From Gammaproteobacteria bacterium (GTDB taxonomy: Bacteria; Pseudomonadota; Gammaproteobacteria; Pseudomonadales; Azotimanducaceae), in NCBI GenBank assembly GCA_026707945.1, contig JAPOVV010000110.1, positions 62,001-126,000 on the forward strand: DNA of 64,000 bases, in the 5' to 3' direction. A program made the position numbers and the translations under genes. The first letter of the stretch is position 1; each line of letters begins with the position of its first letter. Below are positions 1 to 64,000 of the stretch, in pieces. The notes beneath the pieces are model-generated. The model worked only from the letters and a program-made list of their open reading frames with translations. It did not search any database and was not told where the DNA came from.

Positions 1-702
1 GTAGATATCGAAGGTCAGGAAAAAATCTGCGCCGGGCGCGTAGCCATCATCGGACTAGGAGGCTTAGGCGCACCCGCAGCGATATACCTTGCCAGTTCAG
101 GCGTCGGTAGTCTCACACTCGTTGACGACGACGATGTGGAAATATCGAACCTTCAACGACAGATCATTCACACAGAAGATTCGCTCAATTCGCCGAAGGT
201 GCTGTCGGGAAAGGTCGCTATCGAAAGACTGAATAGCAGAACGAACGTCGAGATCATTGATCGTCGCGTAGACGAAGATGAAATGGCAGCGTTAGCCTCT
301 CGTGTTGACGTGATGCTGGATGCGACCGACAACTTTACAACTCGCTACGCTCTGAATCGAGCTTGTCTTCGCACCAAGACGCCGCTCGTCTCTGGCGCAG
401 CGATTCGAATGGAAGGTCAGATTAGCGTGTTCGATCCCAGACACGACGACTCGCCTTGTTATCAATGCCTCTACCGCGATGGTCTAGATGAAGCCCTTAA
501 CTGCGCGGAGAACGGCGTACTAGCCCCGATGGTCGGAATCATCGGTACGATGCAAGCCATGGAAGTACTTAAGCTCCTAGGTGAATTCGGAGAATCCTTG
601 GTCGGAAAAGTAATCTACTTCGACGCTAAAACCATGCAGATTCGATCGTTCAAGCTCAATAGAGATCCGAATTGTGTCGCCTGTAGCTCGACTTCAGCGT
701 AA
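1..702 (+). CDS. moeB: MoeB/ThiF-family sulfur-carrier adenylyltransferase (5' end missing)
   Basis: The frame is already open at base 1, so about 20 N-terminal residues lie outside the window. The product is an E1-like enzyme that adenylates the C-terminal glycine of a small sulfur carrier (MoaD in molybdopterin synthesis, ThiS in thiamine synthesis) in the cytoplasm. Visible are the nucleotide-binding GLGGLG at residues 18-23 of the fragment, NLQRQ, DATDNF, and two zinc-binding pairs, CYQC and CVAC. An internal GTG at 136 cannot be the start because it would delete the glycine loop. No thi or moa genes are in the window, so MoeB against ThiF is undecided; MoeB is preferred because a molybdenum hydroxylase operon lies at 59-63 kb, which is only circumstantial. 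It converges on lipB with one base between the stops. Confidence 0.85.
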   Translation, partial: VDIEGQEKICAGRVAIIGLGGLGAPAAIYLASSGVGSLTLVDDDDVEISNLQRQIIHTEDSLNSPKVLSGKVAIERLNSRTNVEIIDRRVDEDEMAALASRVDVMLDATDNFTTRYALNRACLRTKTPLVSGAAIRMEGQISVFDPRHDDSPCYQCLYRDGLDEALNCAENGVLAPMVGIIGTMQAMEVLKLLGEFGESLVGKVIYFDAKTMQIRSFKLNRDPNCVACSSTSA

Positions 703-703
703 T

Positions 704-1333
704 TTAGTTCGCCGACTTCAAATTTGTCTCCGACTTAAACAAAGCACAAAAAGACGCTTCGAAAGCTCGCCGTGCTTTCGTCAAGTTGGCGTTTGGCGCT
801 AGGTCGATCAGTTGGGTCACAGTCATTCCCGGAATACCACAAGGATCAATGCTGTTAAAAGGTCCAAGATCCATGTCGACATTGAGACTAATACCGTGAT
901 AAGAACAGGCGCGCCGTACACGTAGCCCGAGCGAACCGATTTTTCGCCCAGCCACGTAAATACCAGGATGCCCTGATAAACGGGTGGCTCGCACCCCAAA
1001 CTCGCCGACCGTATCAATCATGGCCTGTTCGAGCAAGCACACAAAATCATGGACAGAGACACGGGCACGTTTTAGGTCTACTAGCGTGTATCCGACAACC
1101 TGTCCAGGACCGTGGTACGTAATCTGACCACCGCGGTCAGTATGAACAACCGGTATGTCCGGCTCAAGGAACAGGTGCTCTTGTTTCCCAGCTTGACCGA
1201 GGGTGAAGACGGGTGGGTGCTCGGTCAACCACAGTTCGTCCTCTGTTTTCTCTGTACGAGTGGCGGTGAACTCCCGCATGCGTTCCCAAGTCTGCAGGTA
1301 GTCGGTTTCCCCTAAATCTCTAACTTTCAGCAT
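704..1333 (-). CDS. lipB: Octanoyl-ACP:protein N-octanoyltransferase LipB
   Basis: LipB moves octanoyl groups from acyl carrier protein to the lipoyl domains of 2-oxoacid dehydrogenases and glycine cleavage H protein, in the cytoplasm. The family motifs are clear: RGGQITYHGPGQ, the catalytic lysine in GRKIGSLGL and the catalytic cysteine in IDPCGIPG. The longest open frame starts at 1426, but its first 31 residues lie inside dacA and look unlike LipB. The ATG at 1333 gives a 209-residue protein of normal length and a 14-base overlap with the end of dacA. It is the last gene of the operon. The ybeD gene that usually sits between dacA and lipB, and the lipA gene that often follows, are both missing here. 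Confidence 0.95.
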   Translation of the reverse strand: MLKVRDLGETDYLQTWERMREFTATRTEKTEDELWLTEHPPVFTLGQAGKQEHLFLEPDIPVVHTDRGGQITYHGPGQVVGYTLVDLKRARVSVHDFVCLLEQAMIDTVGEFGVRATRLSGHPGIYVAGRKIGSLGLRVRRACSYHGISLNVDMDLGPFNSIDPCGIPGMTVTQLIDLAPNANLTKARRAFEASFCALFKSETNLKSAN

Positions 1334-2504
1334 CGGTTGTTGTTGGGACCTGAGATCGCCTCTGGGTATCTTCGAACATGAGCAACACACTATCCCACAT
1401 TCTGCCGAATATCCCTTTCTCCTCAACTCTCGCCAAAGCGATTAGTGGCACGCGCGCGACCTCTTCTTCGGCCGCGATTAATCGTAGCTCGCCTAGTTTC
1501 GTACCAGCCTCAACGGGTGCCTCGATTAAGTCCGGCAATATCAACTCGCGAGTAACGCCGTCGAACAGACGTTGAAACATCGTTTTCTTGATCGTCTCTC
1601 CGACCCCAATCGGGACCTGTTCTGTTGTGCCGAACCAGATTCGCGCGTCAGTCACATGCTCTCCTTCGGAGACAAGGATCTTGGTTCGGTAGTTTCTGAA
1701 GCCGTAACTAAGCAACTTTCGCGTCTCGCGCGTTCTTGCCGAGGTGCTTTCGGCTCCCATCACGACACTGATGAGTCTCATATCGTCACGCTTCGCCGAG
1801 ACCGCTAAACAGTATCCCGCGTCTTCCGTGTACCCGGTCTTTATGCCGTCCACACTGGGGTCCAACGTCAGCAAGCGATTCCTGTTAGGTTGATTGATGT
1901 TGTTGTACTCGAACTCTCGTTCGGCGTATATCTTGTAGTGCTCGGGATAGTCGCGAATCAACGCATCTGACAGTATCGCAACATCTCGTGCAGACATGTA
2001 GTGATCAGGATCCGGCAACCCGGCAGAGTTCATGAAATAGGAATCCTCGAGACCGAGAGCTTCGCCAGTTCTGTTCATCATGACAGCGAACTGCTCCTCG
2101 GAGCCAGCAACATGCTCGGCGACCGCTACACTCGCGTCATTACCTGATTGGATTATGACGCCGCGTAATAGATCCGAGAACTTGACGATCGAGTTCGGAT
2201 CGATGAACATCCTTGAACCGACCGCTCGCCAAGCGTTTTCACTTACAACCACATCGTCGTCCATCGCGACCGAACCAGCAGCGATCTCTGCCGCTGCCAC
2301 GTAGCTCGTCATGATTTTTGTCAAACTCGCCGGCGCTAGTTTCTCACGACTGTTGTGCTCGAGCAGGATAGTGTGCGTCTCGGCGTCCATCAGTACATAA
2401 CCACTGGCCGCGATTGATGGCGGTGGCGGCAAAATCATTTGGGCGAGAACGCCTTGTCCAACGCACCCCACCATCACCATTGTGAGAAGACGCATCAGTC
2501 TCAC
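1320..2504 (-). CDS. dacA: D-alanyl-D-alanine carboxypeptidase, PBP5/6 family
   Basis: This is a periplasmic low-molecular-mass penicillin-binding protein that removes the terminal D-alanine from peptidoglycan pentapeptides. Residues 1-21 form a signal peptide ending at VLA. The serine-protease-like active site is complete: SLTK at 60-63, SGN at 120-122 and KTG at 222-224. Residues from about 285 on match the beta-rich PBP5 C-terminal domain, and the tail resembles the amphipathic helix that anchors these enzymes to the inner membrane. At 394 residues it has the usual length. It lies three bases downstream of rlpA and overlaps lipB, consistent with co-transcription. Confidence 0.95.
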   Translation of the reverse strand: MRLMRLLTMVMVGCVGQGVLAQMILPPPPSIAASGYVLMDAETHTILLEHNSREKLAPASLTKIMTSYVAAAEIAAGSVAMDDDVVVSENAWRAVGSRMFIDPNSIVKFSDLLRGVIIQSGNDASVAVAEHVAGSEEQFAVMMNRTGEALGLEDSYFMNSAGLPDPDHYMSARDVAILSDALIRDYPEHYKIYAEREFEYNNINQPNRNRLLTLDPSVDGIKTGYTEDAGYCLAVSAKRDDMRLISVVMGAESTSARTRETRKLLSYGFRNYRTKILVSEGEHVTDARIWFGTTEQVPIGVGETIKKTMFQRLFDGVTRELILPDLIEAPVEAGTKLGELRLIAAEEEVARVPLIALARVEEKGIFGRMWDSVLLMFEDTQRRSQVPTTTDAES

Positions 2505-2507
2505 GCT

Positions 2508-3269
2508 TTACTCCTTAATTAACGAAGAACCAATCTGCAGGTTCGTTGACAACCAATTGGCCACATGGTTCGCATCAGGTATCGAAGCAAAGTCGCCAAT
2601 CTTTACCCGATATCGATTCTCGTATTGATGCGGAATGATGGTCGTACTCAAATGACCTAGATTTAGTTCGACCAACCGACTAACCACAGACACCGCGGCA
2701 TCTCTACCGTAAACGTAGTTGGTTTCTAAGACAAATCGTTCACTAGGTTCTGTGACCAATTCGATCCGAACCGGTCGCGACCCCACATCACCGAAACCAA
2801 GTCGCTGCGCCGTCGCACGCGAGATGTCCAACAACTCGTCAGATCGGAAGGGACCTCGATCTGTCACGCGAACTATTGTCGCCTCTCCGTTAACCAGATT
2901 TGTCACGCGCAGAAAAGATGGGATCGGCAAGTATCGGTGAGCTGCGGTGAGTGCATCGTTTTCGAACGCTACACCGCTCAAAGCCAATCTCTCGTCAAAC
3001 CGTTCATCGCGCCAAGATGCATGTCCTTCTGCTACGTAATAATCGAGCTGCCGCCACGTGGTGTACGACAGTTCTCCAACCTGGTAACGCCCGTTCGCGC
3101 GTAGGTTTAAGTTACCCCACTGGACAACGGGTTCCGGATACCAGATGGGCTCAGCTGTTGGCGGTGGTTCTTCGACCGGAACCACTTCGATGATTTCTAC
3201 CGGTGGATTCAGCGACGCGCATGCAACCATCGCAGTGCACAGCATGGTCGCTAGCAGCGATTTACTCAT
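2508..3269 (-). CDS. rlpA: RlpA septal-ring lipoprotein / lytic transglycosylase
   Basis: RlpA is an outer-membrane lipoprotein that acts on glycan strands lacking stem peptides. The N-terminus is a lipoprotein signal with the predicted lipidated cysteine at residue 17 (MVAC). A double-psi beta-barrel follows at about 76-160, with GHASW, TAAHRYLP and VRVTDRGPF, the last holding the family's conserved aspartate. The C-terminal 70 residues fit a SPOR domain, which binds denuded peptidoglycan at the septum. Its start overlaps the mltB stop by four bases (ATGA), typical of translational coupling. Its motif GHASW replaces the more common GxASYY, a mild deviation. Confidence 0.92.
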   Translation of the reverse strand: MSKSLLATMLCTAMVACASLNPPVEIIEVVPVEEPPPTAEPIWYPEPVVQWGNLNLRANGRYQVGELSYTTWRQLDYYVAEGHASWRDERFDERLALSGVAFENDALTAAHRYLPIPSFLRVTNLVNGEATIVRVTDRGPFRSDELLDISRATAQRLGFGDVGSRPVRIELVTEPSERFVLETNYVYGRDAAVSVVSRLVELNLGHLSTTIIPHQYENRYRVKIGDFASIPDANHVANWLSTNLQIGSSLIKE

Positions 3270-4306
3270 AGTCGAGTCGCAATTCCGTCAGCAACTTCAA
3301 CAACGGCCTTCGCATACAAACGGCTGATGTTGTACCTCGTGATCACGTAAAAATTATGGTAGCCCAAGTAATAGTGAGTGGCTTCTTCCGTTTCGAATCT
3401 GAAAATCGATGCATATGCAGCATCACGATCGTCTTGTGTATCGATGCCAAGTGCCTTCCATTCAGCAACGGTTTTAGTTGGCGTTAACGAGGAATTTGCT
3501 AGTTCGTCAATTGCGTGACCGGACGCACCTACGCCCACTTGAGCAATCACCGGCTCATTAGGTTCCCACCCGTGATCCTTGAAATAAGCTGCGACGCTGC
3601 CAATCGCATCTACGACATTACGCCAAATATCACGTGCGCCATCACCGTCATAGTCAATGGCGAAATTACGATAGCTTGATGGGATGAATTGACCGTAGCC
3701 CATCGCCCCGGCGTACGACCCAACTAAATCTCCGATCGCAACACTCGCGCCTAGGGTGCCGCCTAGCTCTTCACGGTTGCAAGCGTTATGGTTATCAAAC
3801 GGTTTAACGCGTTCTTCGCAGCTTAAGATGAGAAACTCTTCGAGCTGACCTCGGAAGAACTTTCCGCGAGCCGGATAATCGAAGCCTAATGTCGCGAGTG
3901 CATCGAGAACTCGATAACGACCCATATTTCTACCGTAGTTCGTTTCAACGCCGATGATCGCCACGATGATTTCGATAGGTACGCCGAATTCTTCCTCCGC
4001 TCTTTTCAGCGTCACCATGTTCTCATGAGCAAACTGAACACCGTCCTCGATTCGGGTAGGCGTAACAAAAATCTCTCGATAGGAAATCCAAGGTTTTTTC
4101 TCGGCAGGTCGCGTGATCGCGTCAATGATGCTTTGTTGGTAGACCGCTTGATCAAGTACTGAGCGCACTTCAGCCGCCACAAAGCCGTGATCATTAACCA
4201 TGGTCGCGACGAACTCGTCCACGTCCTTTCTAGTGGAATAGTCCTCTGCTGCAATATAAGCTGTAAACGCGAATAACGTACAGCACGCAATCAATCTGAT
4301 ATTCAT
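3266..4306 (-). CDS. mltB: Membrane-bound lytic murein transglycosylase B
   Basis: MltB cleaves the beta-1,4 bond between N-acetylmuramic acid and N-acetylglucosamine and leaves 1,6-anhydro ends. The catalytic glutamate is E121 in IIGVETNYGR. A second family signature, GAMGYGQFIPSSY, is followed by the calcium-loop-like DYDGDGARDIW. The N-terminal 20 residues form a signal peptide ending near YIAA, with no evident lipobox although two cysteines (8, 9) are present, so it may be a soluble periplasmic form. Length, 346 residues, fits the family. It sits between rodA and rlpA as in other gammaproteobacteria. Confidence 0.93.
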   Translation of the reverse strand: MNIRLIACCTLFAFTAYIAAEDYSTRKDVDEFVATMVNDHGFVAAEVRSVLDQAVYQQSIIDAITRPAEKKPWISYREIFVTPTRIEDGVQFAHENMVTLKRAEEEFGVPIEIIVAIIGVETNYGRNMGRYRVLDALATLGFDYPARGKFFRGQLEEFLILSCEERVKPFDNHNACNREELGGTLGASVAIGDLVGSYAGAMGYGQFIPSSYRNFAIDYDGDGARDIWRNVVDAIGSVAAYFKDHGWEPNEPVIAQVGVGASGHAIDELANSSLTPTKTVAEWKALGIDTQDDRDAAYASIFRFETEEATHYYLGYHNFYVITRYNISRLYAKAVVEVADGIATRL

Positions 4307-4349
4307 TGGAAAGCGATCCTTGCTTCTCTACCCGTCCAGATTGGACGCT

Positions 4350-5462
4350 CTATCGTCCTCGTAATGCAGTAACGACGCCGAATCCAGCTAAGATCGTGAT
4401 GATCGACGTACCGCCGTAGCTAACTAATGGTAAAGGTACGCCAACGACCGGAAGTAGACCTGACACCATCATGACGTTCGTGAGCATGTATCCGAAGAAC
4501 ATCATTAAAAAACCAGCACTCGCCAAACGACCAAAGCGCGTTGGACAATTTCGACTCATGATCATCCCACGAGCAAATATGAAGAAAAACAAAGTCAATA
4601 AGGTCGCCGTGCCTACGAAACCGATTTCTTCGCCAACGACAGCCAACATGAAGTCGGTATGACCTTCAGGTAGAAAACTCAACTGGCTCTGCGTGCCTTC
4701 TCCCAATCCCTTGCCTGTAGCGCCACCCGATCCGAGTGCGATTTTCGATTGAATGATGTTCCAACCAGCTCCCAACGGGTTTCGATCGGGGTCGAGAAAC
4801 GTCATGATTCGCTGAATCTGGTACTCCGTGAGTAGCACACGCCAAGCGACGACAAATCCGATCACACCCAGAACGGTAGCAGCAACGATCCAGCGCCACT
4901 GAAGTCCCGCGAGAAACACCACACAAAGACACGCTGTCAGCACGAGTACCGTTGTACCGAAATCAGGTTGAGCGAAGACACATCCAACCGGAATACCAAT
5001 GATGATCAAACAGACGATCAAATCCCTAAAGCGAAGTGGGGTTGGCTTATCGTGTAAATACCACGCTAACGACAATGGCATTGCGACTTTTAAGATCTCA
5101 GATGGTTGGAATCGCGGTAACAATGGCCAATCAATCCACCGCATAGCGCCTTTTGCCTCATCTCCGAAATACAGTACGTACACCAAGAGACCTACAGTAC
5201 CTACGTACGCAACCGGTGTTAGGCCTACGTAGGTGTGCTCAGGAATTTGAGCCATCACAAACAACGCAGCAACGCCGATAAAAATTAACAAAACATGCCT
5301 AAACAACATGCTTGGGACATGACCAAGCGTCCCGCTCATAACCGTTAAACCCAACCCAAGTACTAGCACGATACCTAGTACTAGCCACGGATCGACATGG
5401 GCGTTATAAAGCCACGTGACTAACCGTGTATTGCGAACGTCGGGTTGAGGCAACTCAGTCAT
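4350..5462 (-). CDS. rodA: RodA (MrdB) peptidoglycan glycosyltransferase, SEDS family
   Basis: RodA polymerises lipid II into glycan strands during lateral wall growth, together with PBP2. The 370-residue product is a polytopic inner-membrane protein with about ten hydrophobic segments. SEDS signatures include the large extracellular loop with LGAGWNIIQSKIALGSGG, then FLPEGHTDFM and the C-terminal GVPLPLVSYGGTS. Its start codon overlaps the end of mrdA by eight bases, so the two partners of the elongasome are made together. A 43-base gap separates it from mltB. Confidence 0.96.
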   Translation of the reverse strand: MTELPQPDVRNTRLVTWLYNAHVDPWLVLGIVLVLGLGLTVMSGTLGHVPSMLFRHVLLIFIGVAALFVMAQIPEHTYVGLTPVAYVGTVGLLVYVLYFGDEAKGAMRWIDWPLLPRFQPSEILKVAMPLSLAWYLHDKPTPLRFRDLIVCLIIIGIPVGCVFAQPDFGTTVLVLTACLCVVFLAGLQWRWIVAATVLGVIGFVVAWRVLLTEYQIQRIMTFLDPDRNPLGAGWNIIQSKIALGSGGATGKGLGEGTQSQLSFLPEGHTDFMLAVVGEEIGFVGTATLLTLFFFIFARGMIMSRNCPTRFGRLASAGFLMMFFGYMLTNVMMVSGLLPVVGVPLPLVSYGGTSIITILAGFGVVTALRGR

Positions 5463-7374
5463 TCTGCGCTACGACCGTTGAGCTTAGAAGTTTCGCGTCG
5501 ATAACCGCTCGTGCTACCGGCGCCGCTTCCTTACTGCCACCGCCGCCATTCTCAACCACTACGGCAACCGCTATTTCTGGGTCTTTGAACGGCGCGAACG
5601 CAATGAATAACGCGTGATTTCGCTCATATTCGTCACGTTCTTCGTCGTCCAACTCTTCTCCTTCTCTTGCAGACTCAATCACTTGAGCCGTACCCGATTT
5701 TCCGGCCATCGTGTATGGGATATTGATCCCGATGTAAGCCCATGCAGTGCCATTCTGATCCAGACCTCTATTGCCTCGATGTACAACAGCGCTCATGGCC
5801 AATGCCATTCGTTCCCAATGCTCTGCCATGTCTGCTGGTTCTAACACTGCATGTCTCGGCTCCGGTTCCTCGACGACTTCAACCAAGCGTTGATCCGATC
5901 GTTTCAGCATCCTTGGTTGGACCCATGCCCCACGATTCGCTAGAACCGTCGCCATCGTGGCCAATTGCAAAGGCGTCACGTTGATATAGCCTTGCCCGAT
6001 TCCCAAAATGACCGAGTCGCCTGGATACCACCGTTCGTTATAGGTATTCAGCTTCCATTCGCGTGTTGGCAACACACCCGTTCCAGCCTCGTATAGGTCA
6101 TAAATGGTACGACGACCTAGCCCGAATCGTTGGGACACGAAATCAGCGAGACCGTCGACACTCATGCGACTGGCGATCGTATAGAAATACACATTCGAGG
6201 AACGGTAGATACCTCGGTGCATATCAACGCGACCGTGCCCTCCGGCTGAAGTACTGGTTCGATTCCAACTGCGGTATACCTGTTCCGACCCTGGTAGATT
6301 GAAATTTCCTTCGTCAACGATCACTTCATTCCAGTCCGTGATCTTTTCACTGAGAGCCATCAGCCCAACAACGGGTTTGAATGTCGAGCCCGGGGCATAG
6401 TTCCCTTGCACAGCGCGATTGAAAACCGGTTTGTCGCGATGGTCGTAAATTTGCCTGATTTCTTCCGAATTCGTTCCAGAGAGCATTTGATTCGGGTCGT
6501 AAGTTGGTTTACTAACCAGCGCCAAGATGCCACCCGTTTGGGGATCTATCGCAACGATGGCGCCCCGACGATCACCCAATGCCGCATCCGCTGCAAGTTG
6601 CACCTTGCTGTCGATGTAAAGCGTCAGCGACGCACCTCGCTTCGGTGGCGTTAGATCTTCCGGTTGTTCGCGAGTGGGTCTACCGCTCGCGTCTACTTCT
6701 ACCGAACGAGAACCCACAGTACCATGCAGTGAGCTTTCGTAAAACCGCTCGACGCCCGTACCGCCGATGAATTGAGTTGCCCGATAGTTGACTCGATCGA
6801 TCGAATCCAAATCTTCCTTCGCAATGCGTCGCACGGTCCCAATCGCGTGTACGAATTTCTCACCGTACAGGTAATGCCTGATCGTTTCGTACGTTACGAC
6901 CGCGCCATCGAGTTCATGTCGATTGACCGCAAGCTGTGCTTGCTCTTTGTCGGTGAGATCACGTTTCAGAATGATGGGATCGTGTTTAGGTCGGCCGCGG
7001 ATTCGTTCTTTGAATGCCTGCAATTCACCTGGAGCGAGTTCGATCAACTCGCTGAGCTTTGCGAACAGTGCATCTACACCGTCGATGCGTTCAGGAACGA
7101 GAGCGAGTGAAAGAATCTGACGGTTGTCTGCAAGAATTTCGCCGTTCGTGTCAAAAATCAATCCGCGCGGCGGTGCAATCGATTGAATCTGAATGCGATT
7201 GTTGAGCGACTGTGTTTGGTAGGCCTCGTGGTTGTAGATCTGTAGATATACCAGTCGTCCGAGGACGATGATCAACATCAAGAAACCGAGTACAACCAAG
7301 ATGAGCACGCGATCGCCAAAAGAGCGAAGTTCGCTACCTTCACTGTTGGTTCGCCCGTCAATTGATTCGTTCAT
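5455..7374 (-). CDS. mrdA: Penicillin-binding protein 2 (elongasome transpeptidase)
   Basis: PBP2 cross-links new peptidoglycan during cell elongation and activates RodA. It has a single transmembrane anchor at about residues 22-45, a pedestal/dimerisation domain, and a transpeptidase domain with complete active site: STFK at 330-333, SSN at 392-394 and KSGTA at 559-563. At 639 residues it has the expected length. The start overlaps the rlmH stop by four bases. The linker near 570-585 is unusually acidic (EGEELDDEERDEYE). No key residue is missing. Confidence 0.96.
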   Translation of the reverse strand: MNESIDGRTNSEGSELRSFGDRVLILVVLGFLMLIIVLGRLVYLQIYNHEAYQTQSLNNRIQIQSIAPPRGLIFDTNGEILADNRQILSLALVPERIDGVDALFAKLSELIELAPGELQAFKERIRGRPKHDPIILKRDLTDKEQAQLAVNRHELDGAVVTYETIRHYLYGEKFVHAIGTVRRIAKEDLDSIDRVNYRATQFIGGTGVERFYESSLHGTVGSRSVEVDASGRPTREQPEDLTPPKRGASLTLYIDSKVQLAADAALGDRRGAIVAIDPQTGGILALVSKPTYDPNQMLSGTNSEEIRQIYDHRDKPVFNRAVQGNYAPGSTFKPVVGLMALSEKITDWNEVIVDEGNFNLPGSEQVYRSWNRTSTSAGGHGRVDMHRGIYRSSNVYFYTIASRMSVDGLADFVSQRFGLGRRTIYDLYEAGTGVLPTREWKLNTYNERWYPGDSVILGIGQGYINVTPLQLATMATVLANRGAWVQPRMLKRSDQRLVEVVEEPEPRHAVLEPADMAEHWERMALAMSAVVHRGNRGLDQNGTAWAYIGINIPYTMAGKSGTAQVIESAREGEELDDEERDEYERNHALFIAFAPFKDPEIAVAVVVENGGGGSKEAAPVARAVIDAKLLSSTVVAQND

Positions 7375-7799
7375 GATCGGTGGTAGGCGTGACCTAGATT
7401 TATCGATCGTGCTCGGTAAAGTTGCTCACAAACCAGGATACGTGTCAATTGATGTGGCAGCGTCAAGGTAGAGAGTGACCAAACCAAATCGGCTTGAGCA
7501 AGATCTGCCTTTGAAAAGCCTACATCATCGCCAATCAACAAACAGACGTCGTCTCCCTGTCGCTCCCACGACACACATTGTCGTGCCAGCGACTCGCTCG
7601 TAAATGATTTGCCGGATTTATCGAGATAGACTCGCACAGCTCGATTCCCGCATGCTACGCTCATCCTTCGCATCCGTGTTTTAGCAGGGCTCCCCGCTAT
7701 GCGTTCGAGACTGAGGTTTGGTATTCGCTTGCTGTAGTCTCTGACGCCTTCATCTACCCATGAGGGTGCTTTGCCAAACACGAGCAATCTGTAATTCAA
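7371..7799 (-). CDS. rlmH: 23S rRNA (pseudouridine-1915-N3)-methyltransferase RlmH
   Basis: RlmH is a SPOUT-class methyltransferase that modifies pseudouridine 1915 in helix 69 of 23S rRNA. The cofactor-binding trefoil knot is visible in LLIGDDVGF and SLSTLTLPHQL, followed by EQLYRA and the terminal AYHRS. The 142 residues are about ten fewer than typical. The usual IGGxxG glycine pair appears as IGDDVG, a deviation in the cofactor loop, but the rest is well conserved. It overlaps both rsfS and mrdA by four bases. Confidence 0.93.
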   Translation of the reverse strand: MNYRLLVFGKAPSWVDEGVRDYSKRIPNLSLERIAGSPAKTRMRRMSVACGNRAVRVYLDKSGKSFTSESLARQCVSWERQGDDVCLLIGDDVGFSKADLAQADLVWSLSTLTLPHQLTRILVCEQLYRARSINLGHAYHRS

Positions 7800-8155
7800 A
7801 TCGCCTCTTGTTGTTTAACACCAATACCCCAGAGTCGCTCGAGATCGTAAAAATCACGCGCATCACGTTGCATTACGTGCACAACAACGTCACCCAAGTC
7901 GATTAACACCCACTCAGCAGCCGTCTGCCCCTCGATTCCGAGCACACGCGTTCCTCGATGTTTCGCATTTAGGACAACCGCATCCACGATTGCATTGACG
8001 TGGCGACGAGACGTACCTGTGGATATGACCATGTAATCGGTGAAGGACGATTGTGTACGGACATCTAAGGTACTGACGTCCTGAGCCTTTAGGTCGTTAA
8101 GGGTTTCAATAACGTTTGAGGTAGGGAAATTCTCGGTCCTCAAATACGACGTCAC
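7796..8155 (-). CDS. rsfS: Ribosomal silencing factor RsfS
   Basis: RsfS (Iojap/YbeB family) binds ribosomal protein L14 and blocks joining of the subunits when nutrients are short. The 119-residue product has the family core TDYMVISTGTSRRHVNAI, then GWVLIDLGDVVVHVM-like sequence (here EWVLIDLGDVVVHVM) and the FYDLERLWG tail. It overlaps nadD upstream and rlmH downstream by four bases each, so the cassette is likely translated from one message. Confidence 0.94.
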   Translation of the reverse strand: MTSYLRTENFPTSNVIETLNDLKAQDVSTLDVRTQSSFTDYMVISTGTSRRHVNAIVDAVVLNAKHRGTRVLGIEGQTAAEWVLIDLGDVVVHVMQRDARDFYDLERLWGIGVKQQEAI

Positions 8156-8796
8156 GCTCGGTAAAGTTGCTTATCGATTATATAGGCGAGAACTTCAGGA
8201 TGAAGCCAACGATTCACTGGTTTATTCTGTGAAATTTTGTTCCTGATCGTCGTCGCAGAGATGTCTAGAACGGGACTTTGAGAGATATATACTCGTCCCG
8301 CTTCGGCCGCGAGATCGCTTGCGTGATCGACCATCTGAAAGTCATCGCAAACTGGCGCTAAGCACACATTTGTGCGCTTCAGTACAAAAAAGCTTGCCTT
8401 AAGCCGTAGAGCGTCGTATCGAACCCACCGAGGTAGACTTGCTGCGGCATCGTCTCCCAGTGCCCAAATCACCGGTTTATCGGGCCGCCCACCCAGCTTT
8501 TCTACGGTCTCGATCGTGCGAGTTGAGCCCATGTCATGCATCTCAGTTGCGTCCGCGATTAGGTTTACCTCCGCTGCACACGCAAGTTGAAGCATCTGCC
8601 ACCGATGTTGAATGGCTTCAGGAAATTCGTCACGCAGTCTCGGGTTACCCGCAAGCATCATTCGAACACCTGCGCTTCCAAGCAACCGGGATACAGTTTT
8701 CGCAGCGTCGATGTGACCAAGGTGGATTGGATTAAAGGTGCCGCCAAAAACGACCGTGGCATTAACGATGGCGGATGGCACCGTCGCTGTATACAA
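8152..8796 (-). CDS. nadD: Nicotinate-nucleotide adenylyltransferase NadD
   Basis: NadD makes deamido-NAD from nicotinate mononucleotide and ATP, the penultimate step of NAD synthesis. The nucleotidyltransferase signature FGGTFNPIHLGH is at residues 17-28, and ISATTIRNKI near the C-terminus matches the ISxTxIR motif. The annotated ATG gives a 35-base overlap with proA; a later start near the codon for V11 would shorten this overlap, and the sequence does not decide. Length, 214 residues, is normal. A proA-nadD-rsfS order is typical of Pseudomonas-like genomes. Confidence 0.94.
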   Translation of the reverse strand: MYTATVPSAIVNATVVFGGTFNPIHLGHIDAAKTVSRLLGSAGVRMMLAGNPRLRDEFPEAIQHRWQMLQLACAAEVNLIADATEMHDMGSTRTIETVEKLGGRPDKPVIWALGDDAAASLPRWVRYDALRLKASFFVLKRTNVCLAPVCDDFQMVDHASDLAAEAGRVYISQSPVLDISATTIRNKISQNKPVNRWLHPEVLAYIIDKQLYRA

Positions 8797-10021
8797 CGAA
8801 TTTCTGAGTTGTAAGTCCTTCTAAACCCACAGGACCACGTGCGTGAAGCTTGTCAGTCGAAATTCCGATCTCAGCACCCAAGCCGAATTCGAATCCGTCC
8901 GCAAATTGGGTCGAGGTGTTCACCATTACAGTCGCCGAATCCACGCGATTCACGAATTGGTTTGTCTTATCGAGGTCCGTCGCGACAATCGTGTCGGTAT
9001 GTCCGGAGCCAAAACGATCTATGTGTTCGATCGCTTCGTCCAAGTCATCGACAACCCGTATGGCAACAACCGCGTCAAGATATTCTTCACCCCAATCTTC
9101 TTCAGTTGCAGATGCCACTGTTGGCACGATACTCCGCGTTCTATTGCAGCCTCTAGTTTCGACTCCTAAATCATCGAATTGTTTAACCAACCGAGGCAGA
9201 ATATCGAGCCCTTTTCGGACGTTAATTAAGATAGTTTCAACCGCATTACATACAGCGTACTTTTCAGCTTTCGAATTAATCGCGATATCAATTGCCATTT
9301 CTACATCCGCAGTATCGTCGATGTATACATGACACACGCCGTCAAGGTGTTTTAAAACCGGAATTGAGGAATCATTCATAACGCGCTCGATCAATCCTTT
9401 TCCTCCACGCGGCACGATTAGATCGATATATTCATTCGCTGCCAACATTTCACCTACCGCGGAACGGTCTGTCGTTCTTACCAGCTGAACGACCGATGAC
9501 GGTAATCCAGATTCCTCTAAGCCTCGCGATATGCAATCAGCGATAGCACAATTGCTACGAATTGCCTCAGAACCTCCACGCAGAACACATGCGTTACCTG
9601 ACTTTATGCCTAGCGATCCCGCTTCTAGGGTAACGTTTGGCCTCGACTCGTAGATCATTCCGATAACACCTAACGGAATACGCATCCGTCCGACCCTAAT
9701 TCCCGATGGCTGCTGAATGAGACCCGTCACCTCTCCAATGGGGTCTGGCAGCGAGGCGACCACCTCAGCGGCACTGCACATGCGCTCGATGTCCTTTTCG
9801 CCGAGCCGCAAACGATCTTGAAGCGGTTGGGATACCCCATTGTGTTTTGCTTGCGCCAAATCTTCTACATTTGCACCTGCGATCGCGATGCTTTCCTCAC
9901 GAACGATCCTCGCTATAGCACGAATTGCCGAATTTCGTTGTGACGTTGGTGCAGTAGCAAGTAGCCTACTGGAAGCCTTTGCGTGCCGCGCTAGCTCAGT
10001 CGCGCCTACATTAAAGCTCAT
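8762..10021 (-). CDS. proA: Gamma-glutamyl phosphate reductase ProA
   Basis: ProA reduces gamma-glutamyl phosphate to glutamate-5-semialdehyde with NADPH, the second step of proline synthesis. It is an aldehyde-dehydrogenase-fold enzyme of 419 residues. The catalytic cysteine lies in KYAVCNAVET, and the family segments IPLGVIGMIYESRPNVT, VPRGGKGLI and ARGPVGLEGLTT are present. It is the first gene of the ten-gene minus-strand cluster, so the main promoter should lie in the AT-rich stretch just upstream (10022-10261). proB is not adjacent. Confidence 0.96.
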   Translation of the reverse strand: MSFNVGATELARHAKASSRLLATAPTSQRNSAIRAIARIVREESIAIAGANVEDLAQAKHNGVSQPLQDRLRLGEKDIERMCSAAEVVASLPDPIGEVTGLIQQPSGIRVGRMRIPLGVIGMIYESRPNVTLEAGSLGIKSGNACVLRGGSEAIRSNCAIADCISRGLEESGLPSSVVQLVRTTDRSAVGEMLAANEYIDLIVPRGGKGLIERVMNDSSIPVLKHLDGVCHVYIDDTADVEMAIDIAINSKAEKYAVCNAVETILINVRKGLDILPRLVKQFDDLGVETRGCNRTRSIVPTVASATEEDWGEEYLDAVVAIRVVDDLDEAIEHIDRFGSGHTDTIVATDLDKTNQFVNRVDSATVMVNTSTQFADGFEFGLGAEIGISTDKLHARGPVGLEGLTTQKFVVYSDGAIRHR

Positions 10022-10191
10022 CAGTCAATTATAAAATGTACACTTGAGTTATATTCATGTAGTAAACACCTCTGCAGACAAACACGTTAAATCACACATC
10101 AGTTATTGGACAGATCATTAACTAAACCCCAATTGAATCGCTATCATCTAACAATGTAGTTCGTACATAAAATCAGTAACAACCTCTCGCT

Positions 10192-10219
10192 TTACTTAAA
10201 TACCACATACGTATATTAT
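10192..10219 (+). promoter_or_regulatory. Possible promoter of the restriction-modification operon
   Basis: The 240-base divergent spacer between proA and the methyltransferase gene is AT-rich. TTACTT at 10192-10197 and TATTAT at 10214-10219 are 16 bases apart and resemble weak sigma-70 -35 and -10 boxes, placing a start about 35 bases upstream of the GTG at 10262. Similar AT-rich hexamers occur by chance in such sequence, so this is a weak call. Confidence 0.25.
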
Positions 10220-10261
10220 TCGTCCCGCTAGTTACTCCCAAGATCAAAAACGAGATAGTTC

Positions 10262-12307
10262 GTGCCAAGTTCCTCACATTCGCCAGTTCAGATTATCCAC
10301 GTGCCCGACGGAAAAATCTGCGACTATATTGATGGTAAGTTTAGGAAAGATACGCCAGAGGAATACGTGCGTCAAACGATAGAGAAACGTCTAGTCAACG
10401 AACACAAGTATGAAGTATACCGCATCAAGATTGAACATACACTAAAACTCGGATCGCGTAGACCTCGAGCCGACATCGTTATATTCTCATCCGACAGCAC
10501 CTCAATGAGTCAAGACGACATCCATCTAATTATTGAGTGCAAAAGTGAAACGATCGATCCCAAGGATAAGAAAGACGGAGTGGAACAACTGAAATCCTAT
10601 ATGAGCGTTTGCCCTAACTGTAAATGGGGAATGTGGACAAACGGCAGATATAAGGAGGTACTATATAAAAATACAGTTGGTAATAAAGTCGTATATCAAG
10701 ATTACAATGATATTCCTCCGGGGGACGGTTCACTTGAGGATATAGACAGACCGAAACGGAATAATTTAAAGAAAGCTTTTGAAGACAACCTAGTGTTAGT
10801 TTTTAGGACCTGTCATAACTACATTTACGGTACAGACGGTTTACAGAAACAACCTGCTTTTTTTGAACTATTGAAACTCATATTCTGTAAAACACTTGAT
10901 GAACAGAATGTTGGTAGACCGTTAGAATTTTATGCCACCTCTAAAGAAAGGTCGAATCCCGATGGACAGCTTACGGTTAAGACACGCATCTCGAGTATAT
11001 TTGAGCAGGTTAAGGCGCAATTCCCCCAAATTTTCCAATCTAGGGACGAAATATCGTTAAATCCGCGTTCACTATCGTGGATCGTGTCAGAATTACAACC
11101 CTATAGTTTGCTTGATACTCACGTCGATGTGAAAGGACGCGCCTATGAAGAGCTAGTCGGTGCAAACCTTCGTGGTGACCGTGGTGAGTTCTTTACGCCC
11201 CGCAACATAACAAAAATGATAGTAGAAATGATCAATCCGCAACCACATGAAACAGTCTGTGATCCTGCATGTGGAACTGGCGGATTCCTCGTGTCCGCGC
11301 TCAATCATGTAACACAAAAACTCTATAGTGACGTTGAAACAGACTACCGAAAAGAGGAAATAGATTGGACTGATAATCAACGGAAGCTATTCCGCGACCG
11401 AATAAGGGAAATAGCGCGTAGAAATTTTTTTGGTTTTGATATTAATCCAGATTTAGTAAAAGCTACGAAAATGAATATGGTTATGAATAACGATGGTAGC
11501 GGGAATATTTATCGGACAGATTCATTGCTACCGCCACACGAATGGCACCGCGATTTCAAACTCGAACTATGTAAAGCGCTCAATATTGAAATTCAGACCA
11601 TCACCAATCAGGACTCACTAGGTTTATTTGACGTAATTGTAACAAACCCACCATTCGGCAGCAATATTAAAATCAAGGGATCACATATTTTAGGACAGTT
11701 TAACTTAGGACATCTATGGCGCGAAAATCCTGACGCAAATGGACCTGAAGATCAATTCTATATGTCCGATGAGCTTCAGTCCGCTGTTCCCCCAGAACAA
11801 CTCTTTATTGAGCGATGCTTGCAAATGTTAAAACCAGGCGGTAGACTTGCTATAGTCTTACCCGACTCAATACTAAGTAATCCCGGATTGTCTTTTATCA
11901 GACAATGGCTAATTAGTAAAGGCATAATTGTAGCAAGTATTGATTTACATGTTGATACCTTTCAGCCACGAAATGGTACTCAGACCTCGGTACTTGTAGT
12001 ACAAAAGAACGAATTAGCGGAATTGAGCCTTAAGTCTTCGATAGCAACGATAAAGCCATATAACATCTTCATGGCTATCGTCGAGAAGATCGGGCATGAT
12101 AAGAGGGGGAACACTCTATGGAAGAGAGACGAACTAGGTAATGAAATTTGGGTTCCGGAAACCAACAATATCTTAAACATCAACAGAACAGCTTCAGGCG
12201 CTATCGCGGCCACTACCGCAACGAAACGCAGAATTCGTGATGACGCAAGTACAGTCGTACCTCCAATATTTAATGAATGGAAAAAAGAGGAAGGACTGTC
12301 TTGGTGA
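10262..12307 (+). CDS. Type II/I-like restriction nuclease-DNA adenine methyltransferase fusion
   Basis: The 681-residue protein joins a nuclease-like N-terminus to an N6-adenine methyltransferase. Residues about 35-135 look like the HsdR N-terminal domain with a PD-(D/E)xK site: D71 in RRPRADIV, E92 and K94 in IECK, and Q109 in the QxxxY motif. The methyltransferase follows, with cofactor motif DPACGTGGF from D334 and catalytic NPPF at 462-465. It starts at a GTG. The next gene is the specificity subunit, overlapping by four bases. No separate HsdR helicase is present, so the layout matches BcgI-like type IIB systems, where one subunit cuts and methylates, more than classical type I. The gene is visibly AT-richer than its neighbours, which suggests acquisition by transfer. 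Cutting activity is inferred from the motif only. Confidence 0.88.
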   Translation: MPSSSHSPVQIIHVPDGKICDYIDGKFRKDTPEEYVRQTIEKRLVNEHKYEVYRIKIEHTLKLGSRRPRADIVIFSSDSTSMSQDDIHLIIECKSETIDPKDKKDGVEQLKSYMSVCPNCKWGMWTNGRYKEVLYKNTVGNKVVYQDYNDIPPGDGSLEDIDRPKRNNLKKAFEDNLVLVFRTCHNYIYGTDGLQKQPAFFELLKLIFCKTLDEQNVGRPLEFYATSKERSNPDGQLTVKTRISSIFEQVKAQFPQIFQSRDEISLNPRSLSWIVSELQPYSLLDTHVDVKGRAYEELVGANLRGDRGEFFTPRNITKMIVEMINPQPHETVCDPACGTGGFLVSALNHVTQKLYSDVETDYRKEEIDWTDNQRKLFRDRIREIARRNFFGFDINPDLVKATKMNMVMNNDGSGNIYRTDSLLPPHEWHRDFKLELCKALNIEIQTITNQDSLGLFDVIVTNPPFGSNIKIKGSHILGQFNLGHLWRENPDANGPEDQFYMSDELQSAVPPEQLFIERCLQMLKPGGRLAIVLPDSILSNPGLSFIRQWLISKGIIVASIDLHVDTFQPRNGTQTSVLVVQKNELAELSLKSSIATIKPYNIFMAIVEKIGHDKRGNTLWKRDELGNEIWVPETNNILNINRTASGAIAATTATKRRIRDDASTVVPPIFNEWKKEEGLSW

Positions 12308-13770
12308 AAGCAGAAAGAGCACATCCACTAACCTCAGAATCTCCGCTTAAAGCAACTGACAGTCCTAGTTTCACCGCAGTTTCGATTAGCGAAGTCGTAA
12401 ACACGGGTTTACGTCTTGACGCTCAGATCTATAGCAACGCAAGAAAGACGGCCTACCGCGAATTGGAGAGTTCGAATTTCACGCTTCATAGTCTTGGAGG
12501 TGAAAATGGTCTGGCGGTAATTTACAATCGCCCTCGCTTCAAACGCATTTTTCTTGAGAAATCTGATTATCCTATATACCAACCATCGCAGATTACCGAT
12601 ATATACCCTAAGCCGCAAGCTTTTATTTCGAGTCTGACAAATACTGATATTGATTCGCTTCGCGTTAAGCAAGGTCAAATCTTGGTGACTTGCTCAGGTA
12701 CGATTGGATCGTGCTCGTTCGTATCGGACACTTTAGATAACCTAATTTTCAGCCATGATGTCATGAGAATTCAACCAAAGGAATTCGCCGGATTCATATA
12801 TGCATATCTGAGAACGAGCATCGGTCAGACATTACTTAAGACGAATGATTACGGAGCGGTCGTGAAACACATTGAACCTGAACATATGTATGACCTACCC
12901 GTTCCGGATATGCCATGCGAACTCAAGGGCGACGTAGATAGGTTAATCAAGCAATCGTATCAACTTAGAGATGAGTCAAACCGCCTCATCGATAATTCTC
13001 AACAATTGCTGGGGTATACGCTCCAAATAGGCGATATTCGAGAATTGCTTCAAACCTCCAACCTACTTGATTCAACGCGTGATATCTTGAATTTCTCCAT
13101 TCCTATAAGCAGATTAAACACTAGGCTTGATGCGTCATTTCATAATCCGATAGTAAACTCAATAGAAAGTCATCTGCGCGAACATGCGAAGGAGGTAGTT
13201 CGAGCTGACGATTCAAGATTAGTCGCAGATGTGGTATTACCCGGTCGATTCAAACGCGTGTATGTAGACTCGGTAAACGGGATACCATTTTTTGGTGGCA
13301 AGCAAATCCTTTCGCTTGAACCGAACAATATGAAATTTCTCTCTCCTGTTCATCATCGCGAACGCATCGAGCGCGAACTCTTAGTCCGCGAAAACATGAT
13401 CTTGATTACTTGCAGCGGGACAATTGGCAAAGTCGCGATAACCCCAAAACATTGGGATGGATGGACTGCTAATCAGCATATAGCTCGGCTGGTACCGATA
13501 AGCCCGCGCATCGCCGGTTTTCTATACGCTTGGTTAAGTAGCGATATCGCGTATCCGTTGTTAGCACGATTCACCTATGGAGCCGTAGTCGACGAGATTG
13601 ACTCATCCCATGTTCGGAGATTACCTATTCCTCTATTGAAGGACGCAAGCGTTCAAGAGACGATCAACGATATGATCCTACATGCGAACGAAAAGAGATT
13701 CAGTGCATACGAAATCGAAAAACGAGCAATTGCGACCGTCGAAGAACACTTAAACCTGCACACGAACTAA
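12304..13770 (+). CDS. Restriction-modification specificity subunit (HsdS-like, two target-recognition domains)
   Basis: This subunit should choose the bipartite DNA target for the upstream enzyme. The protein has two similar halves, each a target-recognition domain: the first contains FKRIFL, YPIYQPSQI and TCSGTIGSC, the second FKRVYV, IPFFGGKQI and TCSGTIGKV, and each ends in YGAVV followed by LPVPD or LPIPL. Each half is followed by a helical spacer. I chose the GTG at 12304, which forms a GTGA overlap with the methyltransferase stop and is preceded by AGAGGAAGGA at 12285-12294. An ATG at 12277 would have no such ribosome site. The length is 488 residues. Confidence 0.87.
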   Translation: MKAERAHPLTSESPLKATDSPSFTAVSISEVVNTGLRLDAQIYSNARKTAYRELESSNFTLHSLGGENGLAVIYNRPRFKRIFLEKSDYPIYQPSQITDIYPKPQAFISSLTNTDIDSLRVKQGQILVTCSGTIGSCSFVSDTLDNLIFSHDVMRIQPKEFAGFIYAYLRTSIGQTLLKTNDYGAVVKHIEPEHMYDLPVPDMPCELKGDVDRLIKQSYQLRDESNRLIDNSQQLLGYTLQIGDIRELLQTSNLLDSTRDILNFSIPISRLNTRLDASFHNPIVNSIESHLREHAKEVVRADDSRLVADVVLPGRFKRVYVDSVNGIPFFGGKQILSLEPNNMKFLSPVHHRERIERELLVRENMILITCSGTIGKVAITPKHWDGWTANQHIARLVPISPRIAGFLYAWLSSDIAYPLLARFTYGAVVDEIDSSHVRRLPIPLLKDASVQETINDMILHANEKRFSAYEIEKRAIATVEEHLNLHTN

Positions 13771-13959
13771 GTTAGGCTAGCAATACCTGCTGACTGTCAA
13801 CAATGCAATGTTATTGAAGTTTGCCACTGATAGTTCGACTTCCTGTTTAATAACGAGTTCGATACTTGCAGATCAATCAAGTAGCCGCCCTAGTGGTACA
13901 AAGTCGTACATCGAATACAGCCACTTCGCAAACGGTCGTGTTAACGTTTTGATCGAACA

Positions 13960-15108
13960 ATGAACGCAATAAATCCGCAGGCCGAGAGGCGAGCATTTCG
14001 TCACACAGGCTCTGCGAAAATTAAAATGAACTCATTTCAGCGAGTTTCAATCGTTAATTGGTACAGGACGCCAATCGATCCAGATACGCTCTCCGACCTG
14101 ATGGTCAGAAGTGATCTTCGGGGTTGGATCCAGACGGTGCTGCATCTCGGATTGTTCTTTGCGACAGCCACGTTCGCTTACTTTACCTTTCTACAAATTT
14201 CCATGGCGAACTGGTATTGGTCAGTACCTTTGTTATTCGTCGTCCTGTTTCTCCACGGTACGATCGGGCCTTTCATGGGTTTGATCGCGATCCATGAATT
14301 ACAGCACCGCACGGTATTTAAGACTCGCTGGTTAAACGGCTTCTTCGAACGGCTCTACGCTTTTATTAGTTGGTCAGACTACATCTGGTATCAGGAAAGC
14401 CACGCGATTCACCATCGCGCAACGTGTCACCGGGAGTTCGACGGGGAGGTGCTCCTACCCATAAGGTTTTCCCTAAGGCGATGGCGGGTTTGGCTCGGTC
14501 TGCTGGCGTGGAATCCTAGAACGACATGGAGTCGCATCAAGCTCGTATGGCACCATGCAAACGGTCGAATTTCAGGCGAGTGGTATCAGCACGTGCTCCC
14601 AGAATCAAACAAACGCCTGCGTTCTCGGCATAGGAGTTGGGCGCGTATCTTGCTCGTGGGTCATTCGCTACTAGCCATCACATTTATCGTGACAGGAAAT
14701 TGGTTCCTGATCGTTGTGCTTACGTTTGGCACCTTCTACTGCGGCTGGTTGGGATTCCTGTGTGGCTTACCCCAGCACTACGGTCTGAATTCTGATATTC
14801 CAGACTTTCGCGCTAACACACGAACATTTACGTGCTCTTGGTTGCCTGCCTTTTACTATTGGAATATGCAATTTCATCTTGAACACCATATGTATCCTGC
14901 TGTGCCCTTTTTTAATTTACCCAAACTTCGCCGTGCAATTGAGCATGATCTACCCACCGCACCTCACGGGCTGCGTGCGACGTGGCAAGAAATGCTCGAA
15001 CTACGTCAGAAATTTCTGGCAGACCCTAATTTTGTGTATATGCCAGTGTATCCGATACACGGTCAGAAAGAAAAAACACGACGGGTAGGAACTAAAGGGG
15101 TTGTTTAA
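13960..15108 (+). CDS. Membrane fatty acid desaturase
   Basis: The product is a di-iron membrane desaturase of the FA_desaturase/alkane hydroxylase superfamily, expected to insert a double bond in acyl chains or act on a related lipid. The three histidine clusters are HELQH at 112-116, HAIHH at 148-152 and HLEHH at 306-310. Hydrophobic pairs lie at about 57-110 and 230-270. Several starts are possible; M23 (MNSFQRVS) is the main alternative. The last 70 residues are about 84% identical to the remnant at 21302-21553, so the genome once held two close copies. It stands alone between the restriction system and a convergent GIY-YIG-like gene. The true substrate cannot be read from sequence. Confidence 0.85.
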   Translation: MNAINPQAERRAFRHTGSAKIKMNSFQRVSIVNWYRTPIDPDTLSDLMVRSDLRGWIQTVLHLGLFFATATFAYFTFLQISMANWYWSVPLLFVVLFLHGTIGPFMGLIAIHELQHRTVFKTRWLNGFFERLYAFISWSDYIWYQESHAIHHRATCHREFDGEVLLPIRFSLRRWRVWLGLLAWNPRTTWSRIKLVWHHANGRISGEWYQHVLPESNKRLRSRHRSWARILLVGHSLLAITFIVTGNWFLIVVLTFGTFYCGWLGFLCGLPQHYGLNSDIPDFRANTRTFTCSWLPAFYYWNMQFHLEHHMYPAVPFFNLPKLRRAIEHDLPTAPHGLRATWQEMLELRQKFLADPNFVYMPVYPIHGQKEKTRRVGTKGVV

Positions 15109-15185
15109 ATAATGTTCTGCAAATTGCGATTGTGATCGTCAACGATCCATCGCTCAGCTAAACTTCGTATCGCGTTAAGGTGTAC

Positions 15186-15521
15186 TTAATTAAATATAAC
15201 GTAAACGAAATAGGGCGCACTCCCTTTCCCACCTCCACCTCCAGCTATCTCATTCTTCATCCGAGTATCGTTAACATAAGATTCAATAAGCGCCTTTTCT
15301 AAATCTGCAGCGTCTTCTCGATCATGCGTTTTGTAAAGAAGGACCATTTTCTCGAACAGATCGGAGTGATTGTCTTCGTACCACGAAAGTCTTTCTTCAG
15401 GATCGTTCGTCATACCGAATTTAAAGTTGCTCGAAAACTCGACGTGGAATCCAGCGTTACAAAAAATCGTCTCTACGTCTTCATCTGACTGACTACTTAC
15501 GGCGTTATTCTCTAGCTTCAA
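15186..15521 (-). CDS. Small GIY-YIG-like protein
   Basis: I do not recognise this 111-residue protein as a named family, but parts of it resemble the GIY-YIG nuclease fold. FKFGMT at 33-38 matches the second strand (YIG), R44 follows six residues later in NDPEERL, E75 in DLEKALIE is placed like the metal-binding glutamate, and a run of five glycines at 94-98 recalls the GGGG turn of homing-type members. The usual first strand (GIY) is absent at the N-terminus, while a similar strand, YFVYVIF, ends the protein. It could be a permuted or degenerate GIY-YIG domain. It points toward the desaturase and is separated from it by 77 bases. Confidence 0.5.
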   Translation of the reverse strand: MKLENNAVSSQSDEDVETIFCNAGFHVEFSSNFKFGMTNDPEERLSWYEDNHSDLFEKMVLLYKTHDREDAADLEKALIESYVNDTRMKNEIAGGGGGKGSAPYFVYVIFN

Positions 15522-16402
15522 GATTCCGTCCTCTGATTGGCAATGGCAAACATATGTTGAATCCTTCCGGTTTGTCCTTGTTATCTCTCGAGAATTCTAG
15601 AAATTCACCCCATTACGATTCGGCAACAACTTGAAGTCGCCCTCGTCCAGCATGTCCTCCACCAGATGGAGATTTGTCTATCTAGTGCCATGTATTGTTG
15701 GTGGTCTGGGAACACAAAGCGACGAGGGGAGTAAATCTGGCAGGGCGGACGAGACTTCGCCGGCGAATGGGAGACATATTCCTGATACCGACTTGCTACG
15801 CTATCAGAGCATCCGGCGGGTTCTAGAAGGTGAGACCGGCGCATGTATTGAATCGTCTTTTTCTATGACTAGTGTCTTGCAGTTTCGACGAGAACCTTCA
15901 TAGTTCTGTGGGTCAGTGCAACCTAGCCGACTATCCGTCGCATGTGACGGAACCTCTTCACTATCGGCGCAACGCACCGACACACCAAAGTAACACAACC
16001 TGGACTGTCAAGCCGCCAGTCCAAGCGTTCGACAGCGGCATATCAGGCTCGCGATCAATGACTACTCGATCGTTTGATCTGACGTGCCATGGTCGCGAAC
16101 CTTTTACGGTTCAAGGTCATTCAAGGCATTCAGCATCTCATTGTGGTGCGTCAAGATGGTCAGGAACATAAGTCCCGTCGACCCTTTCAACTGGCTAACG
16201 GTGAATTCAAGCTCGAGTTTTTCAAGTCATCCGAATTTTTTCGTACGCGCACCCATTGGGTGAATGAAGTTGAAATGCGTAGTTAGTCCGAGTCGTCGAC
16301 CCAGTGCGCGTTTTTTATTCACACAATTCGCTATCCACTAACTAACGCCGAACGGGAATCCGGGGATTTTCTGCAAGAAATATGCGGGACTAGAATTGAG
16401 GG
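15522..16402. other. 881-base stretch without a convincing gene
   Basis: Several short frames exist on both strands, none with a ribosome site and a recognisable domain together. The best candidate is a 65-codon frame at 16089-16286 on the plus strand, whose composition is protein-like but which matches nothing I know. A 40-codon plus-strand frame ends at about 15735. The stretch has the look of decayed sequence between accessory genes. Confidence 0.5.
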
Positions 16403-16678
16403 ATGAGTGATTCAGTCTTTGATGTGCTGGACGCGATTGACAGTCGAGGGGAAGAAAATCTGCCCGCTCCCGCAGATCGCATTAAGTGGAAGCTATCGAA
16501 GTACGACCACTTGGACTTTATTGACGCACTCGAAGAGTGTATTAAACTCGGCTACGTCGATACCAGACGACTACCACTGACCCTCGAAGAACAAACACCA
16601 AATTACATGGTTCGAGGCTTGACATCACGAGGTCGTACAGCACTACACTCCATGCGTCAGCATAAACAAAATCGTTAG
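16403..16678 (+). CDS. Small hypothetical protein with winged-helix-like layout
   Basis: The 91-residue product is not recognised by name. A helical, acidic N-terminal half (VFDVLDAIDSRGEE) is followed by LEECIKLGYVD, then a short hairpin and YMVRGLTSRGRTAL. This alternation of a recognition-like helix, a beta hairpin and LTxxGR is seen in winged-helix domains such as those of DUF2513-like proteins, so a DNA-binding role is possible. A GAGGG directly before the ATG may serve as ribosome site. It lies upstream of a dead transposase and the OLD-like gene, so a regulatory link with the latter is conceivable but unproven. Confidence 0.5.
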   Translation: MSDSVFDVLDAIDSRGEENLPAPADRIKWKLSKYDHLDFIDALEECIKLGYVDTRRLPLTLEEQTPNYMVRGLTSRGRTALHSMRQHKQNR

Positions 16679-16778
16679 TTAGAGTTTAAGGCGTAAGGTC
16701 TACACTCACCTTAAGCGGCTGCAATCCGATCCAATGAAAGTCATAATATTCGGTTCGGTACGTAAATAGCAGAGATTT

Positions 16779-17006
16779 TTACCCAATGGTGCCCACCTTC
16801 ATGTACAACTGACACATATAGTGACGCGAACGGTACGCACGTAGAGCGCTCGAAACTACGCCATTCGCGACCTCCAGCGCATCCATCACTTCACCTTCGA
16901 GTATTGCGTTCAGCGATTGTGCCAAAAGCTACTTGGCGAATTCAGGGTAATCGGACACTTGACGTGCAATCAACGCGTCACGGTCGTTACAATCTTTGTT
17001 GTTCAT
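16779..17006 (-). pseudogene. Remnant of an IS256-family (mutator-type) transposase, N-terminal part
   Basis: On the minus strand an ATG at 17006, preceded by GAGGTG seven bases upstream, opens a frame of 76 codons with one internal TAG at codon 26. The translation after the stop contains LLAQSLNAILEGEVMDAL and then YRSRHYM and VGTIG. This follows the order seen near the N-terminus of IS256-type transposases, where an acidic helix ending in EMxEAL is followed by GYRSGYY, R.L and VG.L. The catalytic DDE part is absent; after the TAA at 16779 no continuation was found. No terminal inverted repeats were identified. Assignment rests on this short pattern. Confidence 0.6.
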
Positions 17007-17165
17007 TAAATTTCACCTCGTTTAGAGCAAATGAACAGCGTCTGATCGTCGGGTCGCGTTCGGGCTCGTTTTTATATGTGGAAACTGCAGTAGGTTATTT
17101 TCACGACCCATTAGACAACTTGCTGCGACATTGCATCGCGAATCATGACTATTTAAGGACTCGAG

Positions 17166-19127
17166 ATGAAACTAAGAAGCGTCCGTATATCGAACTATCG
17201 TTCCGTAGAAGATAGCACGGAATTCGAAATCGACGATGTAACGTGCCTCGTTGGAAAAAACGAAGCGGGAAAAAGCGCAATACTACTCGCCCTAGGTGCT
17301 CTGAATCCCGATGAGGCGACACCGATAACGCTGGACAAAGAGCGCGACTATCCGCGTCGTAACTTGGTTCGATATGAGCAACTTCACGATGATGGAGAAG
17401 CCATAGTCGCTAGTACGACTTGGGAATTGGAAGACGAAGATATCGTAGTGATCGCCGAAGCATTAGGCGACGGCGCGATGAAGTCCAGAGAAGTTGAGGT
17501 GATTCTTCGTTATGGCGGAGAGCGAGAAGTGAAAGCTAGCATCGATTATTCTGTCTGTATTGCTCATTTCCTCGGTCTATTTAAACTAGATGCACCAGAT
17601 CGGTCACAGGTAGGAAAACCCCGAACTACTACTGAGCTAATCGCTAATCTAAACGACCTTGACGATCCCAGTTCTAAGCAAGAAGAGCTACGTGACTACC
17701 TAAACGACCATGGTAGCGTGGTATCTCAATTAAATAGTCTCATACTACATCAGATGCCAACATTCATGTATGTTTCCTCATATGATCGAATGGATGGGGC
17801 GATACAGATCGAACAGACACGGGAGCGAATAAGTACGGGAGAAATTGACAACGAAGAGCAACGAGGCAGTCGTCTTTTCGTTGACTTTCTTGAATACGCG
17901 GGTGTCCCAATCGATGAGATTTCAGACGTATCAACGTACGAAACGTTCAATGCCTGGCTAAAAGCGGCGTCAACGAACATTACGGAACAGGTTCTCGAAT
18001 ATTGGTCGCAGAACCCCGACTTGGACGTCGAAGTAACGATCGATCAGGCGCGTCCTGGTGACATAGCTCCGTATAACGAAGGATCTATCGCCAGAGCGCG
18101 AATAAAGAACAACCTGCATAAAGTCGATACGCCATTTTCCGAAAGAAGTGCTGGATTTGTATGGTTTTTTTCCTTTCTCGTCAAGTTCGCTCAAATTAGA
18201 AATGACGGTACAGGAACGATTCTGCTGTTAGATGAACCTGGACTTTCCTTGCACGGTAAAGCACAAGCAGATCTGTTGCGCTTTATCGACGATAGACTCG
18301 CGCCGTCACACCAAGTTCTGTATTCCACTCATTCTCCATTCATGGTGCCGGTAGAAAGGTTGCACAACGTACGCATCGTAGAAGACAGAATTGATACGAC
18401 TGCGACCCCTCGACGTTCGGATGGTACAAAGGTGAGTCAAGATGTGCTGATGGTGGATGAGGATGCGCTTTTTCCACTTCAAGGCGCATTGGGCTATAAG
18501 GCAACACAGACTTTATTTATTGGTGAGCACACACTTTTGGTGGAAGGTCCTAGCGATATCTTGTATCTACAGGCTCTTTCTCAAGAGTTGCGCCGTAGGA
18601 AAATGGAAGGTTTAGATCCTCGATGGACATTATGTCCCGCTGGAGGGATTGACAAAATCATGCCGTTCGTCTCGCTTTTCACAGGGAATATTGCACAGAT
18701 TGCGGTGCTATCTGACGTAGCCCAAGGCTCGAAGGCACAGGTCCAAAAAATGCGGGAATCGGACGTACTACGGGCAGGTCACTTCTATGCGGTTACTGAA
18801 TTTGTGGACAAAACAGAAGCAGATATTGAAGATCTCTTCGACCCGGAGTTCTTCTCGACGATTGTGAATTCGAGTTTTAATCTTGTCGACCCAAACGTCG
18901 TTTCGGCAACGAAACTCGATGAGGATGAATTCACGCAGCGACTAGTGAAAAAGGTTGAGAGACTGTTTAACGTATTTCCGGACGATATTCCATTATTCGA
19001 CCATTTCACCCCTGCCGATTGGTTGATACGGAACCCCCAGTTGTTATCAGATGAAAACGAAAAGACCAACGAAACTCTTGCTAAAGCAGAGGATATATTT
19101 CGGACGTTTAACGATCTACTTGATTAG
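17166..19127 (+). CDS. OLD-like AAA ATPase with TOPRIM-like domain
   Basis: The 653-residue protein has an SMC/RecF-like split ATPase: Walker A GKNEAGKS at 30-37, YRSVED near the N-terminus, and Walker B ILLLDEPGLSLHGK with D356 and E357, followed by the STHSPF H-loop. A TOPRIM-like domain starts near 450 with LLVEGPSD (E460). The second TOPRIM acidic motif, normally DxD, reads VLSDVAQGSK, with only one aspartate, so metal-dependent nicking may be altered or lost. OLD-family proteins often act in phage defence. No UvrD-like GajB partner and no DUF4435 partner flank it, so it is not Gabija or PARIS by layout. The gap to the small upstream gene is long, hence a separate promoter. Confidence 0.82.
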   Translation: MKLRSVRISNYRSVEDSTEFEIDDVTCLVGKNEAGKSAILLALGALNPDEATPITLDKERDYPRRNLVRYEQLHDDGEAIVASTTWELEDEDIVVIAEALGDGAMKSREVEVILRYGGEREVKASIDYSVCIAHFLGLFKLDAPDRSQVGKPRTTTELIANLNDLDDPSSKQEELRDYLNDHGSVVSQLNSLILHQMPTFMYVSSYDRMDGAIQIEQTRERISTGEIDNEEQRGSRLFVDFLEYAGVPIDEISDVSTYETFNAWLKAASTNITEQVLEYWSQNPDLDVEVTIDQARPGDIAPYNEGSIARARIKNNLHKVDTPFSERSAGFVWFFSFLVKFAQIRNDGTGTILLLDEPGLSLHGKAQADLLRFIDDRLAPSHQVLYSTHSPFMVPVERLHNVRIVEDRIDTTATPRRSDGTKVSQDVLMVDEDALFPLQGALGYKATQTLFIGEHTLLVEGPSDILYLQALSQELRRRKMEGLDPRWTLCPAGGIDKIMPFVSLFTGNIAQIAVLSDVAQGSKAQVQKMRESDVLRAGHFYAVTEFVDKTEADIEDLFDPEFFSTIVNSSFNLVDPNVVSATKLDEDEFTQRLVKKVERLFNVFPDDIPLFDHFTPADWLIRNPQLLSDENEKTNETLAKAEDIFRTFNDLLD

Positions 19128-19751
19128 TCCCGCCGATGCTCAATCAAGAAGCAGGATTTCCTTAGTCACAACTCGTCCCGGTTCAGAATGGGCATCAACC
19201 CCTATCGTGCAACGCTCCCTGGAATATTGATGAATGCGCCGCTACAACTCTCACGACCGCTTACGTTCGCCAGCCCGTCAACACCAATTGAATCTGGAAA
19301 GTTGAGTAACAACCGATATATAGCGTCAGCAGCAGTGGATTTTGTTAGGTCTCGTCGCCTTTAGTCCCTAGGGCGGGCAGAAGGACGTAACTCGATTAGG
19401 AGAACGTGGTCTTGTTCTTTTCGACTTACTCAAACTTCAACGGAAGATCGAAGGCTGGCGCAACGTACTAGAGGCATAACTTCACACGAAACAAAAACGC
19501 TCGAACATACGAGAGTGTGTGAGCGACGAATACCAGATCAGGATTCTTGTGAGATTGTCTATGTCGACGAGAGCGCCGAACGCCCAGTACTTTGAACTTC
19601 GTTCACGCGTCGTTACACGTTAAAAATCGATTTCTGGAGTGCACGCCGTTCACACGATTTTCTTATCCTCCGGTTAGATTGAACTCTACGTTGCAAGTTC
19701 CTCACGAACCTGACTGACCGACGCTTCGCTGGACTGTTTCGTTACTTATCC
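19128..19751. other. 624-base stretch without a recognisable gene
   Basis: No frame of useful length with a start and ribosome site is seen. On the plus strand a 35-codon open stretch ending at about 19479 reads protein-like (it includes LVLFDLLKLQRKIEGW) and could be the end of a decayed gene, but it begins after a stop and matches nothing I recognise. The rest is featureless. Confidence 0.5.
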
Positions 19752-20873
19752 TCAAATCAACTTCAATTCATCCGAGTCGTTCTTTGACAAGGCATGCTGA
19801 AGGTTTGGTGATTCGATTTGTCTAAGGCTCGTGAATACGCCCCAAGTGTCTTCCAGATGTTCATATTTTTCGTAGAGAATCTCCCTCATTTCACCGTCGA
19901 TCTTCGTGTTGAAAGTTCGCACGCGCTTGGCGTCGTACACATATCGATACTCATAAAAGCTACCGAATAGCGCGTCGCAGTGAAAGCACCCGTTACTCAG
20001 GTACGCAGCGTCCGCCGTTCTACTATAGCGTAGCTTTATTTCGCCGATTGCTAGGTCCTCGGGCAGTCGCGTCAATATATCCTGCAGCAGGTCTTCGTGT
20101 TCTTCGAAATCATCGACCCTAAGATCATATCGGTAGTCTCCGTAGTTTGACCCAATGCAGATTTCGTAAATAATGTCCGTCGCACGGCGACAACGCCAAC
20201 ATTTAATCGAAGCGACGTAGATGGACAGAGGTAGGACGACACCGATGGGAATACCCGGTTGACACGCTTCGGTGAACACATGTTCGAAAAACTCAACTGC
20301 TGGGGTATCTTTGCATTGCATTGACAGGTCCACATGTGCCTCAACGACGAATCCTTCATTCGGATCTTCGCGGACTCGGAATCCAGGCGTGTGTCTGTCA
20401 GTATGGAATTTCTCTTGACGAAAGACCCAAAACCCCAAGACACCGGACTCACGATATCGCCGTTGACGCCGGATTGTCTCTTCGTCGGTTTGCGCTGTCC
20501 ATTGGATTTCAATCGCAAGATTCTTTTCTGACTTGCTTGCGTAGACGTCCGCCACCCAGCGTTCGTCTTCTCCACCACCTAGATGTTCTGTGATAGCATC
20601 CCACTCATGCGCTTTTGCGCTGGTAAAAGCGAGCTCCTTCAGACTGAGGTGCGCGACCGATTCCGATTTTGCGGAGCAATCACCTTTTGACTTGTGAGCA
20701 AAGAAGCGTGTCCCGAGTTTCGATGTTTTCAGTACGACTTCTGCGTCGCAACATCTCATCCGCAAGTGCGCCATCTTCTGGTTTTGAAGCTGAAGTTCGT
20801 CCCATGCGAATCCGGGCATGGTTGTGGCATTGAGCACTTCTCCGCTATTTCGGTCTATGCACGATAGAGGCAT
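19752..20873 (-). CDS. CoiA-like nuclease-domain protein
   Basis: The 373-residue protein resembles the CoiA family. The N-terminal third has a zinc-like region with RCC (residues 39-42) and RFFAHK followed by a cysteine. The central part carries the CoiA nuclease signature: WVADVYAS, then AIEIQWTAQTDEE and a conserved RYRESG, in which D and the E of EIQ would be the metal ligands of a PD-(D/E)xK fold. LGFWVF follows. The C-terminal half has a CxxC pair (KCWRCRR) and a later CFHCDAL, suggesting metal binding. CoiA is known from natural competence in Gram-positive bacteria, but no competence gene is near; here the context is defence-like. Its actual role is unknown. Confidence 0.65.
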   Translation of the reverse strand: MPLSCIDRNSGEVLNATTMPGFAWDELQLQNQKMAHLRMRCCDAEVVLKTSKLGTRFFAHKSKGDCSAKSESVAHLSLKELAFTSAKAHEWDAITEHLGGGEDERWVADVYASKSEKNLAIEIQWTAQTDEETIRRQRRYRESGVLGFWVFRQEKFHTDRHTPGFRVREDPNEGFVVEAHVDLSMQCKDTPAVEFFEHVFTEACQPGIPIGVVLPLSIYVASIKCWRCRRATDIIYEICIGSNYGDYRYDLRVDDFEEHEDLLQDILTRLPEDLAIGEIKLRYSRTADAAYLSNGCFHCDALFGSFYEYRYVYDAKRVRTFNTKIDGEMREILYEKYEHLEDTWGVFTSLRQIESPNLQHALSKNDSDELKLI

Positions 20874-21301
20874 GGGGAATCTCTTAAGAATCCACGATGA
20901 GTGTCTGTTATGCGTGCATATTAGCGTGGCGCCGATGACTATCGGATGCTTGCTTGTGAATTGGTGAATTTCGGTTGTTCGAAGAACCGATTTGGTTTTC
21001 TTCGTAAACAGTCTATTTCGATGAATGATGTGTCAAAACCACATCCTCCAGCTCAAGACACCGTCCGTCTGATTTGCGACTGCAGTCTGAATGCTCGAAT
21101 CGCGGGGCTGTCTAGAACCGGTTGAAGTTCGTCTCTCCTCAACGACTGACTAGTCTACGCTTCCAACGGCGCCGTAAATCAACTGGCTTAGACGGTCAAT
21201 ATACGAATAACTCCCTGGGCATACGTGGCGGTGGAATCTGAATGTTAGATACTCTGATTCGGAACGTGAATTCCCTATGGTTCGCGATCCATCGACGTGG
21301 C
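20874..21301. other. 428-base stretch without a gene
   Basis: Between the CoiA-like gene and the desaturase remnant no frame has coding character. The right part may contain decayed upstream sequence of the second desaturase, but I could not align it. The near-palindrome GGTTGTTCGAAGAACC at about 20973 is the only visible symmetry and has no clear function. Confidence 0.5.
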
Positions 21302-21553
21302 TATCACTTTTGGAATATGCAATACCACCTCGAACACCACATGTATCCAGCCGTACCGTTTTTTAATTTGCCCAAACTTCGCCGAGCGATTGAGCATGAC
21401 TTACCACCAGCGCCTCATGGGTTGCGCAACACTTGGCGAGAAATGCTTGCTCTACGTCGCAGGTTTCTGGCGGATCCCAATTTCACATACATGCCAGTAT
21501 TCCCTGCACACAGTCAGCCAGCTGCTGATGTGGCTACCTCTTCGTTGTCTTGA
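21302..21553 (+). pseudogene. C-terminal remnant of a second fatty acid desaturase
   Basis: The frame encodes WNMQYHLEHHMYPAVP and the remaining C-terminus of a membrane desaturase, including the third histidine cluster HLEHH and the terminal MPVFPAHSQ, then stops at 21553. Over 69 aligned residues 58 are identical to the end of the intact desaturase at 13960-15108. The first two histidine clusters and all membrane segments are absent, so it cannot be functional. Similarity begins abruptly at about 21302, which marks a deletion or insertion breakpoint. An in-frame ATG exists at 21242 but its 20 codons do not resemble the family. Confidence 0.85.
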
Positions 21554-21625
21554 ATTCAGAGCTATCTATGAAGGTTCTTTTAAGCTCCGATGAGTTAAAT
21601 ATTCAGGATCGCTAGCTATCTCAGA

Positions 21626-22222
21626 CTATAGGTCGCTCCACTGTCGAATCGTTGTTAGTCGCACCCGCGGCGAATCCATCTGTAAGAGCTTTTGCTTATC
21701 TTCGCTATGGATGGGTAAGTAGTCAGCAAGCCTTAGACTCACGTCGCGTTCATCCCTAAAGTCGATCTGCTTGCGAACGGCACTTGGGACCTCCCGCGCA
21801 TCGATGAAATACTCAAGCAACGCAACCAAATCTGAGTCCTCGTCTCGCACCTGACGAGTCGGTTCGTCTGGAACAAAGTTGACTTCGCCCATCATAAGAT
21901 GATCCCGTTCCTCCCAGGTTACACCGACCTTAAATTTCGCGCCACCTATCGCCATGACGGCTAATCGATTTTCCGGCAATTCCTCCACTTCCACGATTTC
22001 AGCTAGTGTGCCGACTGTGTGAATAGCAGGCATGTCTTTTTCACCACCGCTGTGTACCTCCTTGCCTTCCTTGATTAAAACCACACCAAAGCCAATGTCA
22101 GCCTCACGACATTCGTTGATCATGCGAACATACCTAGGTTCGAAGATATGTAACGGCAAGTAACCGCCGCGAAAGAGAACTGTCGAAAGTGGGAACAAAG
22201 GGATTGTCAGTGAAGCGAACAT
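21626..22222 (-). CDS. LON peptidase substrate-binding domain protein
   Basis: The 198-residue product corresponds to the isolated N-terminal domain of the Lon protease without ATPase or protease parts. Typical segments are IPLFPLSTVLFRGGYLPLHIFEPRY split as IPLFPLSTVLF at 7-17 and LPLHIFEPRYV at 22-32, then GTLAEIVEVEELPENR. Such stand-alone proteins are widespread in proteobacteria and their function is poorly known; a role in substrate recognition is inferred. It is divergent from uppP with a 56-base spacer that must hold both promoters. Confidence 0.9.
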   Translation of the reverse strand: MFASLTIPLFPLSTVLFRGGYLPLHIFEPRYVRMINECREADIGFGVVLIKEGKEVHSGGEKDMPAIHTVGTLAEIVEVEELPENRLAVMAIGGAKFKVGVTWEERDHLMMGEVNFVPDEPTRQVRDEDSDLVALLEYFIDAREVPSAVRKQIDFRDERDVSLRLADYLPIHSEDKQKLLQMDSPRVRLTTIRQWSDL

Positions 22223-22278
22223 GCTTAGATCTCTAATTAAGGCTAGAATCGGGACTCTCCGTCCCGAAGCAACTTAGT

Positions 22279-23100
22279 TTGGTGGAATCGCTGCAGACGG
22301 TCTGCATTGCGCTTATCCAGGGCGTAACCGAATTCTTACCCATTTCTAGTTCAGCGCACATCCAGTTTCCGTCGTTGCTGCTGGGTTGGGAGGATCAGGG
22401 ACTTCATTTCGATGTGGCTGTTCACGCGGGTTCGCTACTCGCCGTACTGCTGTACTTCCGTCGACGGTTGCTCACGCTCACGATAGGAACGTTCAATAGT
22501 CTCAGAAACGGCCATTCAAGCGAGGATCTCGATCTCGCAGCGAAACTAATCATCGCAACGATTCCAGTGCTTATTGCAGGCTTCCTCTTCCGAGATATTG
22601 TCGCAGTCGCAACGCGCGATTTATCGATTATCGTTTTCACAACTCTACTCTTTGGTCTGCTACTTGGATTAGCGGATTGGCGAACGCATCGTCTTCGGAA
22701 GAGTGGTCACATTTTCGAGGACACCAATCCGAGTCTACTAGCTGCGTTGGCAATTGGCTGTGCGCAGATTTTCGCACTCGTCCCAGGCACCTCACGTTCA
22801 GGCGTCACTATCACAGCAGCGCTACTACTTGGTCTCGGGAGAACACAAGCCACAACGTTTTCCTTTCTCCTAGCGATCCCAGTCATTCTTGGCGCGTTTG
22901 TACTCACGCTATATGACATGAACCAGCTTGATGCGTCATTCGATTTCCAGAGCTTTGGCATAGGCTTCCTTGTCGCTGTAATCAGTGCATACTTGTGCAT
23001 CGATTTCTTCTTGAAAGTAATCGAAAAAATCGGAATGTGGCCTTTCGTCGTATATCGGCTTGTAATTGGCGTACTGCTTGGACTGACGATATGGCTGTAA
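22279..23100 (+). CDS. uppP: Undecaprenyl-diphosphatase UppP (BacA)
   Basis: UppP is an inner-membrane enzyme that removes a phosphate from undecaprenyl diphosphate so that the lipid carrier of peptidoglycan synthesis can be reused; it also gives bacitracin tolerance. The two active-site motifs are present: QGVTEFLPISSSAH at 14-27 and PGTSRSG near 173. About seven to eight hydrophobic segments span the 273 residues. The longest frame starts with TTG at 22279, with GTG one codon later as a likely alternative. The last ten bases overlap the VOC gene. Confidence 0.95.
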   Translation: MVESLQTVCIALIQGVTEFLPISSSAHIQFPSLLLGWEDQGLHFDVAVHAGSLLAVLLYFRRRLLTLTIGTFNSLRNGHSSEDLDLAAKLIIATIPVLIAGFLFRDIVAVATRDLSIIVFTTLLFGLLLGLADWRTHRLRKSGHIFEDTNPSLLAALAIGCAQIFALVPGTSRSGVTITAALLLGLGRTQATTFSFLLAIPVILGAFVLTLYDMNQLDASFDFQSFGIGFLVAVISAYLCIDFFLKVIEKIGMWPFVVYRLVIGVLLGLTIWL

Positions 23101-23492
23101 GATCAATCGACCACGTAGCAATTCCGATCGTCAATATCGATGCGATGCGCTCTTTCTACGAAGCATTCGGATTCGATTGGGATTCGTCTAGCGCCCCTCA
23201 CTTGTATGCAGTCATATTGGGAAATCAAAAGCTTAATTTCCACGCGCCTTCACTGTGGCAAAACCCAAAGTTCGCGCTTCGCGGACCAACTGCCAAGCCC
23301 GGATGCGGTGACTTTTGCTTCGTTTGGGCTTCAGATCAACATACTTTGCACAAGACGATCAAGCAACTTGACCTTGAAGTGATCGAAGGTCCCGTTGAAC
23401 GCCTCGGTGGCGCGGGCAACGGAATCAGCGTCTACGTGCGCGACCCCGACAAAAACCTCGTTGAGTTCATTTGCTACGGCACAAACAGCTAG
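23091..23492 (+). CDS. VOC-family (glyoxalase/dioxygenase-fold) protein
   Basis: The 133-residue product is a single vicinal-oxygen-chelate domain: RSIDHVAIPI at the start supplies the first metal histidine, GNQKLNFHAP the next strand, and DPDKNLVEFICY the conserved C-terminal glutamate. Such proteins bind a divalent metal and act as lyases, dioxygenases or resistance proteins; the substrate cannot be told. I chose the ATG at 23091, because the longer frame from 22995 lies inside uppP and its extra 32 residues do not fit the fold. It converges on ssb with a four-base overlap of the stops. Confidence 0.85.
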   Translation: MAVRSIDHVAIPIVNIDAMRSFYEAFGFDWDSSSAPHLYAVILGNQKLNFHAPSLWQNPKFALRGPTAKPGCGDFCFVWASDQHTLHKTIKQLDLEVIEGPVERLGGAGNGISVYVRDPDKNLVEFICYGTNS

Positions 23493-23995
23493 AAAGGTAA
23501 ATCGTCGTCTAAATCCGATCCGACTTCTGTGTCGGTTTGGCTACTCTCTCCGCCGCCAATCGATGCTTGTGCAGGCTGCGATCTTTCGTAATTCCCACCG
23601 CGACCGCCGGTTGGCGCAGGTCGATCGTATTGCGTATTGGCTGGTCCGGCACTGGCGTCCGCCCTATCTAACATGATCATCTCTCGACAGTTCACTTCGG
23701 TGCGGTAATGGGTTTGACCTTCGCGCTCAAACTGACGCGTCTGTAGCTCTCCTTCGACGTAGACGTGGCTGCCTTTCCGTAGGTACTGACTCGCAACTTC
23801 TGCCAATCTTCCCCAACACACGATGTTGTGCCAATCCGTTCGTTCTCTTCGTTGATTCGTCGCTTGATCCGTCCAGGTCTTGCCTGTCGCGATACTGAAC
23901 GTCGTCATTGAATTACCGCTCTGCATGTATCGAATCTCTGGATCTCGCCCTAAATTACCGATCAGCTGAACCTTGTTTAGGCTTCGTCCCGCCAT
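23489..23995 (-). CDS. ssb: Single-stranded DNA-binding protein
   Basis: SSB coats single-stranded DNA during replication, repair and recombination. The OB-fold spans about residues 5-110 with NKVQLIGNLGRDPE, TDWHNIVCWGRLAE and GSHVYVEGELQTR. A flexible glycine/glutamine-rich linker leads to the conserved acidic tip DLDDDLPF that recruits partner proteins. With 168 residues it has the normal size. It is likely transcribed alone. A 144-base spacer lies upstream; no clear SOS box was found there by eye. Confidence 0.96.
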   Translation of the reverse strand: MAGRSLNKVQLIGNLGRDPEIRYMQSGNSMTTFSIATGKTWTDQATNQRRERTDWHNIVCWGRLAEVASQYLRKGSHVYVEGELQTRQFEREGQTHYRTEVNCREMIMLDRADASAGPANTQYDRPAPTGGRGGNYERSQPAQASIGGGESSQTDTEVGSDLDDDLPF

Positions 23996-24139
23996 GTCTT
24001 CAATCCTCTATTTCGATTTAATCTTGTTTTCTTAGTCTGCGCGAAACTCTAAGCCAATCGCATCAGTCTTCTAACTCGTTCCCTTCTCAGACTAATTTCT
24101 TTCTTCGCGATGCGACGTTTCATCACCAAGTTTAACGAA

Positions 24140-25360
24140 TTAGCCCTTTTCGCGCGAAGTTGAACCCGATGAATAGCCAGGTGGCCGACCGCGCTCCCAA
24201 ACGTGAGCACGGGCAACCTCTTCATTGAGATCAGCGCCCCATCCAGGGCTCGACGGAATGATGGCGCTCCCCTGTTCGATTTCCAGCGGCTCAGTCAATA
24301 AGTCGTCTTTCCACGGGACATCATCGATGTCAATCTCACAAATCCTGATGTTGGGTGAGACCGCACAAAGATGTAGTGAATGCAACGTTGACAGATGCGA
24401 GTAATAGTTGTGCGGGGCGCAGTTGACCTCAAACGTCTCGGCCATCTCAACCACGCGTTTCGAATTCGCGTACCCGTTCCATGGCACGTCGACCATACAA
24501 ACGTCCATCGATCGAGCTTCGAAATAACGCCGGTACTCCCTCGTCGTAAACAGATTTTCACCTGAACATACAGGAACTCTAACCGCGTCGCGAATCTCTC
24601 GCAGTCCGTCAGGTTCGTACATGTCGATTTCTACCCACATCATGTTGAGGTCCTCCAGCACTCGACAGATGCGAGTCGCCGCCTCTACCCGAAAATTAAA
24701 GTTCAGGTCCAACGCGATATCGACATGCGGACCAACGGCGTCCCGAAACGTTCCGATTTGCGTGCGAATGTGCTCTAACAGAGCGTTGGTGATCGTGCCA
24801 TCCGTCGTCCCTTCCCCGCCGCCAAATCCCGGTCGATAGGTCCTTGCTTCTTCCCCTGGATAAATGATGTTCGTCTTAAGCGCGGTGAAACCACGTTCAA
24901 CGACCTCCTTACCTAGTGCCGTAACGTCATTCCAAGTCCGAAGCGGAGGCACGCCAATGATCTCCCAGTTTCCCGCCCTGGAACTGCCGCAGTGCGACCA
25001 ATACACGCGTTGGCGGGTACGCATTGGTCCGCCAACTAACTCATAAACCGGTACTCCTAGCGCTTTCGCTTTGATGTCCCACAATGCAAGCTCGATGCCC
25101 GCGATTGCTTTCGCAGCGATTCCGCCAGGGCTTTGTCGCGCTACCCGATACATATCCCAATACCGCGTTTCAATTGGCCGTGGATCTTTACCAACCAAGA
25201 TCGTCTGTAATTCCTTGGCAGTACCCACCACACTATAGGGCAACCTGCCATCAGAGCACTCGCCGTATCCCGTAATACCTGCATCGGTGCGTACTGCAAC
25301 AAAGGACCACGGTCGCCACCCTGCGTCAACAACGAATGTCTCTAGTCCCGTTATCTTCAT
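24140..25360 (-). CDS. Mandelate racemase/muconate lactonizing (enolase superfamily) enzyme
   Basis: The 406-residue product has the capping domain (GITGYGECS, ALWDIKAKALGVPVYELVGG) and the barrel with three metal ligands in the expected places: D in IALDLNFN, E in MWVEIDMYE and E in CSGENLF. A histidine in CAPHNYYSHLS is placed like the catalytic base of the D-galactonate dehydratase group. So a sugar-acid dehydratase is likely, with unknown substrate. It is the last gene of a minus-strand group with a DUF3500 lipoprotein and an AhpD-like protein, 36 bases after the former. The C-terminal 15 residues are basic and serine-rich. Confidence 0.85.
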   Translation of the reverse strand: MKITGLETFVVDAGWRPWSFVAVRTDAGITGYGECSDGRLPYSVVGTAKELQTILVGKDPRPIETRYWDMYRVARQSPGGIAAKAIAGIELALWDIKAKALGVPVYELVGGPMRTRQRVYWSHCGSSRAGNWEIIGVPPLRTWNDVTALGKEVVERGFTALKTNIIYPGEEARTYRPGFGGGEGTTDGTITNALLEHIRTQIGTFRDAVGPHVDIALDLNFNFRVEAATRICRVLEDLNMMWVEIDMYEPDGLREIRDAVRVPVCSGENLFTTREYRRYFEARSMDVCMVDVPWNGYANSKRVVEMAETFEVNCAPHNYYSHLSTLHSLHLCAVSPNIRICEIDIDDVPWKDDLLTEPLEIEQGSAIIPSSPGWGADLNEEVARAHVWERGRPPGYSSGSTSREKG

Positions 25361-25396
25361 AAATAGTTCCTAATCCAATCTCGTCATATCAGTTGC

Positions 25397-26533
25397 CTAG
25401 TTCGCGGTATTGAGCGCGACTTGATGGTGCGGCGCCGTCAAGTAATGTTCCGCAATCGTTCGCGGATACGAACCTCGTTGAGCGTATTCGCCATAGTCGC
25501 TAAACGGATGCTCGCCAAGCAATCGCAAGATCGTGTGGACGTGATTGGAACTCACGTCGTTGTACTCGATCAACATGCGGTTTGGAATGAATATCCGGTA
25601 GTAGATGTCCTCATCGCGATTGTCGTAGACGACGAAGCCATCACTTAATGCGTCGTCTACTGTCGCTCGTACTCGCCCCGCGAACGGTTCCGCCAGATTA
25701 TTGATGTACTCATCAATCACATCATGCACGCCATTGAGCGATTGTCTTGAGAGCGTCCCGATTCGAGCACCCACGCCGTCAAACTTCGACACGTCGTACG
25801 TACGACCTCGGTCCAGTTGACCGCGTCCCGATCCAACGATGACATCACGACCAATCAACGCGTCCTGCTTTGCGAAGGAACGTTCATCATCTGTAAACGC
25901 CTCGATTAGATCTCTGCCTAAGCGCGCTTCATCGACTAGCGGCGCTCGGCCGTCCACACTGAGCGGCTGAGCACCTAGAAAAGCTGGCGCTAACACGATA
26001 TCTGCTTCCTGAACTAGGAAGTTCAAGGCAAGATGGTGGCCATCGACCTGAAATCCCCAAGCACCATCTATTCTCGGATCCCCAAACAACGCAACCGTAT
26101 GAGAGCCAAGTGGCGCCGCACGTGCGACTTGTGTAATCTCATTGGCAATAAGCCTAGCTTTGACGAGTCCAGACTCGCTTAGTAATTTAGCGACCAATTC
26201 CCATGCAAGCCGTTGCTGTTCCGCGGACATCTCACGCAACTCGATGCCGCCGGAGCGGGTGCCAGGCACATTTGTCCACGAATGCATTTCTGCATCACCA
26301 AGGCAGTATTGCGCCTGTTTCACCATGCCTTCATCAAGTGATGACACCCAACTAACGGCAGCTGCCGTTATCGGTGCAACTGCAGGATCATCGCTTACGA
26401 CCGCATCAATCGGTTCACACGCAGCAAGGTCTGACGCTACACGGTTTGAGTCGGATTGAGCTTGCGAACAACCCGCCACGGTAGCACACACGATTGAGAA
26501 GAACACCAACCGCATCGAGTTTCGGAACCACAT
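25397..26533 (-). CDS. DUF3500-family lipoprotein
   Basis: The 378-residue protein has a lipoprotein signal with TVAGC, lipidated cysteine at 22, and should reside in the periplasm attached to a membrane. The body matches DUF3500: GIELREMSAEQQRLAW, a following LLSESG, WGFQVDGHHLALNF with its histidine pair, and PAFLGAQP. The family is of unknown function; the paired histidines suggest metal binding. I chose the ATG at 26533, which puts the signal peptide at the start and leaves 19 bases after the upstream gene; the longer frame from 26599 would overlap that gene. Co-transcription with the selenoprotein gene is likely. Confidence 0.8.
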   Translation of the reverse strand: MWFRNSMRLVFFSIVCATVAGCSQAQSDSNRVASDLAACEPIDAVVSDDPAVAPITAAAVSWVSSLDEGMVKQAQYCLGDAEMHSWTNVPGTRSGGIELREMSAEQQRLAWELVAKLLSESGLVKARLIANEITQVARAAPLGSHTVALFGDPRIDGAWGFQVDGHHLALNFLVQEADIVLAPAFLGAQPLSVDGRAPLVDEARLGRDLIEAFTDDERSFAKQDALIGRDVIVGSGRGQLDRGRTYDVSKFDGVGARIGTLSRQSLNGVHDVIDEYINNLAEPFAGRVRATVDDALSDGFVVYDNRDEDIYYRIFIPNRMLIEYNDVSSNHVHTILRLLGEHPFSDYGEYAQRGSYPRTIAEHYLTAPHHQVALNTAN

Positions 26534-26552
26534 GACGCCGCGGCAGGACCGA

Positions 26553-27632
26553 TTACGCGTCAACCTGGTCGTACTTACGGGATTTTTCTCGATACTCAAA
26601 ATCGTCGATCGCGAGCTGCGACCTCATCGAAGCCGTCGCTTCTGCTGGACCGGCATCTAATGGAATTCCCGTCGCATCCGCGATCCGCGTGATGCCGTTG
26701 AATGCAGACGTAACGGCGATTGCATCGACCGTCTCTTGTGGACCGAGCGCTTCAATGCATTCCTCTCGTATCGACGCAACGTCTTCCCATCGACGGGAAA
26801 TCGTTGAATCGACTAACTGTCCGAGTAAACGTCCATGCTCGATACCCGAGTCAATCGTTGTGTCCATGACGCCTCGAAGCTCAAACTCGCCACTCCCACG
26901 GAGCAGCATGGTGTGCATCGTCGTTCAGTAGAAACACTGATTCAACGCGGACACTCGCGCCGCGATAAATTCAGCTTGGCTCCTGGAAATAGAAATGGGT
27001 AAATTGGTAATGTAATACGCTTGGCGCATCACCGTAAAGAACAACTCGATGACGAGTGGGACAAGACCCATGGCGCGAATGATGTTCGCCTGTCTCGGGA
27101 TTCCGACTTCGTTTAGTTGACCATCGCGTGGTGCGAGTCGAACCCATGCGCCGTCTTCTACGACTTCCGGTTCAGTCTGCCCTGTCGGCGGATCATCCGA
27201 GCCTTCTAACGTCTCCGGGACTGGCAACCCTAATCCTTGATGCAGCGTATCGATCACCACCGATGTCGCAACCACGCCAATGAGTTCGATGTATTCGCTA
27301 TCCGTCATGCCGTTCGCCAGAGCGTTCTCAAACACAGACCGGCTCATTCGAGCGGGATCGGTTCGAATTCGGTGAATGACGTCGACTGCGACTGGGGATA
27401 AATCAGTGACCGTTTCGTGTTCGCCATCGACCGCATTCGGTGAAAGTGCCTCCAATCGACGTCGGCACAGCTCGCATTCGAAACTTTGACGAGCCTCCCG
27501 GATCATTGCCATGTGATCGCGCCCGGTCCAGAAAGGTCCACTTTCACCCAACCGTCGCCATACTTCGGCGAACGCATCGACAGTCGCCTGACGAATCGGA
27601 TATTCGCAATTCTCAAACACGTTCGCTTCCAT
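26553..27632 (-). CDS. AhpD-like (carboxymuconolactone decarboxylase superfamily) selenoprotein, TGA read as selenocysteine
   Basis: The two open frames at 26925-27632 and 26553-26918 are in the same phase and separated by one TGA (26927-26925) and two codons. Read through, they form one 359-residue protein. The TGA falls exactly at the second cysteine of the AhpD redox motif: E222, then C233-F-Y-U236-T-T-M-H240, i.e. CxxUxxxH. The sequence after the TGA continues the family without a break, including DAIAVTSAFNGITRIADAT. An extra CxxC lies at C53 and C56. A SECIS-like hairpin follows the TGA. AhpD-type proteins reduce peroxides or relay electrons; the selenolate would be the attacking residue. 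The ATG at 27632 is preferred over a TTG at 27644. Selenoprotein status is inferred; selA, selB, selC and selD are not in the window. Confidence 0.85.
26889..26927 (-). promoter_or_regulatory. Candidate bacterial SECIS element after the in-frame TGA
   Basis: In the mRNA sense, the TGA (26927-26925) is followed by 17 bases and then a hairpin: GCTGCTCC at 26907-26900 pairs over eight positions with GGAGTGGC at 26896-26889 (two of them G-U), leaving the apical loop GTG at 26899-26897. The loop begins 25 bases after the TGA, inside the 16-37-base window reported for bacterial SECIS elements, and it is G-rich as expected for SelB binding. It overlaps codons for the LLRGSG part of the protein. No folding program was run. 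Confidence 0.7.
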
Positions 27633-27864
27633 AGAAAAACCCAACCTCGTTGCTCATCGATTGACAAAACTCCGCACAAGTAAATTTAAACACGTTCACG
27701 ATAGTGCCAATCGAGAAATATCCCCGAGAGTGTTGGTTCCTAGTAGAACGCACTTTGATAACACGCGTTTAATACGATGAGGTTTTATAAGAACGGCGCG
27801 TTCTCGACGTACTCGCAGTTGAGATACGCGTCAAGACGGCTTGCAACGAACGGGAGGCATTCTG

Positions 27865-29514
27865 ATGAGCTCCATCCTGATTAAGAACGGTACAGTTGTA
27901 GATGGAACGGGAGCGGCTCCCATTCAACGCAATCTTGCTATTAATGAAGGCAAGATCGTTGACGTAGTCGCGAATCCCGATCGCGTCATCGACGCGGAAC
28001 ACCGGATCGTTAGCCCGGGATTTATCGACATCCATACGCACTTTGATCCGCAACTATGCTGGGACGGTCTCGCTACGCCATCACTTGAGCACGGGGTAAC
28101 AACGGTAGTCATCGGTAATTGCTCGTTGTCGCTCGCCCCGGTGAAACCGGACGGGACAGGGAAGCTAATTTCGATGTTCCAGGTCATCGAAGACATCAAG
28201 AAACCAACGTTCGATGCCGCCGTCCCGTGGTGTTGGGAGACGTTTCCTGAATACCTCGACTTTATCCGAGGAAAGTTAGGCGTCAATGTCGGCGCACTCG
28301 TCGGTCATTCGGCCGTTCGTGCCTACGTGATGGGTAAGGCAAGTCAAGAACGAGCAGCGACAACTCAAGAAATCGATACGATGTGTTCGATCATTGCAGA
28401 GGCGATGTCTGCGGGCGCGCTAGGCATTTCAAGCTCGTACCTGGACATGGACGAAGAAATGCGCCCCGTTCCCAGCCGATTTGCCGAGATCGACGAGAAG
28501 ATCGCACTCGCCAAAGCCATGGCCGCCAGCGGGCGCGGCGTATGGCAGGTCGTGCCATACATTGTTGATATAGAGCAATCACTCGACAACATCAGAGAAC
28601 TAGGCGACATCAGCTTGGCAGCGGGTATCCCGTGCAGCTACCAACCATTGCTCGGGTCTGGCGGTCGTGCAGTCGACGTTCAACTCCAAGCGCTACGGGA
28701 GCAACACGAACGTGGTGCCAGGGTGTATGGACAAACGATGCCTCGTACCTTCGATATGAACATGCGCCTATCCGAGACCAGCATGTTGTTCTATGGGTAT
28801 CCGTCATGGAAAGCCATCATGGACCTGCCAGCCGCCGAACGCTTACAGAAATTTAGTGATCCCGCAACTCGCCGCACGCTTGTCGATGAACTGGTTCCGC
28901 GAGAAAGCGGCGTTTTTAGTATCGCCCAAATGCGTGTTGGTGATGTCTACAGTGAGGAGAACAAAACTTATCAGGGACAAACGGTTGCGGAAATTGCCCA
29001 AGCTGAGGGTAAAGCGATCGGTGAGGTGATTCTCGATTTGTCGCTTCGCGACAATCTCGACACCGAGTTCCAATTGAGGGGTGTGGTTAATGCCGACCAA
29101 GAGGCTGTCGTACGACTGATTGAGAGTCCGTTCTGCCACTTCGGCGCATCCGATGCAGGGGCTCATATCACGCAGTTCTGCGGAACCGGCGACACTACCT
29201 ATCTACTGTCACACTTCGTTCGTGACTCTGGTCGGCTACCGCTCGAGCGCGGCATCCAGTGCATGACCAGCGAGCTCGCACACGACTGGGGTATTCGTGA
29301 TCGCGGTACCTTGGAAGCGGGACAAGCAGCCGATGTTGTGATCTTTGATGCGGACAAGGTGGCAATTACCAAGGACGAGTTTGTTGACGACTTTCCTGGT
29401 GAAGCGCGCCGGTATGTTCGAAGGGCAACGGGCTTCGACCACGTGCTAGTTAACGGTGAAGTGGTCTATAACAGCGATGGCTATTCAGAAACCAGACCAG
29501 GAGAAATCGTCTGA
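27865..29514 (+). CDS. D-aminoacylase-like (N-acyl-D-amino-acid deacylase) amidohydrolase
   Basis: The 549-residue protein belongs to the D-aminoacylase/dihydroorotase-like amidohydrolases, which hydrolyse N-acyl-D-amino acids or related amides with a metal centre. Visible: IKNGTVVDGTG at the start, the metal-binding DIHTHFDPQLCWD, GVTTVVIGNCSLSLAPV, GHSAVRAYVMG, and a C-terminal GASDAGAHITQFCG with the catalytic aspartate region. The start at 27865 follows GGGAGG by seven bases; the longer frame from 27841 has no such site. It is transcribed divergently from the selenoprotein gene, with about 230 bases between. The substrate is unknown. Confidence 0.85.
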   Translation: MSSILIKNGTVVDGTGAAPIQRNLAINEGKIVDVVANPDRVIDAEHRIVSPGFIDIHTHFDPQLCWDGLATPSLEHGVTTVVIGNCSLSLAPVKPDGTGKLISMFQVIEDIKKPTFDAAVPWCWETFPEYLDFIRGKLGVNVGALVGHSAVRAYVMGKASQERAATTQEIDTMCSIIAEAMSAGALGISSSYLDMDEEMRPVPSRFAEIDEKIALAKAMAASGRGVWQVVPYIVDIEQSLDNIRELGDISLAAGIPCSYQPLLGSGGRAVDVQLQALREQHERGARVYGQTMPRTFDMNMRLSETSMLFYGYPSWKAIMDLPAAERLQKFSDPATRRTLVDELVPRESGVFSIAQMRVGDVYSEENKTYQGQTVAEIAQAEGKAIGEVILDLSLRDNLDTEFQLRGVVNADQEAVVRLIESPFCHFGASDAGAHITQFCGTGDTTYLLSHFVRDSGRLPLERGIQCMTSELAHDWGIRDRGTLEAGQAADVVIFDADKVAITKDEFVDDFPGEARRYVRRATGFDHVLVNGEVVYNSDGYSETRPGEIV

Positions 29515-29635
29515 TTGGCCGCTTGCAGCCCATAACGCGAACCTCAACATTGGATGATGCGGTTACCGGGCTCATATCTCCGTGGCATCATTCGCTTCGA
29601 CCCTAAATAGTCACTCGAACACGTTGTAGATCCAA

Positions 29636-30307
29636 ATGGAATTTCTGATCGGCATCATCGTCCTCGTCGTGGTGGTCGTGTGGTTTATGTCCAAGTCCTC
29701 CGAAGGCAGCAAACCCGGTATGCAATTCGCTCCTGCGAAATCACGGAGCGAGGTGACCATCGAGTTTAGAGGTCTGCTAGACACTGGAAAGTCTCTTGTC
29801 GCTTTAGGTGATGAGTTGCCTTACGGGATCAACTACATGAAGTCGGAACAACCCATCATCGCCGTGGACAACGTCTCCTTCATCCGCAATCGATCTGAGT
29901 ACATTGCGGGTAACGCTGGAGTCTCCGTTCGTGTAATGAAAGGCGTGAGCTTCCGAACCGGTGGAACAAAAGGTCGCCGGATTGAGACACCCCACGTTCT
30001 CGACACGGGAACCCTCGTAGCAACCACGAAGTGTTTCTACTTTATTGGTGACAGGAATACCGCGAAATACCCCTATCAGAAACTCATGATGTGCCGTATC
30101 GATAGAAGCGGCAAGATCATTGAGATGACGAAGAACACATCAAACGCGAAGACTGAGTACTTTGAACATCGCGTATTTGGCGCTGACATCAAACTGGAAG
30201 CAGCTTACTTCACCTTTGATTACTTTGCGACGAACCCGGACGCCGGTTCCATGTCGTATTCGGACGACATTGGCGATGTACTCCTTGTTGCCGGCGACCA
30301 TAACTAG
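29636..30307 (+). CDS. Membrane-anchored hypothetical protein
   Basis: The 223-residue product starts with one transmembrane helix (GIIVLVVVVVWFM at about 5-18), followed by a cytoplasmic or periplasmic domain. The central part, with ETPHVLDTGTLVATTKCFYF and a following KYPYQKLMMCRID, resembles bacterial PH-like/GRAM domains, where the phrase dTGxLxxTxxxxxF is common. I do not recognise a named family. It sits between the D-aminoacylase-like gene and a metallophosphoesterase, both on the same strand, with gaps of 121 and 92 bases, so co-transcription is uncertain. Confidence 0.65.
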   Translation: MEFLIGIIVLVVVVVWFMSKSSEGSKPGMQFAPAKSRSEVTIEFRGLLDTGKSLVALGDELPYGINYMKSEQPIIAVDNVSFIRNRSEYIAGNAGVSVRVMKGVSFRTGGTKGRRIETPHVLDTGTLVATTKCFYFIGDRNTAKYPYQKLMMCRIDRSGKIIEMTKNTSNAKTEYFEHRVFGADIKLEAAYFTFDYFATNPDAGSMSYSDDIGDVLLVAGDHN

Positions 30308-30399
30308 CTCATGATGCGCATCTAATATTCATCCGATGCGAGCCTTTTGCGCTCCGATCAAACCACCTACTCTCCATTCTGCACCATTGTTGAACCGTT

Positions 30400-31458
30400 G
30401 TGAGACGTAACGCCTTCCCCCTGTTTGCGTTCGCGTTCTACGTCGTCACCATCGTGTACCCGGTGCTTCGGGTGTGGTGGTGGTACGACGCATCAAACCT
30501 GATTTCAGGAGCCCTAGTCACGCTTCTGATGATCGCTTTTCTGGTCGTGCCATTGGCTCTGTTCTTGAGCCGCTTCGTATTTCGCTTACGCATGCCCGAT
30601 CAATTCATGCCTTCGCTGTACTCAGCGATCGGATGCTGCTTCCTGTTCTTTCCTATCGTTCTAGTTATTGAATTCGTTCGCTGGATTCCAGGATTCCCAC
30701 ACGGCTTCGAGAGTCCTATCGCCGTGGTGTGTGCACTGGCATGTGCGATTTATGCCTCACTCAACGCACAACGGTTACACGTCAAGACGCTTCGTATCAG
30801 GGGTAAACCCCAAATAGAAAATCAGTCGATCGTTCAACTATCGGACGTCCACATCGGCTCGCGTTCCCCGAAATACCTTGAACGGATCGTAAAGAAAGTA
30901 CAGCGACTCGATCCAACATGGGTCGTTATCACGGGTGATTTGCTCGATTCCCACGATATCGGCAAGACCGAACTAGATCCGTTAAGGCAGATCGCAGACC
31001 GAACGTTACTCGTGACAGGCAACCACGAGCGATATGAGGGTATCGATCGTGTCACATCCATCCTCGAATCGCTGGGTGTTAGAGTCTTAAGAAACGAGGA
31101 AGTGGACGCGCTCCCATTTCAATTCGTTGGTATCGACGATCACGATTCACCAAGTCACCTGATCGACCAACTCAAGAGATTTGAACCTCTTCAAGACGCC
31201 TATCGAGTCCTGCTCTACCATCGCCCACACGGCATGGAGCACGCATCTAACTGGGGTTTTGACCTAATGCTCGTAGGTCATACCCACCGTGGCCAGATTT
31301 TTCCGTTCCACTTCATCGTTAGAAGGTTCTTTCGATTTATTCACGGCACGCACCTGTTTGGGAGCATGACACTGCACATCTCAAGTGGTACTGGGACATG
31401 GGGTCCAATACTGAGACTGGGTAGTCGGAATGAAATTACGCGCGTGGTATTTGCCTAG
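30400..31458 (+). CDS. Membrane-anchored calcineurin-like metallophosphoesterase
   Basis: The N-terminal 130 residues hold about four hydrophobic helices. The cytoplasmic part is a complete metallophosphoesterase: LSDVHIG, TGDLLDS, GNHERY, YHRPHG and GHTHRGQ supply the two-metal site. The layout resembles YkuE/YaeI-type proteins, which are thought to act on phospholipid head groups or lipid A precursors. The start is a GTG at 30400. It is 352 residues long. Two hairpins directly after the stop probably end transcription. Confidence 0.85.
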   Translation: MRRNAFPLFAFAFYVVTIVYPVLRVWWWYDASNLISGALVTLLMIAFLVVPLALFLSRFVFRLRMPDQFMPSLYSAIGCCFLFFPIVLVIEFVRWIPGFPHGFESPIAVVCALACAIYASLNAQRLHVKTLRIRGKPQIENQSIVQLSDVHIGSRSPKYLERIVKKVQRLDPTWVVITGDLLDSHDIGKTELDPLRQIADRTLLVTGNHERYEGIDRVTSILESLGVRVLRNEEVDALPFQFVGIDDHDSPSHLIDQLKRFEPLQDAYRVLLYHRPHGMEHASNWGFDLMLVGHTHRGQIFPFHFIVRRFFRFIHGTHLFGSMTLHISSGTGTWGPILRLGSRNEITRVVFA

Positions 31459-31459
31459 A

Positions 31460-31497
31460 TTACAAGCGTACGTTTGTAAGGTCTAGTACACACTAGA
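31460..31497. terminator. Paired hairpins between convergent genes
   Basis: A 20-base near-palindrome (TTACAAGCGTACGTTTGTAA, 31460-31479) starts two bases after the phosphoesterase stop. A second hairpin follows, TCTAGT at 31482-31487 and ACTAGA at 31492-31497 with loop ACAC. The genes on both sides converge here, so a bidirectional terminator is plausible. No long T-run is present on either side, so it is not a classical intrinsic terminator. Confidence 0.45.
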
Positions 31498-31508
31498 ACA
31501 TCGCGTTA

Positions 31509-32189
31509 CTAGCCCATAAATTGCTGCCACGTCGGTAGATCCTTGACATTCAGATACGCGTTCGCCTTTTTCGTTTCGCCCATGGTCGCGTTCGGAACAT
31601 GACTGTAGTTATGACCTGGTAACAACAACGTGTCGTCGGGTAATGCCTTTAGTTTCTGCAGGCTGTGAAACATCTCTTCGGAATCTGATCCAGGCAAATC
31701 CACGCGCCCACAGCCGTCAATAAACAACGTGTCACCCGAAACGAGCGTGTTCTTTACGCGGAAGCACTGTGAACCCGGGGTGTGACCTGGCGTATGCAAA
31801 AACTCAACTTCGACGAGACCTACGTCTAAGGTGTCCCCAGAGTCGACCTTCTTGATGTCCGAATCTGATATCCCCGTGACTTTTTGCACACCCTGCGCCT
31901 CAAGGCGATGTGCATAGACCTTCACCGGACGTTTTTCCATGATTTGCGCCACGCCTTCGATCCCTTCGCCCCGCATAGCGCCACCAACGTGATCGGGATG
32001 GTAGTGCGTGACCAACACATTGTTTAAAACGTAGTCCTTCTCATCAAGATGATCGAGCAACGCGTCGATATCCCATGCGGGATCTACGAGCACGACTTCT
32101 CGTGTTGACTTGGAACCGACGATATATGTGAAGTTCATCATCGGACCGATCTGAATCTGCTCGATGATCAGTTCGTCAGATAACTGCAT
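31509..32189 (-). CDS. Metallo-beta-lactamase fold hydrolase, glyoxalase II-like
   Basis: The 226-residue product has the metal-binding THYHPDHVGG (HxHxDH), HTPGHTPGSQCF, SGDTLFIDGCGRVD and a later GHNYSH. This set matches YcbL/GloB-type hydrolases that cleave thioesters such as S-lactoylglutathione. The C-terminal substrate domain of true glyoxalase II is missing, so a related thioester or persulfide substrate is possible. It is divergent from the CoA transferase gene at 32292, with 102 bases between. Confidence 0.87.
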   Translation of the reverse strand: MQLSDELIIEQIQIGPMMNFTYIVGSKSTREVVLVDPAWDIDALLDHLDEKDYVLNNVLVTHYHPDHVGGAMRGEGIEGVAQIMEKRPVKVYAHRLEAQGVQKVTGISDSDIKKVDSGDTLDVGLVEVEFLHTPGHTPGSQCFRVKNTLVSGDTLFIDGCGRVDLPGSDSEEMFHSLQKLKALPDDTLLLPGHNYSHVPNATMGETKKANAYLNVKDLPTWQQFMG

Positions 32190-32291
32190 GGCGACTCTTG
32201 AATAGATATTCCGATGGCATTATCCACCGAGCGTTTCACGCTAGACTTGTGACTACGGCAACCTGATCAAGGACCCTTTTGAGGAGCATCA

Positions 32292-33491
32292 ATGGCCGCA
32301 CTGGACAATCTACGTATCTTGGATTTGACGCAATACGAAGCCGGTACCTCTTGTACCCAAGCGCTCGCATGGCTTGGTGCTGATGTTGTCAAAGTCGAAG
32401 CACCAGGTGTAGGAGATCCGGGACGAGGTGTTGGGTTAACGGGTGAAGAGCGTTATTCCGCGTATTTCTGTAATTGGAATGCGAATAAACGTAGCATCGT
32501 TATTAATCTGCAGAAAGAAGAAGGCCGGGAGCTGCTGTTAGAAATGGTCCCGAAATTCGATGTGTTTGTCGAAAACTACGGACCTGGTGTCGTCGAACGT
32601 CTGCGAATCGACTACGAAGATTTAAAGGAAATACACCCCACGCTAATCTACGCTCGACTCAAAGGATTCGGTACTTCCGGCCCGTATTCAGATTTCAAGA
32701 GTTTTGATATGGTGGCGCAAGCCGCCGCCGGTGCATTTTCCGTAACGGGCGAACCCGACGGACCGCCGATCGTTCCAGGTCCAACCATCGGCGATTCTGG
32801 CACAGGTGTCCAATTGGCGATGGCCATCCTTGCTGCATACATACAACGTAACCGCGATGGCGTCGGGCAATTGATCGAAATTTCGATGCAAGAAGCCATG
32901 ACCTACTACATGCGAACTCGCATCGCTACCGGCTCAAAATGGGGCACGCGCCCCACCAGACGAACTGGAAACACTCAAGGTCTTCCGCCTGTTGACATAT
33001 TTCCTTGCAAACCCTTTGGTCCTAACGACTACATCTACTTGATGCCGATTACGTCCGGTCACTGGGATGCACTATGCACTGCGTTGGAAAGACCTGACCT
33101 ACTAGTCGATGAACGATTTGTCGAACCGCGGAAACGGCGCGATCATAAAGCCGATTTGAACGCCATCATCGAAGGGTGGCTTTCCGACAAAACAAAGTAT
33201 GACGCCATGGCTATCCTCGGTCAAGCCGGTGTCCCCTGTTCCGCAATCCTTGACACCGCGGAGCTTCACAGCGACGAACACTTACTCGCGCGCGGTTTCG
33301 TCAAGGAGCTTGACCACCATGGTCATGGACCCACTAGGTTGCTCGGATTCGCACCGAGAATGTCGGAGTCCGAGGTTGAGATCACACGAGCGCCGCTTTT
33401 AGGGGAACATACCGACGACGTGTTGCAAGGTGATATGCAACTATCGCATGGTCGCGTCGAGCAACTTCGAGCTAACGGCGTCGTCGAGTAA
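32292..33491 (+). CDS. CoA transferase, family III (CaiB/BaiF)
   Basis: Family III enzymes move CoA between carboxylic acids through an aspartyl-CoA intermediate and form interlocked dimers. Here the nucleophile is present: D139 in GTSGPYSDFKSFDMVAQA. The N-terminal LRILDLTQYEAG and ADVVKVEAPG are typical. At 399 residues it has normal length. The ATG follows GAGGAG by about six bases. Together with the nearby hydratase and CoA transferase-like genes at 34.9-38.1 kb it indicates acyl-CoA catabolism, but no substrate is evident. Confidence 0.9.
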   Translation: MAALDNLRILDLTQYEAGTSCTQALAWLGADVVKVEAPGVGDPGRGVGLTGEERYSAYFCNWNANKRSIVINLQKEEGRELLLEMVPKFDVFVENYGPGVVERLRIDYEDLKEIHPTLIYARLKGFGTSGPYSDFKSFDMVAQAAAGAFSVTGEPDGPPIVPGPTIGDSGTGVQLAMAILAAYIQRNRDGVGQLIEISMQEAMTYYMRTRIATGSKWGTRPTRRTGNTQGLPPVDIFPCKPFGPNDYIYLMPITSGHWDALCTALERPDLLVDERFVEPRKRRDHKADLNAIIEGWLSDKTKYDAMAILGQAGVPCSAILDTAELHSDEHLLARGFVKELDHHGHGPTRLLGFAPRMSESEVEITRAPLLGEHTDDVLQGDMQLSHGRVEQLRANGVVE

Positions 33492-33504
33492 GTGTGCGCA
33501 AAGA

Positions 33505-34860
33505 TCAGCTGCGTAGGTAGGTAATACGACCTTCGAGAATCGTCGCAATAACGTCGCTGCTCTCGAGACGATTGCGTGCGTCAGACCAAGGTCGATCTAA
33601 GCAAACGAGATTTGCCGACGCGCCTATCTCGATTTCTCGATCATCCGTGAACAATCCCAACGCTTCCTCTGGTTGGATTGCTTCCTGTGATGCTATCGTC
33701 GCGCCGTTTCGAGTACGTCTATCGGTCGCTGCCTTCATTGCGCACCAAGGATCGGCACTACCAAAAGGAGCATCCGTACTACCCGTGCATTGAATTCCGC
33801 GAGCGAGTATCGACCGTATCGGAAACAGCGAATCGAGCACGGCAGATTCGTTGTCGACTATGTACTGATCGCCGCGGTCGTAGAGGAAGTTCGGATTCGG
33901 GACTAACTTCAATCCAAGAGCGTCGACATTCGAAATGACATCCGGTGGTAATTCGGTCGCATGCTCAAGACGGTCACCTTCAAGGGTTCCGGCGTCGGCA
34001 ATTGCGGCAACGGCAAACACCACCTCAACTTTCGACACACAATGAATCGCGACCGCTCGGTGCATTCGATGTGCTTCTGCAATCTGCTCGCAGAGCACTC
34101 GAAAATCGGGAAGACGGTAGTCATCCAGAATGATCTTGCGATGACCTTCAACTAATCCGGAGCCACCCATACCTCGAATCCGCAAATCTGGACAACTGTT
34201 CTGCAAGAACATAAGTGTCGCTTCGTCATTCGAGGGCGTCGCGTCAGTCACATGAGTTACGCCAAAACTTGCGAACTCTCGAGCAACCTCACCGAGCTCA
34301 TCTGACAGATCGTCTGCGAGTGGGAGCCTCTCATAAATCTCTTCATCTTGACGGTAAAGCTGACCGTCTTGATCTTTAGGTAACCCGAATTCCGCCGCCC
34401 CGCGGGAATTGAAATACCAGAGGCGACCCGACCTGTGTTGTATTCGTACAGGACGATCGTCAACCCACTGATCGATTCGTGACGCGGTCAGATCCCCAGC
34501 TACCGATTCGTGATACCCAACTCCACGAATCCAACCGGTTCCTTTAGCACGCTGAAGCGCGTACTTCAGCTGACTAGCCACGGAAATTTCAGGCGGCCCA
34601 CATTGCATCGAACGCCTACGGGCAGCCATCGCAAGTAGATGCACGTGATCATCTCTCAGGCTCGGTAGTAAGGTGCCACCTTTCGCATTCAGAACTCGTT
34701 CATTAGCTTCAGAGTGCAGGTGCTCGGCAACGCTACTAATGACGCCGAGTTCACAACGCACATCCAAACGTCGACCATTCAGATCGACGTTCTTTATCAA
34801 CAACGACTGCAATGAACTTTCTACGGGGGGCTGAGCGAACAATAATGCACCATCTTCCAT
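33505..34860 (-). CDS. YtcJ-like amidohydrolase
   Basis: The 451-residue product is a metal-dependent amidohydrolase: DDHVHLLAMAARR gives the HxH, AIHCVSKVEV and RLEHATELP give later histidines, and TDAPFGSADPW the catalytic aspartate. The pattern fits the YtcJ/imidazolonepropionase-like subgroup, with unknown substrate. The N-terminal part (LLIKNVDLNGR) is the composite beta-sandwich. It converges with the CoA transferase gene, 13 bases between stops, and is divergent from the hydratase gene, whose possible upstream codons come within a few bases of its start. Confidence 0.82.
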   Translation of the reverse strand: MEDGALLFAQPPVESSLQSLLIKNVDLNGRRLDVRCELGVISSVAEHLHSEANERVLNAKGGTLLPSLRDDHVHLLAMAARRRSMQCGPPEISVASQLKYALQRAKGTGWIRGVGYHESVAGDLTASRIDQWVDDRPVRIQHRSGRLWYFNSRGAAEFGLPKDQDGQLYRQDEEIYERLPLADDLSDELGEVAREFASFGVTHVTDATPSNDEATLMFLQNSCPDLRIRGMGGSGLVEGHRKIILDDYRLPDFRVLCEQIAEAHRMHRAVAIHCVSKVEVVFAVAAIADAGTLEGDRLEHATELPPDVISNVDALGLKLVPNPNFLYDRGDQYIVDNESAVLDSLFPIRSILARGIQCTGSTDAPFGSADPWCAMKAATDRRTRNGATIASQEAIQPEEALGLFTDDREIEIGASANLVCLDRPWSDARNRLESSDVIATILEGRITYLRS

Positions 34861-34908
34861 AGCAAACTTTTCGTCGACCTGGATCTTCTCTACCTATCTG
34901 CGCGCGAA

Positions 34909-35850
34909 TTGCTGCTGAAATTAGGATCCGCAGCGGCGTGCGAAGAGCTCAGTCCTGTTGCTGGCATTGCTGGCGTCATCGTTACCGATGAACTAAGCAA
35001 AACGGCTGCCCTAAAGCCCCCTTGTCCCGTCATCGCAACTGCAGATAGCTCAACCTCAGATTTAATCGATGTCCGCATTGAAAGCGATCAATCTTTGGAT
35101 TCATTGATCGAAGGCATCGAACGTAGTTCCATCGCAGCCGCAACCCTTGTTCAGTTGACGCGCCTAAACTCACGTAGTTCGGTCATCAACGCTTTGTGTG
35201 CTGAATCACTGGCGTATTCGTCGTTGCAACATAGCGCGAAGTTTGAGGATTGGCTCGCTTCCGATAAACCGACAAACATCAAGTATTTCTCAGAACCAGC
35301 GATTCTCATCGACCGAACAGGCGACGAACTGACACTTACTCTCAACCGCCCTGCGAATCGAAACGCTTGGTCAACCGATATGCGCGATGCCTTGGCGGAG
35401 CATCTACAGTATGCGTTCGACGACAGCAGCATCGCAAACATCACACTTCGTGCGAACGGACCTGCGTTCAGTGCTGGTGGCGATTTGACGGAGTTCGGGT
35501 CTGCTCGAGATGCCGGCATCGCACACGTGTCGCGTCAAACCCGCAGTCCGGCCGTTTTGATGCATCTTCTAACGGAGAAAATCACCGCCATGGTACATGG
35601 GGCATGCGTGGGAGCTGGTATCGAACTCCCTGCGTTCGCTGGTCGGATAAGAGCCCAATCCGATGCTTTCTTTCAATTACCTGAAGTTAGTTTCGGACTC
35701 ATTCCCGGGGCTGGTGGAACGGCGAGTATTTTGAAGCGAATTGGCCGATCTAGATTCAATTACATGGGACTTACGGGAGAACGCATCAACGTAGAAACTG
35801 CGTTGAAATGGCGTCTAATCGACGAAATTAACGACTCAGAAAGTGTTTAA
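34909..35850 (+). CDS. Enoyl-CoA hydratase/isomerase family protein with N-terminal extension
   Basis: Residues from about 130 on form a crotonase fold: LTLNRPANRNAWS, GPAFSAGGDLTEFG (oxyanion hole), VHGACVGAGIELPAF and LPEVSFGLIPGAGGTA. The first 120 residues are not part of the minimal fold; they contain VIVTDELSKTAAL and may be a degenerate second domain. The frame opens with TTG at 34909; it remains open upstream to 34846 without ATG or GTG, so the exact start is uncertain. Its end overlaps the next gene by eight bases, forming an operon with two CoA transferase-like genes. The crotonase product is likely an acyl-CoA hydratase or isomerase; substrate unknown. Confidence 0.8.
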   Translation: MLLKLGSAAACEELSPVAGIAGVIVTDELSKTAALKPPCPVIATADSSTSDLIDVRIESDQSLDSLIEGIERSSIAAATLVQLTRLNSRSSVINALCAESLAYSSLQHSAKFEDWLASDKPTNIKYFSEPAILIDRTGDELTLTLNRPANRNAWSTDMRDALAEHLQYAFDDSSIANITLRANGPAFSAGGDLTEFGSARDAGIAHVSRQTRSPAVLMHLLTEKITAMVHGACVGAGIELPAFAGRIRAQSDAFFQLPEVSFGLIPGAGGTASILKRIGRSRFNYMGLTGERINVETALKWRLIDEINDSESV

Positions 35851-36892
35851 CTTAAAACAAACGACCCGCGTCCTTGAGATCGGTAACTTCGCGGCGGGTT
35901 ATGCGGGAAAGCTATTCTCACACGCGGGCTGCGATGTCGTTCGCATAGAACCAGAACGACGAAAAGCCTGTTGGGTGTCGGAAAGAGCTATGGATCTGTT
36001 TCTGCACCACGACAAGCGACGAGTCAGCACCTTCGATCACGAGCTCATCGCAGATCTCGCAAACAAAGCCGACGTCGTCGTCGTCGACGGCGAATCTGCA
36101 GATGAAGTCAGCGCTATCGGATTCGAGGGCTGGCAAACGCCTATTAAAGTTGCGATTACGCCGTTCGGCTTAACCGGCCCTGACCGTAACCGAGCAGCAA
36201 CGAATGCAACCATTCTTGCGCTCGGCGGGTATACCAATCTCATGGGCGATCCTGACCGTGAGCCATTGACCTTACCTGGCCACTATGTGGATTTTCAAAG
36301 TGGCGGTTATGCGTACACGGCGGCAAGCGCGTGCCTCCTCGGCAATCGTGCAGACACGATCGATATCGGTATGCTCGAAGTCATCATGTCCCTTAGTCAG
36401 TTCACGACCGTCATGTGGACGTGCGGTCGAATGGTGCGCTCTCGACACGGAAACGATTTTTGGTCGGTCGTGCCGACGACTCTGTTTCGTTGTAAAGACG
36501 GTTGGGTCTACATCAACATCGTCCCTGGATTCTGGGATCCCTTTACGACTTGCATTGACCTGCCCGAACTAACACTCGATCCTCGATTCACAACCAATGG
36601 GCTTCGAATGGCGAATCGAGACGCATTGCACGAGATCATCGCTAATGCCTTTATTCAGTGGTCGCGAAGCGAGATTCAGCATCGCGCGGAGACGGCGAGG
36701 ATTCCGTTAGGAGCCGTACTTACTTTTCCTGAGGTGCTCAGCGACCCGCATCTCGAAGCACGAAATATGTGGCAGCGGATCAGGTACAACGACGGTGATT
36801 CGGTCGTTTCGCCGCGACCGCCATTTGTCATGCCGGGGATAGACCGCGACGACTCAGCCTTGACCGAGCCGGAAGGGGCAAACGATGGCTAG
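35843..36892 (+). CDS. CaiB/BaiF-like protein lacking the nucleophilic aspartate
   Basis: The 349-residue product has the family III CoA transferase fold: RVLEIGNFAAGYAGKLFS at the start and ITPFGLTGPD in the middle. In the place of the aspartate nucleophile stands N121 (GPDRNRAATNATILALGG), found by aligning the fixed distance from the GP pair with the intact copy at 32292. The start is a GTG overlapping the hydratase gene. It overlaps the next CaiB-like gene by eight bases. A heteromeric enzyme with that partner, as in two-subunit family III transferases, is possible; catalysis by this subunit alone is doubtful. Confidence 0.85.
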   Translation: MFNLKQTTRVLEIGNFAAGYAGKLFSHAGCDVVRIEPERRKACWVSERAMDLFLHHDKRRVSTFDHELIADLANKADVVVVDGESADEVSAIGFEGWQTPIKVAITPFGLTGPDRNRAATNATILALGGYTNLMGDPDREPLTLPGHYVDFQSGGYAYTAASACLLGNRADTIDIGMLEVIMSLSQFTTVMWTCGRMVRSRHGNDFWSVVPTTLFRCKDGWVYINIVPGFWDPFTTCIDLPELTLDPRFTTNGLRMANRDALHEIIANAFIQWSRSEIQHRAETARIPLGAVLTFPEVLSDPHLEARNMWQRIRYNDGDSVVSPRPPFVMPGIDRDDSALTEPEGANDG

Positions 36893-38108
36893 GGGTCCCC
36901 TTGAAGACGTTCGTATTCTCGATCTAACGCACGTATGGGCGGGACCTCTTGCAACGCGCATCCTCGGCGATCTGGGCGCTCAAATCCTGAAGATAGAAGC
37001 ACCCATGAGCAGGGGACCAAGAGTCTACCCGACGATACCACTCGGTAGCTTTATTGGTGGCGAACCTGGTGACGAACCTTGGAACGCGAATGCCGTTTTT
37101 GTGAAGCTCATGCGGAACAAGAAGAGCATTGCGCTGGATCTCAAAACCGAAGTAGGTCGCAGTACCTTCCTCGAACTCGTCGCCATTAGCGACGTGGTGA
37201 TCGAGAACTTTTCCGCCAGGGCGATGGCGAGTTTAGAGCTCGACTACGAGCACCTTAAGCAAGCCAATCCCGAGATCATCCATGTAGCCATGCCCGGGTA
37301 TGGGTTGTCTGGTCCCTACAGCGAGCGTGTCGCGTTTGGTCCGACTGTCGAACCGATGTCCGGCTTGACCTCCGTGATGGGCTACAGTGCCGAGGAACCG
37401 CGGGCCACCGCGATGGCCGTCCCCGATCCGACTTCCGCGGTTAATGCGACCGCTGCTGTGGTCACTGCATTACGAATGCGCGATCTTACCGGGAAAGGTC
37501 GATTGGTCGAGATGTCGTTGCACGAATCCGCAACTTCCTACTCTGGACCTTGGCTAATCGACACACAACTTGGTCACGAACCCACCCAGATTGGTAATCG
37601 CCACCCAGAACTAACGCCACACGGCATTTATCCATGCTTTGGCAACGACTCTTGGATCGCCATAGGTTGTCGCTCTGATTCGGAGTTCCAGGCGCTGTGT
37701 GATATATGCGAGCTCGAAGTCGATCGTAATTGGACTCTAAGTGAACGCAAAGCGAATGAGAGCGTTCTTGACGAAGCGATCGCGAGATGGACGTGCGATC
37801 GATACTACGACACCATCGTTGAATCACTAAGTATCGGCAACATACCCGTCGGAGGTGTATTCGATACTGAGAGAATGCTCGCGAATCCACAAAGCGTTTC
37901 GCGTGGATTTTTCGTTCCAATTGAGAGAGATACGCCTATACCGGGAAACCCGATCAAGATGGATGGAATTTCAAGCGACGATTGGATGCCTTGCCCGAAA
38001 CTTGGCGAACACAATGAAGAAGTGCTCGAAGACTGGCTTGACTACGATCCAGATCGCATTCAAGCGCTTTACGACGACGGCATCATCGTAAATCGGCCTC
38101 CCCGGTAG
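36885..38108 (+). CDS. CaiB/BaiF-like CoA transferase, variant active-site region
   Basis: The 407-residue protein begins with VRILDLTHVWAGPLATRIL and continues with KNKKSIALDL-like sequence (RNKKSIALDL) and MPGYGLSGPYSER. Where the family has FDxxxQAxSG this protein has FGPTVEPMSG, so G152 replaces the aspartate. The FGPTxE variant occurs in a subgroup of this family; a glutamate three residues on might take over, which is speculation. It closes the operon with the hydratase and the other CaiB-like protein. Expected function is acyl-CoA activation or an accessory subunit. Confidence 0.85.
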   Translation: MARGPLEDVRILDLTHVWAGPLATRILGDLGAQILKIEAPMSRGPRVYPTIPLGSFIGGEPGDEPWNANAVFVKLMRNKKSIALDLKTEVGRSTFLELVAISDVVIENFSARAMASLELDYEHLKQANPEIIHVAMPGYGLSGPYSERVAFGPTVEPMSGLTSVMGYSAEEPRATAMAVPDPTSAVNATAAVVTALRMRDLTGKGRLVEMSLHESATSYSGPWLIDTQLGHEPTQIGNRHPELTPHGIYPCFGNDSWIAIGCRSDSEFQALCDICELEVDRNWTLSERKANESVLDEAIARWTCDRYYDTIVESLSIGNIPVGGVFDTERMLANPQSVSRGFFVPIERDTPIPGNPIKMDGISSDDWMPCPKLGEHNEEVLEDWLDYDPDRIQALYDDGIIVNRPPR

Positions 38109-38252
38109 CCGCAAGAGTTGGATTGATCGAAATCCAAATAAACCTCGCATATGAACAATAGAAGTGAATTGCCTAAATGCAACCGAGTCAAAAAGAAATC
38201 GGCGAAAGTTCTACATGCTTTTGAACCCAATCACCTTTTTACCTTTGTAAAA

Positions 38253-38279
38253 TTATGACTAGTTTTATGACTATTAGTC
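38253..38279 (+). promoter_or_regulatory. Operator-like repeats before the toxin-antitoxin genes
   Basis: Two copies of TTATGACTA lie at 38253-38261 and 38265-38273, twelve bases apart, and the second merges into the inverted repeat GACTA-T-TAGTC (38269-38279). The antitoxin ATG follows at 38286. Antitoxins of the Phd type often bind such repeats and repress their own operon, so this is a likely autoregulatory site overlapping the promoter. The spacing puts the repeats right over the expected transcription start. Confidence 0.5.
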
Positions 38280-38285
38280 GATTTG

Positions 38286-38525
38286 ATGGAACGTATTAAT
38301 TTAACCCATGCAAAGGCGCATCTGAGCGAAGTCCTAAATAAAGTCGAAGCCGGTCATGAGGTCGTCATCACGCGGCATGGTAAAGATATCGTGCACATGT
38401 CTCCGGCACGGCAGCCTAAACAACCGATACCTCTCGCTGAACTAGCTGAATTTCGTGCATCGATGCCCCGCCTTCGTCGGCCATCGGTTGAGCTTCTTCG
38501 TGAAATGCGAGATGAGGGTTACTAA
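38286..38525 (+). CDS. Phd/YefM-family antitoxin
   Basis: The 79-residue product has the Phd/YefM N-terminal DNA-binding fold, with NLTHAKAHLSEVLNKVEAGHEVVITRHG, here split as NLTHAKAHLSEVLNKV and GHEVVITRHGKDI. The C-terminal basic tail should wrap around the toxin. I start it at the ATG 38286 rather than the TTG three bases upstream. The toxin gene follows after 17 bases. It should neutralise the PIN toxin and repress the operon through the repeats upstream. Confidence 0.87.
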   Translation: MERINLTHAKAHLSEVLNKVEAGHEVVITRHGKDIVHMSPARQPKQPIPLAELAEFRASMPRLRRPSVELLREMRDEGY

Positions 38526-38542
38526 AGTCGTAATTACACTGA

Positions 38543-38986
38543 ATGCGCTACTTTGACACGAGTTTTCTGATCCCTCTCATCCTCGTCGAAAGTACTAGTG
38601 AAACGATCGAAGCTTTCTTCTTTGGATCACTGACTGAGGACTTAGCGGTTAGTGATTGGACACTAGTCGAATTCTCGTCGATGCTCGCTCGTGAAGTACG
38701 CATGGGCGGTTTAGAGACTGAGGAGGCTCATACCGCTAGTTCGAGATTCGATTCACTAATCCGAACGTCCTTCGATGTCTTGCTACCAAATCGCGACGAC
38801 TTCGATCTGGCGCGTCAGTGGCTTGCTTTATTCGATACGAACTTGAGAAGCGCCGACGCCTTACACCTCGCAATAGCAGGGAATCGAAATGCTCAGTCGA
38901 TCTATACCCTAGACAAAGAGATGATCGTAGCAGGAAGATCTCTTGGATTACCTACCGGTGCAGGTTCAGTCACAGGATTTGACTAG
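38543..38986 (+). CDS. vapC: PIN-domain toxin, VapC family
   Basis: The 147-residue protein is a PIN-fold ribonuclease. The acidic residues of the site are visible: D5 in YFDTSFLIPL, E in TLVEFSSML, D in LRSADALHLAIA and D in YTLDKEM. VapC toxins cut tRNA or rRNA and stop translation when the antitoxin is degraded. It is paired with the Phd/YefM protein rather than a typical VapB, a common recombination of modules. All catalytic residues are kept, so it is probably active. Confidence 0.87.
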   Translation: MRYFDTSFLIPLILVESTSETIEAFFFGSLTEDLAVSDWTLVEFSSMLAREVRMGGLETEEAHTASSRFDSLIRTSFDVLLPNRDDFDLARQWLALFDTNLRSADALHLAIAGNRNAQSIYTLDKEMIVAGRSLGLPTGAGSVTGFD

Positions 38987-39113
38987 CAACTTAGAGCAAG
39001 AGGTTCTATGTACAGACCCGGATATCGAACTGTCGCATTTCTGAGCATTCGGGATTCGCGTACGCCTCTCTTATATGTTCAAATGTCGAGTAGAAAATCG
39101 CTTGCCCGATACA

Positions 39114-40463
39114 TTAATACGCTTGCGCCGGTAACCACGTGACAAGTGAGACGAAATAGAAAATCAACGCGAGCCCAATAAGCTGCAATACGATAAATGG
39201 GCTAACACCTTTGTAAATTGTGGTTGCCTGCAAATCAGGTGGGGCGGCTCCCTTCAGATAGAAGATAGCAAAACCGACCGGTGGTGTGAGGAAGCTCGTT
39301 TGGAGGCATACGGCAAATAAGACCGTAAACCAAATGGGATCGAAACCTAGTGTAATTACGACCGGCGAAACCAACGGCAGGATGATGAGCGTCAGCTCAA
39401 TCCAATCAAGAAAAAAGCCAAGAAGGAACGTACAAAACAGGATCGTAATCACCACACCAGTTGGTCCGAACGGAAGATTTAGTAGAGTTCGTTCGATCAG
39501 TTCATCCCCGCCCAACCCGCGCAGTACTAATGAAAACGCTGTGGCGCCAATCAAGATCGCGAAGATGAAAGCCGTAGTCTTCGTGGTCTCTGCCAGTACT
39601 TCCCTAAAGACCGGCAAATCAAGCTTTCGTTTCCATAGCGCTAATAGCAACGCCCCAAATGCGCCCACCCCCGCAGCTTCAGTAGGTGTCGCAATACCGA
39701 AGAAGATGCTTCCGAGGACACCAAGGATCAGAGCCGCGGGAGGGAGAATCGCCAGAATCAAGCGTTGTAGCTCTCTTAAGTCAAACGTACCTTCATCGGG
39801 GAGTTTCGGTGCCAGATTGGGTTTGATCAACCCCAACACCACGATATAGAGGACGTAGAGCGATCCCAGCAGAAGTCCAGGAAACACGGCCCCGAGGAAC
39901 AAGTCGCCAACAGGCATCGCCATTCGGTCTGCCATTAGCACGAGCATGATGCTTGGCGGAATCAAGATCCCTAAAGTACCGACAGCACAGACGGTTCCCG
40001 ATGCCAACATAGGTGCGTAGCCCTGTTTCAGCATCACCGGTAACCCGAGAAGCGCGAGCAGCACAACCGAAGCGCCAATGATCCCCGTCGTCGCGGCGAG
40101 TAGGACACCGATCAAAGTCACGGAAATAGCAAGTCCGCCCGATACCCTACGAAAGAGTTTCGCAAAACTCGTCATCAACTCACTAGCAATCCCGGACCGG
40201 TCAAGAAGCAGACCCATGAAAATGAACATGGGTAACGCAACCATGACCCAGTTTTCCATGACATTCCAGACGCGATCGACCGTAATCGACGTGTAGAGCC
40301 AGTCGACGCCAGTGAAGATACCAAGATCGATATCCACGATGATGGCAATGCATGTAAACAACACCGCCAAGCCGGCCAGAATCCAAGCGACAGGGAAACC
40401 CGTGAAGACCAAAAGAATGAAGGCGAAGAACATCGCCAACGCAAGTATTTCGTTAAGTTCCAC
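39114..40463 (-). CDS. dctM: TRAP transporter large permease DctM
   Basis: DctM is the 12-helix ion-coupled channel of a TRAP importer. The 449-residue product has the family pattern FTGFPVAWILAGLAV, VALPMFIFMGLLLDRSG, GTLGILIPPSIMLV and LTPPVGFAIFYLKG. The longest frame begins at 40532, but the GTG at 40463 (VELNEILALAMFF) gives a start just before the first helix and an 11-base overlap with dctQ. It forms an operon dctP-dctQ-dctM on the minus strand. Confidence 0.92.
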   Translation of the reverse strand: MELNEILALAMFFAFILLVFTGFPVAWILAGLAVLFTCIAIIVDIDLGIFTGVDWLYTSITVDRVWNVMENWVMVALPMFIFMGLLLDRSGIASELMTSFAKLFRRVSGGLAISVTLIGVLLAATTGIIGASVVLLALLGLPVMLKQGYAPMLASGTVCAVGTLGILIPPSIMLVLMADRMAMPVGDLFLGAVFPGLLLGSLYVLYIVVLGLIKPNLAPKLPDEGTFDLRELQRLILAILPPAALILGVLGSIFFGIATPTEAAGVGAFGALLLALWKRKLDLPVFREVLAETTKTTAFIFAILIGATAFSLVLRGLGGDELIERTLLNLPFGPTGVVITILFCTFLLGFFLDWIELTLIILPLVSPVVITLGFDPIWFTVLFAVCLQTSFLTPPVGFAIFYLKGAAPPDLQATTIYKGVSPFIVLQLIGLALIFYFVSLVTWLPAQAY

Positions 40464-40968
40464 GTATGAACAAACCAGCGTAAAGCCGCGAGAGCCTAGA
40501 AAGTGCGGCGAGAAGCAACAGCCCGAAACCAATAACTAAGAACGCTTTGATAAACCATCGAAACGGCAATCCACCCGGAGAGGCTGAGATTTCACCGATG
40601 TTGAAGCTGTAGATAAAGAAATCCCAACCGTACCAAAGCATGACGATGCAAAACGGGACGACAAACAACAGTAACCCATAGAAATCAATCCACAGCCGTG
40701 CGCGATGCGGCATTCTCTCGTGAAATACGTCCACGCGAATATGAGCGTCCGTGATCAACGCATAGCCGATGGTCAACATGAACCCCATGGAATATAGATG
40801 CCATTGGAGTTCTTCGAACTCAATACGACCTTGATCGAATAAGTATCTGGCAGTCACGTTGATCACGATAACTGCCATGAGGACGACCCAGAGAACCGAA
40901 ACTCCTTGGGCAATTCGGCTCAATACCGGATCGACGATACGAGACAGCCAAGTACTGGGTAAATCCAT
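40453..40968 (-). CDS. dctQ: TRAP transporter small permease DctQ
   Basis: The 171-residue protein has four membrane helices, with the family segments VTARYLFDQGRIEFEELQWH split as NVTARYLF and EFEELQWHLY, and DAHIRVDVFHERM between helices two and three. It joins DctM in the membrane part of the importer. Its ATG follows directly on the dctP stop, and its end overlaps dctM. The glycine-rich SPGGLPFRWFIKAF precedes the last helix, as usual. Confidence 0.9.
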   Translation of the reverse strand: MDLPSTWLSRIVDPVLSRIAQGVSVLWVVLMAVIVINVTARYLFDQGRIEFEELQWHLYSMGFMLTIGYALITDAHIRVDVFHERMPHRARLWIDFYGLLLFVVPFCIVMLWYGWDFFIYSFNIGEISASPGGLPFRWFIKAFLVIGFGLLLLAALSRLSRLYAGLFIRGT

Positions 40969-42093
40969 TCAGAAATCTCGCGGCAGATACGCGAACTTTT
41001 TCCAGTGTGCGTAGTCCGCTCGAAAAGCGCTTTGCGACTCGTAAATACGTTTGAAGTCTGCGTCATTCGCCGACTCCTCGGCCATTACCTCGTCGGAAAG
41101 ACGATTCAGTTCGCGGAGGACGTCTTCGGGTAAATAGTTCGCGGTCACACCTTTCTCTGCGAAACTCGCGATGATCGGACCTTGGACCGCTTCTGCTTTA
41201 GCTAGATTACGCGTTACACCGGCAGTGCATGCGGTCTCCAAAATGCTCTGTTCCTGTGGTGTCAGCCCTTGCCATTGATCCAGATTCACCGTTAGGTGAA
41301 TCGAGGTAAAAACCTGATGCCACCCGGGGAAATAGTTGAGCTTCGCGACGCGATCGAAGCCCAGTGATTGATCGACGTTAGGTAATGAGTACTCAGTGGC
41401 GTCAATCGCGCCTTTTTCGAGTGCTTGAAAGATCTCTGCACCCGGAATCATCGTGACCGACGCACCGGTTCGCTCGATGACCTTCCCGCCGAGACCAGCA
41501 AATCGAATTTTCAAGCCTCGGAGATCGTCGAGCGAATTAATCGGCTCTCTGAACCAGCCTGCCGTTTCAGGTCCAATAAGTCCACACAGTAGGACGTGAA
41601 CGCCGTCACGCGCGTAGAGTTCTTGAGCGAGTTGCTCGCCTCCCCCTTCGAACCACCATGACGAGAACTCCCAAGGCTCTAGTCCAAACGGAACCGCACC
41701 AAGGAGAGGAGACGCTGGAATCTTGCCTTGATCGTAGCCTAACCAAGTGTAGCCGGCAGGGATTTTCCCTTCACGCACGGCGTCAACGATTTGAAATTCC
41801 GGCACGATCTCTTTCGGTTCCGCGATAAGGAACTCGAATCTGCCATTGGAAAGCGAGTCCACCAATCCAGCGACATAAATGATGTTGTCGCCAAGTACCT
41901 CAAGATTAGTAGGAAACGAAACGGGGACACGCCATCGCTTCTCTGCTAAACCGGACTCGCCAACGACGCGACTTGTGCTACCCTCTTCTTTGGTATTCGC
42001 CGAATACCAGAGAGGAAACCGAATCACAAGCGCAAGTACCAGCCCCACTATAAACGCCACTAGGACAAGCAGCGACACTTCTCGTCGATTCAA
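40969..42093 (-). CDS. dctP: TRAP transporter substrate-binding protein DctP
   Basis: The 374-residue protein has an N-terminal hydrophobic segment (SLLVLVAFIVGLVLALVI) acting as signal anchor and then the periplasmic binding fold. LRGLKIRFAGLGGKVIERTGA contains the conserved arginine that holds the ligand carboxylate (here R in KIRFAG), and ATEYSLPNVDQSLGF resembles the TakP-like group that takes up 2-oxo acids or similar. The ligand is not known. It is divergent from the P450 gene, so a shared 196-base control region lies upstream. Confidence 0.9.
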   Translation of the reverse strand: MNRREVSLLVLVAFIVGLVLALVIRFPLWYSANTKEEGSTSRVVGESGLAEKRWRVPVSFPTNLEVLGDNIIYVAGLVDSLSNGRFEFLIAEPKEIVPEFQIVDAVREGKIPAGYTWLGYDQGKIPASPLLGAVPFGLEPWEFSSWWFEGGGEQLAQELYARDGVHVLLCGLIGPETAGWFREPINSLDDLRGLKIRFAGLGGKVIERTGASVTMIPGAEIFQALEKGAIDATEYSLPNVDQSLGFDRVAKLNYFPGWHQVFTSIHLTVNLDQWQGLTPQEQSILETACTAGVTRNLAKAEAVQGPIIASFAEKGVTANYLPEDVLRELNRLSDEVMAEESANDADFKRIYESQSAFRADYAHWKKFAYLPRDF

Positions 42094-42289
42094 ACGATCG
42101 TCCTTCTAAGAAGTCAAACTGACGGAAAATAGAGCCTTCGAGGCGTCATGCTAGCACACACGACGAATACCTCAGGATTGCAGAAATCACGCAACGAATA
42201 AGCGTACGACCATCATTATGATTGAGTTCGTGTAGGTCGAATTGCATTCGACCACATAGGGGTAAAACGTTAGGGGATACGAAAGCAAT

Positions 42290-43615
42290 ATGGCTACAAC
42301 TGAACAGGAACCTCGCAGTTTCGATGTTTACAAGGAGAATCTTCGAGACTTGTGGGCGGAGTGGGAAATAGACGTCCACCAAGATCCATACGCCATTCCT
42401 CTCGACGATTTCATTTGTGCGCATCCCTACCTGTTCCGCGAAAACACCATCATGCCTTATTTCGAAAGGCTGCGCAAAGAAGATCCCGTGCACTTTACCG
42501 AAGAGTCGCCGTTCGGTCCGTATTGGGACATCACGAAATATCGAGACATTGTCGAAATCGAGAAGGATTTCAAGACCTTCTCCTCAGAAATGATGCATGG
42601 CGGTATCCAACTCGGCGGCATTAAATACGACACACCGGATCCAACATATAGTCTGCCGATGTTCATCGCGATGGACCCACCTAAACATGACGAACAACGC
42701 AAGATCGTTCAACCACGCTTCACACAGAGAGCCTTGCAGGAGCTGGAAGACGACATTAGATGCCGTGCCCAAACCATCCTCGACGGACTACCTCGCAACG
42801 AGACCTTCAACTGGGTTGACCACGTTTCAAGAGAATTGACCGGGCAGATGCTGGCTCAGTTGTTTGACGTACCACAGGAAGATCGAAACAAGCTGCTTGA
42901 ATGGTCGGACACCATTCAAAACGCATCGAATGTTGAACATTTCGAGACGATTGAAGACGCATTTAAAGTGCTTTGGGAGTGCCACGCGTACTTCGCGGAT
43001 GTCTGGCAGGAAAAACTGAAGCAAGAAGAGCCAGGTAACGACCTCATTTCGATGCTCGCGTTTGGTGAAGCAACGAAAAACATGCCACCAAACGAGTATT
43101 TGGGGAATGTCCTTCTGCTGATCGTCGGCGGAAACGACACGACGCGAAATAGCATCAGTGGTGGTGTACTCGCGTTAAACCAGTTCCCAGACGAATATGC
43201 GAAACTGAAGCGAAACCGAGCCGTGATCCCCGACATGGTGTGCGAGATGATCCGCTTTCAGACGCCGGTTGCTCATATGGCGCGGACAGCATTGAAGGAC
43301 ACAGAATTCAGAGGAAAGACGATTCGAGAAGGGGATCGTGTCGCGCTTTGGTACATCTCCGGTAACCGTGATGAGGAAGTGATTCCGAACGCCGATGAAT
43401 TTATCATCGATCGTGCGAATGTGCGCAGTCATCTTTCCTTTGGATTCGGAATACACCGTTGCATGGGCAATCGACTCGGAGAGATGCAGCTAAGAGTCCT
43501 ATGGGAGGAAATTGAAAATAGGTTTGATCGAATCGAATTGGACGGCGATCCCGTCTATCTTCAATCGTGTTTCATCCACGGAATTCGCGAACTACCAGTG
43601 CGGATTGCAGCGTGA
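42290..43615 (+). CDS. Cytochrome P450
   Basis: The 441-residue enzyme is a soluble bacterial P450. The oxygen-binding helix reads GGNDTTRNS, the ExxR pair is in CEMIRFQTP, and the haem ligand cysteine is in FGFGIHRCMGNRLG. The sequence near AHMARTALKDTEF and the PHHDEQR-like PPKHDEQRKIV fit the CYP124/125-like clade that hydroxylates terpenoid, sterol or fatty chains, though this is a guess. No ferredoxin or reductase gene is next to it. The next gene is a sulfatase, 53 bases on, so they may be co-transcribed. Confidence 0.92.
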   Translation: MATTEQEPRSFDVYKENLRDLWAEWEIDVHQDPYAIPLDDFICAHPYLFRENTIMPYFERLRKEDPVHFTEESPFGPYWDITKYRDIVEIEKDFKTFSSEMMHGGIQLGGIKYDTPDPTYSLPMFIAMDPPKHDEQRKIVQPRFTQRALQELEDDIRCRAQTILDGLPRNETFNWVDHVSRELTGQMLAQLFDVPQEDRNKLLEWSDTIQNASNVEHFETIEDAFKVLWECHAYFADVWQEKLKQEEPGNDLISMLAFGEATKNMPPNEYLGNVLLLIVGGNDTTRNSISGGVLALNQFPDEYAKLKRNRAVIPDMVCEMIRFQTPVAHMARTALKDTEFRGKTIREGDRVALWYISGNRDEEVIPNADEFIIDRANVRSHLSFGFGIHRCMGNRLGEMQLRVLWEEIENRFDRIELDGDPVYLQSCFIHGIRELPVRIAA

Positions 43616-43668
43616 TCCCTCCTTAATTCATCCGTAACGAACGAGAAAGACGAGATTTCAAGTACGCC

Positions 43669-45063
43669 ATGACGAAGCCAAATGTACTTTTCCTGATGAC
43701 GGACCAACAACGAGCTGACGCGATGAGCTGCTCGAGCGACGGATCTTGGGTGAAGACGCCGAATCTTGATCGTATTGCGGCCGAAGGCGTACGTTTCACG
43801 AATTGCACGACCACCACACCGATCTGCATTCCGGCACGCGTGACCTTAGCGACCGGTTTGTATCCTCACAACACCCATGTGTGGAGCAACCTGAATTACG
43901 CGTTACCAGAGACCGCACAAACTTGGATGCGGGTACTTCGCGATATGGGTTATCGAACGAGCATCTTCGGAAAAACTCACCTTCATCCGCACCGGGGTGA
44001 TTTGCGTGAACGCGAATACCTTCTGCATGCGTGGGGTCTAGACGATGTCGACGAAATTGGTGGTCCTAGAGCGAGCGCTGCAGTTATGAGTCACATGACC
44101 GCACGCTGGGAGGAACTAGGACTGCTTGAAGCCTACCGCGCTGATTTTGCCGAACGTTTTGCAAACAAACCACACGTCGCTCGTCCTTCCGTTTTACCTT
44201 TAGAGGAATACGCAGACGTCTACGTCGGTCAGAAAGCCAAAGAGTATTTATCGACGTACGACCACAATCAACCTTGGTTTTGCTGGGTCACGTTCGGAGG
44301 ACCACACGAACCATGGGATGCGCCAGAACCGTATGCGAGCATGTACGATCCTGCCGCCATGCCGGAGCCTCAACCGCGTCCTACTGAAGCAGATTCCGAC
44401 AAGCGACCACAAGGATGGCTGGACACCTATATGGAACGTCGAACCCCCAAGTTCGACGACGGCGATCAGGCCGCGATGCGCGCGAACTACGCTGGTAACG
44501 TAACGCTCATCGATGACCAGATCGGCGAAATCCTCGCGACGATCGAGCAACGCGGCGAACTAGACAACACCATCATTGCTTTTACCTCCGATCACGGCGA
44601 AATGAACGGTGACTGGGACCTGATCTACAAGATGAACTTCCTGGATAGCTCAGCTCGAGTACCTTTATTGTTCCGCTCACCGAAAACCATCAATGAAGGT
44701 GGTAAAGTGATCGATGCGCCGGTCGAGAATATCGATCTCGGACCTACGGTGATTGAGCTCGCGGGTGGTGAGTTGGAGTATCACCAATTCGGCCAGTCGC
44801 TCGTTTCTGCCTGGGAGTCGGATGCCACGCTTGAACGAACTGGCATGTCGCAATTCAGCGGTGAATTCATGATCACCGACGGCCGATTCAAAATGATGCT
44901 GAACCGTGAAGGTGAACCTTATTACGTGCTGAGCCAGAAGTCAGACGAGTTCGAAACCCACAACTACGTCAACGGTGACGCACCTCAAGACATCATTTCT
45001 GATCTACAAGGCAAGCTTATCGAACGCATTTCACGGTCGCAGTTGCAAGCGCCGTGGTACTAA
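43669..45063 (+). CDS. Sulfatase (alkaline phosphatase superfamily)
   Basis: The 464-residue enzyme hydrolyses sulfate esters. The maturation motif is CIPAR at 53-57, where C53 should become formylglycine. Metal ligands are found in LMTDQQRAD at the start and FTSDHGEMNGDW. TGLYPHNTH follows the motif as usual. There is no signal peptide, so it acts in the cytoplasm, presumably on an imported small sulfate ester. It sits with TRAP, P450 and oxygenase genes, a cluster that looks suited to breakdown of a sulfated organic compound. Confidence 0.9.
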   Translation: MTKPNVLFLMTDQQRADAMSCSSDGSWVKTPNLDRIAAEGVRFTNCTTTTPICIPARVTLATGLYPHNTHVWSNLNYALPETAQTWMRVLRDMGYRTSIFGKTHLHPHRGDLREREYLLHAWGLDDVDEIGGPRASAAVMSHMTARWEELGLLEAYRADFAERFANKPHVARPSVLPLEEYADVYVGQKAKEYLSTYDHNQPWFCWVTFGGPHEPWDAPEPYASMYDPAAMPEPQPRPTEADSDKRPQGWLDTYMERRTPKFDDGDQAAMRANYAGNVTLIDDQIGEILATIEQRGELDNTIIAFTSDHGEMNGDWDLIYKMNFLDSSARVPLLFRSPKTINEGGKVIDAPVENIDLGPTVIELAGGELEYHQFGQSLVSAWESDATLERTGMSQFSGEFMITDGRFKMMLNREGEPYYVLSQKSDEFETHNYVNGDAPQDIISDLQGKLIERISRSQLQAPWY

Positions 45064-45193
45064 GGGCATATCGCTGACGTCCGTGAGAACGTACCGTCCC
45101 AACTAGTCAGATAAAAGTAACAGTCCCTTCGCTCATCGACACCACCCATTGGGCGGTATGTGATAATTCTTTTGTCCTATTTTCGTACCCACT

Positions 45194-46471
45194 ATGAACG
45201 CATCTAACCCCGCTACGCAAGCAACCGTCGAGGGCCATCACGCTGAAACAAGCGCGTATGTACCTGAATTCCAACTCACCAAAGGCCAACCTGCACCTAT
45301 CGCGACAAACGGTGGTATCTCATACATGTCGTTCGATAAGAACGGGGATGCGGGCACTGCGGTCGCAATGGAAGATGCGTTTAAGCTCATGGAGAACGGT
45401 GAGGGTCAAGCTGTTATTGATTTGATCGAAAACGCGCCTCCTGGTCCTATCGAGACGAAGTGGGGGAATGGTTTTCGAACATACGACGAATGCATGGACT
45501 ACATTCGTGAGATTAACGTCGAAGCACCGGAAGGCGGGGTGGCATTGCCACTACGGTATACCATCCATGAACAACCTTCTTACTCGATCGTGTCCTCCAA
45601 TGCGTTCTGGCGTGATCCGGCTCGAGAGGAAGATGCGAAGCGTGTACGGATTGAGGAACGGGACATCGGTCGCCGATGCCTCTACTTCCCTCAGATATTG
45701 CGCGATGCACGGCGCATGGAGGAGTACTACCCAAGTCTCTCGCCGTCTAGTCCAGCATGCATGGATCGTCTCGGCGTTTCTTTAGCGCACCTCGATTCAA
45801 AGTGTCGCAACTTCTACGATTCGGAGGAAGTTGAACGAGTTTTCTATCCGGAAATCGAACAGCTCCTTCTTGATTTCTTTCCAGGTGCTACCGACGCTCT
45901 CGTCTACAACCACGACGTGTTCAACAAGGACTACGAAGGCGATCATCGGGAAGATCAGGATAACAAGAATCCGGGGGTAAACCGCGGCTACGCAAATCTG
46001 GTCCACAACGACCTTAACGACAACAGCGGCAGGGTTCGTTGCCGAGAACTGCTAACCAAGAATCTCCGCAATTTCGGTCGAACACAAAACTACACTGAAG
46101 AAGAAGCCGACGCGAAAATGTCACGCCGGTTCATGTCGATCAATCTCGCGAAACCGATGGAGACGGTCGAACAATATCCGTTTGTATTGTGCGCTTGGCC
46201 TTCGTTTGCGGACCAACCTTACATAACGAACTATCGGATATACGACGACCGCGTCGGCGAGACCACGCGGTTCACGTATCGACCCGAACATGAGTGGTAC
46301 TGGTTTCCTCAGCAGACATCTAATGAAGTCTCGATGCTCAAGTGCTACGACTCAGTGACCGACGGATCAGTATCGCGGTGGTCGTTCCACTCAGCTTGCG
46401 TTGATCCGACCGCTCCAGAGGATGCCCGTTGCAGGAAGAATGTCGTCGTGAGGACGTTCGTCTTTTTCTAA
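45194..46471 (+). CDS. CmcJ/NvfI-type 2-oxoglutarate oxygenase-like protein
   Basis: The 425-residue protein resembles the CmcJ/NvfI family (hydroxylases or methyltransferase partners known from cephamycin and fungal terpenoid pathways, and wide in bacteria). ALVYNHDVFNKDYEGD, VHNDLNDNSGRVR with the HxD metal pair, FMSINLAKPMETVEQ and EVSMLKCYDS, HSACVDPTAP are typical. The first 75 residues are an extension of unclear role. It follows the sulfatase after 130 bases; GATAAT-like GATAAT at about 45158 may be a -10 box. Substrate unknown. Confidence 0.75.
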   Translation: MNASNPATQATVEGHHAETSAYVPEFQLTKGQPAPIATNGGISYMSFDKNGDAGTAVAMEDAFKLMENGEGQAVIDLIENAPPGPIETKWGNGFRTYDECMDYIREINVEAPEGGVALPLRYTIHEQPSYSIVSSNAFWRDPAREEDAKRVRIEERDIGRRCLYFPQILRDARRMEEYYPSLSPSSPACMDRLGVSLAHLDSKCRNFYDSEEVERVFYPEIEQLLLDFFPGATDALVYNHDVFNKDYEGDHREDQDNKNPGVNRGYANLVHNDLNDNSGRVRCRELLTKNLRNFGRTQNYTEEEADAKMSRRFMSINLAKPMETVEQYPFVLCAWPSFADQPYITNYRIYDDRVGETTRFTYRPEHEWYWFPQQTSNEVSMLKCYDSVTDGSVSRWSFHSACVDPTAPEDARCRKNVVVRTFVFF

Positions 46472-46518
46472 TTCTTCCGCGCAGCTAGTACGCGCAAAGT
46501 AGCCGCTAGAAACTGGGT

Positions 46519-46610
46519 TCAGATTTCTACGATCTTCTCGAACCCCCAGAGAGCATTCGCTTACCGTCAAACGGTAAGGGATATTTCGACTCGGCGAGAC
46601 TTTCGTCCGT
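46519..46610 (-). pseudogene. Frameshifted C-terminal fragment of a DUF1428 gene
   Basis: On the minus strand the frame from 46610 reads TDESLAESKYPLPFDGKRM and LSGG, then needs a shift of one base to continue as FEKIVEI and a stop at 46519. The intact DUF1428 protein at 47829-48194 ends TDERFDEAKYPVPFDGSRM, IFGG, FETIVEI. So this is the last 30 codons of a paralogue with one base lost in a run of five G, and with no upstream part. It marks an old or recent duplication whose remainder was deleted. Confidence 0.85.
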
Positions 46611-46611
46611 T

Positions 46612-46764
46612 CACGTGAACGGCTGTATCCCGCCAGGGTTCGAGAGCGCGGTCACGTTCGGACACTACGATTGGTCGACGCCCGGAAGCCAGGAAATTTC
46701 GCTCTCCCGACGCGACGACGCACTGACGGAACTCCATAGCATGTTAGGGGAATGGACGCGATGA
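46612..46764 (+). other. GC-rich open stretch, perhaps the 3' end of a broken gene
   Basis: The plus frame ending with TGA at 46764 reads protein-like (CIPPGFESAVTFGHYDWSTP, then SQEISLSRRDDALTEL) and overlaps the start of the next gene by 13 bases. It runs left into sequence antisense to the DUF1428 fragment, so it could be the end of a gene truncated by an insertion. I do not recognise the family. Coding use is uncertain. Confidence 0.25.
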
Positions 46765-47633
46765 CAACCAATGACAAGCCGTGGGAAAGGACATTTCCGC
46801 GCACGGAGGTATTCGCCGAGATCGATCGTCTCGGCTTGCAAAGCAACGTGATCGAATTGGAGAGCGAGGGGTACACCGTCGTTCCCTCATTGCTCGGCGC
46901 AGACACCATCGCTCGTGCTCAGGCTGCGATCCTCAATCAGCTCGAGCGCAAAACCGGATCACGCCCTAATCTGAAAACCTACGACGGGCCGCGGTTGCCC
47001 CTCGCGCATTTTTTATTGTTCGAGGACGAGGTTTTCGAGCAGATTCTGATGAACGAGGTAATGCTCGCGCTCATGACGTATCTGCTCGGTCAGTCATTAA
47101 CCATATCCAGCATGACCAGCCACGTCCGTGCGCCCGACAACCCGCATCTTCCGCTTCACTGCGACACGCCCGGCCTTACACCATTCCGATCGGAGAGCAT
47201 CGTCGCAAACTGCAATTTCGCTTTCGATGACTACACCAAAGAGAACGGATGTCTGGCGATCATTCCCGGCACCCACCGGCTTGGTCGAAACCCAACCCCG
47301 GATGAGGGGAATCCCCATACCAATCCATTCGTCATCTCCGTCGAGGTGCCTATCGGGTCGGCCATCGTATACCACGGCAACACGTGGCACGGCGCGTTCA
47401 AACGCGAGGTCCCCGGCGTGCGTTTGAACCTGGCAGTGTTCATGGCTCGCAACTACATCACCCGCCAGGAACGGATCAAGGAAAACGTCACCCCTGAGAT
47501 GATCGAACGCAACGGCGAGCGTTTCGCCCGGCTGTGCTCCCAGTTCGAGTTCAACGGCTACGAGGAAGACGGTCCTGATTTTGCGAGGGCAGCCAAGTTC
47601 GTCGGAGCTCTTATCGACCCGCGATTCGGCTGA
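46752..47633 (+). CDS. Phytanoyl-CoA dioxygenase (PhyH)-like oxygenase
   Basis: The 293-residue product is an Fe(II)/2-oxoglutarate oxygenase of the PhyH family. The metal pair is in PLHCDTPGLTPF (HxD) and the distal histidine in YHGNTWHGAF; CLAIIPGTHRLGRNP lies between. ATG at 46752 or the ATG nine bases on may be used. Three successive 60-base lines inside the gene (47101-47280) count 59% G+C, and codons prefer C or G at the third base, unlike the neighbours. It therefore looks transferred from a donor of higher GC. Substrate unknown; it sits in an oxygenase-rich region. Confidence 0.85.
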   Translation: MDAMTTNDKPWERTFPRTEVFAEIDRLGLQSNVIELESEGYTVVPSLLGADTIARAQAAILNQLERKTGSRPNLKTYDGPRLPLAHFLLFEDEVFEQILMNEVMLALMTYLLGQSLTISSMTSHVRAPDNPHLPLHCDTPGLTPFRSESIVANCNFAFDDYTKENGCLAIIPGTHRLGRNPTPDEGNPHTNPFVISVEVPIGSAIVYHGNTWHGAFKREVPGVRLNLAVFMARNYITRQERIKENVTPEMIERNGERFARLCSQFEFNGYEEDGPDFARAAKFVGALIDPRFG

Positions 47634-47828
47634 CTAAAGGCCGACAATGCATCCATCGCTTCCCACCGCGATTACGAAACGATCAATCTAGGGTATTCCG
47701 TCACCCGTCGACACGTTCAAAGATCCAATCAATATATCGCGGACTAAATCACGTTCGACTCGCTCCAAATAGCATCTAACTGAATAGCAGATTTCACAAC
47801 CAATTTCATGTAGCAAGAGCGCGTCCGT

Positions 47829-48194
47829 TCAAATTTCGACGATGGTCTCGAATCCGCCAAAGATCATTCGACTACCGTCGAACGGTACAGGATACTTCGC
47901 TTCGTCGAATCGCTCGTCAGTTTCTGCCAACTCGTGCATCCGCGCCATACCTTTGTCGCGGGTCGCTTTGTCCGGCCATTCGAACCACGCGAATACGATC
48001 GATTCGCCGTCCTTGGCGTTGACTGCTTTACGAAAGTCAGTAGACGTGCCATCAGGAATGTCGTCTCCCCAACATTCCACCGTTCTGGTAGCACCAAGTT
48101 CTTTAAAGAGAGGGTTTATGTGGTGAGCGTGCTCAATGTACTTTTGTTTGTTCGCAGTTGGTACCGCAATGACAAATCCGTCGATATACGACAC
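47829..48194 (-). CDS. DUF1428 family protein
   Basis: The 121-residue protein matches DUF1428 over its length: SYIDGFVIAVPTANKQKY, ATRTVECWGDDIPDGTSTDF, FAWFEWPDKATRDKGMARM and the end VPFDGSRMIFGGFETI. The family has a dimeric alpha-beta barrel fold and no known function. A truncated copy of its 3' end lies 1.2 kb to the left on the same strand. It is divergent from the GFA gene with 121 bases between. Confidence 0.92.
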   Translation of the reverse strand: MSYIDGFVIAVPTANKQKYIEHAHHINPLFKELGATRTVECWGDDIPDGTSTDFRKAVNAKDGESIVFAWFEWPDKATRDKGMARMHELAETDERFDEAKYPVPFDGSRMIFGGFETIVEI

Positions 48195-48315
48195 GTGCTC
48201 GTCCCGGTAAATAAGAGAGTAAGAAGAACTATATCGTTCTTAAACTGCTGATGTTCTCACCATTAATCGAGTCTTGTATGATGAAAGCTATTAACCGGAA
48301 TCGGATGACGGCATT

Positions 48316-49164
48316 TTGCTAAGTGGAAGCTGCCTTTGTGGCGACATTGTTTATGAATTGAATAGCGACGCAAAGATGCTGATGCATTGCCACTGCTCCA
48401 TGTGCAGGAAATTGCACGGTAGCGCTTTTGCAACATTTGGCGTCTTCGATCCCCAAGCAGTTCACTGGATCAAAGGTGCTGATCAGGTCAATCGATATCG
48501 GTCATCAGAATATGGATCGCGAAGTTTCTGTGGAAAGTGTGGCTCCGTGGTACCTGCTCCAGGTCAAACAGATGGTTTTGCATACATCCCAATGGGAAAC
48601 GTAACCGGCGATCAAGCCGACATAGAAGCCCTTCATCTGTTTGTCGGCTCAAAAGCGCCGTGGCACGCGATCGCCGATGATCACGAGCAACACGAAGAGT
48701 GGCCACCCGGTTGGGACAACAGCATTCAAGTTGAATCGGAAGCTCGGGAACCTAATAGCGCGAACTGCACCTCAGGTAGCTGCCTTTGTCGCGCCGTCCT
48801 CTTCGAATACGAAGGCGATCCTGATCGAATGATGAATTGCCACTGTTCTCGATGTCGAAGACAGATGAGCGCAGGTTATGGAACGTTCGTTTTCGTATCT
48901 AGTGACCAATTCCATTGGATCGCCGGTGAAACCGAAGTCGTGAACTACAAGATGCCTGAAGCGCGCGTTAAGGGTACGGCGTTTTGCCGTCATTGTGGTT
49001 CGCTCGTAGCGCGAGAACGAGACGCAGGTTCCATGCAGATACCAGCTGGTTCGCTTGATAGTGATCCCGGTATGCGACCGATCGCCAATATTTTTACCGA
49101 TTCAAGAGCGCCATGGATTACATTGGACGAGAGTATTGCGTGTTTTTCCGAGTACCCTACTTAA
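48316..49164 (+). CDS. Tandem GFA (CENP-V/glutathione-dependent formaldehyde-activating type) protein
   Basis: The 282-residue product contains two zinc-binding GFA domains in a row, about 1-140 and 155-280. The first has SGSCLCGDIVYE, HCHCSMCRKLHG and CGKCGSVV; the second SGSCLCRAVLFE, NCHCSRCRRQMS and CRHCGSLV. Single-domain GFA proteins are common and of unclear function; an internal duplication of the domain is unusual. No ATG is available in frame, and the first good start is TTG at 48316, giving the motif at residue 2. Cytoplasmic. Confidence 0.85.
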   Translation: MLSGSCLCGDIVYELNSDAKMLMHCHCSMCRKLHGSAFATFGVFDPQAVHWIKGADQVNRYRSSEYGSRSFCGKCGSVVPAPGQTDGFAYIPMGNVTGDQADIEALHLFVGSKAPWHAIADDHEQHEEWPPGWDNSIQVESEAREPNSANCTSGSCLCRAVLFEYEGDPDRMMNCHCSRCRRQMSAGYGTFVFVSSDQFHWIAGETEVVNYKMPEARVKGTAFCRHCGSLVARERDAGSMQIPAGSLDSDPGMRPIANIFTDSRAPWITLDESIACFSEYPT

Positions 49165-49299
49165 AGCCAGGTTTCATAGCGACTTCTTGTCATTTCTTCC
49201 ATACATTCTCGCACTCTCGGTCGATAGTCTTGAGTTTCTCGATGCTAAAACACTTGACTGCGACCTACGACAACAGCTCGCGCTAAACGCATCCAAGCG

Positions 49300-51234
49300 T
49301 TGAATCAAACTCGCGTCGACGCAACACCTCCCGATGAATTCGAGGCGTTGCGGTTGGACCTTAAAGGACTAGGTCGGATTTATCTGTCGACCTGGCCCTA
49401 CATACTCGCCCAATTACGTCACTTTCTTGCGCTGCTTGTGCTGAACTTAGGCATGATCGGTTTCGCTACCGCTTTCGGGTTCTTGAGTTTCGACGTTATT
49501 TGGGACTCGGTTGGCAGCAGTGAGCCGCTTTCGCCAGCTCAAGCGGCAGTCATGTTTTTGCCTGAAGCCGACTTCGTCAATGTTGCCACGTTGTCGGAAG
49601 ACGCTCGATTAGAAATCCTTTTTCGATTTCTCATCGTTTCGGCTGTCATCATCGTGCTGACAACGAGCGCATTTACGCTTATTACGCTTTACAAGACTTG
49701 GATCCTGCAACGCGTCAACCAAGCGCTTCGAGTCGACATGGTGCGCAACGCGGAGGAACTGAGCTTGCGGTTTCATGCGGCGACGTCGGCTGGTGACGGC
49801 ATCTATCGGGTGTTTCAAGATAGCGCGATGGTGACGGCAGTGGTCGACAATATCGTTGTACAACCGATCATCGCATTGTCGACGCTCGTGTTGCAACTGA
49901 CCATCGCCGTTCTGTTCAGTCCATGGTTCGCATTCCTTTTATGCATCGCGAGCATTACAGTCATAGTGCTAGCTGTTTGGTATACGCCAAGGCTAAGGAC
50001 TTGGAGCCAAGCCGCTCGACGCTCAAACGCCGCTCTATTTACACGCGTGCAGGAGACGTTTCAGAGCATTCAAGCCATCAAGGCGTATAGGTTCGAAAGC
50101 GCAAACCTTGTTCGCTTCGGGGAAGAATCGCGCCGTGCATTAGACAATGCCTTCGCGCTTCGACGTGATTTCGCTACCGTCAAAGTTGCTACCTCGTTCC
50201 TTCTAGCGCTAACGTTGTTCGCGACCGACTATATCGCCACCCAATTTGTATTGGTCGAGGATGTAGTTTTTGGTGCGTCGTTATTGGCGTTGTTCGGGAT
50301 GACCGTCACTCGCTGGACCGTCGCAGCGCACCAAGCTCGCAGGGGTGCGGTCGCAGCATTTACGTTCAACTTTGAAAATCTCGTTCGGCTCTGGTGTTTT
50401 GCACAAGACATGGCGGTCGGATTAGGTCGAGCGTTTTGGCTGTTGTCGCAACAACCCGAAGTTCGCGATCCAATTGATCCAACGGCATTTCCGGTAGCTG
50501 TTGAGAGTGTGAGATTTGAAAGTGTCCACTTCGGGTACGAGCCAGGTAGATTGGTCTTGGACGGATTTGATCTTACTGCTCCTGTCGGCCAAGTCACGGC
50601 ATTGGTTGGAACGTCCGGTGCAGGTAAGTCGACTGCCATGGCGTTGCTGTTGCGTCTCTTCGACCCTGATGCGGGGAGTGTTCAGATCAATGGCATCAGT
50701 CTATCCAAGATGCGAATCAATGAAATTCGTTCGGCCGTGGCGATCGCACTTCAGGAAAACGTGCTATTCCCTATCTCGATCGCTGATAACTTACGATACA
50801 CCGCGCCAAGTGCCTCCGATGAAGAAATTCGTGAAGCCGCGAACGTTGCGTGCGCGATCGAATTCATCGATGCACTACCAAATGGATTTGACACGGAACT
50901 TGGGGTCGGCGGCGCATTGCTCTCCGTCGGACAGAAACAACGACTCTCAATCGCTCGAACGCTAGCTCGGAACTCGCCGATACTCGTATTGGATGAGCCC
51001 ACTTCGTCACTTGACGCGGAAACCGAACAGAGGCTCTTGACAAACCTCAAGGATTGGGCGCGCGGTCGCGTGGTGTTCCTTATCACTCATCGCCTGTCGA
51101 CGATCAAAGATGTTGACCACATCGCTTTCTTAGCGAATGGGAGCGTCGTAGAAGCAGGAACTCATGAGGAATTAGTGAATCGGCAGGGGTATTACGCCGA
51201 TTTCGTCGCAACCGCAGAGGCGACCCATGCCTGA
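49300..51234 (+). CDS. ABC exporter, fused permease-ATPase (half A)
   Basis: The 644-residue protein has a membrane domain with six helices (about 30-350) and a C-terminal ATPase with Walker A GTSGAGKST, Q-loop LQENVLF, signature LSVGQKQRLSIAR and Walker B LVLDEPTSSLD. This is the type IV exporter layout (MsbA/LmrA-like). The start is TTG at 49300. The extra N-terminal helix and the long first periplasmic loop (FLPEADFVNVATLSEDARLE) are notable. It overlaps the next ABC half by eight bases, so the two should form a heterodimer. The cargo is unknown. Confidence 0.88.
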   Translation: MNQTRVDATPPDEFEALRLDLKGLGRIYLSTWPYILAQLRHFLALLVLNLGMIGFATAFGFLSFDVIWDSVGSSEPLSPAQAAVMFLPEADFVNVATLSEDARLEILFRFLIVSAVIIVLTTSAFTLITLYKTWILQRVNQALRVDMVRNAEELSLRFHAATSAGDGIYRVFQDSAMVTAVVDNIVVQPIIALSTLVLQLTIAVLFSPWFAFLLCIASITVIVLAVWYTPRLRTWSQAARRSNAALFTRVQETFQSIQAIKAYRFESANLVRFGEESRRALDNAFALRRDFATVKVATSFLLALTLFATDYIATQFVLVEDVVFGASLLALFGMTVTRWTVAAHQARRGAVAAFTFNFENLVRLWCFAQDMAVGLGRAFWLLSQQPEVRDPIDPTAFPVAVESVRFESVHFGYEPGRLVLDGFDLTAPVGQVTALVGTSGAGKSTAMALLLRLFDPDAGSVQINGISLSKMRINEIRSAVAIALQENVLFPISIADNLRYTAPSASDEEIREAANVACAIEFIDALPNGFDTELGVGGALLSVGQKQRLSIARTLARNSPILVLDEPTSSLDAETEQRLLTNLKDWARGRVVFLITHRLSTIKDVDHIAFLANGSVVEAGTHEELVNRQGYYADFVATAEATHA

Positions 51235-53209
51235 GCGCACGTATCACGACCGCCTCGACGTTAGACCGGAAGTCGCCACCAGCGACGTCATCGGGTTATT
51301 CAAACGTTCATTGAACTACCTATGGCCCCAGCGACGCCTAGTTGGCGCACGCGTCGGACTCATGGTTGTGATCTACGCCTTAGGTCTGATCGTCCCTTGG
51401 CTTTTCAAGATTGTCGTCGACCATGGCGTGATGCAACAACCGATCGAAGTTGGTGCCGAAGGATTCCTGTTTCCTGGTTTCATGACGCCGTTTCTTAACT
51501 TCGTGGCGGGCTTGGAACCGCTCGCAGTCACCCTCTATACGCTTGTATTCCTAGGAGTCATGTTCTTGTTCGTTGGTTACTCTGGCAACACTTTGCTAGA
51601 AGCTAATTTAGCGGAAGGCGCGGACGTCGCGACGCGCTCCGAAAACAAAATCAGCGCGGGTTCAAGTGCTGCCCACGGACTCGTGGGCTTGCTGGACCTT
51701 TGCATAGCCATTCGACTATCGCAACGCATAACCGATCACGTCCGACGCATCACGTTTTCGCGGCTCTCACGCCAATCTATACCAACGCTCAATCTGCAAC
51801 GAACAGGCGACGCGTTGTTTCGCGTATTACACGATGCGCCTTCGATCGCAGCAATCTGTCACGCGTTAACGCTCAATCCGCTTGCTATGCTGATTAGCGT
51901 TGGCGCAAACCTTTGGGTGTTAGCCGCGGTGTATGGCGCCGTCGCACCCTCGCTGGTTTGGATTGGCTTTTCTGCTGTCTTGCTAACTCTTGTAGCAACA
52001 TCGCCGCTCGCACAATGGGCTCGTCGAATAAGTCAGGCGAGTAGAGCATCAGGCAGCGCGACCACCGACGAAATCGAAGAAGGTCTTAGGCACGTCGGAG
52101 CCGTACAGAGTCTTGGCAGTACAGACCGGCAGCGAAAGCAATTCGCCGAAGCGAGTCGCGAGTCGTTTCGCCAAAGTTTGCTCATGGTTTGGGTCGTATA
52201 TGTCGTTGAATGGATCGCCGAAAACGTTCATTTGGTGTTCGCGACTGCTGGGTTTTGGGTCATTTTCTCCGGGATCGTGAGAGGGGATCTCACGCTTGGC
52301 GACGCGCCGGTCGTTCTTCGTATGTATAGCTTGCTATACGAGACGTCTATGCAATTCGGACGAATCTGGATTGATCAGCAGGACAACGCTGCGGCCGCAC
52401 GACGAGTGTTTTTTGCGATGGATCACGATGTCGAGGAAATCGACCTCCGAAGTGACCACACTCACTTAGGTCGACTTGACGGTCACTTCACATTACGTTT
52501 CGACCACGTTGGATTCCACTACGCCGATGGGAGGCGCGCGCTGGAAGATGTGAGTTTTGAAGCACACGCCGGCGAGACGATAGCGATTGTGGGTCCTAGC
52601 GGCGCTGGTAAGACCACACTTGCATACATGATTCCGAAATTCCTACTTCCGACCAAAGGTCGAGTACTGCTCAATGGCATCGACTTAGCGACGATGGATG
52701 TTCAGAGTGTGCGCGAGAACGTCGCGTACGTATTTCAAGAACATCAGCTACTGACCGACACTGTCGCTGCCAATCTTCGTGTGGCGAAATCCGATGCATC
52801 GCTGACCGAGATGAAACAAGCATGTAATTTGGTAGGTGCACTCGACTTCGTCGAAGCGATGCCCGACGGTTTCGAATCAAAAATCGGTCGAGGTGGCGGC
52901 ACGCTCTCGGTAGGTCAGAAACAGCGCCTCAGCATCGCAAGAGGACTACTAAGTGAAGCGCCTATCTTGATTCTCGACGAACCCACCGCCGCGCTCGATC
53001 CCGCAAACGAAACTTTATTGCTCGACATGTTAAAGGCGTCACAAAAGCGGCTCAACATCGTCATTGCACACCGCATTCGTACTATCGAGCGAGCCGACCG
53101 TATTCTGTTTCTGGACCAAGGTCAGATGATCGAAACAGGTTCACCCGCAGAGCTGCTGGGTCGACAAGGAAGCTACTATCAACGGTTTGTCGATATCGCA
53201 GAGACATGA
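51227..53209 (+). CDS. ABC exporter, fused permease-ATPase (half B)
   Basis: The 660-residue partner has six helices between about 35 and 355 and an ATPase with Walker A GPSGAGKTT, FQEHQLL, signature LSVGQKQRLSIAR and Walker B LILDEPTAALD. Both halves have V at the third position of the signature instead of G (LSVGQ for LSGGQ). Both catalytic glutamates after Walker B are kept, so neither site is degenerate in the way seen in many heterodimeric exporters. A 272-base region without gene follows before the transhydrogenase genes. Confidence 0.88.
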   Translation: MPERTYHDRLDVRPEVATSDVIGLFKRSLNYLWPQRRLVGARVGLMVVIYALGLIVPWLFKIVVDHGVMQQPIEVGAEGFLFPGFMTPFLNFVAGLEPLAVTLYTLVFLGVMFLFVGYSGNTLLEANLAEGADVATRSENKISAGSSAAHGLVGLLDLCIAIRLSQRITDHVRRITFSRLSRQSIPTLNLQRTGDALFRVLHDAPSIAAICHALTLNPLAMLISVGANLWVLAAVYGAVAPSLVWIGFSAVLLTLVATSPLAQWARRISQASRASGSATTDEIEEGLRHVGAVQSLGSTDRQRKQFAEASRESFRQSLLMVWVVYVVEWIAENVHLVFATAGFWVIFSGIVRGDLTLGDAPVVLRMYSLLYETSMQFGRIWIDQQDNAAAARRVFFAMDHDVEEIDLRSDHTHLGRLDGHFTLRFDHVGFHYADGRRALEDVSFEAHAGETIAIVGPSGAGKTTLAYMIPKFLLPTKGRVLLNGIDLATMDVQSVRENVAYVFQEHQLLTDTVAANLRVAKSDASLTEMKQACNLVGALDFVEAMPDGFESKIGRGGGTLSVGQKQRLSIARGLLSEAPILILDEPTAALDPANETLLLDMLKASQKRLNIVIAHRIRTIERADRILFLDQGQMIETGSPAELLGRQGSYYQRFVDIAET

Positions 53210-53481
53210 CATACGAGTCTTTGAATTAGTTTGTTAGCTCGCCAACTGGGTCAACTAAGTTCAATTGGGAACGCTCTGTGACTCAATATACGAACCATAA
53301 GTGTGCTACGCGAAACAAATGCGTCTGCACGCCATTAAGTCTGTAAAAATCCAAGGCATTCATTTAAGGGAACAAATTCAATGATCTCGTGCGACCGTAA
53401 AATGCGACGTTCGCGTACGACCTGCTCTATTTGAGTGTCAGGTCTTCCGCTCTTCTAGTTCTACTCGTTATTACGTTTCCG

Positions 53482-54612
53482 ATGCGGATAGTTACGACCA
53501 AGGAAACTTGGCCTGGAGAAAAGCGCGTTGCGTTAGTTCCCCAGACTGTGCAAAAACTGACAGAACAAGGCTTTGACGTCACTGTGCAGAACGGGTGTGG
53601 CGAAGAAGCTGGTTTTACAGACGCCGCATACGAATCGGCCGGGGCGACTCTTACAGAATACGCGGATGAAGCACTGCGGTACGCAGACATTGTGCTTGCC
53701 GTTCGACCACCATCGCCTGAGGTTATCTCCTGGTTTCCCGACGGATCGACCTATCTCGGATTCTTAGATCCATTCCGCTTCGAAGATACGGTTGTCGCAT
53801 TCGCCAACTGTAAGGTAGACGCGATATCGCTTGATATGGTGCCGCGTAGCACACGAGCGCAAAAACTCGATGGACTATCGTCTCAGGCAAGTTTGGCAGG
53901 TTATGCGGCTATCGTTGTTGCAGCGTTCCATCTCCCGCGCATCTTTCCACTGATGATGACGCCAGCGGGAACTCTTTCTCCTGCCAAGGTGTTCGTGATA
54001 GGCGCGGGTGTCGCCGGTCTACAGGCCATTGCCACAGCACATCGGTTAGGAGCGCGAATTGAAGCGTTCGATACTCGACCAGTCGTCAAAGAAGAAGTAC
54101 AGAGCCTTGGTGCTCGCTTTCTCGAAATTGATCTAGGTGAGCTCGGTCAAACCGAACAAGGCTATGCTCAGGAACTTACCGCCGAACAGCAAGAACTTCA
54201 ACGCCAAGGGATGGCAGCCGCAATTGCGCGCTCCGACATTGTCATCACTACAGCACAGGTATTCGGTCGTCCGGCGCCGAAGATCGTGTCATTCGATATG
54301 GTCGAAGCCATGCAACCGACCAGTGTAGTAATCGACATGGCGGTCGAGACAGGTGGCAACGTCGAAGGGTCCAAGCTTGATGAAATCGTGGACATCGATG
54401 GCGTCAAACTCATTGGTATGGGAAGTCTACCCTCACAGGTCGCAGGACACGCGAGCGAGATGTACTCGTCCAATCTATTCGAGTACTTGAACGAGTTTAA
54501 ATGTGAGGATCCGGGTCAAGTCGATCTGAACGTCGATGACGAGATTCTGGAAGCTTCCGTTGTAGTACGTGATGGCGAGGTAGTAAACGAAAGACTCAAG
54601 GAGATGTTCTAG
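53482..54612 (+). CDS. pntAA: NAD(P) transhydrogenase alpha subunit, soluble part
   Basis: This is domain I of the proton-translocating transhydrogenase, which binds NAD(H) at the membrane surface; the complex makes NADPH from NADH with the proton gradient. MRIVTTKETWPGEKRVALVP at the start, the nucleotide fold VIGAGVAGLQAIATAHRLGA and IGMGSLPSQVAGHASEMYS are typical. The frame extends to 53431 upstream, but the ATG at 53482 matches family starts. The alpha subunit is split in two genes here, as in many alphaproteobacteria and some gammas, whereas in enterics it is one. Confidence 0.93.
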   Translation: MRIVTTKETWPGEKRVALVPQTVQKLTEQGFDVTVQNGCGEEAGFTDAAYESAGATLTEYADEALRYADIVLAVRPPSPEVISWFPDGSTYLGFLDPFRFEDTVVAFANCKVDAISLDMVPRSTRAQKLDGLSSQASLAGYAAIVVAAFHLPRIFPLMMTPAGTLSPAKVFVIGAGVAGLQAIATAHRLGARIEAFDTRPVVKEEVQSLGARFLEIDLGELGQTEQGYAQELTAEQQELQRQGMAAAIARSDIVITTAQVFGRPAPKIVSFDMVEAMQPTSVVIDMAVETGGNVEGSKLDEIVDIDGVKLIGMGSLPSQVAGHASEMYSSNLFEYLNEFKCEDPGQVDLNVDDEILEASVVVRDGEVVNERLKEMF

Positions 54613-54616
54613 CGAT

Positions 54617-54919
54617 ATGGACCTTATGTTCATTTATCTAGCACTCATTCTGGTGCTAGCGATATTCCTTGGGTTCGAGTTGATATCGAAGGTTCCTGCG
54701 ACGCTTCACACGCCCCTAATGTCTGGCGCTAACGCAATATCCGGCATTACCATCGTCGGTGCGTTGCTCGCCGCTGGCGGTAGTGAAAACACGACGCTAG
54801 CGACGTGGCTTGGCGCAGCCGCGGTTGTCTTCGCCACGATCAATGTCGTCGGTGGCTACTTGGTTACCGATCGAATGCTCGGTATGTTCAGATCGCGTAC
54901 TGACAAAACTGACGAATAG
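54617..54919 (+). CDS. pntAB: NAD(P) transhydrogenase alpha subunit, membrane part
   Basis: The 100-residue protein is the three-helix N-terminal piece of domain II: FIYLALILVLAIFLGFELIS, with TPLMSGANAISGI following, and VFATINVVGGYLVTDRMLGMF at the end, both highly conserved. It lies four bases after pntAA and thirteen before pntB, in one operon. Confidence 0.93.
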   Translation: MDLMFIYLALILVLAIFLGFELISKVPATLHTPLMSGANAISGITIVGALLAAGGSENTTLATWLGAAAVVFATINVVGGYLVTDRMLGMFRSRTDKTDE

Positions 54920-54931
54920 CCCAGACTGATC

Positions 54932-56293
54932 GTGTTAAACCTAGTCGCCATCAACGCCGCCTATATCGTGGCGGCGGGACTCTTCATCTTCGGACTGAAG
55001 ATGCTCGGACACCCAGAATCGGCGCGGCGCGGAAATTTCTTATCTGCGATAGGGATGCTGATCGCTATCGTCGTAACGCTCCTATCCGAAGGGATCCTTA
55101 CTTGGTATTGGATTGCCATCTGTGCCGTGATCGGAAGCATCATTGGCGCGTCCGCTGCCCGGCTTGTCGCCATGACTTCCATGCCGGAAATGGTTGCGGT
55201 GTTCAATGGATTTGGGGGCGCTGCTAGCCTCCTTGTTGCGTGGGCAGCATTGTTTGATGCTCAGGGCTTGTTTGTCGCGATTACCGTCACACTCTCAGTC
55301 ATCATCGGTGGGGTGACCTTTGCAGGTAGTGTCATCGCATGGGGCAAACTCTCGGAAGTCATGACGTCAAGAGCAATCGTCTTCAACGGTCAACGCATCG
55401 TGAACTCGCTCTTATTACTTGCGCTGCTTGCAAGTGCCGTGATGTTTTGCCTGGAACCTTCGGCGCAATCGCCGTACCTCTACGGCGTCATCGGACTCGC
55501 GCTCATTCTCGGGATTTTCGTTGTGATCCCAATCGGCGGCGCCGACATGCCGGTCGTGATTTCACTTCTAAACAGCTACTCTGGTTTGGCCGCTTGTGCT
55601 GCCGGATTCGCGATCAACAACATCATCCTTATCGTCGCAGGTTCATTGGTGGGCGCAGCAGGCATCATCCTGACGAACATCATGTGCAAGGCGATGAATC
55701 GCTCACTTGGTAATGTACTGTTCAGTGGCTTCGGTGCTGTTAAAACCGCAACGAAAGTAGAAGGCGAAGTCAAGCCGATCTCCGCTGGGGATGCGTACCT
55801 AATACTTGAAGCAGCGAATTCAGTCACGTTCGTTCCAGGTTACGGAATGGCGGTAGCGCAGGCGCAGCACGTGGTATGTGAACTTGGCGAACTCCTCGAG
55901 GCTCATGGTTGCGAGGTTAGCTACGCTATTCACCCCGTTGCCGGTCGAATGCCCGGCCACATGAACGTACTGCTCGCAGAAGCGAACGTGTCCTACGACC
56001 AGCTCGTCGAGATGGCGGACATCAATCCGCGTCTGCCGTCAATAGATGTCGCCGTAGTTATCGGAGCCAACGACGTTGTAAATCCATCCGCCAGAGACGA
56101 CGAAGGTAGTCCGATCTACGGCATGCCGATCATTAACGTCGACGAAGCCAAGACGGTATTTGTACTGAAACGCTCGATGGCTTCAGGCTTTGCTGGCGTC
56201 GACAACCCACTCTTCATGGGTTCAAACACTCGCATGCTGTTTGGCGACGCAAAGGCATCTATTTCAGAGATTATTAGCGAGTTTAAACCCTAG
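54932..56293 (+). CDS. pntB: NAD(P) transhydrogenase beta subunit
   Basis: The 453-residue product has about nine helices forming the rest of the proton channel, then the NADPH-binding domain III: YGMAVAQAQHVVCELGELL, HPVAGRMPGHMNVLLAEA, IGANDVVNPSARDDEGSPI and FVLKRSMASGFAGVDNPLF. The start is a GTG. It ends right before a hairpin that could stop transcription. All family motifs are present. Confidence 0.95.
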   Translation: MLNLVAINAAYIVAAGLFIFGLKMLGHPESARRGNFLSAIGMLIAIVVTLLSEGILTWYWIAICAVIGSIIGASAARLVAMTSMPEMVAVFNGFGGAASLLVAWAALFDAQGLFVAITVTLSVIIGGVTFAGSVIAWGKLSEVMTSRAIVFNGQRIVNSLLLLALLASAVMFCLEPSAQSPYLYGVIGLALILGIFVVIPIGGADMPVVISLLNSYSGLAACAAGFAINNIILIVAGSLVGAAGIILTNIMCKAMNRSLGNVLFSGFGAVKTATKVEGEVKPISAGDAYLILEAANSVTFVPGYGMAVAQAQHVVCELGELLEAHGCEVSYAIHPVAGRMPGHMNVLLAEANVSYDQLVEMADINPRLPSIDVAVVIGANDVVNPSARDDEGSPIYGMPIINVDEAKTVFVLKRSMASGFAGVDNPLFMGSNTRMLFGDAKASISEIISEFKP

Positions 56294-56321
56294 CTATACG
56301 TTCGGCGTACAGGACGTATAG
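56294..56321 (+). terminator. Hairpin directly after pntB
   Basis: CTATACGT at 56294-56301 pairs perfectly with ACGTATAG at 56314-56321, leaving a 12-base loop. It begins on the base after the pntB stop. No T-run follows, so it may stabilise the mRNA end or work with other factors rather than end transcription alone. Confidence 0.4.
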
Positions 56322-56428
56322 TGAGAAGACATTCAGCAATTGGTAATTGCTCGGTATTCGCATAATGCGAAACGCGTGGCGTTGACACGTTCAACGCCAG
56401 CCTTGATTGAATCCATGAGCTGGACTAT

Positions 56429-57895
56429 ATGAGTGCATTGATCCCTCCTGAGCGGAATCCGCTGTGTTGGTACTATGGTTCAGCGTCTATAGCGTTCGGC
56501 ATCAAGAACAACGCATTTAGTTACTTACTGCTTCCATTTACAACTCAAGTTCTCGGCATGCCCGGCTATGTCGCCGCCACTGCGTTAGTTATTGCGATGC
56601 TATGGGATGCGGTATCTGACTTGGTCTTAGGTCATTGGTCGGACAAGACTTCATCGCGTTTAGGTCGACGACATCCATTCATGTACGTGGCGTTGATTCT
56701 CTTGCCTCTGTCGTTTTGGGGAATGTTCGACCCGATGATCGAACTAACCGACGACACGAAGTTCTGGTACGTGTTAGTTTTTGCCATACTGATCCGCACT
56801 TCGACCACGCTCGTTGAAGTGCCTTCTGTAGCACAACTGCCTGAACTTGAATCACAATACGAAAGACGAAGCCGTTGGTTGTCAATTCGTCATGCCTTCG
56901 GTTGGATGGGTGGCAACGGTCTGCACACGATCAACTTTTTCTTTTGGGTTGGTCACTACACGATGTCCGTCCATACCGGCTACGCGATCTATGCTTGGGT
57001 CGGTGCAACAGTGATCGCAATCTCCATCCTGATTTCGTCACTCGGTACGCAGAAGTACTTTGCTGCGCTACCTCGACCCGAGTCGAGCGTCCATGACCGT
57101 AACGTATGGGCGGTTTTAGTTCATGCGTTCAAGGAACTCGCTCAGTCACTTTCGAACAAGAACTTCGCAGTTCTCTTCTTCAATGGCTTATTGACAGGTA
57201 TCGCGGGGGGCATGCTCGCCGCACTGTATCTCTACAACACTAACTATTTCTTCGGATTTAGTGGAGAGCAAATTGCGATGACGGGTGTCTTCGTACTGAT
57301 CTCGCCATTGATTTCAGTTATCACCATACCTTATCTAAGCACCATCTTTACTAAACGCCAAATCGCCATACTGGCAATTTCTTGTTTCATACTGCTCACA
57401 CCGTTTCCTTACGTTCTGTTTCTATTCGGTGTCTGGCCAGGAATGGGTAGCTGGCTTTCGCTATTTCTCTATAGCGTCTTCATCGTTATAGAGGTCGTCT
57501 GTCTGATCATCAATGGCGTTATGCTTGATTCAATGATGGCGGACGTCGTCGAGGAAAGTGAAGTTGATACTAGTCGAAGATCAGAAGGATTGTTCTACGC
57601 TACTCGAAGCTTCGCCGCAAAAGCCATGTCAGCCGGAGGTATATTCCTCGCGGGAATTATCGTGTCCGTCGTAGGAATGGAGTCGTTCGTTACTGCCTCT
57701 GATATGACGCAAGATCATCGGATTCTGCTTACGTCAATATTTCTACCAATCTACTGTGGGCTGCAAATATCTGCCATCGTATTGCTCATGCTCTATCGCA
57801 TCCAGAAAGATACGCACGAACAGAATCTGACGAAGCTTGCGGAGCGGAGAGCACCGTTAGGTCTCTCGGCGTCGGCGACCGTGACTTCAAGCTAG
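56429..57895 (+). CDS. MFS transporter of the glycoside-pentoside-hexuronide (GPH) cation symporter type
   Basis: The 488-residue protein has 12 hydrophobic segments. The GPH signature is seen in DAVSDLVLGHWSDKTSSRLGRRHPFM, given here as VSDLVLGHWSD and SSRLGRRHPFMY, and the paired RSEGLFYATRSFAAKAM near helix 11 is typical. It should import sugars or related compounds with a cation; the ligand is unknown. MSAL at 56429 is the first ATG. A strong hairpin follows the stop. Confidence 0.82.
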   Translation: MSALIPPERNPLCWYYGSASIAFGIKNNAFSYLLLPFTTQVLGMPGYVAATALVIAMLWDAVSDLVLGHWSDKTSSRLGRRHPFMYVALILLPLSFWGMFDPMIELTDDTKFWYVLVFAILIRTSTTLVEVPSVAQLPELESQYERRSRWLSIRHAFGWMGGNGLHTINFFFWVGHYTMSVHTGYAIYAWVGATVIAISILISSLGTQKYFAALPRPESSVHDRNVWAVLVHAFKELAQSLSNKNFAVLFFNGLLTGIAGGMLAALYLYNTNYFFGFSGEQIAMTGVFVLISPLISVITIPYLSTIFTKRQIAILAISCFILLTPFPYVLFLFGVWPGMGSWLSLFLYSVFIVIEVVCLIINGVMLDSMMADVVEESEVDTSRRSEGLFYATRSFAAKAMSAGGIFLAGIIVSVVGMESFVTASDMTQDHRILLTSIFLPIYCGLQISAIVLLMLYRIQKDTHEQNLTKLAERRAPLGLSASATVTSS

Positions 57896-57898
57896 AGA

Positions 57899-57935
57899 TG
57901 TGAGACCCAGTCCAAAGGAGTAACTGGGTCTCACA
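57899..57935 (+). terminator. Strong hairpin after the MFS gene
   Basis: TGTGAGACCCAGT (57899-57911) is perfectly complementary to ACTGGGTCTCACA (57923-57935), a 13-base-pair stem with an 11-base loop, beginning three bases after the transporter stop. It is followed by GGGAAAGGG rather than a T-run. A transcription terminator or 3'-end stabiliser is the likely role. Confidence 0.6.
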
Positions 57936-58297
57936 GGGAAAGGGCGCGCATCGGGGAAATAACGCCCGTATGTGGAATCAACCACACATTAAGAACAAGC
58001 AATATTCATGCCAATCTGTTTGTTGACATACTGCGGCATAGTGATCGTTAGTGATTGAGTTTCGAAAATCCATAAATGCAGGAATGAGAAGCCAAAATTA
58101 GCGAATCTAAGTTCGTTAACTACTGCTTGGGGGATACGCTTGCTCAAATATTGAGCATCGTCGGATGAGATTCTGTGCAATACCAGCAGGCCTACCAATC
58201 ATTTCCGTCTGATGGCTTGACAACGTAGGGAGTTTAGCTATTTCGGATGAAGTTGACGAGAAAGAGTTTGACCAAACAAACGATGGAATAACGCCAA
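57936..58297. other. 362-base stretch without a convincing gene
   Basis: A minus-strand frame of 69 codons at 57989-58198, opening with TTG, has protein-like composition but no ribosome site and no known relative. A short plus-strand spacer before the nitroreductase gene should hold its promoter; I see no clear boxes. Confidence 0.45.
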
Positions 58298-58963
58298 ATG
58301 GAACTTTACGACGTCATGCGTACAACATTTGCTGCGCGTCAGCATCAGGCTGAGACGATCGATGACGAAACCATCTATCGCATTCTCGATAACGCCCGCT
58401 TTGCACCAAGTGGTGGAAACCGACAAGGATGGCGGGTGATCATCGTTCGCGATGAGGGAAAGCGGGAAGCCCTCGGACCACTCATAGCAGCCGTAATGAA
58501 ACGGTACCGCGCCATGGTCCAAGCGGGAGAGAATCCCTACAACACAATTGTTCCTTCTTCCGTCACAGCCGACGACGTCGCGAACCAGGAACTCCCTGAC
58601 GCGTTTCTCAATCAGTTCACCCAAGCACCAGTTCTCCTGTTGATCTTGGTAGACCTAAAAGTAGTCGCGTCGATGGACCAAGAACTCGATCGCGTAGGAG
58701 TGATCTCAGGCGCTTCAATTTACCCATTCGCATGGAATATCTTGCTGGCAGCACGTAATGAAGGGCTTGGTGGAACACTCACCACGTTTCTCTCTGCCAG
58801 TGAACCGGAAGTGAAACGACTATTTGCCATTCCAGATGAGTACGCGGTCTCCGCGTTGTTACCGATCGGTAAACCCGTGAAACAACTGACTAAGTTACGA
58901 CGCAATCCGGTGTCAGAATTCGCGACTGTCGACACATTTGACGGTACCCGATTCGCGCAGTAA
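58298..58963 (+). CDS. Nitroreductase family flavoprotein
   Basis: The 221-residue protein has the FMN-binding nitroreductase signature: MRTTFAARQHQAETIDDE, RFAPSGGNRQGWRVIIVRD and LLAARNEGLGGTLTTF, and ALLPIGKPVKQ at the end. Such enzymes reduce nitro groups, quinones or enones with NAD(P)H. The usual RRSIR at the N-terminus is TTFAARQ here. It precedes the molybdenum hydroxylase genes on the same strand by 46 bases, and may belong to the operon. Confidence 0.85.
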   Translation: MELYDVMRTTFAARQHQAETIDDETIYRILDNARFAPSGGNRQGWRVIIVRDEGKREALGPLIAAVMKRYRAMVQAGENPYNTIVPSSVTADDVANQELPDAFLNQFTQAPVLLLILVDLKVVASMDQELDRVGVISGASIYPFAWNILLAARNEGLGGTLTTFLSASEPEVKRLFAIPDEYAVSALLPIGKPVKQLTKLRRNPVSEFATVDTFDGTRFAQ

Positions 58964-59009
58964 TTCAGATGCGTACTATGCGTCCGGTTTAGAAGTCACG
59001 AGATAGCCC

Positions 59010-59450
59010 GTGGAAGAACAAGGTGAGTTTGTCATACCCGCGACACCCCAAGAAGTCTGGGATGCTCTGCAGAAACCTGACGTTCTTCAGGAGTGTATCG
59101 ACGGTTGCGAGGAAATGACCCTAACCGAAGAAGGTACATTTGCTTGCGTCGTTGCCATTAAAGTCGGCCCAGTAAAAGCACGTTTCACAGGCACTGTCAA
59201 GATTGTTGATCCTCATCCACCACATAGTTACTTTCTTGATGTATCGGCACGAGGCGGTGGTGCGGGATTTGGGAGTGGTCGAGCCGAAGTCGAACTTCAA
59301 GCAGTTCCAGAAGGTACGCGTCTTAACTATCAAGTGAGAGGCACAATCGGCGGCAAGCTCGCGCAAATTGGCACTCGCTTATTTCAGTCATTCAGTCGCA
59401 AAATGACGCGCACATTCTTTGAGAGATTTTCACAGCGCTGGGTGCGATAA
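59010..59450 (+). CDS. CoxG-like SRPBCC protein
   Basis: The 146-residue product has the START/SRPBCC fold of Cox[23 protein letters not shown] at the start (given here as [19 protein letters not shown]), [18 protein letters not shown] and [19 protein letters not shown]. CoxG proteins help insertion or membrane attachment of molybdenum hydroxylases. The start is GTG. The C-terminal membrane anchor found in full CoxG is absent. Confidence 0.85.
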
Positions 59451-59506
59451 TCCGACAATCTGGTCGCTTTGACCTGGATTCATGTCCCGGGGGAGGAGAG
59501 GGAAAA

Positions 59507-59968
59507 ATGAAAGTGGATCTCACCGTCAACGGTAGCGAACATGCTGTTGACGTAGCAGATAACGCTCTGCTATCCGATGTACTACGTGAGACTCTTGGTC
59601 TCACGGGCACCCATGTCGGCTGCGATACGAGCCAGTGTGGCGCGTGTACGGTGCATCTAAACGGTCGTTCCGTGAAAGCTTGCACGGTACTCGCAGGTCA
59701 AGCCGATGGCGGCGATGTCACGACGATCGAAGGCATTGCAAATGGAGATGACCTTCATCCGATGCAAGTCGCATTTCGTGCAAATCACGCTCTGCAATGC
59801 GGGTTCTGTACACCAGGCATGATCATGAGTGCCATTGATCTAGTCCAGTCTGCTGATGGACCGCTAAGCGCGGAGGACGTCCGTGACGGGCTAGAAGGCA
59901 ACTTCTGCCGTTGTACGGGATATCACAACATCGTCAAGGCTGTGCTCGACGCACAAGCCAATATGTAG
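59507..59968 (+). CDS. Molybdenum hydroxylase small subunit (2Fe-2S), CoxS-like
   Basis: The 153-residue subunit carries two 2Fe-2S centres. The plant-type one is in [15 protein letters not shown] with a later KACTVLA, the second in [11 protein letters not shown] and [14 protein letters not shown]. It passes electrons from the molybdenum site to the FAD subunit. A strong ribosome site (GGGGGAGGAGAGGG) lies a few bases before the ATG. It is followed by the large subunit after nine bases. Confidence 0.95.
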
Positions 59969-59977
59969 GAGAACGAC

Positions 59978-62329
59978 ATGAGTGCTGAAACTGGGATTGG
60001 TGCATCCGTTCTTCGAAAAGAGGATGCACGCTTCATCACGGGGAAAGGTCAATACACCGACGACATAAGTGTCTTCGGACAAACGCACTGCGTTTTTGTT
60101 CGATCCCCACATGCCCGCGCCAAAATCAATGGCATAAACACCGACGCTGCGATGGCGATGGATGGAGTGATTCGTGTCTTTACGGGAGACGAATTAGTCG
60201 AGGATGGGATAGGCGATCTGCCTTGTGGATGGGTGGTCAACAGCAAGGACGGCACACCCATGGTCTCGCCTCCGCACCCGCCAATCGCTACTTCCGTTGT
60301 GAATTACGTCGGGGAGCCATACGCTTTCGTAGTAGCGGAGACACTTCAAGCTGCCCGTGACGGCGCGGAAGCAGTCGAAGCTGATTTTGAAATCTTGGAA
60401 GCGGTCGTCGACACAGCAACCGCATCAAGTAGCGCCCAGATCCACGAGAACGCCCCAAACAATCAAGCGTACGACTGGGAGTTGGGAGATAGAGAGGCAA
60501 CGGATGCCGCATTTGCAAAGGCCGACCATGTCACGACTTTGGACATTACCAACAATCGGTTGATTCCGAACGCTATTGAGCCGCGAGCCGCCCTCGGCTC
60601 GTATGACGCCGCTTCAAGTACGTACACGCTTTACACGACATCACAGAACCCCCATGTCGAACGGGTTGTTCTAGCGTTGTTTGTAAACGTCGCACCCGAA
60701 GCAAATCTTCGCGTCATTTCACCAGACGTTGGTGGCGGGTTCGGCTCGAAGATCTTCGTTTACGCAGAAGAGACAGCGGTCATTTGGGCATCTGCAAAAG
60801 TCGGTAGACCTATTAAGTGGCGTGCCGATAGGACTGAGTCGTTTCTCAGCGACGCTCACGGACGCGATCACGTCACAAAAGCTGAGTTAGCGCTCTCGTC
60901 CGAAGGCGAAATGCTTGGTTTGCGCGTAAAAACCATTGCCAATATGGGGGCGTACCTCTCGACGTTCTCGTCGAGCGTACCTACCTATCTCTACGGCACC
61001 TTGATGGCTGGACAATACAAGACACCGGCCATCTACGTTGAGACTCAAGCCGTCTTCACAAACACGGCTCCCGTCGATGCGTATCGAGGTGCTGGTCGAC
61101 CGGAAGCGACCTACGTCGTTGAACGGATCGTTGAGACAGCAGCTCGCGAACTCAATATGGACCCGGTCGAACTACGGCGCAAGAATTTCATTCCTCCCGA
61201 TGCGTTTCCATATCAAACGCCTGTAGCGCTCGAGTACGACACAGGGAACTACGCGGCTAGTATGGGTAAAGCACTGGAACTCGCGGACAGCGATGGTTAC
61301 GCAGCCCGTAAAGCAGCTTCTGAAACCAATGGCAAACTGCGCGGACGAGGTTACTCGTGCTACATCGAAGCGTGCGGTATCGCACCTTCCCAGCTAGTTA
61401 TCTCGTTAGGCGCTGGCGTTGGTTTGTTCGAATCCGCAGAAGTACGCGTGGACGTATCCGGATCGGTAACGGTTATGACTGGTTCTCACAGTCATGGCCA
61501 AGGTCATGAAACTACGTTCGCACAGCTCGTGTCCGATCGCCTCGGCATCCCGTTCGAGAGTGTCAACGTCATTCATGGTGACACCGGACGATCCGACTAC
61601 GGACTTGGCACCTACGGATCTCGGTCCATAGCTGTCGGTGGATCTGCGATCGATCGTGCACTGGACAAGATCATTGCGAAAGGCAAGAAGATCGCCGCTC
61701 ACATGTTCGAAACCACAGAGGACCAGGTCGAATTCGCCGAAGGTCAGTTCAGTTATGCGGGAAGTAACGAACCGAAACCTTTTGCAGAGATTGCGGGGGC
61801 AGCGTACATCCCTGCCGTCTACCCACTCGATGAACTCGAACCAGGGCTCTCGGAAAAGGCCTTTTACGATCCGAAGAACTTTACGTATCCAGCCGGTTCG
61901 TACGTCTGCGAAGTCGAAATCGATCCTTCGACTGGCGTAACGGAAATCGAGAAATTCGTCGCAGTCGACGATTTCGGTAACGTCATAAATCCGATGATCG
62001 TGGAAGGTCAAGTTCATGGCGGGCTCGCTCAAGGTATTGGTCAGGCGCTACTTGAACATGGCATCTACGACGGTGACGGCAACCTCTCGACGGGTTCGTA
62101 TATGGACTACGCGATGCCGCGCGCCACCGATTTGCCTGATTTCGAGGTTGATATGACCTCAACACCTTGCACCCACAACCCGCTCGGCGTTAAGGGTTGT
62201 GGCGAAGCCGGAGCGATCGGATCGCCTGCTGCAGTCATGAATGCCATCACCGACGCTCTAGGCGTCAAGGATGTACCTATGCCTGCAACACCTCATACCG
62301 TATGGGAAACCATTCAACAAGGAGCGTAA
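59978..62329 (+). CDS. Molybdenum hydroxylase large subunit (CoxL-like, xanthine dehydrogenase family)
   Basis: The 783-residue subunit holds the molybdopterin cofactor: GGGFGSKIFVYAEE, AYRGAGRPEA at 368-377, GSHSHGQGHETTFAQ and the catalytic glutamate in GCGEAGAIG. True CO dehydrogenase (form I) has AYxCSFR with the copper-sulfur cysteine at the second position; here AYRGAGR is found, so this is not a form I CO dehydrogenase. It is more likely an aldehyde or N-heterocycle hydroxylase of the form II group. It needs the small and FAD subunits that flank it. Confidence 0.9.
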   Translation: MSAETGIGASVLRKEDARFITGKGQYTDDISVFGQTHCVFVRSPHARAKINGINTDAAMAMDGVIRVFTGDELVEDGIGDLPCGWVVNSKDGTPMVSPPHPPIATSVVNYVGEPYAFVVAETLQAARDGAEAVEADFEILEAVVDTATASSSAQIHENAPNNQAYDWELGDREATDAAFAKADHVTTLDITNNRLIPNAIEPRAALGSYDAASSTYTLYTTSQNPHVERVVLALFVNVAPEANLRVISPDVGGGFGSKIFVYAEETAVIWASAKVGRPIKWRADRTESFLSDAHGRDHVTKAELALSSEGEMLGLRVKTIANMGAYLSTFSSSVPTYLYGTLMAGQYKTPAIYVETQAVFTNTAPVDAYRGAGRPEATYVVERIVETAARELNMDPVELRRKNFIPPDAFPYQTPVALEYDTGNYAASMGKALELADSDGYAARKAASETNGKLRGRGYSCYIEACGIAPSQLVISLGAGVGLFESAEVRVDVSGSVTVMTGSHSHGQGHETTFAQLVSDRLGIPFESVNVIHGDTGRSDYGLGTYGSRSIAVGGSAIDRALDKIIAKGKKIAAHMFETTEDQVEFAEGQFSYAGSNEPKPFAEIAGAAYIPAVYPLDELEPGLSEKAFYDPKNFTYPAGSYVCEVEIDPSTGVTEIEKFVAVDDFGNVINPMIVEGQVHGGLAQGIGQALLEHGIYDGDGNLSTGSYMDYAMPRATDLPDFEVDMTSTPCTHNPLGVKGCGEAGAIGSPAAVMNAITDALGVKDVPMPATPHTVWETIQQGA

Positions 62330-62332
62330 GTC

Positions 62333-63118
62333 ATGTATACATTCAACTTTCGACGCGCTTCGAATTTAGATGAGGCGCAACAGATTCATCAATCGTCATC
62401 AGATGCCGTGTATGTTGCAGGCGGGATGACGCTAATCCCTTCGCTGAAACTCCGACTTGCGAATCCAGATGACGTCGTAGACCTAAGTCAGATCGACGGT
62501 CTCGGATCTATCTCATCAGCGGACGGTGTCGTCAGCATCGGTGCGATGGCGCGACATTGCGAAGTCGCCGCAACCTCAGACATACCGGCTCTCGCCGCGT
62601 TGGCGAATCGAATCGGTGATGCCCAGGTACGAAATCGCGGTACGATCGGTGGATCGCTGGCAAACAACGACCCGGCGGCTGACTATCCCGCGGCCGTACT
62701 AGGTCTTGGCGCAATCGTCCATACCAATGCACGCGCAATCGCAGGGGACGATTTCTTTGTCGATCTCTTCGAAACAGCACTCGATGAAGGGGAGATCATT
62801 ACACGAGTGGACTTCCCCATACCAAGACGCGCAGCATATGCGAAATTCGCTAACCAAGCGTCGAAATATGCGGTAGTCGGTGTAATGGTCGCAGAAACGG
62901 ATGCTGGCATTCGTGTCGGTGTCACCGGTGCGGCAGCTTGTGCGTTCAGACTCACAAGTTTTGAAGAAGCACTGTCCACAAACATGTCGGCGTCTGCGCT
63001 CGATGGCGTTGAGGTGGATAGTAGTGACTTCAATAGCGATCTGCACGCGTCTGCAGCGTATCGTGGTAGCCTCGTCACTGTTATGGCTAAACAGGCGGTG
63101 GACCAGCTGACCACGTGA
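62333..63118 (+). CDS. Molybdenum hydroxylase FAD subunit (CoxM-like)
   Basis: The 261-residue subunit binds FAD and passes electrons to the acceptor. The FAD motifs are AGGMTLIPSLKLRLANPD and RNRGTIGGSLANNDPAADYP. It starts three bases after the large subunit and ends with a four-base overlap on the next gene (GTGA). The gene order small-large-medium (S-L-M) differs from the more usual M-S-L. It is shorter than most CoxM proteins by about 20 residues. Confidence 0.93.
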   Translation: MYTFNFRRASNLDEAQQIHQSSSDAVYVAGGMTLIPSLKLRLANPDDVVDLSQIDGLGSISSADGVVSIGAMARHCEVAATSDIPALAALANRIGDAQVRNRGTIGGSLANNDPAADYPAAVLGLGAIVHTNARAIAGDDFFVDLFETALDEGEIITRVDFPIPRRAAYAKFANQASKYAVVGVMVAETDAGIRVGVTGAAACAFRLTSFEEALSTNMSASALDGVEVDSSDFNSDLHASAAYRGSLVTVMAKQAVDQLTT

Positions 63119-64000
63119 CCCGCATCAAGAGCTATCGATGTCACGAGATTTCTGAAGACATTGGCAGCATTCAACTTGATGAAATCGAAATAGCTGACCC
63201 CGGACCTGACGAAATTCAGGTCCGGGTGAAGGCGTGTGCTGTCAACTTTCCTGATCTACTCATGATTCAGGATAAGTATCAGTTCCATCCACCACGACCA
63301 TTCGCACCCGGTGGCGAAGGTTCCGGCGTTGTCGCAAAGGTCGGCTCCGAAGTCAAAGAGTGGAAGGAGGGCGATGCTTTGGTATTCGGGAGTCGCTTCG
63401 GCGGTTTTTCGGAAGCGATCAACATGTCCTCTAAAGCCGCACGACCGCTACCTCAGCACATGGACTTCGCTCAAGGTGCTTCATATAGCACAGCCTACTC
63501 GACAGCTTGGGTTGCGCTTTCCTATCGAGGTCAGGTAAAAGAAGGAGAATGGTTACTCGTACATGGTGCGACTGGCGGCGTGGGGTTGGCAGCGGTCGAT
63601 ATCGGCAAGCTACTTGGCGCAAACGTGATCGCAACGGGCGGCCGAGACGACAAGCTGGCAGTCGTGAAGTCACGTGGGGCTGACGAAGTCATTAACTACA
63701 CGTTGCCTGATGGTTCTCTCGGTGGATTTCGAGAGCACGTCAAGGAGATAACTGGTTCGGGCGGCGCGGATGTCGTCTTCGATCCTGTAGGCGGCGACGT
63801 TTTCGACGAGACGATGCGTTGTGTGAATTTCGGTGGGCGAATCTTGACGATTGGTTTTACAAGTGGTCGTTGGCCGCAAGCCGCAGTAAACCTCGTACTG
63901 ATCAAGATGCTATCGATCATCGGCGTACGCGCAGGTGAAATTGGACGACGCAATCCTGAACTGGGTGCTAAATTCCGTCGCGAATTGAACGAGCTCGCGC
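63115..64000 (+). CDS. NADPH:quinone oxidoreductase-like MDR protein (3' end outside the window)
   Basis: The frame from the GTG at 63115 is open to the window end, 295 codons. It is a zinc-free medium-chain reductase: DEIQVRVKACAVNFPDLL, PGGEGSGVVAKVG, then the cofactor fold VHGATGGVGLAAVDIGKLLGA and ATGGRDDKL, and DVVFDPVGG. Such enzymes reduce quinones or enoyl thioesters. The overlap with the FAD subunit (GTGA at 63115-63118) shows it is co-translated with the hydroxylase, so it may act on the product or accept its electrons. About 30-40 residues are missing. Confidence 0.88.
   Translation, partial: MTRIKSYRCHEISEDIGSIQLDEIEIADPGPDEIQVRVKACAVNFPDLLMIQDKYQFHPPRPFAPGGEGSGVVAKVGSEVKEWKEGDALVFGSRFGGFSEAINMSSKAARPLPQHMDFAQGASYSTAYSTAWVALSYRGQVKEGEWLLVHGATGGVGLAAVDIGKLLGANVIATGGRDDKLAVVKSRGADEVINYTLPDGSLGGFREHVKEITGSGGADVVFDPVGGDVFDETMRCVNFGGRILTIGFTSGRWPQAAVNLVLIKMLSIIGVRAGEIGRRNPELGAKFRRELNELA

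Follow-up and report, generated by a model that had tools for sequence, protein, structure and literature searches.

A predicted AhpD-related selenoprotein of family NF041238 with a conserved in-frame UGA and a diverged N-terminal CMD-like domain in an Azotimanducaceae genome

The stretch of DNA analysed here (the window; 64,000 nucleotides, positions 62,001 to 126,000 of contig JAPOVV010000110.1, assembly GCA_026707945.1) contains two minus-strand open reading frames of the same phase that are parted by a single TGA, which raises the question of whether this codon ends a gene or is read as selenocysteine (Sec) inside one. Read through, the frame extends from the ATG at 27632-27630 across the TGA at 26925-26927 to the TAA at 26553-26555 (gene at 26553..27632, minus strand) and encodes 359 residues, with the TGA as residue 236. 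The residues around this codon read CFY-TGA-TTMH (26913..26936), and two further cysteines, C53 and C56, are present upstream. The preliminary description had proposed same-phase frames parted by one TGA, a C-x-x-U-x-x-x-H motif with Sec as the second cysteine, a relation to AhpD, a length greater than that of AhpD and an extra N-terminal CxxC, and these were confirmed or, for the placement of Sec, supported by the frame as read, by the conservation of the TGA across relatives and by the domain matches given below. When the window was scanned for single TGA codons flanked on each side by over 100 codons free of stops, two cases were returned, the second of which, at 40969-40971, is formed by two neighbouring genes with an ATG directly after the TGA; the frame alone is therefore weak evidence for read-through, and the selenoprotein TGA is placed beyond chance because relatives hold a TGA at the same place. 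The region of the second case (39114-42093, minus strand) comprises two same-phase genes split by TGA-ATG and then a third, which is presumably a TRAP transporter operon and serves as a false-positive example for TGA read-through.

The family of the gene was identified by profile searches. Pfam detected the CMD core alone (residues 214-249, E 8.5e-8), while the NCBIfam model NF041238.1 (AhpD_rel_CFYUT, "alkylhydroperoxidase-related (seleno)protein") matched over positions 1-356 of its 357 with 368.4 bits against a cut-off of 175, and the part before the TGA scored 237.4 bits by itself. The TGA stands at the U of the CFYUT motif of this model. The model TIGR01926 for peroxidase-related CMD proteins gave E 1.3e-7 and 31.6 bits, under its cut-off of 81.8, and the C-terminal half also matched PDB entries 2pfx (E 3.3e-4) and 2oyo (E 2.7e-3). 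In a 2026 review (PMC13188914), NF041238 appears under the name "AhpD-related protein (hypothetical protein 1, Sargasso Sea metagenome)" with the motif CxxU, and hypothetical protein 1 was described in a 2005 survey (PMC1088965) from four Sec sequences with a CxxU motif, a protein for which that survey found no functional evidence. The selenoprotein family was thus known before, having been named by NCBIfam and by the review, and on its sequence the gene reads as a further member of an already catalogued family; the earlier reading as an AhpD-like selenoprotein stands, and its account of prior knowledge is corrected accordingly.

The conservation of the TGA was assessed at several taxonomic levels. 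Among 200 sampled genomes of the host's family, the gene was found over the cut-off in 132, and the in-frame TGA was present in all 150 over-cut-off rows among the matches listed (counted by eye), 148 of them with a single TGA and no other stop, one with two TGA codons and one with a TGA and a TAG. In the order-wide protein search, 12 of 293 genomes yielded full-length rows, 14 in total, all with TGA and one also with TAG; 13 more rows were short partial matches. In the class search one of 369 genomes was over the cut-off, the window's own, and 24 more rows fell under it, all partial and free of stops; in the phylum search it was again the window's own genome, one of 398. A pattern permitting any amino acid or a stop codon in place of Sec collected 154 members from 153 loci, each with TGA at that codon, and one further locus missed by the pattern (L248) likewise has CFYUTTSH, so that all 155 genes read have the TGA at the same position; their loci had been chosen from TGA-bearing rows or from their close relatives. 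As the loci were drawn in this way, it is the order, class, phylum and family searches that serve as the test for cysteine forms, and no full-length version with Cys at residue 236 was seen in any of these genome searches; the relatives keep the TGA, even where protein identity falls as low as 33%. No copy turned up in viral contigs, in a search with a range of close relatives only. In a control genome, that of Deinobacterium chartae, an NF041238 match was observed with E 1e-20 or better, yet below the cut-off, and a Cys relative is possible there.

The stretch 3' of the UGA forms a putative bSECIS element, with the general form GCUC-N5-GAGC and its loop 25-29 bases past the UGA, a position that agrees with that of bacterial SECIS elements; in the window the apical hairpin reads GCUC-CGUGG-GAGU (26892..26904, minus strand). 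Covariation was observed in the stem across relatives. Pair 27-33 in 150 distinct stretches is C-G in 132, T-A in 17, T-G in one and broken in none, the T-A cases being counts of sequences and not of independent events, while the remaining pairs are broken in none (26-34), two (25-35) and three (24-36) of these stretches, and all four stem pairs are standard in 145 of the 150. The codon choice in the stem is similarly restricted, with the leucine codon being CTC in 132 and CTT in 18 and never another, against 20% CTC and 12% CTT among the leucine codons elsewhere in 74 of these genes, and the serine codon being AGC or AGT in 143 of 143 stretches with serine there, against 42% elsewhere. Synonymous codon choice, together with paired C-G to T-A changes, keeps the hairpin intact. 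The 66-base hairpin region of the window was no more stable than its shuffled versions (z -0.60, 52 of 200 shuffles as good), and Rfam gave no relevant match, its two matches being at chance level and to unrelated families.

Selection was estimated on both sides of the UGA by comparison with four close relatives. In the part that follows the UGA, dS was 0.94-1.50 and dN 0.11-0.12, giving dN/dS of 0.075-0.12, a low value that indicates clear purifying selection on that stretch. The dN/dS before the UGA was 0.026-0.084, about equal in two comparisons and some three times lower in two, and purifying selection after the UGA is somewhat weaker than before it in two of the four.

All four genes for Sec decoding, selA, selB, selC and selD, were detected in the window's own genome (3.8 Mb in 117 contigs, 96% complete), the presence of which the preliminary description had named as a check. 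The tRNA-Sec gene selC scored 71.1 bits against a gathering threshold of 47 and was also called by ARAGORN, and SelB (412.8 bits, cut-off 242.25), SelA (542.8 bits, cut-off 267.9) and SelD (259.8 bits, cut-off 125) all scored over their cut-offs, with the selA and selB frames overlapping by four bases. The SelD protein (L120:3947-6169) carries a fused pyridine-nucleotide-disulphide oxidoreductase domain and resembles the Ndh-SelD fusions described in PMC2398784. Among the 200 genomes of the family, selA matched at 1e-30 in 169 and over its cut-off in 163. Comparison of the listings identified 15 genomes with a strong selenoprotein match (E 3e-80 or better) and no selA match, seven of them named in the selA listing and eight obtained by elimination among 11 unlisted ones. 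None of the seven named genomes, all of which carry the gene, had selB over the cut-off, and tRNA-Sec was present in two and absent in five; two of the selA-less carriers, G1082 and G1099 (93% and 96% complete), hold the UGA gene with no selA, selB or tRNA-Sec found, and in G1182 (96% complete) the selenoprotein gene is present and selA was not found. Most of the selA-less carriers are incomplete, and their lack of selA could be due to contigs absent from the assembly or to a recent loss; they leave the window's own genome unaffected, where all four sel genes are present. Within the host's own genus, 18 sampled genomes were compared, with a family match in nine and none in the other nine, and a selA match in all 18; the selenoprotein gene is gained or lost there, and Sec decoding stays.

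That the TGA is a true stop, left by a pseudogene, by two adjacent genes or by a sequencing error, would agree with the two frames it splits in table 11 and with the carriers in which selA, and selB in all seven tested, were not detected, but it is most improbable against the identical TGA position in so many genes of such divergence, the low dN/dS behind it, the synonymous covarying hairpin and the sel genes of the own genome. With the sel genes, the conserved TGA, the covarying hairpin and the purifying selection after the TGA all supporting the Sec reading, the in-frame TGA is almost certainly read as Sec, and its placement as the second cysteine of the AhpD CxxC is strongly supported. The SelB-tRNA(Sec) system would decode the UGA as Sec, with the hairpin 21-33 nucleotides past the UGA directing the insertion, and we infer that the protein itself carries Sec and has redox activity. 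It is highly probable, taken as a whole, that the gene encodes a single AhpD-related selenoprotein of NF041238 with hairpin-directed Sec and an AhpD-type redox site in its C-terminal part.

The neighbourhood of the gene offers limited guidance on function. Downstream lie a gene for a DUF3500 protein (25397..26533, minus strand; PF12006, E 1.3e-46), whose likely start is the ATG at 26533, 19 bases past the selenoprotein stop, within an open frame that extends to 26599, and a gene for a dehydratase-like protein of the enolase superfamily (MR/MLE; 24140..25360, minus strand; MR_MLE_C, E 2.4e-45). The preliminary description had placed the selenoprotein gene in an operon with these two, a combination not known to it to have been linked to selenium; the neighbours themselves were confirmed, and the arrangement is local to one lineage, with DUF3500 and the enolase-like gene beside the selenoprotein gene in six of 76 loci, and a distant match of 26% to the enolase-like protein in L109. 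The surrounding gene order is also conserved in five of these six, so plain inheritance explains the neighbourhood, and with a share of six in 76 it says little about function; the operon was accordingly rejected as a family-wide functional clue. Across 78 genes in the 76 loci, no neighbour family was common to more than eight loci, the top three reaching eight, seven and seven. In one of the 76 loci (L117), the genes immediately downstream of the selenoprotein gene are selA (568 bits) and selB (403 bits). In another (L110:9374-11164), the selenoprotein gene comes after the genes for the heavy and light chains of methylamine dehydrogenase. PADLOC returned no match.

The residues of the C-terminal site are highly conserved. 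The relay of PA0269 is described in PMC3141380 as Glu36, Cys48, Tyr50, Cys51 and His55, and E221, C233, Y235, U236 and H240 of the selenoprotein have the same spacing as this relay and do not vary in any of the 154 aligned sequences, E221 lying 12 residues upstream of C233. The C-terminal domain would thus be an AhpD/CMD helix hairpin with the full proton relay E221, C233, Y235, U236 and H240. U236, activated by the Glu/Tyr/His relay, most likely attacks a hydroperoxide or disulfide substrate; C233 would then resolve it as a selenenyl-sulfide, and the Se-S bond would be reduced by the thiol system of the cell. The relay has been linked, in PMC3141380, to the peroxidase activity of M. tuberculosis AhpD, and the retention of all five relay residues speaks for a peroxidase here as well. 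A selenoprotein that is no peroxidase, acting instead as a thiol-disulfide adaptor or as a reductase of organic substrates that reuses the AhpD relay, is a serious possibility that falls a little short of an even chance; it would agree with PA0269 being described in that source as a weak peroxidase for all its identical relay, with the absence of a family-wide gene partner in the 76 loci, with the absence of AhpC from the six window neighbours that were searched, and with the position of the gene after the methylamine dehydrogenase chains in L110. A scan of the own genome with PF02627 gave no match at 1e-4 and missed the selenoprotein itself, so this null carries no evidential weight.

The N-terminal half (residues ~6-141; 27210..27617, minus strand) shows a remote relation to the same fold family. 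When the N-half profile, built from 78 genes, was compared by hhalign with 35 single-domain CMD proteins, the alignment spanned 130 columns (probability 95.5, pairwise E 1.5e-8) and placed the N-terminal CxxC on the catalytic CxxC of CMD proteins; a weak phmmer match to 2oyo (6.9 bits) points to this relation too. The reversed control scored 0.2, and the column-shuffled controls remained at or below 6.1 in 117 of 120, with three above 99, each confined to 12-20 columns at the extreme end of the profile and regarded here as an edge artefact. With the cysteines masked, the match dropped to 60 columns at 88.3, and direct comparison of the N-half with the C-half profile gave no match (probability 0.1). 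The relay Glu is absent in the N-half, where 73 of 78 sequences carry V, I, M or L at position 41, and so is the relay His, with no His at position 60 in any sequence and K or R there in 60 of the 78. The N-terminal half thus reads as a diverged AhpD/CMD domain that lacks the relay Glu and His. This domain relation is supported by the computation, as are the family, the conserved UGA, the hairpin and the sel genes.

Four residues of this half are nearly invariant, namely C53 (153 of 154) and C56 (151 of 154) in the C53-x-x-C56 motif (27465..27476), H72 (149 of 154; 27417..27419) and H87 (151 of 154; 27372..27374), all on the minus strand. One row with gaps at all four positions is L087, a gene that was truncated as read by a second in-frame TGA upstream, and in two of the exceptions at H72 (L142 and L202) a His stands two positions further along. 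In L167 and L245, C56, H72 and H87 were lost jointly while C53 and Sec were retained, probably in one event, since the two are 90% identical. The joint loss suggests that C56, H72 and H87 belong to one shared site, perhaps for metal. AlphaFold, run on three close sequences, gave a mean pLDDT of 33, too poor to probe this site.

The N-terminal CxxC together with H72 and H87 may accordingly constitute a structural or regulatory metal site or, as another role, a relay that re-reduces the Se-S bond. The latter, in which the N-terminal CxxC would be a second redox centre feeding electrons to the C-terminal selenenyl-sulfide and no metal site, is favoured by the alignment of this CxxC on the catalytic CxxC of CMD proteins and by the retention of C53 in nearly all members, but the relay Glu and His are missing from the N-half and the joint loss in L167 and L245, with C53 and Sec kept, fits partners of one site better; we consider it quite possible, though somewhat less than probable. 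A protein of tandem AhpD/CMD domains, the first of which would now be a C-C-H-H metal site that holds the second, Sec-bearing domain or senses its state, is put forward tentatively and with a modest probability. Under the tandem metal-site reading, lineages of the L167/L245 type would be ones in which the site is dispensable while Sec stays, and the tandem-domain reading is open to a clear bench test.

This analysis adds three points, namely the constancy of Sec in the sample, the relation between the tandem domains and a conserved group of C-C-H-H residues; in the accessible portion of the open-access literature, no description was found of tandem domains or of a C-C-H-H site in an AhpD-related selenoprotein. 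In other AhpD-like selenoproteins of ocean data the Cys forms exceed the Sec forms, such as 902 against 299 in Table 2 of PMC2398784, unlike the full-length family examined here, in which Sec is present in every gene read. For hypothetical protein 1, Table 2 of PMC1088965 gives seven Cys homologues in the Sargasso data and five in genomes; if these belong to the same family, Sec is not universal in it, and the constant-Sec rule may be limited to this group of bacteria.

Several known proteins resemble the gene product to different extents. The closest is NF041238 itself, the Sargasso hypothetical protein 1, which shares nearly the whole model, the CFYUT motif and Sec at the same place, with nothing seen to distinguish the window copy; the equation of the model with hypothetical protein 1 is taken from the review (PMC13188914), with no sequence comparison behind it here. 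The likeness to peroxidase-related CMD proteins (TIGR01926, 2pfx and 2oyo) covers the C-terminal half of the selenoprotein, and the 2pfx and 2oyo chains, of 191 and 196 residues and both with Cys in the alignment, differ from the 359-residue protein with its predicted Sec. AhpD of Mycobacterium tuberculosis and PA0269 of Pseudomonas aeruginosa share with it the relay of Glu, Cys, His or Tyr, Cys and His, as set out in PMC3141380. Compared with these two, the selenoprotein would have Sec in place of the second Cys, is longer, and possesses an added N-terminal CMD-like domain.
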